Shown piece by piece: positions 1 through 64,000 of a stretch of 64,000 nt of DNA; position 1 is the first letter of the stretch, and each line of letters starts with the position of its first letter. Source of the DNA: Scytalidium lignicola (lineage: Eukaryota > Ascomycota > Leotiomycetes); the NCBI GenBank assembly GCA_002812745.2, contig NCSJ02000053.1, forward strand, positions 1 to 64,000, read 5' to 3'. The notes below the pieces were generated by a model. The model ran no database searches. It saw only the letters and a list, made by a program, of their open reading frames with translations, and was not told the origin of the DNA. Both the position numbers and the translations under genes were made by a program.

Positions 1-1534
1 AGGGGGGATGAGGCCAGTATCTGGACATTTTGTGTAGAGTGATAGAAAGAAAGAAAAGGGGGTTGTGGTAGGTAGGTAGGTAGGTAGGTAGGTAGGTTGG
101 TTTTTGAGGGTGTCGCTCGATGCGCAGCGTAGTAATTAGACTGTTAAAAGATTCGTTCGTGATGATGAGCAGTGCTGCTGTTCTGTATGGATTGAATTGA
201 CTTTCAGTAGGACTAAGATATTAGTAGAAGCTGTGGAAGGTGATAATTAATGGAATAGCAAAACAGAAATGATAAGGTTAGTCATTTAACAGGACGACGA
301 GATCTGAAATCTGATCTTGGATGTCAAGAGAGTTTACGCCTCCCAGCCACGTTATCATCGGCGGAGGGTCTCAATGGTCCGAAGCCCGGCATATCAGAGG
401 CAGTCTTACGTCTTACTTCGCATCCGCATATAAAAGAAGGGGCAACAACCAAAGTGTCGTCCTTTGGAACGTATTATATATGCATTGGTGGGCATCGGTG
501 TAATAGGAGATGTTCTAGTCTGAACAGAGGATTGATTGGCGCATGGCAGCTTGGGGTTTTACGGCCGAAAGGTTGATGATCTTTTAGTGGAACCTTCACG
601 GCCTGAGGCATCGAGAGTACGTATCGCCTTACTAATGATTCTCTCCCTGTCAGAGGTTAGAGCGCAATGGTTGTTAGGTTATGGCACATATATATTGTAT
701 AATATAATAACTCTATTTCTTGCTGGTCTGTCATGTCTGTATGATACGTGGAAAGGAGGAATAACCAGTGAAAACTCTTCAAATACGCATCCGTTAACTC
801 TGTCACCTGTGATTGGCTACTAGTGGTTACGTAAGCACCAATCTCGGACATCTCCAAACAGCTCCAGTTGATTTTATTAATTATTAATTATTCTTCGACC
901 GAAGGAGGCAAGAATTTATAAGAGTTACGCTTGATAAACTGTAGAGTAATTGCATAACCGATGACAGGAAACGCATGGTAGAAAGTACGTCCCAAGTATA
1001 GATAGATATACTATATGCGTATGTCCAAACATTGAAGTTCTTATGTCTGGGAAATAAATAAAAATCCAAATAATGACCATAAGAAAATCCAAGTCCATGT
1101 TCTGCAAATCCACCGGCTTTTCAACTCTACAAGTCCTCATCCTCCATGAAAGTGAGGCTCATCCGAAATGCTGATACTGATTTAATCAACAGTCTGCCCT
1201 TCTCTTGCCTCCCCTTCCCCGCAATATAGGAAGGAAATGATACGAATAAGCTTTTGATGCTAGCTCAGGATAACTGTAATAACCTTATAAATAGAGCGGA
1301 AGCTGCGGGGAAATCGGGGTCCGGGGTACCGCTGAGCCGAGGCATGAATCCGCCGCCGTTATCGCGCCCTGGAACGGTGCTGGAAGAACAACCTTCTCCC
1401 CGTTCCATTTTCTTCCCCGTTTGGTCCTTCTATATATTACCGATCGTCTACTTCATTGTCTAGAGATCTATCTACCCTCCTCCTTCTTACTCGGCGCCCT
1501 CTCTCTCCCTCTCTCTCTCTATAGCAAGGCAATC
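1..1534. other. Non-coding left edge / promoter region of the AACS fragment
   Basis: No convincing gene. The short open frames here overlap on both strands, lack family resemblance and lack splice-supported extensions. The last 100 bases before 1,535 are CT-rich, as is common in fungal promoters and 5' UTRs. A gene entering from the left cannot be excluded. Confidence 0.5.
67..97. repeat. (GGTA)n microsatellite
   Basis: Simple tandem run of the tetranucleotide GGTA, about eight units, in the gene-free left edge. No coding role is visible. Confidence 0.9.
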
Positions 1535-2288
1535 ATGGACCACCTCCAAGTCCCCCGTAAGCTCTGGGAGCATCCCGATCCCGAATCAACCACCATGTAC
1601 AAGCTGATGCAGGAGATCAACCAAAAGCACAACCTAAATCTAAATGCATGCCCTCCCCTAAATCCCCAAAAATCATCTCCTCCAATTTCCAATATCATAT
1701 CTATATATCCCATAATATCCAAATACCACCAAAAGAGAAACCTATCTTAATTAACATGTCTTCATCTAGTCATTCTGGGACCTCTATCAATACTCCATCC
1801 AAAACCGCGCCCAATTCTACGACCAAATCTTCCACTTCCTCAGCTTCATCCACTCCGGCACCTACACAACCGTCGTCGATGAGTCTGCACGCATCGACGC
1901 CGTTCCGCAATGGTTCTCCGGCATCCACATCAACTTCGCCGAGAACATCCTCTACTCCCGCGTCTCGGGCAGCAGCACACCAAGCTCGCAACGCGGCACC
2001 ATTGGCAAGGAGGATTCCAAAATCGCGCTCACCGAGGTGCGCGAAGGCGGGTCGGAGATTCGACAAGTGACTTGGGCACAGCTGAGAAGGGAGGTTGCGA
2101 GCTTGGCGGCGGCGATGAAGAGTCATGGCGTGAGCAAGGGAGATCGAGTGGTGGTGGTAGCGAGTAACAGCTTCGATACGTTGAAGGTCTTCTTGGCTGT
2201 CACCACGTTGGGTGGATTGTTCAGTAGCTCATCAACAGATATGGGAGTGCAGGGGATTTTACAGAGGACATTACAGATATCACCAAAG
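1535..2288 (+). pseudogene. Acetoacetyl-CoA synthetase, N-terminal fragment
   Basis: The reading starts at 1,535 with a typical acetoacetyl-CoA synthetase N-terminus (RKLWEHPDPEST...MYKLMQEIN). It continues after a probable intron at 1,646-1,769 (a GC-AG intron; no GT donor is available there) into an exon at 1,770-2,288. That exon carries the family's FWDLYQYSI, HINFAENIL, WAQLRREVA and GVSKGDRVVVV blocks, the start of the AMP-binding (ANL) domain. The enzyme activates acetoacetate to acetoacetyl-CoA in the cytosol. Only about 210 of the usual 650-700 residues are present. After the ISPK at 2,288, an apparent exon end, nothing resembling the rest of the adenylation domain appears before the metacaspase start at 3,046. 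The ATP-binding motifs and catalytic lysine are therefore missing. It is a truncated copy, a partial duplication or an assembly join; the identification of the fragment itself is solid. Confidence 0.8.
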
Positions 2289-3045
2289 GTTTGGAAACAC
2301 CTCTCTCTCTCTCTCTCTTCCCTTTCCCCATCGTCGCATCGTGTTTGGCTTGCTCGACTCCTGCTCTCTCCTAGCCTGGTCGTTTTTCTGCTTCTGCTGC
2401 TACTGCTTCNTTTTTTTCTTTTCCCTGCCGAAGCTTTTCAGCCCTGCCCCCTCTCTCTCTTTCCGTCTGACTACAGCCACCAGACGCTGGCTGACCCGTC
2501 GCCTAACCGCCGCGTCGATCTGAAGAGGAACCGCGCGCTGCTCCAGGACGGGTAAACCCTCGATGACTACTGTACTGTACAGCACCGTACGTACCGTATT
2601 GTGAGCGTGCATCCCCAAAACGACACTGCCTCCCCGGCCCCCCTTGGCTTATCGATCCAAAACGGAAACCATCCTAGTCCCAGCTCTCCTGCCCCACGTT
2701 TCTCCTCGTCCCTGCTTCTTGAAGNTTTTTTTTCCCATCTTCCAAGCTTCAGCTATAAATCGTCCTGTTAATCCCGCTTCGAGAAGAGCGTCACGCCGGG
2801 CCCAGGTTGGGAAACGAGAGCCAGCACAGAAGNAAAAAGTTCTTTCTCTCTCTTACTCTCTATCTCTCTCTCTCTCTCTCTCTTAGCACAAAACACTTCC
2901 TTCGACCACCGATAAGCAAATTCCGACTTCGAGTCTGTCAATAGCTTCAGCTTCAACTTCAGCCTCGATTATCGCCTCTTCGCCACTATCGCTTCCCTTC
3001 CCTCGAGCTACCTTCTCTATAGTGAAGCAGGAAGAATCATCAATC
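2289..3045. other. CT-rich spacer between AACS fragment and metacaspase
   Basis: Contains several CT/TCTC tracts (about 2,300-2,330 and 2,840-2,883) and three Ns next to homopolymers (2,410, 2,725, 2,833). Open frames here contain Ns and low-complexity serine/leucine runs and look non-coding. The right half is the probable promoter and 5' UTR of the metacaspase gene. Confidence 0.6.
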
Positions 3046-5136
3046 ATGTCAGGATATCCAGGAGCAGGATACAGCGGAGGAGGATATGGCCCACCTCAAC
3101 CTCAGTATCCGCCACAGCAGAACTACTACACGTATGGATTAAACACGTCTAGCTCCCATTCACCGACTAAAATGCTAATATGTCTGCAGTCCACAACCGC
3201 AATACGGAGCTCCACCACCCCAAGCTCCCTACGGCTATTCTGCACCTCCTCAGAATTACCCATACCAACAACAACAACAACATCAACATCAACAAGTAGG
3301 TCCAGTGCATTGATAAAGGCGCAATCATGGCGGGTTTTTTGGGGGCTAACCAACCCTTATTAGCCATCTCCTCAGCCGTACGGCGGATACAACGGCGTTC
3401 CACCCAATGGACCTCCACCTAACAGACCCCGTATGTGTGAAGCTTCTCTAGGTCAAACCACATACCAAGGATAAAAGCTAATATGTGTTCTGGTAGCTAT
3501 GCCTAGTGCTCGTCCAAATGGATATGGGAACGGCAGCAACTCTCAACTTCCTCCCACACCTCCCCAAGGAATGCAAGCCTTCGGTGGTAGTGCTCCTCAG
3601 GGCTATGCATTTCAATACTCGAACTGTAGCGGCCGTCGAAAAGCCTTGTTGATTGGAATCAATTATTTCGGCCAGCGAGGGCAACTACGAGGGTGTATCA
3701 ACGATGTGAAGAATATGTCGGCCTATCTAAATGAAAACTTTGGTTATCGAAGAGAAGACATGGTAATTCTCACGGACGATCAGCAGAATCCAATGAGTCA
3801 ACCGACGAAGCAGAATATTCTGCGGGCAATGCATTGGCTCGTCAAAGATGCACAGCCGAACGATTCGCTTTTCTTCCATTACTCCGGTAAGATTTGATCT
3901 GAAAACCTAGAGTGGCCCCTTCTCTAACTAGCAAAAAATTCGTAGGTCACGGCGGTCAAACTAAAGACCTTGACGGCGATGAGCCGGATGGTTACGATGA
4001 AGTCATTTATCCCGTGGATTTCCGGCAGGTTGGACACATTGTCGATGATGAAATGCACAGAATCATGGTCCAACCTCTGAAGCCTGGTGTGCGTCTAACG
4101 GCAATTTTCGATTCATGCCATTCCGGAACTGCCCTTGACTTGCCATATGTCTACTCCACACAGGGTATTCTCAAGGAGCCCAACTTCGCCAAGGAAGCTG
4201 GTGTCGGTTTGTTGAATGCCGTCTCCTCCTACAGTCGCGGAGATCTCGGTGGTGTAGCCAACTCGGTCATGGGTATAATTAAGAAAGCTACTGGTGGCGA
4301 TGAGGCATACAACAGGAGCTTGGCACTGAAGACATCAGCAGCAGACGTCGTTATGTGGTCCGGTAGCAAGGATGACCAGACATCGTCAGTATATCCATTT
4401 ATTCCGTGTTATGCATGATTTTCCTTCTTTTCTCTCTTCTTTTTTTATATATATACTGCAATAGGGGGCTGGTCAACCCGAAGTGTATCGGGAGGGTTTT
4501 TGTGTGATTTTTAGCGTTGGCGTTTTGGGTTTTGCATTTTTCTTGGGGTTTGATACCACCTATCCTGCTTCACGAGCAAGCACCCCCGCGTGAGATATAT
4601 ATGTGTATTTTACCGTTTTATATAATACATNAAAAAAAATCAGAGCCCTAAGCTTACACTTTTGTCACATGTGACAAAGGTGTAAGCTTAGGGCTACGAG
4701 TTGCGTTGGGTCAAGTGGCCTAATTTAACTCTACCTACCATCCCTCTCTGATGTTTCAACGTTATGCCCCCCTTGGTAGTTTCTTTTATTCCCGCATGAA
4801 GTCCAATGGAGGGTTGTGCTAACGTTTTTATCAAAACAGGGCTGATGCAAACATTGCTCAACAAGCTACGGGTGCCATGTCGTGGGCTTTCATCACTGCT
4901 TTGAAGAAGAATCCTCATCAGAGCTACGTCGAGCTGCTCAATAGTATTCGAGAGGAGCTAGCAACCAAATACACTCAGAGACCGCAACTCAGCTGCAGTC
5001 ATCCTTTGAGTATGTAATACCCTTATTTCCTTTCTCTTCTTCCCCTAGCTCTTCATAAAAAAAAAATCGAAATAAAATAAAAATACTCGTATACTGACGT
5101 GAATCCCTAGACACTAACCTTCGCTTCATGATGTAA
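3046..5136 (+). CDS. Type I metacaspase
   Basis: Seven exons fit: 3046-3131, 3190-3295, 3364-3430, 3497-3886, 3946-4384, 4840-5009 and 5111-5136, giving 427 aa with all phases matching. Residues 1-120 are a Pro/Gln/Gly/Tyr-rich prodomain ([23 protein letters not shown]) typical of fungal type I metacaspases. The caspase-like domain follows, with the catalytic histidine in HYSGHGGQ (split by intron 4) and the catalytic cysteine in [11 protein letters not shown]. The C-terminus SHPLNTNLRFMM matches the usual family ending. Metacaspases are Ca2+-dependent cysteine peptidases cleaving after Arg/Lys, with roles in stress response, protein-aggregate clearance and cell death. Intron 5 (4385-4839, 455 nt) is far longer than the other introns and holds a near-perfect palindrome. 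The exact fifth donor (GTCAGT) is my choice, forced by frame. Confidence 0.95.
4644..4695. repeat. 52-bp near-perfect palindrome inside metacaspase intron 5
   Basis: Two 26-base arms (left begins agccctaagcttacac, right ends with its complement) pair at 25 of 26 positions with no loop; the centre is ACA|TGT. An N and an A-run lie just to the left (4,631). It lies entirely inside the unusually long intron. It may be a miniature inverted-repeat element remnant or a strong RNA hairpin. Confidence 0.85.
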
Positions 5137-5762
5137 ATTTACACAGGGGTAACTAGCGTATCTGTCGGCGTCTGGATTTGCATTTTGGTTCTCGGTTATG
5201 TTTCCTTTTTTTCTTTTGGCTTCCTTCTCTTTTTATTTTTATTTTTACTCTCCATGGTTTTAGTGTTAAATAAGGGTCACACGGGAAGGGAAGGTTAACG
5301 TGCGCAATGCCAAAATTCGGGAATTGGGCAGAACTTCAATGCATCATGAGTGGGTAAAGGGGAGTCAGCATCATCTATATATAGTCAAAATCTTCAATGA
5401 AGGCCTTATATAGTAGGAATTCAAATGAAGTTTTAATATCTCCTCAACTTGATTCGGTTTCATTCTTTTCTCCATGCGTATAAACNAAAAATGTGACAAA
5501 TGCCTTATGAATCCAGAGACCTTTAACTCCATTATTCCCCCGTGATGATGATGATTATAGTAAACATAATTCCCCACCCNAAAAAAAGGAAAATCAAAAA
5601 CAATCTTTCTCAACTTTCATAAACAACCTAAGCACTCCCTTCTCCGTACTGTCTTCTTCCCGCGAAATAATCAATACCAACTTATATCCACCATAACATA
5701 CATAACCTAAACATAAGATTCATAAGAGCGGTCATCATGATAACAGTCAATCAATCAATTAA
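5137..5762. other. Convergent intergenic region, no gene seen
   Basis: AT-rich 3' flanks of the metacaspase (+) and the spindle pole body gene (-). Two Ns (5,486 and 5,580) adjoin A-runs. The single 80-aa open frame on the minus strand crosses both Ns, has no recognisable motif and is judged non-coding. Confidence 0.6.
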
Positions 5763-8700
5763 TTAGGCATTTACACCGCTACTGCTCCTCTTCGACCTTC
5801 TCTTCATGACTTCGAGACTAGACACTAACTTCTCATGGATCTTCCGACTCTTGACCCAGCGCTCTACGCCTTTCTTCATTCGCACAGTGGCCATGACCAT
5901 GAACGCTACACTACGCAGTGACCGCCGTCTCTCGTGGAAAGTGGCGTCTGGAGTAATGCCCATTTGTTGTAGCAGTTGAAGATCCGCTTTATTACTACAT
6001 TGTCTCTGTTAGTTTGCGTATAATCGCACAATGCGAGGAATTTTAGACAAAGCTTACCAAGCTGCAAAGAGATCGATCTGAAGCAGCATAAACCGCTTAG
6101 CGTACGCTGCATCTGCTCGTAATCCTTCCTCTCTCCTACACCGCGCTCGAAGCCACTCGATCTGCATTGCTAACCCTCTGAGTTCCTTTGCATGTCTACG
6201 CTCCTGCTCTTCGCTCTCCTTCTTCAGTGATTGGATTTGAGATTCATCATTTACAGAAAGAGACGTGTTCGGAAAGCGGACACCACGACTCAGCGCTTTC
6301 TTCTCCGCATTCCAAGAGTCCTTGGCCCTTTTCATTTTACGTTCCAACTCTTCTATTTGCGCATTGGCTGAGACAGCCCTTGATCGTTGCAAAGATCTTT
6401 CTTCCCTTACTCGTTTGAGTTGGTTGCGGAGCTCTGCTTCAGAAGCAGTGATGGCCGTAATGGTGCCTTCGCGTTCCTTGAGCACAAGCTCAAGCGACTC
6501 AGCCTGGATTTGCGTTTCACGAAGCATCTCATGCAAATCTCTCCGTTCTAATGCCATCGTGCGATCTTCAGTATTATTAAGACGTTCCGATTGCAGGGCT
6601 TTTTCAAGACGATCGATTCTATCGCGCAGTCTCTTGACTGTAGCCTCAGACACAGCATTCTTAGCAGAAAGCTCATCTTTGTTAAGTCGAGCTTCTTCCA
6701 GATCTCGCTCAATTTTGAATTTCTCTGTTTCCCACTCTTCGTTACGTGTCTGGAGCTCAAGGGTTGCAGCTTTGACTTTGCGGGAGGCCTCTCGTTCCAC
6801 TTCTTTGAATTGAGAACGAAGATCTTTCAATGTCTGATGTGCAGTTGCCAACTGCTGGCGAACTTCAATAGTCTCGGACTTTCGAGCAGAGCCGCTGGAC
6901 GAGGAAACTGGAGACTGGGTGGCTAAACGAGATATCTCTAGATCGTGAGCTTGCCGTTCTAGATCGGCAACCTTCCGTTTCAGTGATCGGATCAGCTCCT
7001 TTTGATTAAGTTCTCGTTGGAGGTATTCTGTCTCCTTCTGTCGGGCGGAGGTGAGATCTCGGCGCAAGATGGAGACATCGGTGTTCGCCTCCACATAACC
7101 ACCCCCTGACTCAATTTGGCTCTCCAACTGGTGAATACGGTCCTCTAGTTGCTGGATTGTTTTCCTTGCGGATGACAATTCTCTGTCTGATGATGAGCTT
7201 CTAAGCCTCCTCTGTAAGTCATATAACTCCGAATTTAGTCGATCTTCCGCCGCACTAGCCCTTTCAATTTCCTGTTGTAATTCTTTTTCTAAAGCACCCT
7301 CTCTTTCCATTGCTGCTTTATGCCCGTCCCGAAGTCGTCTGACCTCGTTGTCAAGTTTCGCCTTAGTAGTTCGTAACTCGATTCTTTCCTGGTCAAGTCG
7401 GTACGTCTCTTCTTCCTGCTGCTTAAGTGCCTTTAGTTCGCTCTTGATCTCATCACGTTCCGCTTGGATTTCAGCATTAGAAGTGCGTAGTTTATGTAGC
7501 TCGATGTTAACGTTTGCTAGTTGATCCTGCAAATTTTGTTTCTCCTGGCGAATTGTTGTAAGCTGTCTTTCCAGGTCATCCAACTTCCAATTAAACTGAA
7601 TGCTGGTATCTTCTCTTGCGTTAGTTGCTGCAGAGTCTGCTTTTGCCAATTCTTGCTTCAGGGTCTGAACCTGCTTCTTCAGACTTTCAGCTTCCCGTTT
7701 TGCTATATTAAAATCCTTCTGAATTTCCTCATTCTCGGCCTCCATCCCGTTCTGTAGGATTTCAATCTCGTCTTCTAGTCCTTGGATCTTCTCGGCAGAG
7801 GACTTTTGATCTCTTTGACTGAGTCGAAGCTCTTCTCTAACATCGGATAACTGAGTACGGGCCTCATCCAGCATTTTTTGGCGAGCATCTAGGTCATTGT
7901 TAAGCTCCTTAATTCGTCGCGTTAACGTCGCTTCCTGAGCCTCGTGCCTTTCCTTCTCGCTTCCTAGAGCTTGCTTCAACTTTTCTTCGTTGCCAGATAA
8001 CGCCCCCTCAGCCGCCTGCAACTTATCAATGGTTCGTTGGAGTGCTGCAGCCTTGTCCTCGGCCCTGTCTCTCTCAGACTCAAGTTTACGCTGCTCGCTA
8101 TCCCACTTGTCGCTATCGTTATCATAGAGTCGTTCTTTCTCTCGTATCTCAGCACGAAGATCTTCGACCTCATCACGCAAACGGTCCATCTCTGACTTGT
8201 ACTCATCTCTGATCTGTCTATCATTAACCGCAGCCATAGATCTCTCATTTTCTAGTTTAAGCTTAAGCTCATCTACAAGCTTCTGGGAGCTAGAAAGCTC
8301 CCTTTGCAAACTGGCTGATTCAGATGTAAGAGCATCGTGACGTGATTGAAGTAAGTCTTTCTCATCAGTTCTCTGTAAGAGCTCAGTCTTCACTGTGTCA
8401 ATCTTAGCTTCTGCAGCTTGACGCTCTCTGATGGCAGTATCGTGGTCTTTCCGCATACTCTGCAACTCCTCCTTCAGCCTCTGCTGCCGTTGCTCACTGT
8501 CGTGAAGAATATCATTCATTTTCTGTTGGATTCTGTTCAACTCAAGTGTTTTATCTGCATACTGATTTTCAAGAGTCGCATGCTTCTCCTTGAGATCTTC
8601 AAGGTTATCCTGTAATCGATTTGCCTTTTCCTCAATTTGTCGACTCAGGCCCTTAGTTGTGATTGACTTATTCGCCATTTCCTCTTGAAGTTCCTCTAGA

Positions 8701-9926
8701 TCAGCTTCTGCACGGTCCTTCTCCTTGATAGCTTCTTGCCTATCCTCCTTAGCATCTTCAAGTTCGTCCTTGAGTTTCTCTAGATCATGTTCTAAATCCT
8801 TGATAGTCTCTTTAGCTTCCTCAAGCTCTTCACTAGACTGCACTTCCTCCTCCAGTTCTACATTATGGCGTTGGGCTTTCTTCAGCTCTTCCTCCAGGTC
8901 CTCAATAGCTCCAGCATGCTCCTCCGCCTTGAACTTGAGACTGTCTATTTCATCCTCGCGATCATCAATTATGCGGTTCTTCTCACGTAATTCGGCCTGC
9001 ATATCGTGTAATTGATCTTGAAAATCCTCAAATTTGGCTTCATCGTTTCTTAGTCTCTCTAGTTCCGCATCCTTCTCTTCGAGCTGTTGTCGTAGGCGAT
9101 GTAGCTCTTCCTGCGCACTTTCGTTGGCGTGCTTTCGTTTGACCTTCTCCTCCATCTCTAAGACTTGTTGGCGATATGATTCCACTTCGCGTTCAGCAGA
9201 TGTAAGAGTTTTCCTGTACTGGTGAAGCTCCCTCTGCAATGTGACCTTGTCGACTTTTAACTCTGTATTCTCCTTTAGGGCCGCTTCGCTGAATCCGGGT
9301 CCTGCCTTGCGTAAAGCTTCCTCGAGAAAGTGGATCTTCAACTTTAATCCAAAATTCTCCTTCTCGATCTTGTCAATAATATTTTCTTGCTCCCGTAAGG
9401 ACAACTGATTGCCATCCTGGAGGACACCAGGCCCCTCCTTTCTTCGGGGTAGGAGAGTGGTTGGAGTCGAAGCAGCACTGCTGCTATCTATTTGAGGCAT
9501 TGGAGTCCCTGCCATATATGAACCATTACGTGAATCGGCATATATCGAGCTGCCCATTGGTACTGGACTTAGTTCTTCTGGGACATTTTCCAAGCCACCT
9601 GGAGTCTGAACCACCCCGACGGCTGCTTTACCATTTCGTAGAGCATTATTCCTAGTAGCACTTTTGAGTAGCGGAGTAAATTCTCCACCACCAAGAGCTG
9701 CTGGAAGGTTTCGTCTGTCGTTCAGAACGCGACTTCGAGGAGTTCTGAGGTTAATTCCACCTTGTCGACCGCTTTTAAGCTGCTGGACTAAATTGTTGTT
9801 ATCCTTGGATGGCGACTGAAAGGATTGCTCTTGTGATATATCGAAATCTAGTTGATTCGTAAGATATGTAGCATCTCCCAAGTTAGTGCGTGGAGTGTCC
9901 AGCCCTCCAATTCCGGCCTGGACCAT
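5763..9926 (-). CDS. Spindle pole body / gamma-tubulin-recruiting coiled-coil protein (Pcp1/ApsB-type, centrosomin motif)
   Basis: Two exons, 9926-6058 and 5994-5763, joined by a GTAAGC-TAG intron, give 1,366 aa. Residues about 1-170 are low-complexity with many Ser/Pro and a TPRTNL start. Residues about 175-215 contain LREQENIIDKIEKENFGLKLKIHFLEEAL, read in two overlapping pieces, which is the Centrosomin N-terminal motif 1 that binds the gamma-tubulin ring complex. About 1,000 residues of nearly unbroken heptad coiled coil follow. The last 100 residues are basic (RSVAFMVMATVRMKKGVERW) and resemble a PACT-like pole-targeting end. Members anchor gamma-tubulin at spindle pole bodies and septal MTOCs (Pcp1 in fission yeast, ApsB in Aspergillus). 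The frame is open upstream to 10,193. I chose M at 9,926 because the extension is atypical and would nearly touch the divergent gene's start at 10,248. Confidence 0.85.
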
Positions 9927-10247
9927 CGTGAAAGTATGACGGTGGTTCTCTGTCCACCTCGATATAAAAATGGGTGGTATTAGGATCCTAGATATTCGAG
10001 TCGCCCAGCAATAGCCATTAATTCCGAAAATAAACAAAATAATGAGCTTAGACGATGCTTTTCGAGTTACTTGACGCGATACCGTCCATTTGTTTACCGT
10101 AGTTCCGTTTTGGGCCTTAGTGCCGGATAGCCTTGATATCCATGTCAGGCGGTGTGGCCCCAGCTTCTTGGATTGCTGCAGCTCACATGACAAAATTCAT
10201 CAGATGAGGTCACCGTGGATAACTCTCCTCTCAGAACATAGAAGAAT

Positions 10248-12312
10248 ATGGATGGCCCAAAAGATGACCTCAAGTGGTTTGGCGAAGGGTTTGATGGATT
10301 CCCGAGACGTCTTCCGGATGACACTATTGAATATACCCTATTGATCATAGATGATAAACTCAACTCTCAGAGAGAAACAGTTGCTCGCCTAGAAGTTGTG
10401 AGGAAAGAGAGTATAAAATTATGTGATGGTTTATTGAAAGATTACATATGGCAGCGTGACTCTTTTAAACTAGAGCTTCATACTGGGAAAGGCAAGTTAG
10501 CNTTTTTTTTCTCACGTTAGTAAGATGAATAATAATTACTAATTTTACATTTGTAACAGGCGTAGTATATCTTAACGGCCAGACAAATTATGGAGACTCA
10601 GTCGATGACGAATGGTTAATCGTATATATTCTCAAGGAGTTGAGCACTAAATTTCCTGATTTGTGGGTGAGAGTCGCGGATACAGATGGCGAATTTCTTC
10701 TCATCGAAGCTGCAAATGCCTTGCCTCGTTGGTTGAATCCTGAAATTGCGGACAACAGAGTAAAAACCGAAACCATCCTCTGAAATACCTCTACGATCCA
10801 TTACTTACTTTCGCGCAGGTATGGATAAATAAGGGCATGCTTCGTATCATTCCCTTGAGTCCTAGTACTAGCTCATCATCAACTACAAAGGTCTCTTCAT
10901 TATCCAAACCTCTGGCCTTTGAAGAAGCTCAGGAGATAATATTTTCAACTCCGGATATCATAATACATTCTCCACTTATTGAAGCCGAAGCCTTTTACCG
11001 TCTTCGAAATTATCCCGCTCAGATCAAGGAGTCACTCCACTATGCCCCTGTTACCATCCCCAGGAAATTAGCCTACATACTACATGAACGTCCAGCTGCA
11101 ATAGCACCAGCAGTAGATGCCTTTTATCTCAGAGATCCAATTGCATTAAAACCACTGAATAGTGGCATATCGGAGCTTAATTTCCTACCAGATGACTTCG
11201 TGACAGTCTCTGTTCGCTTTACTAAAGTCTTGTATGCACAACTTAAGTCACAGCAGTTTCCACCCCCAAACGCGTGGAAGGAAATTCTCTCGCCCGAAAA
11301 AATTTCCTCCTTAGGTGACGTATCATTTCAGAAAAAGTACGATCAGCTTGAGACTGGAATGAAGTTAACATGCGGCTTTGAGATGCTCTTACAGGACGCC
11401 AAAAATTCCGATAACAGGCTGGTCCGAGAAGTCAATATTTTACTTGAGGATCTTGACGTAGATGGCGATTCAAGTATGCCTACCGACGAAGAGATATCAA
11501 AATGGCCAGATATATCTAGAGCAGACGATGAAAGCTGGCTGGACATCAATTTTGAGGATTTTGAAAAGGAGTTGCAAGGAAATAATCAAAGAAAAGAAAA
11601 ACCATCTGAAGATCCCAAGGTATTCGGTCCTGAGAGACCACCTGGATTTGGTGATGCGAGGACTCAAGCGGATCTTAAAAAGATGGTGGAGCGTTTTGAA
11701 ACATTTATGAATGACGACGAAGCAGGAGTCGAGGGTGCTGAATTGGATGAAATGGACTTTGACGATGACGATGACGATGAAGAAGAAGAAGAAGAAGATG
11801 ATGATGATGATGAGAGTGAAGAGGAAGACAAAGCAGTTAGCTTTGATGAGGAGGAATTCACTAGAATGATGAGAGAGATGATGGGGATGCCACCTACGGA
11901 AGCAAAACAAGAGGTTGCTAATACGAAGAATAAAGATGATCATGAAATTGAGGAGATTACTTCTGACGAGGAGCAGAATGAGAGAGAGGACGAAGAGATT
12001 AAGAAGCTCATGGAGGGGATGGAAGTTGAATTGAAAGCCGCTGGAGCATTAAATCTCGACCCTCGTGAAGAGCGAAGAAAACTCAAGGGAAAGTCGCCAG
12101 CAGTCCAGAAGGAAGATACTGGATCTGCGCAAGAATCAGAAGATGATAGCGACGGAGAGCTAAATGTCGATTTCAATCTAGCTAAGAACCTCCTAGAGAG
12201 CTTCAAAAGTCAAGCTGGGATGGCTGGTCCTGGAGGAAACCTTCTCGGGATGATGGGAATGCAGTTACCACGAGACGAAGATGATGCGTCACCCTCCAGG
12301 AAGTTAACATGA
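10248..12312 (+). CDS. Ecdysoneless/SGT1-family protein
   Basis: Exons 10248-10491, 10560-10759 and 10819-12312 give 645 aa in continuous phase. Diagnostic blocks are KWFGEGFDGFPRRLPDDTIEY near the N-terminus, NYGDSVDDEWLIVYIL, PDLWVRVADTDGEFLLIEAA and DNRVWINKGMLRIIP; the last is read across intron 2 and supports that junction. These match the SGT1/ecdysoneless family, nuclear or shuttling proteins tied to transcription, splicing (Prp8) and cell-cycle progression; fungal members are poorly characterised. Around residue 460-485 lies a run of about 30 Asp/Glu residues encoded by GAT/GAA repeats (11,760-11,830). The C-terminus is also acidic and methionine-rich. Intron 1 has a GC donor (G|GCAAGT) because no GT donor keeps the frame. 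The gene is divergent from the spindle pole gene, with about 320 bp between starts. Confidence 0.88.
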
Positions 12313-12398
12313 CTAAGAAGCCAGTTATGCCTTCTAAAACCAATATATTTGGGTATCATTATATGCTATCTCGAACACAAAACGCCATTTCCACAGAT

Positions 12399-13637
12399 TT
12401 ATTCCTCTATAGACACCTTAGCCTTTTTGGACGTACTCGGCGTGCTTGAAGGGGATCTCTTCTTCGATATACCTGCCTCATTGAACTCCGTCTTTTCAAG
12501 CTCCTCTAACACTTTGGTGAGACGTCTTCGAGCTTCCAATTCTTTCCTACTACTATCCCCTTGTGGCCGATAGTATTCGGTGACAATGTCAAGGATAGCT
12601 CTGTAACATCGATAAAGTAGCATCCTAATCTCCCGGGTATCTTTACCCTCAATAATGTCATCGCCGGCTTCCCTCCATCCTTCTAGGAATGACGCAGTAG
12701 GGTTGTCGAAACAACTTGATATTAAGGGGTCGCCAAAAACACCTTGGCTCCAATTTTGCAAACCAGTCAACTTCACGCTTTCCTGCGCTGTTTTGGCTGA
12801 GTCATTATTTTCGGATTCTCTCTGTATCATTATATTAATCTCGTTTCCAGCGTCAAGGATAACCAATCTCGGTGAGGTGACTGCATCCAGGTGGTACGAT
12901 AGTCTCTGGAAGTGTTCCCTTACAGTCTCATATGGAAGAAGTACTACCATATCCTCTCCGTCCCGCAATATGCCTTCAAAGATAGAGTGAAAGGCTTCAG
13001 ACCATGTTTTTTGAGAAGAGGAGTTAGCTGGTGACTCTGATGTTTCTGCTATTTCTGCTGCCCGCTCATCCACAAGCACCCGGTTGACGGGTCCAAAGAG
13101 TCCTGATGGAGACTTGAATGAGGCAAGCTCTCGAACCATAGTTCCTAACCGCTTCTCGATAATACGGCGCTCAGGAAAACTGAGATAGATTGATATGGTC
13201 GATAACGGGACTCCATTTATTGGCTCAAAAATGCTATAGGGGTATGCCATTTCTTGGTTATTTGAAGAATGCTTCAACAGCTTTGGAACGAGTCTCGATA
13301 AGGTTGCAGACATCTGGCTTGACTCGCCACCATCCAGTCCAGATAGGAACCGAATGAGTTTAGCCTCAGATGATAGAATCGTAGCCTCATGCCTCAATAA
13401 TTTCACAGCCAGTGAAGGAGCGAACGAAAGAAGTAACTTCCTGTTGTCAGACATATTGAGGGTATATAGTCTTGGTAGTTGCGTAGAGGGCAAGTCACCC
13501 ACGGTCTCCAGAGTTGCAGTGGGGACAACATGCTTGAGGATATCCTTCAGTCGTTTGAAAGGAACGGAGTACATGAGGCAAGTGAGATGTGGCCGTGGAG
13601 GCCTAGTTGTTCTTGTCAAAGACATAGTGGATAGCAT
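12399..13637 (-). CDS. Aminoglycoside-phosphotransferase-like (APH family) protein, catalytic motifs atypical
   Basis: Single-exon frame of 412 aa; the start could also be the second Met at 13,625. It has the layout of the fungal APH/choline-kinase-like family: an early glycine-poor N-lobe, LSSEAKLIRFLSG with the conserved Glu, YPYSIFEPINGVPLSTI as hinge, then a C-lobe. The expected catalytic loop appears as LVILDAGNEINIMIQ and the second metal-binding motif as LTGLQNWSQGVFGDP. The usual His-Gly-Asp is replaced and the usual Asp before Trp is Asn, so the protein may be inactive or bind another ligand. The C-terminal 40 residues are basic and serine-rich. It converges tail to tail with the ecdysoneless-like gene (86 bp apart). 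Substrate unknown. Confidence 0.7.
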   Translation of the reverse strand: MLSTMSLTRTTRPPRPHLTCLMYSVPFKRLKDILKHVVPTATLETVGDLPSTQLPRLYTLNMSDNRKLLLSFAPSLAVKLLRHEATILSSEAKLIRFLSGLDGGESSQMSATLSRLVPKLLKHSSNNQEMAYPYSIFEPINGVPLSTISIYLSFPERRIIEKRLGTMVRELASFKSPSGLFGPVNRVLVDERAAEIAETSESPANSSSQKTWSEAFHSIFEGILRDGEDMVVLLPYETVREHFQRLSYHLDAVTSPRLVILDAGNEINIMIQRESENNDSAKTAQESVKLTGLQNWSQGVFGDPLISSCFDNPTASFLEGWREAGDDIIEGKDTREIRMLLYRCYRAILDIVTEYYRPQGDSSRKELEARRRLTKVLEELEKTEFNEAGISKKRSPSSTPSTSKKAKVSIEE

Positions 13638-16375
13638 GGGTAATTGATGAACTTATACAACCAGGCAATTCGGGTGGCTGTTTTTGCAAGACACTCGGCG
13701 TCCTTGAGGATGTCATCAACGTCTCCGAGGGTGTCTATGAACCAGCAAGGAGTCTAGGGGGGGTGGTGGGACTGTGGATGCGTGTTGGTGTTTCAATCGA
13801 CGGGTATTAACGGCCGGAATGAATCCTAATAATGAAACGTACATCAACGACTCGAATCTGTGCCCAGGATAATATCTATTAAAAGGAGTGACTGAGAAAA
13901 ATGGGTGGTGATATGGCAAGTGCGAAATCAGAAAGTAGTTGCCCCTTTGTCGGCTTTGTTCCTCATGTGATTCAAAGTAAAAAGTAACGAATATGGGTAT
14001 TAAATTGAGAAGTAGCTAGTAAATAACAAATCTGGAAACTAAAAAGAGGGACCCAACTAGCCGACACCCATGTTGATGCTGAGGAGGGTGCAGCGTGGCA
14101 CTCTGCACTAATGGAGCCGCCTCAACTGAGGTCTGAGAAACGATGGAGGAAAGAAGATGGAGAAGGCATCTCTCTAGAGCAAGGCTCGGTGTTATTTCAG
14201 TCCTCACATAGGGCAAAATAAGACCGATTGGTGGCAGTAGACGAGAGTTTGGGGTGAATGCGTTGAAGGCGTGTTCAGCCATCAATGCTGGGTGGTGACA
14301 TAAACTCGAAACACCTGAGCAGATGGGTTAAGGGGGAAAGGCTTCCGTGAAAGTGACAGGCAGGACAAGAAAGCGAGAACTAGCAGGAGCCCGGTAAGAG
14401 TGGGTGAGAGATGCGCCGCAGGGAGCCAGGCTTGGCGAGCTATGGGATGGCGCTCGTAGCTGAGTCCAATTTGGATCCATCACGAGTGAAGATGAATGTC
14501 AAATTCTCCTACTGGCCGAGCTGAAGCGAACGTGCTTGTGGTGTGTGGAGGATCCCATCACGCCCATGCATGGAATAACTGATGGAATTACAGTGGAAGT
14601 CTTGTCTGTCTCAGGGGATGCTGATGACTACGGATGTCTCAGTTGATTACTTCGTCGTCATAATATAATTCCGCAGAAAATACAGATATTAGCATCCACG
14701 GTAGCATTCTTACCCAATGTGGAAGCTGTCCGAAAAGAGTGAGGCAGGATAATTCCGAATGGAGATTTGTTGATTGAAGCTTACCACTTACTGTGTATTG
14801 CAGTAATGGTGGATGGGCTGAAAACGGATCGGGTATGAAGCTGCTTTCCGGCAGTGCAAAAGAAACGACCAACCATCCCACTTGGATCGATTTTTTTTAG
14901 ATATTTTGTGTTTCTGTGGGTCACCTCTAAACTTGATGATTAATCGACCATTCGATGCTTCAAATAAAACCCAATGCATCAACTTTCTAGCAGTACAACT
15001 CATACGCCTAGATAGGATGAGCGTTCAATCCTCGAGGAAGCAGTCATGATGTTATATCCGAGCTTTGTTGGTCTGGCCAGCAAAGAGTGTCCCCGTTGCT
15101 GCCGTTATCTCTAAGCCTAGTAAAACCTCCGTAGCCTTTCACGAATTCAGTCGAGCACGAACTCTGGTTGGAGAGAGCTGAGTCAAGATCTCAGGGTTGA
15201 TTGGCCATAGAGGAGCAGCTACTGACTCCTGTTGCCCGTGGCAGAAGATTATGATATCCTCCTATCTCGTTTCTGGCATAAAGTCCGTGACTAGAGGCGT
15301 CTGATCGACCTGATGATATTTGCAGGGCGGCAGGATTGTTAAGCTTCAGGCCGTTCACACCAAGCAGCTCTTTCTTAGCAGGTCGAGGATCGTGCGAGAG
15401 CTCGTTAATTTTGGGCGGATGTGGTTAGACAGAGGTCGGTGCTCTGCTGCCGGGAAGGTCCACCATGGACAGGGATTGGCGAGCGTTCGGTTCCGCAGCG
15501 CTGGGCAGCGCAGACGACCAGGGGACTACGTGATTAAATGATTCCAAGTCTGCGGCCCAGCAAATGCTACCGGGACATGTAGTCGTATAATTAACAGGCT
15601 TCGAAGAATCTTGTGGTCCCTGAATATTGCAAGAGTTGGTATTGCCTCCTCTGTCTTATTCCCGCCGGAAATACAGCACAACACCGAGGAAGTTCTTGCC
15701 AGCCCCGACTACTAAGGTTACTCTCACCTCACCTTCATACCAAAACAAGGTTAACCCCAAATTCCGTCCGGGAAACGGGTCTATAGAGTTGTTCTGGCGG
15801 TGACGGATTTTCATTAGCTCCAATGAGAGCAATATGATGGCCCAGCCTAGAGTTTGCCGATAGGCGAAGGGAGTGCAGGTGCCTGTTTCTGCTTTATGAT
15901 ACCGTATTTTCTCTGCCCTGGTTAATACATACGGGTAGCTGGAAGTAGGCAGCCATGCTGCAGCTAATTATTAGATTTCTTCTTTCTTCTTCTTCTTGGT
16001 ATTGCGGGACCACCCTGGTGACAGGCTACGGCTGGTACGTACGTACAAGGGCCTGAACCTCCCATCATAACTTCAAAGACAAGAATTCGGGATCGAAGAT
16101 CTGTAGCCACTAGCACACTTAGTTTTGATCACTAGTTTCAATGTCAGGCATGCCATAAGAGGATATTATTCAGAAGACTACTAGTACAAATATCCATAAA
16201 AACTCCACCGAAGCTCTCCACCAGATATCCATCCCCCTACTAGATGTAGATGAAGGCGTCGACGGGCTGCGGAAGATGCGGCATTTCATGCAGAATAATT
16301 TCGGGTCTCTTTAGCGAATTTTCGTCTCCGGTTACTGCTTCCGCACTAGCCTCAGCCTTATTGTCATCCCTTAAA
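13638..16375. other. 2.7 kb intergenic region, no gene seen
   Basis: Short overlapping frames only (up to about 90 aa), with no motif, no splice-supported extension and no tRNA box pattern that I could find. It includes a short TACG repeat near 16,033. It probably contains the promoter of the APH-like gene (left) and the 3' flank of TAN1 (right). Confidence 0.5.
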
Positions 16376-17884
16376 CTAAGCTTGATACAGCTCGGAAAGA
16401 TTGAACCGTCGAAGAGCCTCCCAATCACCCTCTACAATACTCATGCCGCAGACAGTCTGGCCATTGTTGTCAGTAAAGGTGTCACATCGCAATGTGGAAT
16501 TGGGCGGGGCGCAATAATGATACCTGGTAAATCTCGATAATTATGACCTTGTCCGGCTTAGTTAAATCTACTTTGTGTTTGTCTCCGATCAGTGATGCAA
16601 CCTGCTTTATGACAGCATCCCGTTTGAGCGTGTTGTGATTGCGTATTGTCGGTCGGATGGCATACTGCAGTAACCGAATCAGTAAATAGCCCTTTCAAAT
16701 AAATACTATCCCCACTTATTCAGAGACAAATTGTCCAGATCACGATGCTCCGCACGGGGAAGAAAATTATTCTGCCGGTGGTGAGGACTGATTATGTGTT
16801 GTAAATTTGGACTTACTGTGAATGGGAGCCTTGAATTCCCCTCGCTCTCATTTCTCGCAGCTTCTTCCTCTTTTGCAGCAGCACCATCTGCGCCATCCTT
16901 AGCAGCAAGCTCGAAGTGTGCTCCGAGAACAGAACTTGCTACTTCCTCGACTCCCTTCTCGGTTGCTTTTCCTACCAGAGTCATTGGAATCAGTCGATTC
17001 AGATATCTGGATTTTCTCTTCTCTCCTTTCAAAATAATTTCTTTGCAGATCCTATGCACGAAGTCGACTGGCTCTACTGGAGGTCGAGATTTGACGAATA
17101 GAACGCACTGAAGGTCAAGGTGGACAGGTTGGAAAAGATCTGTAGGACGTTCTTTCCTCCCTATTAATTCAACTTCCTTTCGAATCGATGCTTCGATATC
17201 ATCGGCCCTATCCTCTTCATCCTTCCCGTCTTCTCCACCCGCGTCTCCGGTAACATCATAGAAACGCTCTGCGTACTATTCACTCCATTAGTAGTCTCTT
17301 AAGAGAAGGGTACTTGCTCGATCACGCTCAAACATACTTCCTCAAGTATACTCTTGAGCTCTTCAGTAGCTCTGCGCTCCTGTCCTCTTGCACATGTTGC
17401 CCAAAGCCCGATATCACCTGGTTCAATATCTCTGCTGCTCCCTTGTGATGAAGCCTTTTTGGCTTGATGATGCGGTGTTAGCCACTTGCCACCAGCTCCC
17501 CCCTAAAATCCTAATTAGATATACTAAGATGGAACACTGGATTGTAAATGACGGTAAGGTGGTTGACATGTGTTTGAATATGCCAAACACCAAAAAAATT
17601 TATTTATTTATTTCAATACTTGCTTGATCATATTAAAGGCTCCCGGAACACAAATATATTTCCGGGCAAGAGAAAATAATGTGGATTCTTTTAGTGAAAA
17701 ACACTTGGGTCTTGTATGAAAATACCACTCTCATTCTGTACTGGAAATGAAACCGAAACAACAAAAACAAAACACAGGACGGGGTTAATATGAAAAACAA
17801 ATCACTAACCTTACTCCTCTTCAAACCCTTCTTGCTTCTATCATCGCCTTCTGCCTTCCGTTTATTTGAGCTAGTATCGGCCAT
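16376..17884 (-). CDS. TAN1: tRNA acetyltransferase adaptor TAN1 (THUMP domain)
   Basis: Five exons (17884-17810, 17502-17338, 17275-16817, 16664-16524, 16456-16376) give 306 aa with exact phase. The N-terminus is Lys/Arg-rich (NKRKAEGDDRSKKGLKRSK), followed by IGLWATCARGQERRATEEL. The THUMP domain holds CVLFVKSRPPVEP, RYLNRLIPMTLVGKATEKG and, after an acidic insertion, the YAIRPTIRNHNTL and HKVDLTKPDKVIIIEIYQ blocks. The last exon encodes VCGMSIVEGDWEALRRFNLSE, read in parts, the usual family ending. TAN1/THUMPD1 binds tRNA-Ser and tRNA-Leu and presents C12 to the NAT10/Kre33 acetyltransferase to make ac4C. The Ala/Glu-rich stretch KDGADGAAAKEEEAARNES between the THUMP halves is a lineage-specific insertion. 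Intron 1 is long (307 nt) and uses a GTTAGT donor. Confidence 0.9.
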
Positions 17885-18206
17885 CCCAACTTCTAAGGAG
17901 AAGTAAATGACCGTATTTAGATTTTCGAATAGTGGAAGGTTGTCAAATGCATTTGAAGCCAATTGGGACTTGTGACGCGAGAATTACATAAGCGAGGCTT
18001 GAAAATCCTTTGGCAGGTCAGCCTGGCGGACAAGGCTGTACTGGAATGTATACTGTACAGTACAACTAGTTACGAGACAAAGAATTTTGCTCATTGAATA
18101 AGGTAATTACCTTTGCATTTAATTCATTAATAACNTTTTTTTCTAATCGTTAAAACGTTGTTGTCCTTGTCACCTATCCTCTATTCCCAAATTCCAGCAA
18201 AGGCTA

Positions 18207-20166
18207 TTATTCTATTTTTGCATTCCTCTTCGCACTCGATTCTGCCGTCAATTTCAGCGCTCTAGGAGCATCATCCCACGGAATATAGAGCTCGACAAAC
18301 TGCAAGTATTTTGCAGCGCAGAATTCTTCATCCTTAAACAGGTCATCCACTTGTTGCTTCGTCTTGATCTGGAACGTCTTATAGCTGCCTTCTTTAGCGC
18401 CGAAGTTCTTAACTAGATCCTTGAAATGCCAAGGTTGAATATCGTTATATGCCGCATCCATTCCATGAATAAATCGCTCAATTGTGAAACCGTCGTTGCA
18501 GATTACAAAACTGTAAAGATTAGTATCATATCAAGTTTTTTTTGGGGGCTGAGGAGATTTACATGATTGGTTTCAGTCCGAGACGGATGATGGAGCTGAG
18601 CTCTTGACAGGTTAGCTGGAAGCTACCATCACCAACAAACAAGATGGTTCGGCGGTCTTCTCTTCCGGCATCTCGCGTAGCCAGAGCGGCACCCTGGCAA
18701 GCACCAACAGAGTATCCAATACTGCCCCAGAGAACTTGACTTAGAGCAGTGACACCTGCTGGGAATTTGGTCTCCCAGATACCAAAATTTGCTGTACCAG
18801 TCTCGGTAATAACAATATCGTTCTCCTTCAAGAACTCACCAACTGTAGGCCAGAACCATGCTTGTGTGATGGTGTCTGAACTATCAGTATTCTCCTTCAC
18901 CCTATTCTCCATGACTGGTCCCGGGACTGCGGAGATTTTGTTTGTATCTAATTGTGCAGTAACTTTCTGCAGGACTCCCCTCATGTGGATACCGGAATAT
19001 TCAGAATATCGTACCACGACATGGGTACTATGGAAGTCAATGGAGTTAAGTGCAGACGTGTGATACGTAAAACCTGCAGTGTTGAAATCACTCTGTATAT
19101 GCGGTCAGAGGGCCCTATAATTTGATGGTATTCAGTGGAAGAGATTCTTACCTTGAGGCCACCGATAGTCAAAAGCAAATCTGCTGACTCAACGCGCTTT
19201 TGTACTTCGGGGAGACTTCCATCACCAGCATAAACTCCTCCAAAGGTCGGATGGTTCTCATTAACAGCGCCTAATAATATACAATCAGTCATGGGCAAAG
19301 AAGCTCAGGATTCTATATTATCGAACTTACCTTTACCCATAGGAGTGACAAAGACCGGGAACTTCGTTTTATTCACAAAATCATGGACTTCTGGCAGAAC
19401 CTTGTGTCGGATAGCACAAGCGTCAACAAGAATAATAGGATTTTTAGCAGCATGGATAGTTCTCAGGACGACATCAACCACGTAATTTTCTTTGTCGACA
19501 TTGTTCTTTGGGTAGCTTAGATCAATTGGGGTCTTCAGTCTCTCTCCCTCGACNTTTTTTCTGGACCATGTCGGTGGGAAGAGTGATGTAGACGGGCCGA
19601 CTTCGAATGAAGCATTCTCGTAGGACATGATCAATTTGATTGGCTATCTCGTTTGGGTCCTGGAGGTGGGCTGTTGCACAGGAGATTTCGGAAAACATCT
19701 CCGAAAAGACCTTGAAGTTTCCATTGCCCAGCGTGTGATGCAGAAGCATGCCGTCTCGCTGAGAGATGGTGGATGGTGTTCCAACGATATGGACCACGGG
19801 CACATATTCACTGAAGGCACCAGCGAGTGCATTGATAGCAGAGAGCTCGCCAACACCAAAAGTTGTGACGATAGCTGACATGCCCTTGACTCTGGCGTAT
19901 CCATCGGCCGCATAGCCTGGGGTCTAGAGTTAGCTTGTGTGCTCGAAAACCACAGTATGGCAGTGAAATAAGCACTTGCCTCCGTTCAATTCATTAACAT
20001 TGCCTATGAATTTCATGCCCAGCTGGCCGATGTAGTCAAGGGCCACCAAGTTGTAATCTCCCGGAACTCCGTGAACTGACAGGATACCCATCTGGTGCAA
20101 GCGAGTGAATAGGTATTCAGCTACGTCGACCGGCGACTTGAGCGCGGATATTCTGATGTCAACCAT
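18207..20166 (-). CDS. Pyruvate decarboxylase
   Basis: Five exons (20166-19980, 19916-19331, 19270-19152, 19092-18563, 18510-18207) give about 575 aa once the N at 19,554 is treated as an extra base. The thiamine-diphosphate enzyme decarboxylates pyruvate to acetaldehyde in the cytosol for ethanol fermentation or acetate production. Visible features are the N-terminal PYR domain with the catalytic Glu in [17 protein letters not shown], the HHTLG pair of histidines, and the C-terminal PP domain with [13 protein letters not shown] and [14 protein letters not shown] (the Mg-ThDP-binding GDG...ND motif). Intron 1 again needs a GC donor (G|GCAAGT). The N lies just before a T7 run at PTDMVQKK, and without removing it the frame breaks there. 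Length fits the family. Confidence 0.93.
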
Positions 20167-21513
20167 TGTGAATGAGACTGGAGCAAGATTGAAGGTAATC
20201 AACACAAAGACGAATATGTCTAAAGAAGAAAAGAGAAGAAAAGTAAAAAAGTATAAAAAATTTTCGAATGCTGGGTAGTAAGTTATATAAGGAGTTACCA
20301 AGCACCGCGGGGTTCTTGACAGCTGTAGCTGTGTACCTAGTCAAGTAGCGAATCATGTCTGGATCTGTGATGTCAGGCCACCACGCCCACGCACCTATGA
20401 CGACGTGGGCGATATGCAGCGGATGCTTTTTGACCCTCTGCGATAATTATCAACCACCACGCCAGGGCAGGCACGTTACGAGATTACGAAATACCGTGCT
20501 GCACACCTGACTTTGGGCGGTCAATTCGGCCCATGGCTCCAATGGCTCCATGCGACAGCTGGACTTATCTTGCCATGAGGCCATCGTTACATGTGTCGGT
20601 GGGAGTCTACCACCAAATTCTTGATTCGAATTTGAAACTTTCCGCGGCGGGTGGATCTTCCACGGGATTATCGTAGATATTGTAGATAGCGCCTGCAAGG
20701 GATTGCTTATGTACATACATGTGCTTTCGTCCCTGGGTGGTCGTCCTCGAGCCATTGTGGCGGCTGGCCGTAGTCGGCGACAAATGCGAGGGGTGAGAAG
20801 GAGAGCCTTGTCGCTCAGGCCACATGGTATGCAGTGGTACAGACCACAGCCGCTGATTGGCCTGATGGCGCCATCGGATGCGCCCGAGAGAGTGAAACGG
20901 CGGGGGGAACGCTATTACAAGCGACGAATGAGGCTGACACAGACTAGGCCTAATGCGTTAGACAGCTGTGGCTGCTGAAAGCTTTGCGGCAGTCAGCAAG
21001 CCCCATCCAGCCCCATCAAGCCCTCTCAGGCTGCTGTGGGTGTGTGGCTGGTGCACCAGCTGGGAGCCTCAGGACTTACTACGGCAAGTGCACGGGGCAG
21101 CCGACAACGACCCTTCGCTGAGGCAGCCAGGGCGATGTTTGATGTTTTGCTGTTTTGTGCCTGTCTTGTCCTGTCTTACGCTGGTTACTTGCACAAATAC
21201 GATCGCTTTTTCAGCCGCAGGACCGCTGCTCATCTCACTGGAGAAGAGAAAAACACCTCCCGTCCGGCACGATTGAGTTTTTTCCCCCTCGTTCTTCCGT
21301 CGCTGGCAGAATCCCTAGAACTCACCTACCATTACGGGGCTTCGATCGCTTCGACTTGACGACGCCTGGCTGCGATATCCAGATTCAACGACCCTCACAC
21401 TCGTTCAACGCCCACCTCGCCTGGCCGAGAAAGAAAAGGACTGCTAGGCCTGGAGCCGAGCTCGACGATTTCGAATCCCGCGAGTTTGCAGAAGATGCGC
21501 GTCCGGCGATGAG
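20167..21513. other. Divergent promoter region between PDC and BCK1-like gene
   Basis: About 1.35 kb between two divergent starts. It contains CT-rich and pyrimidine tracts near 21,250-21,300 and no supported gene. Short open frames up to about 150 aa at 20,700-21,600 overlap in different frames and look like chance frames in GC-richer leader sequence. Confidence 0.55.
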
Positions 21514-24500
21514 ATGCCCGGTTTGCGCGCTCGATCCTATTCTGCTCGATCCAACATATCAGATACTGCCCGAGCCGTTCCCCCTTCTCCTAAGGCTCCT
21601 TTAGCACACGTAGATCTTCCGGAGGGCCTAGTGCTCAACGATATACCCACCTACGGTCTCGCAAACGGCTCTTCGAATCTTCAGATCCCTAGCTACGGCG
21701 CTGGATCCCCTTATCCTGCTCTGGGGACGTCAAGCCCGCACTCGCATACTCCCTCTTCGACAGCGCGCCCGCGAGCGAGGTCGACTGCTTCAGATCCACT
21801 AGCTCTTGCTCCTCCTCCTCCTTATCTGACCAACGGAGGCACATACAGATCTCCGAGTCGACAGGGACCTCCAATTCCAATGTATCAACCAGGCCAGCGC
21901 CATGGATCCGCAGCTGATGCTTCCAGGCAATATGTGCCTCCACCTCCACCAATGTCGCCGCCAGCGCAGCAGCAGCTCTTGATGTCGCTCCCTCCTCCAC
22001 CGCCACGGCTCGCTACAAACCAGTCCCTACAGCATCCAGGTGTGATGATACCACCTCCTCCTGCGGGGCCACCGCCGACGACAATGCAGACCAACTGGCA
22101 GGGTAGTTGGGGTAGAAGCTACGACACAAGAGGATTTCCACTGCCACCGCCAAATCCACCAGCGAACGCGTCAATGCAGCCATACAATCCCGCGCAGGCT
22201 TATCCACCTCCATTGTCCATACCTCCACCTCCAGCAAATGAGCATCAGATGTCGGCCACGTATATTCCACATGGCGATTCATTTGGTCCTGGTGTAGGAA
22301 TTCCGGGATTTGGCAGACCACAGGAACCGAGTTTTAGCAGAGGCGATAGCTCAGACTTTTCTGCTGTTTCCGAGACATCAAGGTCGACCTCGAGAAACAC
22401 GACGGAATCTACCCTCACAACTCCCTTGGATGACGCGAGCAGCTACTACCAAGACCGTGATCGAATGTATCAATCAACCCCAACCACCCGATACAACAAT
22501 ATCCAGCCGCCCGAGTATAGCTCTCCAGGACCTCCAACGGCAACTTTCTATAACTCACAAGCACCATCGTCCGTACCTAATGGTAAGGCCACCATACCAG
22601 CCGCGGCGACTAGCGCTACTGCTACACCGATATCAGCTGATCTTGGATCTCAATGGCCCCTTGACCGTGTGCTTATCTGGCTGGCCAACAACCATTTTTC
22701 AAGTGACTGGCAGGAGACCTTCAGAGCCTTGAATATCCACGGATCAGCCTTCCTTGAGTTGGGTAATGGCCATGGTGGCAGAGGCAATTTCGGCATGATG
22801 CACAACCTGGTCTACCCTCGTCTTGCGCAAGAGTGTTCTAGTAGTGGAACTGGGTGGGATCAGAGCAGGGAACGCGAAGAGGGCAAGAGAATGCGGCGTT
22901 TACTCAGAGGCATCGTAACTGGCAGGCCGGTCGATATGTCCAAGCCAGCGCATATGCGTCGAGAATCTTCGACAGCGAGAAGTGCTGGTCCAGATAGTAC
23001 TGTAGAAACGTCTCCTAATTTGACTCGCGACGTATTCATTTCTACCCCCAGCACTGCTAACCCTGACGATGAAAGCCCGGGAAAGCAGATGTATTTGACC
23101 CAGGGTCAAGGAGGCGCTGGCCGCAGGGCCTCGAATAGGAGTATAACCATGCCAATTTTAGGCGGAAGTACTCATACGGGGGACCATAGAAACGCTCTTA
23201 AAGCTCTTGATGGTGATGGTGGTCGTCGACATAGTCCAAGCGCAAGTAGTGATGCCGGAGAAGGACTATTGAGAGGTCCTACACTGCGTGTCGACGGAAG
23301 TCCCCAGACAAGCAGCCCTGGTGCAACTTATGCTTCGTTATTTCCATCTAACAACAATGGTAATCTGTCGGCATCACCACATACGGCAAGATTCAGTCAT
23401 CGCTCCACCAATAGCGCTGATTCTATCTCATCCAGTACGGCAATATATGGTTCCGGTGTCCCCCCTGGTGCTAGCCAAGCACTTCGAGGTGCAGATGATG
23501 GTCGTCGACACGGTGTGGATGGTACTAGACCACCTTTAGATCCCGAGCCTACTTCAGCGAAGGAGTCAAAAGGCTTTTTGAAGCACTTTAGAAAGAAGAA
23601 GAGGGACGATGGAGCAGCGCCATCCCCAGAGGACCAGAATCTTGAGTCCCCAACAAGCCCATCTTTGATACTAAAACCAGGACTATTTTTCGGGAAGGTT
23701 GGTAATTCTAGCGAAACTTCACTTGATAAGTCTTCAGCAGCTTTCGCCGGGGTAGAACATGACAAATCTAGTCATACTGGAGGGCGCAGCAAACGAGCAA
23801 ATCACCCCAAGTTCATCCTAGTTACTTTAGATGGATGGAACTACCGCCTGTGCGACGTAACCGATATCGATTCTGCAATTGATCTCAGGGCCAGCATTTG
23901 TGCAAACCTGGGAATCCATGAGATTGAATATGCACAGTTCTATCTAACGGATCTCGGAAGCGTTGATCATGAGGAGGCACTGGATGATCAGAAACTACTG
24001 CTCTCTAAGAAGAAAAAGGCTGATCAGTCTGCAACACTAAAGCTCTATATTCAGTTATCAGCTGGCTCTTCGATACGTGCACTTCATTCATCCGCACTCA
24101 AACTGGCTGTATCTCCTGGCCTACCTCCGACGGCCCCCATGGACGAAGAGACATATGCGCGCCTGAATGGAACTGGACGCGGCTCAAATTCATCACCACT
24201 TACGAGTTCTGGTGCGAATGGTACGTCTGGAGACATGCTAACATTTGAGTCTTTGAAAGAGAGATTGCTACGATTTAGATCTGCTCAAGGGAACGGAGAA
24301 GCTCAGATGACAGAATCTGAGTATAAAGCTGAAGTGGATCGAAAGCAGAAAGCATACCTTTCCAAGAAAAAGGCAGAGAAGTCGAACAAGGATGCGCTTA
24401 CTCCTGACAGCTCTGTTGGCATTGTTGGCAGAAATGTCGACTTTGACCAACCTCGCGGATCACCTTTCGAAGATAAGAAACTAGATTCTCTCCTACCTCA

Positions 24501-27059
24501 AAGAAAACCGCCGCCTCCTCCAGCTGAGTCGGCCACTTTGATTAAAGCCAATTCGCTAAGCAAAAAGACTGGCCAGCAGTCGAGGCTCTCCATCACCAGT
24601 GTTGATAGTGATGGGAGGCGTTCATCTGTTGGAGAACCACTCTCAGCAATATCCCAAGAAATGTCAGAACGTAGTAGACGTAAACCTGTCGGATCTCCGC
24701 AGTCTACTTTCGGGCCTAGTAGTGCATTTGGTGGAATCAGAGCTTCCCCTGACAAGAGATCACCGTCGTTTGGATTTGAACATGTTGAGAGAGGGCGGAG
24801 TGCGCTTGCTTCCGTTGAGTTCGGAGCTTCAGCATCTGGAAGAAGCAGTCCTAGGTCAGCTGGTGGTACCCCTGGCAGCCTGACATGGAGCAAAGGGGAT
24901 ATGCCGTTCGTCATCCCCGATTATTCCCCTGATGAAAGCGAAGATCCTGCCCGCAATTTCCAGGCGACAGAGAACAGTGCCATTTCAAAGTTGCGCCAGA
25001 ATGATATTGGAAGACTACCATCCCCTTCAGGTTTTAGTCCTAGCAGTGCTCATGCTAATAATTATCCTGGCATGGAAATCCCAGGGAATCGGAAATCTTA
25101 CGGTCCAGATTTAGACTTTACAGAATCCGATGTCGTTTTCCAGAAGGCACGGCCTCCCGTGCAAGCAAGTGATTCCGATGATGACTCCGATGACGGATTA
25201 TTTGCTGTTCCAATAGCATCACGCAAAACTCCGTCGAAGGCTGCATCTCGTGCAGATCTTATCCGTGACGAAGATAGCTCATCCGAGAAGGTTGCAAAGA
25301 GACCTAGTCTTACAATTAAAACATCGAGATCTAAGAAGAACCTCTCCGTCTCCTTTTCTTCGCCTCAAAATGTGAACAGTGCCGCGACTACAAATGCTGC
25401 TAGAACCCCAGAGTTTGATGATGACAATCTAAGAGGTAATTCAAGTGCAAATGGAAAACGGCCTCAACGACGCACTCCAACCTCGGCGCTTACTACATCT
25501 GATGGTACTATGTCTGCAGATTCCGAGGAGATGCTCCTTCGTAGAGAATCATTCGCTAGAGAGGATATATGGGCAAACAGACCTCCAGCGGAAGCCCTTA
25601 TCAATCACCTTGACGATTTCTTCCCCAACCTTGACCTAGATCAACCAGCAGTACTTGAAGAAGCCTCGGGAGGGTCACCGTTAGTATCTCCAATTGAAGA
25701 ACAGGAGCCCACTCTTGAACAGATTGCAGCAGCCCAGACAGGAATGACCCTTGATGGACCATCAATGATACCTATGCATAGCACCAGCTCAACTTACAAC
25801 GAATCGGATACTCTCGGATCTGATGAATCTACACTAAAGGCTTTGGAGAGACCTCAAAGTGTAGCCCAAAGAAATATGCGCCGCTCAGGTGGCCTGGGCC
25901 GAATGAAATCTATTCGTGAAGTGGCAAGAGGGGCTCATGAGGCGCAGAAACGCTTCACAGCACCGAGCCAGCAGAGCTCAAATAACAGTAATATTTTACG
26001 ACGAAAGAGTACCAAAATGTTCGGCGCCAATATTGTTCAGATTAAGCCTCAGCGAGGTGGTATGATTATCCCCCAGGTCCCTCAAGATTCCATTCCAAAG
26101 CGACAAGCAACTTTCCGGTGGTTTAAGGGCCAACTTATTGGCAAGGGTACTTATGGACGCGTCTATCTGGGAATGAATGCGACCACGGGAGAGTTTTTAG
26201 CTGTAAAGCAAGTCGAAGTCAATGCAAAAGCAGCTGGGAATGATAAAGAGAAGATTCGTGAGATGGTAGCAGCGCTTGACCAGGAGATTGATACTATGCA
26301 GCACCTTGATCATGTCAATATTGTCCAATATCTTGGATGCGAGCGAAAGGAGACCTCTATTAGTATTTTCCTAGAATATATTTCTGGTGGTAGCGTTGGA
26401 AGCTGTCTTCGAAAACATGGCAAGTTCGAAGAAAAGGTTGTTAGCTCTCTTACTCGCCAAACATTATCTGGTTTGGCGTACTTGCACCATGAGGGTATTC
26501 TGCATCGAGATTTGAAGGCGGATAATATATTGTTAGATCTTGATGGCACCTGCAAGATCTCTGACTTCGGTATCTCCAAGAAGACAGATAACATCTACGG
26601 CAACGACGCTACCAATAATATGCAAGGATCAGTTTTCTGGATGGCACCAGAAGTGGTTCGTTCTCAAGGACAAGGATACTCCGCTAAAGTAGATATCTGG
26701 TCTCTAGGGTGCGTTGTGCTCGAAATGTTTGCAGGACGAAGACCTTGGAGCAAGGAGGAGACTGTAGGCGCAATTTACAAGCTTGGCTCTCTGAACGAAG
26801 CCCCTCCAGTCCCAGAGGATGTAGCCGTAACCATTAGCCCTGTTGCTATTGCTTTTATGGCTGATTGTTTTACTATGTAAGTTGATCATCTTTATTCTAT
26901 CTTCAGATGTAAGAAATTGAATCTAACAATACATCTAGTATACCTTCAGAGCGGCCGACTGCGGATACCTTGCTCAGCGAGCACCCCTTCTGCCAGCTGG
27001 ATGCTAATTATAATTTCCTAGACACCGAACTCTACGCAAAAATCCGCGGCACCTATTAG
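21514..27059 (+). CDS. BCK1: MAP kinase kinase kinase of the cell-wall-integrity pathway (BCK1-like)
   Basis: Exons 21514-26876 and 26939-27059 give 1,827 aa. The N-terminal 350 residues are Pro-rich and disordered (PPPPPMSPP). A SAM-like domain lies at about 380-440 (VLIWLANNHFSSDWQETF), and a Ras-association-like domain at about 762-848 (FILVTLDGWNYRLCDVTD). A long Ser-rich linker is followed by a Ser/Thr kinase domain from about 1,535 to the end. It has the glycine loop GKGTYGRVYLG, the lysine in LAVKQVEV, HRDLKADN, DFG and the APE-equivalent WMAPEVV. This order is that of BCK1/Mkh1, which is activated by PKC1 and phosphorylates MKK1/2 to control Slt2/MpkA. The final exon ends with a typical subdomain XI (SERPTADTLLSEHPF). 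The start codon is the first Met in frame; an upstream non-coding exon cannot be excluded. Confidence 0.93.
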
Positions 27060-27608
27060 TCTTTATCTCTTACCTCTTGGTTTTGCTATTCTTTCTTTCT
27101 TACTGGATTTGGATATTGTTAAAGCATTAGTGGTTATGAATGATGACACCAATGAACTTGTGTACTAATAGGCTTGATAACCTTACGTTAGTCTAGCTTT
27201 TGAGGATGATGATACCTGTGTTGAGTGTTTTGGTCATGTACCATGTCTTGAATTCTACTACTTGGAGGAAGAGGTGGGGGTTAGGAGTGGATGGCAATTG
27301 TGTGATTTAAATAATAAATATACTTATTATGATTGAATGCTCTGCTAAACACTACGGCTTAATTGTTGGACCATCTAGGGGTTGGGCATCTCTGGCATCT
27401 CTAGCTTGTCATTCCTGTTTTGGATGAGGGTGGAATTTTCTAAATGCTAGCCCACACGCAGCCTCGCCACAGCCTTGTGGTCGCTTAAGAATTATTCACA
27501 AGATCAAAAATTTGTTTAACAAGGCCAATAACAACATCTTCGGAACGGGTTGCATTGATTTGCAGTCATACGTGCAGTAGTTCAGTCTTATCTTTCATTT
27601 AATATAAG
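27060..27608. other. Intergenic region between BCK1-like and TSR4-like genes
   Basis: About 550 bases without any supportable frame. It holds the 3' flank of the kinase gene and the promoter of the next gene on the same strand. Confidence 0.6.
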
Positions 27609-28998
27609 ATGGCACCGTATGACAGCGACTCTTCTGAGGGAGAAGATGGTGATTATACTGAGACAAATGTACTTCTTGGATATGCATCCAAAGAACCTTC
27701 AGAAGACACCATAAGCCATATTGGAGGAAGACCAGTATGTTTAGACCTCGGAACACCTCGATCTCAATTAAAATTTTCATTTGTCCATTCTACGTTGATC
27801 TGATATAAAGATCGTATACTGATCTTTTGGTACGCAAAGACCTGGCTTGACCCCTCTACCCCGCCTTCTGCAGCGTTGGCCAAATGTAAAGTTTGCAACG
27901 ACCTTATGGTTCTGCTACTACAGTTAAATGGAGATCTACCAGAGGTTTTCCCTGGACATGAACGACGGCTATATGTGTTAACTTGTCGACGAAAGACTTG
28001 CAGACGGAAAGAAGGAAGCGTAAAAGCACTAAGAGGTATAAGAATTACCGCCGCCGTTTCTCCTAAAGAGAAGTCAGACAAAAACAACGTGCTGTCACAA
28101 CAACAGGAACAAGCTTCAAAGCCTGCAGTAAATATTGGAGAGACTTTGTTCGGTGCGCAAACTTCTCCAGCGGCTTCACCATTCGCCAATCCTTTCTCCA
28201 CTAGCACTTCAAACAGCAACCCCTCGAATCCTTTTTCTAACCCCTTTTCTACGACTTCCTCCACTCCTTCAGAGAAGAATCTGGACCCAGAACCTACAGA
28301 TCATATTTCTACAACCTCNAAAAAGTTTCGATCTTCCAAAGACGTTTGCCTCCGCTGTCTCTATCAACAGTGATCCTTCTAAGTTTGGCCCAGCACCGCC
28401 TCCTGAGCCGTGGCCGGAGGAATCGAAACAGCCACCTGCATACCCCTTATACTATCTAGCGGATGCCGACTACGAGGTATTGGATAAGGTTGAGGAACTC
28501 CCTGTTCCTACTGAAACATTAGACTACGACGAAGGACCTAGTTCTAGCAGGCAAAAAGAAGACAAGGACGTATACGAGAGCACAATCGATAAGACGTTCC
28601 AGAAGTTCGCAGACAGATTAGCTCAGAACCCGGAACAGGTAATTCGATACGAGTTTAAAGGCCAGCCATTACTTTATTCCAAGCACGATACTGTTGGAAA
28701 GTTGCTTTCGTCTGGAGAAAAGCAGCAGAATGGGAAAGTAACGACAACTTCCGGGAGCAGCAATGGGATGCCCAGGTGTGGAAGCTGTGGTGCTGGGAGG
28801 GTGTTTGAGGTTCAGTTAACTCCGCACGCTATTATGGAGTTGGAGTCTCAAGAAATCGGAATTGATGGAATGGAGTGGGGGACCATCATTGTTGGGGTTT
28901 GCGAAAGGGATTGCCAGCAGCGAAACGTGGCTGATGGTGTTGGATATGTGGAAGAGTGGGTAGGGGTACAATGGGAGGAGCTAAGTGTAAGAAAATAA
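27609..28998 (+). CDS. TSR4: TSR4/PDCD2-family ribosome biogenesis factor
   Basis: Exon 1 27609-27734 and exon 2 27840-28998 give 427 aa after removal of one extra base at the N (28,319). The start LLGYASKEPSEDTISHIGGRP joins across the intron to TWLDPSTPPSAAL, the canonical PDCD2 N-terminus, followed by zinc ligands in KCKVCNDLMVLLLQ and TCRRKTCRR. After a low-complexity Ser/Asn/Phe linker the C-terminal PDCD2_C domain carries YEVLDKVEELPVPTETLDYD, QPLLYSKHD, MPRCGSCGAGRVFEVQLTP and WGTIIVGVCERDC, with further Cys pairs. TSR4 is the dedicated chaperone of ribosomal protein Rps2 and is needed for 20S pre-rRNA processing. Reading as given, the frame breaks at the N and resumes one base later; I interpret this as a sequencing artefact, not a pseudogene. 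Confidence 0.92.
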
Positions 28999-29368
28999 TA
29001 ATGATGAAAGAAGTATGGAATACCAAAAGAAGGATTAGAAAAGTCCTTTTTATTGTGGAAATAATAGATTATTCCGGATGCCCTAAGGGCATTCCAAGGT
29101 ACTTGCTAGCCATCTGGCAATGACCACCTTTGCTCCTCCAGTATATTAAGGAATAGCACCACAGGGTTTTGTAGCATTCATCAACCCAAAGCAGGACCTA
29201 GTCCCTTTCGACCAAGGCTCCACAAAACTGGGTTATCTAGCATGAATACATCCCGTCATGAGTTCATTGTCTCGATAAAGCCTCCAACTCCAAGCCCAAT
29301 GAACGCCGTCCAGCCAACCATGCCATCCATGCAAAGTTAATAGGAATTTAGACTCAGGAAATTCGAAC

Positions 29369-30320
29369 TTAAGCAGGTTGCTCATACGCTCTCCTAATCA
29401 CTCTTGCAAATTGATCCATCTTTACATTCTCTCTGACGATGGTTCCCTTAGCCTCATTCTCTTTGTTCAGAGGTACCTTCACAGTACTGCCTTCAATAGC
29501 CCATCCGCAAGTACCAGCCACGAACTTGTCAAAGGCTTCACCTTGTAATCCCAGCCACGACTCTAAAACAGATCTCTCAACCTCTCGCACAGCCTGGGAG
29601 ATAGTAAGAGCGATTCGTATCCGTATTAGCTCTTCGAAACCAGACACATCAGCAATCAAGTCTGCGTACAGATCATCACTGTCGAGCGTACTCCAGAACG
29701 TAGCATAGGAGGCCTGCGAGAGGAGGTTGTTTAAGACATTCAATTTCTGTACTGCCTCTGAGAGTGGTGCATCACCAGCTGCTGGCAGGGAAGAAGATGT
29801 GGAAACGGGTGTTAAGATATGTGGTGGCAGGAGGTGTATTGCTAGTGAGAAATCGGGTGAGGGGAAGACTGTGAGAGACTTGACAAGGATGTTCGTGATT
29901 GTCTCGTCCTTTGCGAGGTGGGGGTTGAACTGGTACCTGAGCGTTACGAACAAATGTCAGCAAATAAAGCTCTAGCTATCTATATCATAGACAATGAGGG
30001 GCTAAAAGATATTCAGATAGAGCTAATAAACTTGGCTTCATGGGCCGGAGGGATTCAGTCTCCAGTACCCATTCAGGTAATAGGAAACGTTAAAGTTAAT
30101 CATCACCATATGTAGAAATATAACATTTCAGTATAGAGTAAGGTACTCACAATTTTAGGAGCGCAAGGTTCGCATAGCAGTCGTATGTTTTGTCTTCGCA
30201 CTGCTGCGTAACGTATTCTTGAAATATGACCGTTGTTTCTGGGTTATATCGATCGAGTCCGTTTAGAATAGTGTCGATTTGTTCTGGCCTATCGGGCGCA
30301 TAATCAAAAGCAATACCCAT
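29369..30320 (-). CDS. Eukaryotic translation initiation factor 3 subunit K
   Basis: Exons 30320-30151 and 29936-29369 (intron 214 nt, donor GTGAGT) give 245 aa, the usual length. Exon 1 has [17 protein letters not shown] and [12 protein letters not shown], joining across the intron to YQFNPHL, a very characteristic eIF3k sequence. The middle shows [11 protein letters not shown] and the [17 protein letters not shown] helix. The winged-helix/PCI-like C-terminal part contains [20 protein letters not shown] and ends at [10 protein letters not shown]. eIF3k is a non-essential accessory subunit of eIF3, in the 43S pre-initiation complex. The intron is longer than most in this window but contains no coding match. 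Confidence 0.93.
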
Positions 30321-30493
30321 TGTGACGAAAATTGATCTCTAACTTTCAGGTTGAGAGCTGGTTTACAAATGCCGCTTTTTCGTGGGTTTTAGGAGATATG
30401 AATTTTAGGGTTGAAGGAACATGTTTGTGGGGCTTTGGCCTTAGGCATTACAAAGTGATCATTTGATCACGTGATTTTATTTTTAGGTCAAAA

Positions 30494-30601
30494 ATGTCAC
30501 GGTTTGATATATCGCAGTGGAATGATTGGTTATATGGAGGTCTAGCAACTGTAGTTATTCTAGTTGCTGTATGGTTAACTATCGTACAGCCTAGCAGGTA
30601 A
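30494..30601 (+). CDS. Possible small membrane protein or first exon, unidentified
   Basis: A 35-codon frame begins 174 bases from the eIF3k start on the opposite strand. It has about 11 polar residues (MSRFDISQWNDW) followed by one hydrophobic segment (LATVVILVAVWLTIV) and QPSR. The terminal AGG|TAA overlaps a plausible donor (AG|GTAATT), so this could be exon 1 of a longer spliced gene; I could not find a convincing second exon before 30,915. I do not recognise the family. Fungal single-span micro-proteins of 35-70 aa are common subunits of ER and mitochondrial complexes, so it is worth listing, but it may be chance. Confidence 0.3.
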   Translation: MSRFDISQWNDWLYGGLATVVILVAVWLTIVQPSR

Positions 30602-30915
30602 TTACATAAGCACCTCAATTCCTGACAAAAGGTGTCAGAGAATGGTATGTAGCTGGTTAAGTGAGTTGTGGTACTGAATTCATTTTATAACAAAAAGGGT
30701 TGGGATTTAGGTATTAACCACCTCAAAAGTAAGTTATCAAAAAGATGTAAAGTTTATTTCGTCCAAGAAATACTCCATGGGAAGGTGATTGGCCAATTCA
30801 TGTTATTTAAACTCCCACAAATAATCAATTATTTTGAGAATCTAAAACTTTCTAGCCGCAACTGACGAGACACTAGTCCTCAACACCTTTTGTTCTATCA
30901 AATATAGCAATGTAG

Positions 30916-33900
30916 CTACATATGAACTTCAATATTTGACACCATATCTCCGCCAAGACGTGCAATCTCAGATAATATAGTAGATTTGTCAATTTCAACA
31001 TCTTTTGACTCCTCGGATTTTGAGTCCATAATCGGCTTTGTTGCGTATGAAATATTGACCTTGAAAGGTCTTGATGCAGTTTGGGGGTTCCATAATCCAG
31101 CAATGATCGAGCCAGTCTCATTGCTTCTGAAAAAGACGATACTGGTAGCATATAGTTTCCTAAGTTCATCAAGATACCACTGAGCTAGGCCATAGTCGAC
31201 GGTATCCAAATTTGCTTCTGATTGCACCTCTAAATTTTTGAATTGAGCCTGCTGTTTGTTTCCTTTCTTCTTTTTGGGATGTCCGAATTTAGGTACAAGG
31301 TGAATGACAAAATCATACTCTTGCGTCGATGAAGCAAATGGGGACTTGAAGTCCAGATCAAGTCCCTGCTCCTTAACAAGTTTACATACTGAGCGAGCTA
31401 GAGTTGTCATGCGAGCTGCAACCATTTTTGAAGGACCTCTATCTGTGAATGCAACACCACTCGTATCATGATTGGAAGCTGCAAAAATGACTGTCCGATT
31501 CATACCGGGATCTATTTTCCGCCATGCTTCGACTCGGGTACTGATAGAAGTAACATCTTTCGTCGTCATTGTCCCATTAAAGTCCACAATTAATGGAACT
31601 AACCGCCAATCCCACCTTGAGATAAACAACAATGTCCTCAGAAACCCAGTCATAGTGCTTGATGGTATTTGCCATGGGTAGCTGTGCAAGAACGTATGAG
31701 CAACTAGAAGCTCAATCAACTCCTCACTAACGTGTTCAAGAAGCATATGGCGATCGAACCACAGTTTTGCGAGGCGAATGGTTGGAGAAAGCAGTGGAAA
31801 ACGGGTACAATGCGTTGCAATAGATTGCGTGTGGAGAGGTAGGTGAATAAATAACCTCTTGTAAGCCGAAAGAGCTTGTGCAGCATCTTCACGCGTATGC
31901 TGATTAGCAGATTTGTCTTTAACTTGACGTTCGAGCAGAGTCTGCTCGCGCTCAGAATGAATTCGAAGTCTAAACACAGCGCCGGACTGATAGAGTATAT
32001 CAAGATAGGCACAGTTCAATAAGTGGTTATCCTCATTCTCAAGGCCTACACGTGTCTCAACAACATCTTCCAAATCCTCGAAAAGAGCTCCGATCTTGAG
32101 CAGGAATGCAGCCTTTGTTCTTTGGATGGCAGCAATATTATCTGGCCATCTACCAGATCCTTCAAACTGTATGAGAACATCAGCAGGCTCTCCTAGTGGT
32201 TCCGTAGGCTCAAAGATTGGTGGATATATAGATGAGTATCGTAGCTGAGGACTGATTGGGGAAATGGACCTCAGCTGTAATGGCAAGCCTTCGAGATCTC
32301 TAAGTTGCTTCTCAAAATTATTAAAAGCTCCGTGAAGAGCATCGAAGCCACGCCTGTTTGCTCCAGACGGCAGGAATTTCTCGAAACCCTCACCGACAAA
32401 ATGAAGTCCCTGGCTCATTTCCGAGTCGAAGTGTCGTTTTAAGAGATAGGTGAGGATTTCGTGTAAAATGGAATATGCTGATCCAGGAGACCATACAAGA
32501 CTCTCTAGAATACTACCATCTTTGAAGCGTCGCAACTCCGCCTTTTCGCCCCAAAACTTTTGAAATTTCGCCGCTTTCTTTTTCTCTGCTGCCGGTGGAC
32601 CATGGTCTACGAGCCTGTCGATGTTTGCTGGATCGAATACTAGTGATACAAGCAGTGATTGTTGATCGTCAGATGGAGGAGCTGAAAATTTAACAGCCCA
32701 GGAAGGCAGGCTTGGTTCTTTGATATCTATGGTTTTAACACGGTCTAATAGACCTTCACGTAATACCCCATAGATTTTGTGGCTCATTGTTGAAGTATAT
32801 GGTTTATGATCACACGAAGATCCTTCGGAGGACTGTGAGGGAATAGGTATTCGAACGATGCAGTCAAACTTCTGCAAAGGTTGATCGGCATGAATGATGA
32901 AGGTTGATTCGAAGTGATCGAATGCGGAATCATTAAGCATCTCTAGCGACAACCTGGCCTCCTCGAGTAGTTGTTTATATGCCCATGGTGTCATCTTGTA
33001 TAGAATATTCTGCCCGCGCNGACCATCATAGAGCATCGGGAATCCCGACGGACTTATGGAAAAGTCGGAGGCTTGAAATAGAAGTGGTTTAGCGGCTAGG
33101 TTATTACTAGCAAGAAATTGGATAACAGCTTTAAACATCTGGTAACTGCTGTAACCAGGAGAAAGAACACTGTTACCCTTTGGACCACCCCCTCTGAGTA
33201 GCAAAGCTGTTAGTGCTGACCATTCGAAATGCCCAAATCCACCACTGCGTGAGTCGCTACTGAATCCCCTTTGCTTAAGCCATATTCTCCCCAGAATGCA
33301 GCAATTCTTGAAACCGCTGGACTGTTTGGAGCTAGAATGAAGAAGCTTGAGATACGACTCAAAGTTACAATCGGACCTTAAAGTAGCATTATAGAAAGGT
33401 GACGGAGTTGGTTCCTTTCCTTCCTTGATAGCATCCTCTTTTGGTCGGATTGAATTTCGTATTGGGCGTAATTTTGGTTCTGGAAAAAAGCCGTAAGGCG
33501 CTGTTGGTATGATATTTATTGCAATACTCGCATATGAATTTGCTTTTGATTTGTCAATTGCTGAGTCAGGTTAGTTGGTGGAAATTGCAAAGAAGTAAAG
33601 GACTCACAGGATACAGATGGCATAACAACTAAGACTGGTTGAAGCGTGTTTCCGTTTAAATACTTGAAAGTAAACGAATACATACTCTCCGCAACATCTT
33701 GGAGACCTGCAGCGATGCATGCAAGATAGTAAGCCCTCTTATAAAAGTAGCGATAATTGAGATAGTCTTTCTCCTGGAAAAGGGATGGTGGCATGGTAAC
33801 AACCATGTCGATTGATAGGGTGCTATTTGAGCTTATTGCAGTGCCCAACGCATAACTGCCAACAACATTGATCTTTTCTGGTGTTTCAAACCCAAATTTA

Positions 33901-34398
33901 TAGGCTACGGTCTTCTCAGGCTGCGGGTTAGGGAATGGTATGGAAATCTTTTGGGATTTAAGGGATTTTATAGCATCGACAACCTGTTTCTTTTGTTAGA
34001 TAATAAGTACTCTGGATTTGAAGTTTCAAACATACTGGAAGAGGCTCGCGCTTTTCAAATCCTTCAATGAATTGCTTCAATTGGCGTAAGATATCATCAA
34101 TAGTGCCGCGACTAGACTCTTTTAATCGCACTTCAGATAGCATCTCGTCTATCTGTAGCTTAAAAATATTCGAGTTGTATGTCCCTCCTGCATACAATGC
34201 ACTATCTCCTGCTCCTTGTATTGTATTTGCCCTCGAATTGTTCGGCCGGGGACTTTTTAGAGACTGTGCATCTGGGGAAACGTCTCGCTCAGCGGATGCT
34301 CTAGAATTGCCGACATCTGATGAGACGTCTCCGTTTTCTAATACATTCCGGCCATCGTCATGATCTAGCTTGCGTCGTTTCGACGGAACGGGAGCCAT
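30916..34398 (-). CDS. UTP22: UTP22/Nrap, small-subunit processome protein
   Basis: Exons 34398-34036, 33983-33608 and 33560-30916 give 1,127 aa with matching phases. The basic N-terminus (PSKRRKLDHDDGRN) precedes the Nrap repeats of nucleotidyltransferase-like folds. Recognisable blocks are PEKINVVGSYALGTAI, GFKNCCILGRIWLKQRGF, GGFGHFEWSALTALLLRGG, YDG.RGQNILYKMTPW, EKAELRRFKDGSILESLVW and the late RLAKLWFDRHMLLEHVSEE. Utp22 joins Rrp7 and casein kinase 2 in the UTP-C module of the 90S pre-ribosome in the nucleolus. The N at 33,020 falls in frame (one X) and behaves as an ordinary unread base, unlike most other Ns here. The start lies only 235 bp from the divergent cystathionine gamma-synthase start, so the two probably share a promoter region. 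Confidence 0.93.
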
Positions 34399-34633
34399 GG
34401 TGCAGACGTCGGCTGTGGTCTTTAATGACTTGCAAATCGAAGGTAGAAATGCGAATTTCTGCCGCAACTTTTCTCAGCCATAGGATTTAAGCTTGCGGGA
34501 GCTAAATTTTAGCTCGCAGGTGGGGTCCCTTGTCAATCCTCCGGTTGCGGCCAGGGACAGCACAATTCCTCGTTTTTAGACTCCACGTAAACATTCGCTC
34601 AACAAGTTGAGTAATTCCGTCTAACGGTTGGAT

Positions 34634-36614
34634 ATGTCGGTTATTGAGCTTGGAGAGTCCATACCAGCTCTTACGCCTCATGTACGTGCCCTCTGCTCTG
34701 AATTTACTGTTGTTGGAATTAGAACCCCGAAGAACCGCACTTGATGAGTCAATGCTAACCATTTTGTGAAGGCTGCGAGCGTGTCCCTCCCAACATGGAA
34801 GGACAACATAGCCTACGAAGAGGGGCAAGATAGAGTCGTAAAGAAGATGGTTACTGGTTATCCACGGTGAGAGCTTCCTTTTAAGTTGTAAAAATATTTA
34901 GCTAACTAGTGTGGCGAATTTTAGTTTTTTCATAAATAAACTTATCAAGGCGTTCGCCGAAGATATAGTAAAAAAATACGGCAGCGAGGGTCAAAATGCC
35001 ATGCTTTTCCCATCCCCTAGTACTGCTAGGAGGTGCTTATCTTTTATGCGATCGCTCGACTCGTCCATTAAACCCGAACAAGTCAAGATAGTGGATCTGG
35101 TCTTAGATCCTGCCCAGACAGAGGCAAAGAACCTTGCAAATCTTTCTCCGTCAATATCAGCGGTGATATACTCCGTGGAATACTTCCCCCTAGCTAAACA
35201 GTTTTGGCAACATTCTGGAGAAGGGATCTCCAGCCGGCGCGCCGAGTTCTGCCATGAGCTCTTTCAGGAGGATCTTCTAGTCGACAAGACAGCTATACAA
35301 AGCGAAAACGATGCCTATCAGGAGCCACGTAAAGGACCTAGACGATATCAGAGGGGATCTCTAGACAAGAGATCCGGATCTGCCGATAGAGCACATTCGT
35401 CGACGGTGAATGGAACTGAGGTACACAAAATGCTCTCTTCAAATGTTATACCCGATGCAAAAGAGAGCTCAATATTCTTGGAGGAAAGATTTGGCCGTAA
35501 TCTTGATGTCTCCTTTGTAAACAATGCAAAGTCAGCCATCCGCCGACGGATAGCTGGATCACTTATGGGAGAGATAGACCTTGCAGTCCCCCAATCACCA
35601 AAACCAACTCCAAATACCCGTGGAGTAGTTGGTCTTTCTGAAGGAGATGTGTATCTATATCCATGTGGGATGAATTCAATCTTCCATACTCACGATATGC
35701 TTATGGAAGCTAGAGGATCGCTCAAGAGTATTTCATTTGGGTTTCCTTATGTGGATACCTTGAAGATCTTACAGAAGTTTGGACCTGGCTGTCTCTTTTA
35801 TGGACATGGTTCATCTGAAGATTTAGATGACCTCGAAAAACGGCTGGAGGGAGGAGAACGCTTTTTAGCTTTGTTTTGTGAATTCCCCGGTAATCCCCTT
35901 CTCCAGTGCGTTGATTTGAAACGCATACGAGCACTCGCAGACAAATATGACTTTGCTGTTGTTGTTGATGAGACAATCAGCAATTTTATTAATGTTCATC
36001 TCTTACCATATGCTGATGTGGTGGTGAGCAGCCTCACCAAGATTTTCTCTGGGGACTGTAACGTTATGGGTGGCAGTGCGATATTTAACCCCAATGGGAG
36101 ATATTACCAGCAATTGAAGCGTGTTGCAGCGGTGGAATACGAAGATACATACTGGGCAGAAGACGTCATATTCATGGAGCGCAACAGCCGACATTTCGTC
36201 TCCCGGATTGAGAGGATTAATGCTAATGCTGAGGCTATATGTGACCTTCTTCTAGCACACCCGCTGGTGAAAAAAGTCTACTATCCAAAATGTAACTCCT
36301 CGCGAGTCCACTATGATACATGCAGGACACCAAATGGTGGATATGGTGGCCTACTCTCTATCACTTTTCAGACCACAGCACAGGCCATAGCATTCTACGA
36401 CAGGATTGAGACTGCTAAAGGCCCAAGTCTGGGTACCAATTTCACATTGACATCTCCCTATGTTATCCTTGCACATTTCTTAGAATTAGACTGGGCTGCC
36501 CAGTTTGGCGTGCCTGCCGACTTAATACGGATAAGCGTTGGGCTTGAGGATGCTGCCGATTTGAAAGGTCGGTTCGCAGTTGCTTTAAAGGCAGCTGAAG
36601 CAGCCAAGGCTTAA
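34634..36614 (+). CDS. Cystathionine gamma-synthase (transsulfuration, PLP enzyme)
   Basis: Exons 34634-34681, 34772-34866 and 34925-36614 give 610 aa. The N-terminal [23 protein letters not shown] and [19 protein letters not shown] blocks are joined across the two introns and fix the start. The PLP-dependent Cys/Met-metabolism fold follows, with [36 protein letters not shown] and the Schiff-base lysine in [19 protein letters not shown]. The C-terminal part includes GGYGGLLSI and [14 protein letters not shown]. This long fungal form (STR2-like) condenses O-acyl-homoserine with cysteine to cystathionine, on the route to methionine. The region at about residue 195-275 ([20 protein letters not shown]) is a variable insertion that fungal members carry between the N-terminal and catalytic parts. 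Confidence 0.9.
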
Positions 36615-37087
36615 GTAGGTTACCTAAGATGTTCTTATATGGTACTTCACATAGTTTGCTTGCATTACAGCATATCAGAGTGGACTCACAGTAGATATAT
36701 AGCTTGCATAAGGGCGAGGAATGCTCGTCTTAACTAGGGTATTTATGACGCTCTCAACAGATTAAGTTTGGGCGGCGTGCCGAATCATTATGTCCGGAGT
36801 TTTAGTGTTATTCTCATGAATCTCTGGAAGATATTCTATGTACTATTGTGAAGCTAGGAACTTGCTAAAACTATGCACTGAGATCATCTACACATTTCAG
36901 CCACAACGCGTGCCTCAGCCACACTAACACAGCCATCTATTCAAGTCGCGAAGTCGCGTACTCCCTTATCCACGACCACTTAAACTAAATTATACGCGAA
37001 TGGGAGAACAAAGACAACTTGATTTTTAAGCAACATTATATGCGATTCAGTAATCGCGCATTTTTTTCTTCTCGTTTTGAAGCCAAT

Positions 37088-40000
37088 ATGGCACCTCACA
37101 AGCGCTTGAGACATGAGCCAGGGGAAGATGCGACTACTGAGTTGAGCGCAACATCTAGCCTTCACCAGGACCATGTGAGTTGCGAGTCTTTCGTGATCTA
37201 TATGATTCTTTTCTTATTCGCAGGTTCTCTTCTATGATTTTGTTACATGATTAATACCTTGCCTATCTTCACGTTTACTAATTCGGTTGCGTACAGCATC
37301 ATAAGAAGGTCCGATTATCTTCAGAGAATGACTCCGGAAAGCACCAGCGTCGGGATCGTAGTCCTTCAGCCTCAAGTGATGAAGAGATGGTAGAGCAAGA
37401 CACATTTGAAACAACCCTACAATCAAGCACTCAGTATGAAATTTTACGAGACGGCGATTTCGAGTATCTAAATAACCAAGACCTTGATGATCAGCTTGCC
37501 ACACAGAGAATACTTGCTCGAGGCCAAATTGGGGATAACCACCCGGCAGATAATGCTATAATTGAGGAGGTCACATGCATAAATTTTATGTGTCATGATA
37601 AGTTTCACGTCGTTTTGGGACCTTTGATCAATTTCATTGTTGGATGGAATGGGAGCGGTAAAAGTGCTGTTATGACGGCTATAACTCTCTGTCTAGGTGG
37701 AAAGGCGAGTTCAACCAATCGTGGGAGCAGCCTGAAGAGCTTAATTAAGGCGGGAAGGGACCAAGCAGTTTTAATTGTTCAATTAAAAAATGAAGGCCCC
37801 GATGCGTACCAGCCAGACCTTTATGGTAAATCAATCATTGTGGAGCGGCATTTTACAAAGAGTGGTGCGAGTGGTTTCAAGCTCAAGAATGCTGCTGGCC
37901 GTGTAGTTTCGACCAAAAAGGGCGACCTGGAGGATATTATCGAGTATTTCCAGATGCAAGTGGACAACCCCATGAACAATCTCAACCAAGATGCCGCCAA
38001 ATCATTCATTACCGCTTCAACGCCTTCTCAGAAATACCAATTCTTTGTTAAGGGTGTTCAACTCGAACAGCTAGATAATGACTATCGGCTGGTGTCAGAA
38101 ACTTGTGACAAGATAGACGCCAAGCTGTTTGATGCAAAAGAAGATATTAAAGCTCTTGCTAAAAATGCAGAACAAGCAAAGGCTAAGTGGAAGATAGCTC
38201 AACAGCATGAAGGATTAAGAAAAGCTGCTAAGAACTATGTAAGGCAGGCAGCTTGGTCTCAAGTCGAGGAGCAGGAGAAGCTATTGGAGGAACGTGAACA
38301 GGCAGTCAATGATGCACAAAAAAACATAGAGCAAGCGCAGAGTGAAATTGATGCCAAGGATCAGGTATACCAGCACGCAAACGCAGCCGTGGAGCATGCA
38401 ATGGAAGCCATTCGTTCACTCGAAGAAGAGGCAATCCCCCTCGAAGCTGTAGAAGCCGATGCTAAAGCTGCTTGCGATGCTAAAAGACTTGATGTTCAGA
38501 GGGCTGTGTCAGAGCGTACTGGAATATCGGAACATCTCACTGAAGCACGAAATAGACGACAGAAGTTCATAAAAGACATTGAGGCAGAGCAAAAGAAGAT
38601 AGAGGATATCAACGGTGGTGCACATGCTCGAAGACTTGCAGATCTAGAAGATGCTAGGGAACGTGCAAAGGAAGCGCAGGAAGCTCTTAACAGGCATACC
38701 GCGGAATTATCTACCCTACAGAAGAACCATCAGACTGCTTCCGATAATATTCGAAAAGCTGAAGGCCCTATAGCGGCAAAGAGAAACGAACTTGTTAGCG
38801 CTCAGAATCGTTTAGAGAGCTTGAAGACTGATCGAGGAAACGTGATGGCTGGATACGACTCAAAACTTCCACGACTATTGAACATGATACGAAATAGCAA
38901 TGACTTTCAGGAGAAGCCTGTGGGCCCTATAGGTTTGCATATTAAGCTGCTAAAGCCTATATGGTCTACCGTGATAGAAACCGCTTTGTCGAGGATGTCA
39001 TCCTCATTTATAGTGACTAGCAAAGCTGATTCCGTTCGACTTCAAAGGATGGCAAATCAAATAGGGATGAATGATCTGAACATTGTCATCGGCAATAACC
39101 AACCTCTCGACGTAACTGGCCATGAACCGGATCCCCATTATGATACCATTCTAAGGGTGCTTGATATCGATAATGACTTGGTCCAAAGGCAGTTGATTAT
39201 TGGACAGAATATCGAGCAGACATTATTAGTAGAAAACTCGAAGGATGCCTATAGGGTCATGTACCAAGGCCCGAAGCCAGTTAACGCCAAACAATGTTTT
39301 ACAATGCATCCAACCAAGCGGGGCTGGGGTCAGAGATATGGATATATAGGACGCAATCGGAATGAGGATATCGGCCCAGTAAAGCCTTTAGGTCGGGAAC
39401 CACGACTAAAGACCAACATTGAAAGTCAGATCGGTTTTCAGAAAGATACTGTAAATCAACTTGAGAGCGAACTGAAAGAGCTTGGGACAACGAAAGTCAG
39501 GTTACAACAGAACCTAAGGCAATGCGAGCAGGCTATCAGGCAGCACAAAAATGTCCTTCACCAACTGAATATCAAGAGCCAGGAAGCTGACGATCTTGTT
39601 GACCGCCGACAGGCCGACCTTGAGGACAATACCGTCTCAGATGGCCGTCTCGTTGGCCTAAAGCAACTTTTGAGCGATGCCGAGAAAGATAATGCAATAT
39701 ATGAGGAAAGCTATGTGAATGCAACTCTTGAGAGGGATAAGCTGAATGAAGCCTCCTTAGCATTAAAGAGGGTTCATGATGCCACAAAGGAGCAACTCGC
39801 AGATCATCTTGCAAAAATACAGAAGGCAAAACAAAAGCTCACTAACCGACAACAGGCTCGATCAATTGCCCTTCAAGAGAAGAATGCTGCTATTGGAGCC
39901 CTTGAAGATCTCAGAGCTGCGAAAGCCCATGCAGAACAGAGGCGAGATAGACAAGCTGTTCGTGTCGCAGAATTCACTGCTAGCGCATCGCAGATCTGCG

Positions 40001-40823
40001 AGAGAGTTCCTATTGATGAGGGCGAGACAGCAGCTAGTATCGACAAAAAGCTAGCTAGTTTGAAGGCACAAATTGCTTCATATAGCAAGAAACTAGGCGG
40101 TACAGACCAAGAGCTTAGTGCCGCTTATGAAAAGGCAGAGAGAGCCTATCAAACGGCAGAAGCGCACTATAAGAATTTGGTGGAGCTGCAAAGCCTACTC
40201 AAGTTCTCCTTCCTGGAGCGAATGAGCCAGTGGAGGCGGTTCCAGCGTTCCATATCTGCCAGCGCTCGGATGAACTTCAATTATCTGCTCAGCGAACGTG
40301 CGTTCCGAGGGAAGCTTATGATCGATCACAAGAACAAGACGCTTGATGTTCATGTTGAACCAGACGAGACAACGAAGAGTGGCAAAGGGCGCGTAGCCAA
40401 GACACTTTCAGGAGGAGAGAAGTCGTTTTCATCAATCTGCTTACTGCTTGCTCTGTGGGAGGCCATGGGTGCACCTCTACGGTGCTTGGATGAGTACGAT
40501 GTGTTTATGGACGATGTCAACCGTGATATCAGCACTAAAATGATTGTAAGACCGGGTTTTAAATATTCATTGACCACAGACGCATGCTAATGAGGAATAG
40601 ATCACCGGTGCACGACGCCAGGTAGGACGACAATTCATTCTCATTACACCCAAGGCTCTAGGTGCAGGTATTGCAGAAGGCGAAGCAGACGTGAAAACCA
40701 TTGTGTAAGTTTATATTCCCTCGCCTTGTTGCTCTTTGAATTTCATGCTCAAGCTAACGATGTTCCAGGTTGAGAGATCCACGTCAGAGACGTGTCGATG
40801 ATATGATGGAAGGAAATGATTAA
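37088..40823 (+). CDS. SMC6: SMC6, structural maintenance of chromosomes protein
   Basis: Exons 37088-37174, 37297-40545, 40601-40704 and 40769-40823 give 1,164 aa with consistent phases. After a short charged N-terminus comes ITCINFMCHDKF-type SMC6 opening (here VTCINFMCHDKFHV), Walker A GWNGSGKSAV near residue 145 and QLKNEGPDAYQ. Two long coiled-coil arms flank a hinge around residues 530-660. The ABC signature is LSGGEKSFSSICLLLALWEA near 1,065 and Walker B is PLRCLDEYDVFMDDVNR. The last exons give GRQFILITPKALG and end VDDMMEGND. With SMC5 and the NSE subunits it forms the complex acting in recombinational repair and resolution of replication intermediates. The short last exons were located by splice motifs and the conserved post-Walker-B sequence. 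Confidence 0.95.
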
Positions 40824-41144
40824 AGTCCTTTTTTATGTATAAATTCCGGGATTAATTTTTTGTTTTAAGCGTGAAAATTTGATTCTATTTCCAGATTTTT
40901 TTTTNGGGGCGGCCTGGTTGAAGGTGTATTATTTATGAGCAAAAGGTGTTACATGGCAGGCGTACCTAAATACCAGGAAGTTGTGGGGTGGTTGATATTG
41001 CTAGTTTTACAGGTTCTTTAGCTTTTTTTCCTTTTCTGCACAGGCCCGCAAGCCAATGGTGTAGAAGAGTAATAATATACAAGAGATACTTTATGTATCT
41101 AAAATATTTGGCCGTCTTTTTGACTTTGAATAAGTCTTAGGCCG

Positions 41145-42104
41145 TTAGATTCTCACCCCTTTACTCCGTAACACATTAATCCCCGCATGCGTAGTAAACC
41201 CAACCCACTTCCCAAGTCCACCAACCGCCTGGCCCACAGCCTTGGCATCTTCTAGCCTGCGGTCCAGGAAGTCGCTCGTGTCCTTGAAGCCAGGAGACTT
41301 GTCGGTCGTCATATGAAGCTCGGTGGCGGCATAGATGGCGGAGAGAGAAGCGCGCTTGGTGTACCAGCTGGTATCCACGGAAGTGTCTCCGGCGAGGAAC
41401 CAAATTTCGTCAGCGAGGGAGGCTAATTCCTTGGTGGCGGTTGGTACGTTGGAAAGTTGGGCCATGAGGGCTAGTGCCTATTTTTATTTTCTCCCAGTTT
41501 AGCTAAATATTATTTTTAAATCCTTCTTAAGTGTATTCATAAATTTTTGTTTTTGTTTTTATTTTCTTTTGNTTTTTTTGTTTTTGCAATTGCTAGACGT
41601 AGAAGAAAACAAATTGGTGGTGGAAAGATTGCCAATGGTTTTCTGCTTTATTTTGAACCTTACCTCTTGCCATCTATGTATAACCTCCTTATTTCCCATC
41701 AACCGCTGCCACGCCAATGCCCTGACCTTGGCACTGATTCCTAGCTGTCTCTGGTCTGGATTAGCCGTCTCGAGGAGATCTCTGTGTTGTGCGAGCGCAA
41801 GGCGTTGCGTCACGAGATGGTAGTGGACGAGGCTGAAAGCACCCATGGGGAAGAGATTGGTCGAGGCATCGATGTAGCCGGCATCTTTTGCACCGAGAGA
41901 TAGAGAGGTGAGGGTGAAGCCGTGAGAGGGGACATAAGGCAGTGCAGAAGAGAGAATGGTGGTCTCGGTGGGAGTAAATGGGCCTGAGGGTGGGGGATGG
42001 TCGTTGGAATGGTACAGCCTGGTAGCGAAGGCGAGAGTTGGAGTTGGAGTTGGCGAGGCGTATTTGGCAGGCCGGAGCCGTAATACCCGTGCCTTGGAGG
42101 CCAT
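41145..42104 (-). CDS. COQ9: COQ9, ubiquinone biosynthesis protein
   Basis: Exons 42104-41664 and 41477-41145 give 257 aa. The first 30 residues are basic and hydroxylated with RLYHS, a probable mitochondrial targeting sequence. The COQ9 domain contains ILSSALPYVPSHGFTLTSLS, GYIDASTNLFPMGAFSLVHY, VRALAWQRLMGNKEVIHRWQE and, after the intron, SLADEIWFLAGDTSVDTSWYT and RASLSAIYAATELHMTTD. COQ9 is a TetR-fold lipid-binding protein on the inner mitochondrial membrane that presents the ubiquinone precursor to COQ7. A second Met four codons upstream (42,116) is possible. The N at 41,572 lies in the intron. Confidence 0.93.
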
Positions 42105-45100
42105 GTTCTGGTCCAATCTGGGGAGATCTAGGTTGAGAAGACCGTTCGTCTCAAGTTCAACAATGGATCAGCACTGTTCGAATTACTCGGCGTAGTAACA
42201 ATTATGGTGCTACACAGCTACGGTACGGGTGTGCCCCGAGCGCTTGGACGCGGGACGGGAATAACGTTGGACCGGGCTTAAGGAGAAAACGCACAGCACC
42301 CGCGACCCCGCAAGATCAACCCGCAGAGCCTCTCCAGTACGGAGTCACCGCCGTGGTGGTTCTCAAGGAGATGGATAAAAGGGAGAAATTGGAACTGGAA
42401 CTTAAGGGGAAATTAAAAAGAAGGAAAGACCAGAAGCAAGCTAGAAAGGCATATCTTCATGTGCCTAGTTCTTCAGCGCTCTCCCCGATCGACCGGAATT
42501 ATGAGCGAAGATAGATGGTTTGTTACTGCACGCAACGGACTGCAGGGAGCAAAGATTTTCTACGCAGCGATTTCCAGGCATTGCTGCGGCCCGTTCGTCC
42601 GCTGTTGCATAGGGATAATGCAGTAGTGGGCTGATGGGTCTGGTCAGAGTCAGTTTCTGAGAGAAGACCTTCTCTGCTGCAATTATCCTGGAAAACTTCT
42701 GTACCATAACCCTTGTGATTTACGGCAGAGAAGACGAAAAAGTCAGTCAAATGGTTTCCTGTTGCCTTTCCATGGGGCGGCCTCTCTACAGCCACCTTAC
42801 TGCCACTGGTTTGCTGTGAACGTCTTGATAATCAGTGAGGGGAGGGTGCTGGCTGGATCGTCGCAGCAGTGGAACCTTGGGATGGCTCCAGTGCTGTAGT
42901 ACTGCTGCTGCCGAATTTTCTTGCTTTCGGCACAGACGTTTGCAAGGTGGAAATACAGTACAGAAGTACCAAGCGTCCGGCTCCATTACGCTCTCCATCC
43001 TCGCTGGCTATTCTTGGGGAGTGCTTGGTGATGGATGACGATATGGGACTCGAATGCGCGTAAACCCACCAATGGTCCATCTAGACACGCTCCTCTGCAA
43101 GCCATTGGACGCTCCCAGCATCGTACGCTCGCACCGATAACAAAGCCCCTCCTCTCATTTGGCCTCTTTTACCACAAACGGATGGAATTAATCAGGGGCG
43201 GGGCGGGCGCAATTTACGCTGGTACATATTTTAATAAGAAGTCGGTCAGAGCTGCATCGCGGCGGTTGTCCCCGTAGGATTCCCAGCGTCCTGCATGCAT
43301 CGCGTCGGCTCGATTGGGTCTCTCACATGCGGCCCAGCCGGGCTAGCTCTGTTGGAATATCATCCGTTCTGTTGGATCCAAACTTTTTCCCCCTCTCCTA
43401 CAATCCCACCAGAGCTCTCTCTTCGCAGCAAGGATCTGCGCAAAACAACGCAGGTCTGTGGACGTTGCAGCAACTCGATTTGGCGTCCAGTTTCCTCTAC
43501 CACAGTTTGCTTGCTGCGTCTGCTGCATCCCGACCGTTCGGGCCGTGCAGCTCAAACTGCCCGAGCCGTATCAGGGCAGCCGGGTGCTGTATGTAAGTGT
43601 CCAGGACGTGCGTCTCTGCAGCTGCAGGTCATCCCGGACTGAGCAGCTGCTCTTTGTCTCTCTCGCTGGGCGCCTGCCTTACTACAGCATATTATGCTTC
43701 TGTAGCCGGTCACATAGGTGTACTGTACATTCCCGGGTTTTGGTCCTGAGCTTGGAGGCTAATTCTCTTGACACATATGCAGAATTAAAGTGGTGGGTTT
43801 TCCCTCTATTATGCTCCTTGTTACGTAGTGGCAGACTGAATTGGTAGGAGAACAGGCCTCGAACGGGCATCCTGTAGTCAATTGCGACATCGCCCTTGGT
43901 TTTCCCCTCCCAGAACTAAATTTTTTGCTTCGGTCAAATGCAGAGCCATTTGAGCGGCTATCATGGATGCTGCTATGTCAGGAGACTGCCATAGAGATAA
44001 GGTGCCTGACCAGCCTTCTATCTGTACAGTAGTGTGCTCCTGGTGCAGATCACCAACACGTCTTTTCGGCGAGCGGTCTTCTTCTAGACATTCTGTGGAG
44101 GGAAACACTAGAAACGAGGGGGCCCAAAAAAGGATCTTGAAATAGTGGAGCATCGAGGTACTTACTGTATTATCAGGCATTTATTCGAGCTGCATACCAC
44201 ACCTCCTGGACGGCCGCTTCAAACTCACCCAGGGATCGGGGGCTTGCTGCTGCAGGCCTAGGTCTCTTTCAGCGGGTGTTCTGTTCGCGGGTACTTGCAG
44301 GCTGTAACCCACACAGCATCTTTTATTCTCTTTACGAAATGCCTGGCGGGGTCTCCTTGCATGACTGCTTGTATACGAGTCCTGCACCCACCACACTGCT
44401 TACCCGTACTGCATAGCGCCAATTGATGCGCTGAAATAGTGTGCTGGGCGCAACTGTCTGGTTACGGTAGATGAGGGGCATCGACGCGGTGTCCCAGGCC
44501 TGATAACAATATACTGTTAACATGGAGAGCATCTGTGCTGTCGCACTAATCGCCAAGGAGTAGAAGGCACTTGAAAGAGGCTTACCTTGATATTATTTGT
44601 CTCCCTTACTTCTAACACACCTCCAAGCCTATGGCCAGGAGGCAGAACACCCCTCCATATGAAGTCTCTCGCGGGGATATTGGATCCCCAGGCACCATCC
44701 GTACAGGATGCAAGTGAAATCTCTCCGTAGGACGAGAGGCCCCGCCATCCTACAGCCTGCTGCTGGGGCGGCACTTTTCGGCTTAATTGATGAGACGTGA
44801 TAGCTCAGGGCCAGGTGATAGCTCCGGGTGATGGCTGCTGAGCGGTTAGAGCATGCCGACTGGCTGAGGGGAGACAGGCAGCGCACCACCATCATGATAA
44901 TTTTATTATGGAGATATTTTTTTTTTCTGTTCTGGAGCCTCCACTTCCAACGACGACAAGGCAACTCTAGCACCACCGAAGCTGTGCGAATGGCTGCCTC
45001 GTTTTGCCTTTTATCCAGTGGTTGATTTGGTGATGGTAGTGTTGGAGTTGGAGTTGGTCATGGCATTGGTATTGGCGTTGATGGGTATTCCATACATTGG

Positions 45101-45805
45101 GTAGCACTAGAACTCCAGCTGAAGCTACGTTAAAAGTAGAGCAGCAGATGAAGCTGGCATTGATGCTGGCGCTTGTTTGTAACTGGCAACTTTGCAACTT
45201 GCCAATTGGCACTGTAGCGTTAGGAAGTACTGTTGAGGAAAGGCATTATCGACTTGTTTGCACCGTCCCCGTACACGAGCTGCGATTGACGGTTGAGAGG
45301 CCCAGCACGCGGATTGTTTACTGTAATACGGTAGCTTACAACTCTAACGGTGCCTCCGTAAGTTATCAGCCTCAACACTGCGGCGCACAGCGCAGTACGA
45401 GTCTTGGCCGCTGCTTGTGCAACTGAAAATTACCTGGCCTAGGACTTGGGGCGTGTGTAGTACGGTACTCAGTCCTGTAGTAATACTAATACAGTAGCAA
45501 TAATAATCATAATAACTTACGGCAGTAATTAATTAAGAGAAAGCTCTGTCTGGGCTGGCGCAAAGAAAGAAGGAAACAAGCCAAGCACGGGCAAACGGCA
45601 ACAAGTACCAAGTACGGAAGTACCTTTTCCCATGTCACTCTCCTCCTACCAGTGACTGGCCCCTTCGCGTTTTCGGCTGCGCTCGACGGCCTCCACCACT
45701 CTTCCAGCTTCCCTGTCACCAGAAGCTTTCTTCTGCCTCCTCCTAGCTGCGAAAAACTGCACCTCCCTCCTTTCTCCCCCATCCCCACTCAACCCTCCTT
45801 CCACA

Positions 45806-45892
45806 TCGATACACACACACTCACACAATCACTCTCTCCCTCACACTCGCACACACACACGCGCGCGCACACACTCACACACTCACACACGC
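45806..45892. repeat. CA-rich microsatellite
   Basis: Alternating CA/CACT tract with an internal CGCGCG segment, interrupted by a short CTCTCTCC stretch. Simple sequence in the leader region of the RRM gene. Confidence 0.85.
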
Positions 45893-46020
45893 CCTCGCCG
45901 ACCTCCCCGATTCTGTGTTAGTCACCTCGACACCTTTCTCTGAAAGCCCTGGTTGGACCAGCAGCCATCAATCACCACTCCAGAGAAGGACCTGCTGCGA
46001 CTCTGCAACCCACCCCACTA

Positions 46021-46085
46021 CTGTGCTGCTGCTGCTGCTGCTGCTGTTGTTGCTCCTGCTGCTGCTACTACTCCAGCTGCTGCAA
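46021..46085. repeat. CTG/GCT trinucleotide repeat
   Basis: Imperfect run of CTG with TTG, CTC and CTA variants. It creates long Leu or Ala runs in two frames, which I treat as spurious. Confidence 0.85.
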
Positions 46086-46876
46086 CTACGGAAGCCTTCA
46101 CGACAAGAAAGAAAACCCAGCCTGCCGTTATCCAGAAGCTGGCTTTGCTGGTAAGGTCACACCCCTCATTAATCACTCAATCACTCAATCACCCTCACCT
46201 TGCAACCCTCGAACCCTTTTCTTACCTTCCGGCGCCACACGCGCCGCGCTCCAGCTGCTGCTGCGTCGTGGTGCGGAAGAGAGCGCGCGCGCAGAAACCC
46301 AGCAGGGCCTGCATCTCTCTCTGATCGGGTCCCCTGGTTGTTCCTGTAATGACTCGACTGACGTGCGTGGTGCTGTGCTGACTCCGAAATCTCTACTACA
46401 GTAAATTAGTGCAAGGACTATCTGCGCGCCCATCCCCCGGTGCTCCGCTCCGTTCGTCATAGCCGGCACATCACATCACATACCACCAGAAAAAGTTGAC
46501 CAAGGAAAAAAAGCTCGCCCTTTTTCTCCTCTCATACGCGAAAGAGAGNAAAAAAAAAATTTCCTGACCTGTCCTGACTTGTCCCCCTTCACGCTGTGTT
46601 ACTGTATAACCTTCTGCAACGCTTTTCCTGACTGGGCTCCTTGCCGACCCAAATCGCAGTCTCGTGCTTCGCCCGCCCAAACCGGTGCCATCTCGACTGC
46701 TCATTCGTCATCCGAGATCCATAGAATCACACGGCTCTGCATCCAGATCCTTGCGCTGGTTTTGACGGCTACTTCGAAATCCGCCTTCTCGTGCAGCTCT
46801 AGCATCGAGGGCAACCCTCTTGTCAACCCATAAAGCCTCTAAGGACCTTATCCACCGCGGGTAACATCACAGCACC

Positions 46877-48650
46877 ATGGGTATGTCGTTTCTCCCCCCT
46901 CCCCAGGACTGCCCAATAGCCTTGGCTTGTCCGCTGCTCGGGTCCATTCACTGCCTCTCCATCCTCCATTCACTGCGGCGAGAGTTGAACCTCTTCTCCA
47001 TTTAACTCTTCTCCGCCATCGTTCTCAAGACTTCCCATACCCAAAGACTGCCAGGGAGCTCTTTTCTAACTTTTGTGTTCCAACCTAGCAGCTGATACTG
47101 GTGATACCTATCGCCCTGTAAGTTCAATGCGCGCGTGAAGCGTTTCTTTCTATCTCTCCTTCTACCTTGATATATATATCTACATCTCTATATNAAAAAA
47201 AGGAAACACAAACCAGAAACCCGGCTACCCAGAAGCTGGGCGTAGGCATCTTTAGGACTAGCCGTTCTGTCCAGCCTTACGGGCCGTGCACCTACCCTCC
47301 TCTATCTTAGTCCCTGGCGTTGCCACCGGCTGGGAAAAGAGAACCATAGTGAGAATCTCACGTCCCGAGGCGTAAGGGAACGCTGAAAGGGCGCCTCTGC
47401 CAGGCCTCTGGATTTCTCTCCAACGAAAACCCAGCCGCAACTTCGCTTCATCAGCCGATCTCTGGTGTTCCCCCTTTGCCCCATCCCCCACACAGCTCTC
47501 TCAGAGATATTCCCACTTCCCCTTCCGTTCCTTACTTCCTTCCAATTCCTCAAGCATCAAGCCTTCTTGATGGTTGGAACAGATACTTACATTCCGCAGC
47601 GCGAGAGATCTCGCTCTCCTCGTCGTCGTTCTCGCAGCCCAGGTCGCTCGACTCGTCGCCGTTCATACTCTCCCCGTAGCCGCTCTCGCAGCCGGGACGA
47701 TCATCGTAGAAACGATCGCAGATCTCGTTCTCCAATGTCAGGCGCAGGTGCCGGTGGAGGAGCCTCGGGCGGCTCGGGCTATGGTGGTGCTGCTCCTCCA
47801 AGGTCCTACGAGGAGCGTGCTGCTGCCAGAGAGCAGATGATGTCCAACATTCGAGAGTCCTCCCAACAGGACCGACGTGTTTATGTCGGCAACTTGTCCT
47901 ATGATGTGAAGTGGCATCATCTCAAGGACTTCATGAGATCCGGTTAGTCTGTACAGGAGCTTGGCAGNTTTTTTTGTTTTGTTTGTTTCTGCTCCAAAAA
48001 AATGGTTGGAATGGCTTAGCTAACTCGGAGTGTGTGACGTGAATTGTAGCCGGAGAAGTCGTGTTCGCTGATGTGTTGTTGCTTCCCAATGGAATGTCGA
48101 AGGTGGGCGCCTATACGTAGCTGGCTTTTTCGAGTTTTTCTTTTTCTTTTCTAGACTTTGAGGGAATGTTGGATTGACGGATTGGGACGTTGTTCCGTGG
48201 GTTATGTAGGGATGCGGGTGAGTACTACCTACCTTTACCGTTCGCGATACACCAAATATAAGTATTAACGTTTTATTTTAGCATTGTAGAATATGCTACG
48301 AGGGAACAAGCTCAACAGGCAATCACCACTCTCAGTAACCAGAATTTGATGGGAAGATTAGTTTATGTCCGAGAAGTAAGGCCCCGACTTCCTCTGGTCT
48401 TCAATACACAATCTAACTTATCCCGTTTTACTTATGACAGGACCGAGAGGCTGAGCCTCGTTTTACCGGCCCATCTACAGGTGGCCGAGGTGGTTATGAT
48501 GGAGCAATGGGAGGCCGCGGCGGCTTTGGCGGCGGCGGTGGATACGGAGGTCCCATGGGTGGGTTGAGCACTCCTAAAACCCACCCATGGGGCTCCAGTG
48601 GGTGGGTTTCCTATTTGGGAAAAACCCCATGGGTGGAGGTGGATACCTAG
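46877..48650 (+). pseudogene. SR-rich RRM RNA-binding protein (Gbp2/Hrb1-like), truncated by a transposon
   Basis: Seven exons fit with exact phase: 46877-46880, 47092-47117, 47600-47942, 48050-48102, 48210-48217, 48282-48375 and 48441-48650, giving 245 aa as it stands. The N-terminus MADTGDTYRP leads into an Arg/Ser domain (RERSRSPRRRSRSPGRSTRR), then one complete RRM with RNP2 RVYVGNLSYDV and RNP1-like [14 protein letters not shown] Gly-rich linker [21 protein letters not shown] follows. Fungal shuttling mRNA-export/SR-like proteins of this type have further RRMs after such a linker, but here the frame runs into the inverted repeat of the AT-rich element and ends at 48,650 with about 30 transposon-derived residues. 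Exon 5 is only 8 nt (GGATGCGG). The missing 3' half is not found up to 64,000. Confidence 0.82.
48552..48591. repeat. Hairpin at the left boundary of the element
   Basis: CCCATGGGTGGGTT (48552-48565) is perfectly complementary to AACCCACCCATGGG (48578-48591) with a 12-base loop. The left arm lies in what reads as RRM coding sequence (GPMGG) and the right arm in the transposon end. Either the element begins at 48,552 or the insertion site itself was complementary to the terminus. Confidence 0.8.
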
Positions 48651-48934
48651 TGGGCACCCATTAAACCTAGTCATGTGGAGTATAATGTACAAAATGCATA
48701 ATATATGTATAAATCCTATTATGTAGTATATGATAATCTTAAATGATTTGAGATTGTAAGTATTATTATAAAAATTACTATAATTACAATAATAGTTTAT
48801 TAGTTTCATTATAGTCAAGATTATTATAGTTTTAATTTAATGTCAATTTTGTTAATAACAAGAATGCTTGTTAATTGTCCTTGGATTTTCAAATAACTCT
48901 TAAATCTTCTATTAATTATTATTGAAGTAATAAT

Positions 48935-49469
48935 CTATTTGTTGTTGCCTGGGTATTCAAATCCTGTCATGTGATTGTGAATTGCCTTGATAAACTGCAT
49001 ATCCTTTACTTGAATAGTAACTTGTTTTACATGAATTGTAACTAGATTAACTATTATAATATTATCATTAGTATAAAGATTATTATAGTATTTATTTGAA
49101 TTATACTTACTTTTAAATTCTCCAACTAGGATAATTTCAGTATATTCTTGTAAAGCTTCTAAAGCTAGCTTTTGAATTTTCAGACTACCCTTGCTTATAT
49201 CTACTAGAATCTTACAAACTACACATATAAATAGAGTTTTTAGAATTAGAAGTTCATAAGACNTTTTGATATTTTTTGATTTCATATAATGTAACAACTA
49301 TTATATATTAGTATATTTATATTAATTATTATAGTAATCACTTACTTCTTAGCTTGTATTGTCTTTTAGTTTTCTTAACAACTATCTTTTAAGCAACTTT
49401 TGGTTTCAAGTTCATTTTTAGAGCTTTTCCATTAACAGTCTTTTATATTGTTTGTTTAGTTCTAACCAT
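48935..49469 (-). pseudogene. Histone H3-like gene inside the transposon, two premature stops
   Basis: Exons 49469-49346, 49297-49111 and 49050-48935. Introns of 48 and 60 nt have GTAAGT donors, TACTAAT branch-like motifs and TAG acceptors. Ignoring the N at 49,263 as an extra base, the total is 426 nt = 142 codons (H3 is 136 aa). The tail reads MVRTKQTI-stop-KTVNGKA and KPKVA-stop-K, matching the H3 tail with K4, K9, K14, K23 and K27 kept; the stops (TAA) sit precisely at R8 and R26. After intron 1, IVTLYEIKKYQKSYELLI matches the H3 alpha-N helix. Then come LALEALQEYTEIILVGEF (alpha-2) and, across intron 2, INLVTIHVKQVTIQVKDMQ (loop 2). Loop 1 (DISKGSLKIQ) is one residue longer than in canonical H3, and the C-terminus carries a novel tail (HMTGFEYPGNNK). 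Probably dead in this copy through RIP. Confidence 0.9.
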
Positions 49470-49946
49470 TCTAAATTATAATTAGTATAATAATTATTAT
49501 AATATATGATTATACATACTTAGAATATGATCAATAAGCTATTTAGAAGTAGTAATAATATTGTTAGTAGAATAATTGTAAAGTTGTTGATAGTTGTAAA
49601 GTTAGTAGTTGTAAAATTATAGTAGAATAACAACAAAAATAAAAAGTGAAAAAAGTTAACTTAGATTAATTATTATAAAAATCGAAAATTTAATGATATA
49701 TTACAAAGAAAATTTAATGTTATATTATTATTAGTATAAAGATATAGATTAACTAATTATATTTCTTTATTTGATTTTTCACCTTTCAAAACCTTTACAA
49801 TTACTTTTGTTTTTACAATATAATTATTATAACACAATTATAATTATAACTATTTTATAGTTATTAATATCATCAAGATTTATATGTTATATTATCAAAT
49901 ATATTATAATAATCTATATACTAACTTATTAAATATAATATTCATC

Positions 49947-51480
49947 ATGGTTGGAAAATGCAAAGTTAAGGAGGAGTTATCCAAAAATCCTCATACAATT
50001 AAAGTACATACTTGTATAACAGGACTTCAAGGTGTTGAAAAAAAAAAATCGAAATAACAAGGTGAACAAATACAAGTACAATAACCTATACTCTTAAAAA
50101 AATGCAAAGTTCAACAGAATATATTAATGGAAATAATAATGCAAGAGAATATCTTAAACAATTTACAACTGAGAAAACAATTCACAAGAAGTAAAATATA
50201 CATTGATTATAATAATCTTTATACTAATTGATTTTCAGAAAGGTTAATAGTAAACATTAGACTATTCTAGCATGAAATTTCGGCTATAGCGAAGAAGGTA
50301 GTTAGTATGCACAACTTAATGACAATAATCTTGTGTAAGAAGATATATTATAAGAAGAGATTAATACATTTGAGATAGAAACAATATAATATAAAGATAA
50401 TCTTCAAAATGGAGAAAGATTTGTTAATCTTCTTGAAAGAAGTAATATAAAAGAGTATGGCTATGCTATAGTAGTTAAAACATATTACATAAGTTAGATT
50501 ACTATAAAGATTATTATGGAGATAGTTGAACACAAATACAATATTAATACTACTTCATAGTATATATATGAAATTGAATTCTTTACTTAGCAAAAAAATT
50601 GGAAATGCGTTTATGCTTTACTTTCTAAGAAGTTAACAAAGCTTCAAAAAGGAGGTTAAGCATATTTGAAATTTAAAGGATTATACATTAACAAATTAAT
50701 TAAGTAAATATTATAATAATTATTATAATAATCTATTAACTTTTTATAATTAATATTATAATATTATTCCTTTACATATTTTCTTTACAACTAAAGAATA
50801 AGTGATTTGGAGTAATTAAACAATATAAGCTTTTCCTGAAAATCTTAAGTAGGTTGAACTTCTTAGTCTTGTCAAATAATATAATATATACAAGGATAAT
50901 GAAGATCTATTTGTTGTTTTATCAGAAGATAATGAACATATAAAAGCAGTTTTAATATTAAGCAAAATTAAGGAGTTACTTCATTACAAGCTTATCTTTC
51001 TAAGTCATGATAAGCTTTATATCATGAAAGATTCTCTAGAAGTAATGTTTATTACTTGGTCATTTGAAATGACATTAGTTTAATACTTAGAAATTTTATA
51101 ATACTAAACCATTTTATTGATTTTCATATATATATATATAAATTATACTAATCTTTATACTAATTCTTATGTAAATTATTCNTTTTTAAATATTTTTATT
51201 AATATTATTATTTANTTTTTGTACAAATCCTTTTTTTTTGTTTGTTAAACTTTGATTAATTATGTTTTCTTCNTATTAATTTTCTATAAGACTAATTATC
51301 TAATCATAATGATAAAATTAATGATTAACTGCTTTCTTCATCTTCTGATAATTATTTTATTATTAAAATGAATTTTATACAAATTAACAAAGATTATGAA
51401 TATTATTATTAATCTTTAGATATTCATAACAAATTCTTATTATAGTAGACTTTTACATCTTAGTATAAATTTAATCAAAC
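49947..51480 (+). pseudogene. Degenerate coding remnant in the transposon, N-terminal region or second gene
   Basis: An ATG at 49,947 opens KCKVKEELSKNPHTIKV and a stop-interrupted frame. A well-formed intron follows near 50,190-50,239 (GTAAAA...TACTAAT...TTTTCAG). Further right, fragments such as KNWKCVYALLSKKLTKLQKG and EDNEHIKAVLILSKIKELL look like mutated coding sequence. It could be the 5' part of the transposase gene or a separate element gene with a zinc-binding DNA-recognition domain; many stops prevent a decision. Confidence 0.4.
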
Positions 51481-51579
51481 AAAAGGTAATAAAAGTGCAA
51501 TAATCTAATGGAATACATCAAATCACTTATCTATAACATAAGCATATTTCGATCAAGGTACTTTAATAAACAGTAGAAC

Positions 51580-54129
51580 TCTAGTTATGATATGTTATGT
51601 ATGCTTAATAACTCTTACTCATCCAAATATCAAGAATACTAAAATAAAAGCTTTAACAACTTATATACAATCATGAAAATGTCAAAGAGTTATTAGACAT
51701 AAAAGTATAACTGCATTTTAACAATCTATAATAGTTGAAACATTATCAACATTAATATATATATTATTATAATAATAATTAATTTTAATAGTTAAATAAC
51801 AAAACCTTAATTCTTACAAATAAAACATTCATTGAATATCTTCTTTAAGTTATAATTGATTTACATCTTCCTTTTCAAGTAATCAAATATAAATCATTTC
51901 GCAATTTTCAACATCTTCTTAACCTTCTTTATTTGATATTATCTGTGAAAACCCTTTGAACATATATTATAGACTATATAACTTTAATTGAAAAATTATT
52001 ATTACAAGATATTATTCTTAGTTTAAATATTTCAATAGCTCTTGATTGTTAGTCTAGTCTAAACTGTACAGCATTTATAAGAGTAATTATATATTAGATT
52101 GATAAATATTAAGAGTTTTATAAAGTATTGATTAGATTTGAGCATTTACAAAGTGTTCATTCTGGTTTTCAACTTGTTCAAGTTCTTTTTAATGTTCTTT
52201 CACAACATCAAATAAAACATAGTATTTATACTATTACTTTAAACAATACAAGTAATAATAATACACTTAGCAAAAAGATAAATGAACTTGCATTAGTATT
52301 ATCAAATAATACTAATTACAATTCTAATTCTTAGTTGTTTTCAAATCAGATAATTCGAATATTATGCTTATTATATATTATCCAATTATCTCTTTATAAT
52401 TTGCTTAGAGGAATTTGTATTAATCTAACAAACAATGAATTAGCTAAGAATTAACATGGTAATGACTTTCAAGAATTTAAAAGAATNAAAAAAGGCAAAG
52501 TATAATAATAGTATTCCATGGACACTTACAAAGGTTAATTATATATATTATAATAATTTTTATACTAATCTAATACATAAATTTGAAAACTTCCATTATA
52601 TGTCAATTCAAGTCCTCAAAAACAAGAAGAGTTTTGACAGATTCAAGAATTTTAACCGTATAACTTTATTAATTTGAAGAAGACTTTAAATTTAATTTAA
52701 GACATTAAAACACATTAGAATTCAACATGTGAAATGCTTATTCAAGCATGAACATTACAATTAACAATTAATAAGTATATTATTAGTAATATTATAAAGA
52801 TATTTCAACTGTTCAAAGTTAAATAAAAACAAGTTGAATACTTGATTAATCTTATTAAACCATTTTGTTTTTTTATAAATTTTATAAGATGTACTAAAGG
52901 ATTAACTGTTGATTATATTTATAAAGTATACAATTCTCTTTTTAATCATCTTAAGAACTCTTTAACTTGACTTAAAATAAAAAAGGCTAAGAATGATCAA
53001 GAATAAATTGAACTTCTTATTAATAATCTTTCTAAAGCTTTNAAAAAAGCTTTAGAAATATTATCAATAAACATATACAGATTTGGGCAATGTATATGTT
53101 ATAAGAATAATTCTTATACTAGTTTATAAACTAGTTCCATTTCAAGAAGAAGCTAGTTTTCCTAGTAATATAAATTGAGAAGCAGAATACTCTTAATAGT
53201 TTTATCATGTATATAATTTGAAATATACAAATATAAAATATACTTTATTGATTTCTTAACAATAACAACAATTTCATTAACAAGATGATTTATTTATAAT
53301 ATTACAATTGAATAAACTGAAGAATATATTATAATCAGAAGAGATTAAAGATGAATATCCAGAAAGTAAACAATATCTTAGTTAATATAAGTTTTATATT
53401 AATTTTTATAGTAATTCTTATTAACAATTTTTAGTAATAATTCAACAAAATGCACTTGATTACTAAAAAGGTCAAGAAGAAAAATAGCTTAAATTAATAG
53501 TAATAGCATAAGATATTCTTTTTATTCTTGCTTTTAATGTTGGAGTTAAATGTATTTTTAATAAAGTTTAAGAAATATGTTATTTTCATAGATTATGTTT
53601 GTAACTAAACATAATTAAAGTATTAATGATAATATATTATTATAATAAGACTTTAATGAATAAAGAAACTCTTTTAGAAGTTGTTTATAATATTTTAACA
53701 ATAGATGATTATTTATTAAAAGTTATTCAAGTTGAAGAAGATGAACAAGCTGAAGAAATTAAAGATGTTATGAAAATTGATTATATAAGTGATGAAGATA
53801 AAGAAATAAATTTTACATCACTTATTATTCTTTGTTCACTTTGTCGAAAACGAGATTATTCAAGTAAATCATAATAAACTCTTGGTTATACACCAACTCT
53901 GATTTGAAAACAAAGAAATCAAATTCTTTTACAATAAAATAATGATTTTGATGATCAAGATTCTAATGTTTATAATTAATATTCTTCTCCAATTAATCAA
54001 AATACAAGAAAACATCAATGATTACCAGAATATGAAGATACATTTGGTGAAGAAGATATTAATGAAGAAATATTAAAATTTTCATCAAGTAGAATTAGTT
54101 TAAAAAGGCAACTTTTTTCTAGTTTATAA
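51580..54129 (+). pseudogene. hAT-family transposase relic
   Basis: Recognisable pieces occur in order. A BED-like Cys/His finger lies near 51,590-51,680 (ICYVCLITLTHPN...). The RNase-H-like catalytic region at 52,128-52,334 has FEHLQSVHSGFQLVQVL and YTITLNNTSNNNTLSKKIN, where hAT transposases have T(D)NASNN; the Asp is now Asn, as G-to-A damage would produce. The C-terminal hAT dimerisation block at about 53,440-53,650 has ALDY-stop-KGQEEK, FNVGVKCIFNK and CYFHRLCL, then IIKVLMIIYYYN. One frame runs from 53,440 to the terminal TAA at 54,127 with many in-frame stops at former Gln/Trp/Arg codons. An acidic tail (VEEDEQAEEIKDVMKIDYISD) follows the dimerisation block. The gene is not functional. 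Confidence 0.82.
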
Positions 54130-54591
54130 TATTTGTATATATATTTTTTAATTAATATACTTTCATGAAATCAATTTGCACTTTTACATTAAATTTTAAT
54201 ATTATAAATTACATTTTTATCTGAAAAATAAAATTATAATCATTATTATAATAATCTATTTATAAATTATACATTATAATATAGAATCTTAACATATTAC
54301 TTTATTCTTTCACAATATTTTATGCAATATAATGCAAATCACGTGAATGGGTTTAATAAGGTGCTGGTGGGTACCCACCTCCTACCCAGCCCTGGGTTTT
54401 CTTGGGTTTGGGGTTTTTTTAAAAGTCAAAACCCACCTACTGGGTCCTCATAGGGTGGGTACCCAGTGGGTTTTAGGGCCCCATTCCTCACTCTATTCCT
54501 GCTCTATCTCTTTTCTCCCCCTCCAACACGATCCGTCTAGCAGCAGCTTCTCATCGCACCTCTTTACACTACCTACACTACTACCATTAGC

Positions 54592-57098
54592 ATGCCACGA
54601 CATCAGAAGATTTTGGACAATCTGGATGATTCAGATACTTCGTCTTCGTCAGGGGATGATGCAGTATTCAATATCGACAAGCCTGAAAGTGACTTGGAGA
54701 GCGAAGCTACGAGTGTCAAAGACCTTGATGTTGACAACGACCATGACCTTGAGATTAACCTTGAAGACCAGATTCAACTCTTTAGCAAGAATATTCACCT
54801 CCCAGAATATTACTAACAAGCAGTAAATGAGTTTAACATGAGGGTTTTCAACTCTGAGGATTATTGTCCAAGGACAAACTTACTCTTGGATGTAGTAAAA
54901 GAATAGTAATGTTTATAAGAAGCTTGTAATTGCTTTCTTTATTTGCTTGGTAATAATATTTACTCATAAATACTATGATATCATTTAATATAATCCTTAA
55001 GAATATTTTAAATTACTCTTAATCTCTTAAGAAAGTTTAAAGTTACTCTTTATCCTAGAAGAAGAACATTTCAAGTCTTTGATCAGCCTTCTTTATCATT
55101 TCTTCGACTAAAGGCTAAATCAAAGACATAATAAAGATGGCAAGAAGTTATGCAAGACCAAAAAGAAAAGTTCATTGAGTATACTCTAAAAGGTCTTTTA
55201 GCTTGTTTATAAGAGAGTTACAAGCAATAAGTTGAATCTTAAACTGAATTATAACATATATAAGATATCTCTTTATTCTAACTCCTCAACAAGAATCCTA
55301 TTAACCTTTGACTTCTTTAAGTTCTTAAAGTACTAATAAAAAAGCACAAGCTAAGCAATTAGAGAAGAGTTAATCATTATATAATAATTAACAATCTTGA
55401 ACAGTAAATCAAGACAATACTAAGTATAACAAAGAAGTTATTCAAGCTTAAAGAGTTATATATCCTTGTTATACTCTTCCTCCTCTTACTCACCCTTGCT
55501 AATACTTGCTCAACATTAATATTATGATTATGATTTGAAGATATCCTGATTATATTAGTATAAGATTCAAAGGGAAGATTATATAACATTTTAATTAAGT
55601 TTACACTTGTATTCATTAAAACATACCTTGGCAAGAAGGATATATAAGTTTACTTAATATTAATGACAGATGTTGAATGCTAATACTTTCTTAGGAAAAC
55701 TTATCCTCTTCTTAAGATGTTATTTGTTAAGTCTTTACTCTTAAGCTTATATATCTTCCTCTTAAGCATCTTGTTCTGATATAAAGTATTTTATGTATAT
55801 AACCTTATTTCCTTATATTAATTAAAGACATTTGATATTCACCCTAGTAAGCTTGAGATGTAACTGTTATTAAAGAAAGATTTAAAAGACATTTATGTAT
55901 TTTGCTAAGTTGTCTAAATACTTATAAGCTTTGATATATCTGACAACGAACTTATATCCTATACGATGATAACAACATAGATTAAAAGGATTAATAAGAT
56001 ACTAAAGGTTAAAGATTTTAACTATCCTCTATAATCTACGTTATAACATTGTCAATGAGTAGACTTCAAATAGTCTATGTCTTCCTCTTTAATCATGATG
56101 CTAAGCTAACCTGGACTAATATAATCAACATGAGTAAAGCTCTTTATAACCTTATAATAAACTATACTAACTTGATATTACTCTAAAGGCATTACCTTAA
56201 ATATAACATAGATAAAGATCTCTTCAATATTCTTAAGGGAATAAAACTACAGTATACACTTGTGAAACAATCTTATAATGTCAGTTACTCTATTAGTAAG
56301 CATAAGCCTATTAACTTAACACCTAAGTAGTCTGTATCTGTTAACACTAATCCAGTGATTTAACGTCTAACCTTAAAGCTTCGGAAATTATACAAAGAAT
56401 CCAAAGAATACAAAGCAATTCACTGAACGCGAAAAAATGAAAAGCAACGATTACAAAAGGAGCTCAAACAGCAGATCAAAGACAATTAAACAGCTGAGCA
56501 AGCGGTGGACGATATTAAGCGCCAACTCAACAGCCTTAGGTTTGTCAAGCCTGCGCTAGACATGTCCTGCCATCCTCAGCGGCCAGCACAGAAGCGATTG
56601 ATAGAAGTACTTACGGCCCTAGCCACCACCGACCTCGAAGGGCAATACCGGCGGAGGGACGAGGGTATTGATGCCATTACTTTGTACTGCATGGTAGAGG
56701 AAGGACACACTGTACCTCTGAAGTCCTCAGAATCAACAGAACAATCGTTTGTCTCTTCTAGCCTAAACCCATCACTCAAGAGCCTATTATATACTGTTGT
56801 AATGCCCCTTTTTGTTAAGAATGAGGAGGAAAGACCACAGAGATACTTTGTCTACGTCGGAAAAGCAATGTCTTTAACGTCAGATGATCCCCGTATTGAA
56901 GAGCTTATTCACGAGTTCTTTAGTCCAGGAGATTTGACAAAACACTTCAAGCGAAAGCATTTATCCAAGTATAAAGAAGGTCCAATTGAGTGCAAAATGT
57001 GTCGAATGACTCTTGAGCGTAAGACGTTTTTCCAGAATCATGCGGAAAGCATTCACGGAACAGTCTCGCGACACAGCCATGCTTTTCGTAGCTTATAA
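54592..57098 (+). pseudogene. DUF3435 ('FluG-type') tyrosine recombinase relic, Starship-captain family
   Basis: The intact 5' portion (54,592-54,816) encodes an acidic N-terminus ending INLEDQIQLFSKNIHLPEYY. It continues past stops as NEFN...FNSEDYCPRTNLLLDVVKE, the standard family opening. The middle (54,880-56,400) is AT-rich and full of stops but still shows WIKRI-like and LRKLYKESKEYK-like remnants. The 3' part (from about 56,410, open from 56,505 to 57,098) has ELKQQIKDN-stop-TAEQAVDDIKRQL, CHPQRPAQKRLIEVLTAL and LEGQYRRRDEGIDAITLYCMVEEGH. Near the end is a C2H2-like finger (DLTKHFKRKHLSKYKEG...CKMCRMTLERK...FQNHAESIHGTVS). These are hallmarks of DUF3435 proteins. Active members are YR recombinases that mobilise giant Starship elements and sit just inside the element's left edge, pointing inward. 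A different frame stays open from 57,097 to 57,195 (LIKEDGFLVSEGFISSTVED), suggesting a small indel near the end. Confidence 0.85.
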
Positions 57099-57199
57099 AA
57101 GAGGACGGTTTTCTTGTAAGCGAGGGCTTTATCTCTTCGACTGTTGAGGATTTTGTCATAGATTCCACCATATGTTTGGTGACTAGCTGCTAAGGTGTC

Positions 57200-59869
57200 G
57201 CGGGCGATCATTTCGCATTTGTTATTTTGTAAAAGCATATTTTTAAGTATTAGCTATAGGATAAGTATATTCTTAATCAATGAGGCTCTTCAAAGTTCTT
57301 GACATAGTATTAGTAAATTGTCGTTAACAATAATGCCACCGTTTACTACACAGTTACACGTTCTGGCTAACTCGCGATATATGCATTGGTAAAACGACAA
57401 TCCACCGAATGCACCTATGCTAAAAGATTAAATTGTCACCATCCCCCAATCTCCCCATCCTGCTTCACGACGGCTACTACAACTCTGCGACACATAGCTC
57501 GTATCAAATCACTATGATAAATGAGCGTTAGGTACCTGTCACGTGGATTGTCTGGGTTCTTGAATTGCAAGTCCCGAGAGACTTGGTTAGGAAATCAGTG
57601 TGGAAAATTCAATATTTTAAGATCAGGATTAGAAGTTAAATCACCAAACAATCTAATTCTTCTTACAGGTGTCATCCTTGTCCTACAAGTTTTCTACATA
57701 CTCTTCCCAAATTCAGTCATCTAAGATGTTTGTATTCAATCATAGTTTGCAACACTAGTCAGTACCTATAACTTAAAAGTTGAGTAAAAGCAATAAAAGA
57801 TTTGTACAATAGGGATTAGACGGTGGATAGGCATCCCTTGAAATTACACTCAGCATTTGTGAAGAGTAACATAGTATTGTGGATAATGGTGTTAATATAT
57901 TTGTTTTATCATTTATTCTAAGAGCACTTCTTAAACTAACAGAGGTAGGCTTGAGCTTCTATGTTATAATCTATAAGCAATTCTAGATATAAGCACTTTG
58001 TCAAAGTCTCTAAGAGAGTTACTCTCTGGTCAGATCCTATGCTTAACCTAATCTAAGTCTTTACTTGAACTGTTATTATATTGTACACTGGATCCACAGC
58101 TTGACATGTGTGAATATCTGTTTTGTAAAGTAAATGAATAATAGTTAAAGAACTTAATGTTCTTTGAACAATACATATCTTGATCTAATATTCTACAAGT
58201 TTATAATTGAATTCAGTTGAAATTGTTATTCATACAGATTATACCTCTAGTTATCAACAGTATTTAATAATTATAAAATACTCGTTTAAGTCAGAAAACA
58301 CTGTTAAAGGCATTATAAACCAGTTAATTGTCTTAATTTCTAGATTCTTTTACTATATATTTTAAATCTTATCAAAGATAACTTAGTATTTTCTGTAATT
58401 AAAAACTTTTTATAATTTTGTCTGTAAAATAAATTAGTCAAACTTGTAATTGTCAAAGTCAAGCCTTAGTTCACTTAATAATATACCTTTATTAGTACTT
58501 ACATTAACCTTGTCTCCTTCTAATTCTTTACTTAAATCTAATATCTCTTTATTAGAACTTATATTAACTTTGTCCTCTTTTGATTCTTTACTCAAATCTG
58601 ATAGCTCTTCATTAATACTTATATTAACCTTGTCTTCTTCTGATTTTTTGTTTAAATCATTTTCTTGTATATACAAAGAGTAAACATCTGCTAAGCATAG
58701 TATTTCTCGAAGCTTTGAGAATATTTTATGTTACTCTATTGTAATAACCTAGATTTTGTCCCTTTACATCAAATGTTATAAATCCTTGAAGAATATTTCC
58801 TTAAAGTGTATTATCTTTAATTACTAAAAGGGATAAGCTTTTGTTATTAACATAAAAAAGAGATATAATCAAGCTTAAAGCAGTATAAGAATAGTTAGTT
58901 ATAAGTTATAATATACAAGGTCTTGAAGTCTTGTACTGTTAATCCAGAACCTTCAATTAAGCTTAAGGTACTCTAGGTAAGGTAAGGTATATAATAAACT
59001 TATACATAAGTCTTTTGCTAATTCTAATTTTACTCTAAAGCTTAATTACCTTATGTTAAACTTTTGTAAAAGAGGGTAATTACAAACAATATCAAGGGGT
59101 ACTTTTACATTATCAAGCTTATNAAAAAACGATATTAATAACTTGTAAATGTCAGCATTTCATAATCTTTTCAATAAAGTTCTGACTAATAATAGAAATC
59201 TTAAGTATAAACTTTTGTAAAGTAAGGATTTAAAGCTTCTTAAATTTTAAGAATTGTTTTAACTAATGTTAATTTATAACCTTAAGGTGTAATATCTTCA
59301 GCCTTAACTATAAGACTCTTTATTCTTTACTTGTTAACATTATAAATGCTGATTTTAAGAGAGAAGTATAACAAAGGATAATCAATGTTAATACTTTAAG
59401 ATTTTCTTATTGTTGAAAGCATAATAGAAACTTTACAATATTAGATTAGGTTAGGTTATAACTTCTGTTTAATTCTTCAAGGTAGAAAAACTATAAATTA
59501 TAACTTTTAAACAATTAACAAAGTTTATTAATATTTCAGTTGCTTTTTAATCTGTAAATAATAAAAGCTTTAAAGTTTAAAAACTTATCTTATCAAGGTT
59601 AAATACAATTTTTAAGAAGGAGAAAACCATGAAGTAGATAAGACTTATATTAAGGCTAACTAGTTTTTAAGAATAATTAAAGCTAACTATCAAAAGCTTA
59701 ATATAACAATCATTAATAACTAAAAACTCAACTGTTCAAAGGAGAAGGAGGTTAAAAATAAGTAATTAATCTTAATTTTTAATCTTAAAAGGGATTGTGA
59801 GGCTTGAAAAACACTCTCCTTGTAATTATAAAAGGAGCTTAGCAGATTAATGATAACATATTATATAAT
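57200..59869. other. AT-rich, RIP-like region without intact gene
   Basis: Sequence is AT-rich with frequent TAA/TTA and few long frames. It holds the 60-bp tandem repeat listed separately and an N beside an A-run (59,123). Probably degraded mobile-element DNA; I could not assign a family. Confidence 0.5.
58480..58660 (-). repeat. 60-bp tandem repeat, about three units, open on the minus strand
   Basis: Units 58,501-58,560, 58,561-58,620 and a partial 58,621-58,660 align base for base at a 60-bp period, with a partial unit before 58,501. On the minus strand they encode a 20-residue unit of the form LSKESKEDKVNISSNKEILD inside an open frame at 58,676-58,434. It is notable that the frame stays open in otherwise stop-rich DNA. 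Confidence 0.8.
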
Positions 59870-60212
59870 ACTTCTTAATGCATAAAAGCTTAGAATCTAA
59901 CTGTACAACTTCATCAACTGTTGGATTCTCTGGAGAAAAAAGAAAATGTTTCACAAAGTTTATATTTCGTCGAAATTACTCTTGTAATACAATAAAGAGA
60001 TAATTAAGTAATCCAATGTCAGGTATGCAGAATTGTATGTTATTCAAAGAGCCTTTATAAAGCTTCTTCAAAGCTATTACACTCCAAGTGCTGTTCACAC
60101 AGGCATAACTCAAAAGATCTGGTACTATGTGAACATTGTCGATGACCATTCCAACAATTTCCAGGAGCAAAAGTGGATTTGATACACTTCGATCATAAAT
60201 GGTAACCATCAT
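59870..60212 (-). pseudogene. F-box-like protein relic
   Basis: A 78-codon frame starting at 60,212 contains NPLLLLEIVGMVIDNV, then VPDLLSYACVNSTWSVIALK and KLYKGSL, matching the fungal F-box pattern (Leu-Pro-Glu-Ile-Leu...Leu-Leu...Ala-Cys-Val-Asn...Trp...Leu-Tyr). A TAA at 59,976-59,978 ends it, but the same frame continues with FRRNINFVKHFLFSPENPT and VDEVVQLDSKLLC, clearly coding-like. The stop looks like a C-to-T change. F-box proteins recruit substrates to SCF ubiquitin ligases; large families of them are common in plant-associated fungi. Confidence 0.55.
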
Positions 60213-61077
60213 GAATCGGGGAGAAAAGGATGAGGCAGCAGAAAATGTGGCTTCCGAGATAAAGTGTGTTTGTCAGCCTTTAAGTATGAGCCAGAACTTA
60301 CCATATCTTCAAGATGTTATTTCGCACAGTAATCTGCGCTAGGAAAAGATAGGCAATTTACAATGGTTCAATCTAGATGATCGCTTTGAGATGATCGCTT
60401 TTAGCCCCTTTCGGAACTTGATTACTTAGGTGGACCTTTAGATCCTGCTGCATGGAAGACATCCGTCATTAATTGCCGAAGATGATACCTTCTATGATAG
60501 ATAATTATGTTGCATCTTTAGGGATCACACTAGTACAGCCAATAAGCAATAGTGATCTGTAGTGGACCAGAGATCATCACTTTCGAACTTTTGCTTGCTA
60601 GCGTCGGATATTCCGCGGCGTTCGATTTTTTCGCTATCATATCTAAAACACTCTATCCAATGAAGTCAATCGATAAACTCGAAGAAACCTCCTAGATGAA
60701 TTTGCAAGGTGTCATTGATGATTAAATGTCAAGTAACTACTACAGATAAACGAAGCTTAGAAATCCCCATCCGCAGGAACGACTACCCTCATAACATTAC
60801 TGGTACTACGACAAAACCACAACTTCCAAGAACCTGTGTTCCATCCGCTAGTAGTGCAAAGGAAAGGGAGACACAAAGAGTGTCTATAATCGCCTTGGCG
60901 TTGGCCGTTACCTCAAATCATAACCACTTTAGCCCACAGAGAGTTAGTTCATTTTAACTTTATAATATAAAGAGAGGCAGTAGTATTTGTAATGCAGCTT
61001 TGCGCATTATTAAGAAGACATACTATAAGCCTGCCTCAACATATATTGTAAGTATATTACAGCGCTTGAATCAAGAA

Positions 61078-61350
61078 ACAGCGAGATTATGGGTTGTCCA
61101 GTGTCTACCTCCGAGCATGGGATAGTAAGGGAAGATCAGTACAAAAAACTCTAGATGCGTTGGATCAGATGAAAGATCAGGCTATTAAATAGTTTGCCAA
61201 AGGCAAACAGGAAAGAGAGATGTGGCTGAAGGAGTGGCCGTTTGGATTCCGAGTGGTTCAGTTAGAGCATAAAACTATAGAGATGGTTAATTACAGTAAA
61301 ATGCAAAATCGGCTTCCCACCCTAAACTTAATGATTTTAGTTTGATCCTA
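61078..61350 (+). pseudogene. Coding-like relic, unidentified
   Basis: One frame reads KKQRDYGLSSVYLRAWDSKG...TLDALDQMKDQAIK, a TAG near 61,189, then FAKGKQEREMWLKEWPFGFR and VVQLEHKTIEMVNYSKMQ, ending at a TGA near 61,342. Composition is protein-like and less AT-rich than its surroundings. I do not recognise the family. It may belong to a larger decayed gene. Confidence 0.4.
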
Positions 61351-61831
61351 TAACTTTTCGAACGCTAGTACTATTACAGTTAGCTCATTTAAGCCACCAG
61401 ATTAGCGAGTTGTTCCCCACAACATGCATGTCAGATTAAAAACCTTGTTGTTGCCTAAGGTATAAGGCTCAAATATATTCAAAAGGCGACATTATCCAAC
61501 ATCGGTACCAGAGCAGCATTCTCCCACTAAGATATGCCCGAATGGTCATGTAAGTATTGCTCGTTTCTTAGTAATTCTCATTCATTGAAATCCATTTAAT
61601 ATGAACGAAACAGCTTAACCTAATTCTGTCAAGATATAAGCTAGACAATGAAATATTAGTTAACTGTTTGTATGACAATTCAGCGGTGTTGACCACGGAA
61701 TAACCATACATCGTTCAAAAATAGGACTAAATTGATCCGCCCGATATCAACCCACGGATTCTTAGTACAAAAGAGACTCATCAGAATACACTTTGACCTC
61801 AGGTAGTTAGTTAAAGCTAAAGCAATAATGG

Positions 61832-62674
61832 TTATCCTTCAATAGATAGCATCGACCATGCCTCTCCATCCTCGATGCCTACTTCTCGAATACCACTATA
61901 CTCTTCCTCATCAGCAAAATACTTCACATCTTACTGCAAAACTTCCTCAGTCTCTAGCTCAACCTCTTGAACCTTGTTGTCTAGATTCATGAATCCTACA
62001 TCTCCTGGATCATGCGTCTGGACCTGCAATGCAAGTTAACTTCTCCATCGCCACCCTTACGCCTTGATTATATACAACCGATAGGCGAGAATACAATCGC
62101 CAATGACCCTGTAAGACTCCACGTTCTCTCCGCGTCCTACTCCTTCTACTTAGGCTTCCAGAGTGACATGCTCATTAACACAGCCCACTCCGCTCAAGCT
62201 ACCCTGCATCTCCGCTATGTGCCAATTCGAGTACTTCAGCCCCTTGACAATTTTAAGCCCAGTGACTATGTACACTAGGCCACTATTCAAAACTCCGTCG
62301 AGCTCTTTATCCTTCTGGCGAAGCGCCTTTGTGTCACTTGCCATCAGGTTCGTTACCAAATACCAAGACTCGATTTTGTCGTAGTCATATACTGTCCGCA
62401 TGTTACGGTTCCCCTTCGCTTCGGCTCGGCCGCTGAAAACTTCGTAGAGTTTTACAGAAAAGCTCATATTAACTGATACATGGCTTTTACACTCTCTATT
62501 TCCCTCGCCGCGCGCGCCTTCTATGATGTTTAGAAGAGGATCGAGGAATGTGATTAGATCCTGGGAAAGAAACATGTCTGTAATGATATTTCCAATCTTT
62601 ATCAGTCCTCCCTGAACAAATTCAAAATCAAGCACTTGAAGATAAAACTTCCTGTCTTCCTGCGCGGATGGCAT
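61832..62674 (-). pseudogene. 281-codon gene with four premature TAA stops; possible fungal gasdermin-like protein
   Basis: From the ATG at 62,674 one frame runs 281 codons to a TAA at 61,832-61,834 with no frameshift. It is broken only by TAA codons at 62,150-62,152, 62,057-62,059, 62,036-62,038 and 61,931-61,933. All four could be CAA-to-TAA changes, the RIP signature. Upstream of the first stop are FYLQVLDFEFVQGGLIKIGN, KSHVSVNMSFSVKLYEVF, YDYDKIESWYLV and SGLVYIVTGLKIVKGLKYS; the last part is acidic (DVKYFADEEEYSGIREVGIEDGE in two pieces). Length and the VYIVTGLKI-type strand loosely suggest the fungal gasdermin-like (RCD-1/HET-Q1) family, but this is a guess. The gene has no recognised catalytic motif. 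Confidence 0.6.
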
Positions 62675-63152
62675 GGTGATTAAATTTTGTAGCAGAAGGA
62701 TAAAGTATAATGTGTAAATAGTGTTAACGCAACCGAAATGCATATGGAAAAAGGCTTATCAGCTAACTTAGTATGTCAGGCATGCTGTTCTTATGTAAGA
62801 GAACTATGAAAGCACAAGGCTAAGGCTGAGGCTAAAACCAGGTTTGCACTGATCAAGGTCTAAATCAATCTCCAACTCTTAAAGCTTCCAAAATTCACTC
62901 TACGGAGAGTAATCTAGATGGACATATCATACTGCATAGCCATCTGATTCGCAGCAATTGCCCAAATGTTTCATCAACAATGCAAGTGGGTTTCTGCTAA
63001 GCTCCTAAAGGTATATGCCTTACCATTTCGTTTTGCTGAATAATCCCATTATTGTCATGATGTTGCTTACTATTGTATAATTGATTGGATTTGTAAAAAT
63101 AATAAAGTTATACAATATATATGATTAATGTCCTAGAAATTATATACAATTA

Positions 63153-63830
63153 TTAAGCAGCCCTATTTAGACAAGACTCAAGGTCTCTTTGCCAATGTTC
63201 TCCATATAGCATTTCCAAGGTAATAAAGTGTTTCCGTGCTTCAAGTTCTGTGGAAATACCATTGTAGAGTAGTCTTTCGAACTCATCATAAGTCTTTAAG
63301 CAATCCCAAAATCAATCTTTGTCATGAATGTTAATATAACCAATGACAATAACAGCAAGTCCAGCAGTAACAGCTATTGTTACTGAAGTCCTTGTCCTCT
63401 TGGTCTCTTCTTAACTTCTTTCTTTCGTGAGTATGCTCAACCTCAGCGTTCTAATCACTGCACTGCCAGTTTCAGGCAAGGGAAGGTTAAAGTTAGCATG
63501 TTTACCAAGTGTGTTCATTGCCCAGATAAAGAAAACCTATGAATACTTTGCTAGGAAAAGCTCATGTCGACTACCTTCATAGTTTGAGGTTGTAGTAAAA
63601 AACAATACCTTTTAATCTTGGTTCTTGAGAACATCGAAGATTGCGTTGCTTACAACAAAACATTCCCCAAAGAATATTTCTCGCTTCTAGCCGAAAGACA
63701 AGGAGATAATGTCCGCTTTTTGGACTTCGGCAGCCTAATGAATTGCTTATGGCCCTAGGTTTTAGCCTTACCAATTGAAACAATTACAAAGTTAGGATTT
63801 TCTACCTTCGCAAGATTGTTACTTGTCATT
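63153..63830 (-). pseudogene. Stop-interrupted membrane-protein-like relic, unidentified
   Basis: A single frame stays coding-like for at least 210 codons, with stops TAA, TAG and TGA only where Gln, Trp or Arg codons are plausible. Readable parts from upstream to downstream are AAEVQKADIISLSFG, KREIFFGECFVVSNAIFDVL, TTTSNYEGSRHELFLAKYS, VFFIWAMNTLGKHANFNLPL, PETGSAVIRTLRLSILTKER, TSVTIAVTAGLAVIVIGYIN, FWDCLKTYDEFERLLYNGIS and ITLEMLYGEHWQRDLESCL, ending NRAA and TAA at 63,153-63,155. At least one strong transmembrane segment (VTIAVTAGLAVIVIGYI) and probably a second (VFFIWAM) are visible. The relic may extend upstream beyond 63,830 with rising stop density. Family unknown to me. Confidence 0.5.
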
Positions 63831-64000
63831 GAAGAGTCTTCATACAAATGTTTACTGTTGCCCGTTATACACACAATGCAGACATCGGCAAAAGGCATAA
63901 TACACATGACTATGTATAACATAGAAGTTCCGTGGCCAAAATCATCTTGAGGCTGATCCTTACTTTCCCAAAAGTCTTTTCAATTTTGGGAAATTTGCCT

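Follow-up and report, generated by a model that had tools for sequence, protein, structure and literature searches.

Can a histone gene be a standing part of a DNA transposon? The question is raised by a 64,000-nucleotide stretch of Scytalidium lignicola DNA (the window; part of contig C488 in a 46.85-Mb genome of 664 contigs), for which a first-pass annotation had described a histone H3-like gene of three exons and 142 codons, divergent from a hAT transposase and lying between inverted repeats.

The H3-like gene and the element around it

The H3-like gene (H3L) occupies positions 48935..49469 of the minus strand and, with splice sites placed by our own reading, has three exons and a total of 142 codons, of which codons 9 and 27 are in-frame stops. 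Its translation begins with MVRTKQTI, a stop, KTVNGKALKMNLKPKVA, a second stop and KIVVKKTKRQYKLRIVTLYEIKKYQ, and ends in EYPGNNK before the terminal stop. Exon 1 (49346..49469, minus strand) encodes the tail and carries both internal stops, exon 2 (49111..49297, minus) reaches from alpha-N to alpha-2, and exon 3 (48935..49053, minus) covers loop 2, alpha-3 and a C-terminal extension (...HMTGFEYPGNNK). An N at position 49263 in exon 2 shifts the frame if it is counted; nine other copies covering the site have no base there, C377 has one extra A in the neighbouring run, and C618 stops short of it. The Pfam Histone model matched the decayed 120-aa frame of the window at 8.2e-5 (23.3 bits, just under the cut-off of 26.4) and the best-kept copy, C642, at 1e-20 (first, 141-aa splice version); in the same version C642 aligned with H3.2 from the PDB at 5.6e-31 across residues 1-129. 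Judged from the C642 copy, H3L has the H3 histone fold at full length. When an H3-like protein of Xylogone was searched against the whole genome, the window was matched at 2.0e-10 (48938-49054) and 1.3e-6 (49109-49276), which rules out a chance resemblance to H3. The annotated H3-like gene, with its three exons and its orientation divergent from the transposase, is confirmed.

The surrounding element, a member of a family designated A, extends over 48552..54495 (plus strand) and has a GC content of 0.22 (22% vs 52% in the left flank); it is bordered on the left by a GC-normal gene and on the right by DNA bearing a DUF3435 gene. The right terminal inverted repeat (54478..54495, minus strand) reads TAGAGTGAGGAATGGGGC on the minus strand, whereas the left repeat lacks its outer ~18 bases and an RRM-like gene runs directly into the element at CCCATGGGTGGG (~48552), a junction that may be an assembly cross-join or a genuine deletion. 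Because of this incomplete repeat the extent of the element was drawn from other copies.

The element ends in short terminal inverted repeats, TAGAGTGCGGAATGGGGC on the left and TAGAGTGAGGAATGGGGC on the right, which are of the hAT type. Five of the seven right ends examined (C81, C137, C139, C321, C488, C512 and C663) are bordered by the same 8 bp as a left end elsewhere in the assembly, in each case on another contig (GGGCGAAA, ATGAAGGC, CTAATAAC, TTAGTAAT and GTAGGGTT), giving the 8-bp target duplication of hAT elements. The right ends of C488 (the window) and C663 had no partner among the left-end flanks, and the two ends of C81 do not match each other. Since the flank partners are on different contigs, copies, C81 among them, must have been split or cross-joined in the assembly. 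The transposase core (51807..52109, plus strand; four stops in the window copy) matched the C137 copy at E 1.6e-36 and a transposase piece of a second family (B, see below) at E 2.2e-6. The window copy alone, read through in six frames, gave no hAT match in Pfam, only a sub-threshold match to Peptidase_M50, and the C-terminal dimerisation region (53440..53637, plus) was therefore placed through the C137 copy, which is 89% identical in DNA to window positions 51761-54495 and matched PF05699 with 38.2 and 34.6 bits in two scans (cut-off 21.4); the region aligns with C137:49953-50150. Between H3L and the transposase core, the region 49833..51080 (plus) contains open-frame pieces in several copies and gave no Pfam match; it is a possible counterpart of the 'central ORF' of a Pyrenophora element (see below).

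Copies in the genome and a second hAT family

DNA of H3L was found at 12 places at least: the window, eight near full-length copies (85-91% identity) and three partial ones. At eight of these (C81, C170, C296, C350, C377, C482, C618 and C642) the exact left repeat TAGAGTGCGGAATGGGGC lies 0.34-0.38 kb outside H3L; of the remaining four, the left end is damaged in C399 and in the window, and C87 and C126 are partial. H3L thus lies inside the repeats at eight of 12 places, and wherever both were located it was never outside them. The H3-like gene as a standing cargo of the hAT element is supported by these observations. Exact left repeats with no match to H3L were present on C128 and C360, the latter contig ending at the repeat. 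The C128 sequence (L050:5210-5515) comprises a left end plus 0.3 kb of element DNA, is 96% identical to the window, and is perhaps a short non-autonomous derivative.

Transitions account for 3417 of the 3494 pairwise differences between 11 aligned copies, and 175 of 187 variable transition columns concern a C followed by A or T, on either strand, so both CpA and CpT are affected. The copies appear to have diverged in the pattern left by RIP. The best-kept H3L, C642, has one stop and has lost the transposase part, and all H3L copies read in family A or B are damaged; to judge from these sequences, the copies were not spared RIP-like mutation over the long run.

C46, C151 and C379 represent another repeat family with an H3-like gene (family B), whose H3L DNA was found at ten or more places besides the free gene C4 (see below). 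C46 has ends of the TAGACTGGCC type on both sides, with 8-bp flanks that do not match. The family-B transposase is hAT-like (PF05699 at 0.0022 in a read-through frame, below the cut-off) and collinear with that of family A. In searches with one core piece, families A and B matched each other next after their own members, at 23-30% identity, other hATs following at E 0.08-0.19. In both families H3L and the transposase are divergent: ~2.3 kb apart on six of the nine family-A contigs with a transposase piece (5.3 kb on C81, which contains an insertion), and 2.7-2.9 kb apart on four of ten such contigs of family B, the other six being without H3L. Among contigs lacking a paired H3L, the two inspected were C137, which is truncated, and C309, which has a related transposase piece without stops; on C309 the 2 kb at the expected position of H3L gave no H3L match and are GC-normal with long open frames. 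Between H3L and the transposase, family B has a frame with a long acidic D/E run (L056:6342-6560), and this region matched no Pfam family; acidic tracts of this kind occur in histone chaperones.

Relatives, introns and selection

H3L is 53% identical to the canonical H3 of the host and 58-60% identical to the Xylogone protein over its length. Relatives were also found in Bisporella, Pseudogymnoascus (two), Tricladium, Monilinia, Stromatinia and two species of the Botrytis type (Botryotinia/Botrytis), hence in at least seven genera of Leotiomycetes; this list is a lower bound, drawn from the best 120 of 6974 and the best 120 of 7993 matches, most of which were ordinary H3. The placement in Leotiomycetes was looked up for five of the genera, and the remaining ones presumably belong there too. 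Like the H3L of the element, most of these proteins have IPK at 62-64, RIQ, EFE and a C-terminal extension; deviations at 62-64 are IKK in Tricladium, VPR/LPR in Pseudogymnoascus and MPK in Botrytis aclada, and one Pseudogymnoascus protein has LQ in place of RIQ. An extension of the type HMTGxxxPGNN is common to the element, Xylogone and a JGI-sourced relative. P0032, a protein of 119 residues encoded on a JGI-sourced contig no longer than 4.6 kb, reads through a stretch closely resembling the second intron of the element; a scan of viral contigs for the JGI-sourced H3L gave 22 pattern matches, none of which was confirmed. A Leotiomycete-limited H3 variant may exist in Botrytis; no publication on it was found in searches of the open-licence literature.

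A tree built from 25 rows and 91 columns has a split with 99/94 support, with family-A H3L, C465 and the Leotiomycete proteins on one side and canonical H3, C4, family B and a CenH3 candidate on the other. All 14 H3Ls fell on one side of another branch, opposite canonical H3 and the CenH3 candidate; its support of 94/83 is not strong. Family-B H3L paired with C4 (100/99), family-A H3L grouped with the Xylogone and other Leotiomycete H3Ls, and the A and B H3Ls were not sisters; C465 was on a long branch, and host H3 paired with Lambiella (98/87). This ascomycete-type host H3, the introns and the RIP-like damage all indicate a filamentous ascomycete. Canonical H3 is a near-invariant sequence, and H3L, with its 53% identity and its separation in the tree, does not belong to it. 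Nor is it CenH3/CENP-A: it has KIQ instead of RWQ, which we take to be a mark of CenH3, and in the tree it does not group with C444, the putative CenH3 of this genome, the middle part of which is unresolved.

C465 (L059:3770-4290) and C4 (L060:4060-4660; one stop in the tail) are GC-normal H3-like genes outside recognised elements, and are either host H3 variants or old remnants of elements. By our splice reading, families A and B, C4 and C465 have two intron places in common, one behind KPG (in C465, KLG) and one behind the E of FE/LE, and the introns of the host H3 gene are at other places. The idea that the frame is a chance likeness, or a pseudogene recently derived from host H3, could appeal to the window, where the frame alone is broken and stays below the Pfam cut-off; it is refuted by the dozen or more places, the differing introns, the position in the tree, the relatives and the genome-wide match, and its probability is negligible.

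Selection was assessed by counting transversions, to which RIP is blind. Between C4 and family-B H3L these numbered 10, 7 and 25 at codon positions 1, 2 and 3 (p 4e-4 vs equal thirds), and the excess at position 3 suggests that at least one of the lineages was under purifying selection. Exon 3 alone had no such excess (2, 3, 2), and between families A and B the counts were 27, 15 and 27. The counts suggest that H3L was a working gene somewhere in the history of C4 and family B, in a transposon or outside, and selection could have been confined to the lineage of the free gene C4. Aligned over 103 bases, the two introns of C4 and C46 show only five transversions and are more alike than the exons; this unexplained likeness makes the introns an odd yardstick for the count.

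Possible roles of H3L and published cases

Histone cargo had been thought undescribed for hAT elements, a view that two reports do not bear out. In Pyrenophora tritici-repentis, Manning et al. (2013, PMC3538342) described an element of ~5.6 kb in tens of copies that, as here, has terminal inverted repeats, a hAT transposase with a dimerisation domain and an H3-like gene, by description neither H3 nor CenH3; it also has a central ORF, and the origin of its H3-like gene was considered unclear. Its copies are nearly identical and ESTs exist, whereas the present copies are RIP-damaged, their H3L has introns, and two hAT lineages are involved. Dhillon et al. (2019, PMC6710886) reported H3-carrying hATs with RIP-killed copies in Pseudocercospora fijiensis and five other Mycosphaerellaceae and interpreted both the Pyrenophora and the Mycosphaerellaceae cases as capture of a host H3 transcript. 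These elements resemble ours in their hAT nature, terminal repeats of ~20 bp, 8-bp target duplications, RIP-damaged H3-like copies and AT-rich blocks. They differ in that they are ~9.5 kb long, occur in hundreds of copies and carry an intronless copy of host H3, and in that DUF659 but not the dimerisation domain was found in them; the present element is ~6 kb long and has a distinct, intron-bearing H3 variant at 12 or more (A) and ten or more (B) places. The published arrangement, an H3-like gene inside the terminal repeats of a multicopy hAT, is thus also present here, and what is new is the separate H3L family with its introns and Leotiomycete relatives and its occurrence in two hAT lineages with one layout. 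A search of the open-licence literature, which omits most subscription papers, found no publication on H3L in hATs of Leotiomycetes.

What is established is a multicopy hAT element with terminal repeats, 8-bp duplications and the hAT domain, an H3L gene distinct from host H3, and a related second family of like layout. The explanation that we prefer, with a confidence that falls somewhat short of even, is that the window holds a decayed copy of a hAT transposon whose gene set included H3L, and that H3L would form altered nucleosomes aiding the element. In the living element H3L would be produced together with the transposase and, with the fold and several contact residues retained, could pair with H4: K56, R72, H113, R116, T118 and D123 are kept and R63, F84 and L103 are changed to P, I and E, all of them positions at which H3 contacts H4 and DNA. 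It would then enter nucleosomes that lack some features of the usual H3 surface: Q takes the place of R8, the 28-40 part of the tail is four residues shorter and R63 is P; C642 retains lysines 4, 9, 14, 23 and 27 beside the Q at position 8, and in relatives of H3L the ARTKQTARKS start is altered or absent. Nucleosomes of this kind would be less tight and would serve tail-directed silencing less well as substrates, which might allow the element to be transcribed and to transpose before it is overtaken by RIP and heterochromatin. A chromatin function is plausible, and in its simplest active form H3L may be a variant that forms nucleosomes but is looser, or less legible to silencing enzymes. An AlphaFold model of the Xylogone protein (pLDDT 60.7) was too weak for use. 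Support for the altered-nucleosome explanation comes from the number of H3L places, the common layout of families A and B and the mutual matches of their transposases, the common introns, the Leotiomycete relatives, the position-3 excess of transversions between C4 and family B, and the H3-type genes in hATs of two more lineages (Manning et al.; Dhillon et al.). The damaged copies, the six family-B contigs and C309 without H3L, the separate positions of the A and B genes, the lack of a position-3 excess in exon 3, the counts between A and B, and selection that could have acted on the C4 lineage alone count against it, and our confidence was slightly lowered by the intron likeness of C4 and C46.

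A passive passenger is almost as likely as a chromatin function. A hAT may have acquired the gene of a histone variant and multiplied it without benefit to itself, an explanation to which we give a serious, though less than even, chance; it is the published one for P. fijiensis, and it agrees with the damage in every copy read and with the family-B transposase contigs without H3L. Passive copying fits less well with the retained exon borders and introns, with the like place and orientation of H3L in two families whose transposase pieces are 23-30% identical, and with the repeated uptake of one gene class by hATs. Counting the two published cases, H3-type genes are now known in hATs from at least three fungal settings, the present one with two hAT lineages, which makes the idea of a chance passenger less comfortable. 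As the A and B genes are not sisters, two captures from the host are possible, that of B from a C4-like gene and that of A from a Leotiomycete H3L. The pairing of B with C4 and of A with Xylogone and its kin, and the free-standing C4 and C465 in GC-normal DNA, speak for such a history; but all four share the intron places, the 14 H3Ls fall on one side of a (not strong) branch, and C4 and C465 may be old remnants of elements. Two captures, while compatible with the other explanations, seem rather unlikely.

It is quite improbable that H3L was part of the transposition machinery and would tether the transposase to nucleosomes or target chromatin with silencing unaltered, even though H3L often adjoins the transposase and the HMTGxxxPGNN-type extension is kept in the element, Xylogone and the JGI-sourced relative. 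A broader version of the altered-nucleosome explanation, in which a fungal hAT lineage keeps its own selected H3 variant whose nucleosomes resist silencing, and free Leotiomycete variants were exchanged with it or domesticated, is in our estimate unlikely; if true, a selected H3L would have been retained long enough for transposase core pieces to diverge to ~23-30% identity. Whether transposons make their own chromatin becomes a testable question with intact Leotiomycete copies.

Some further features were observed in and around the element. A 21-base motif, TATAATAATCTTTATACTAAT, occurs 11 times in 48552-54495 (up to three mismatches, both strands; mean 0.04 and maximum 1 in 100 Markov resamples), with copies in an H3L intron, just ahead of the H3L start and in apparent transposase introns. 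Its 3' end is a branch-point-like sequence, so the introns may be copies of each other (introner-like), an idea at odds with two of them, at 50518 and 51771, whose strand is opposite to that of the transposase. The RRM-like gene interrupted at the start of the element lies at 47571-48567 (PF00076 at 0.0019 with one exon piece, below the cut-off); a pattern search for an uninterrupted version matched the window only, and the 3' part was not located. To the right of the element, 56433-56681 is a piece of a damaged DUF3435 gene (PF11917, 1.6e-9), a domain that occurs in Starship captain and Crypton-like recombinases, and at 58479-58658 a 60-base unit is repeated three times head-to-tail, the units being 80-83% alike.
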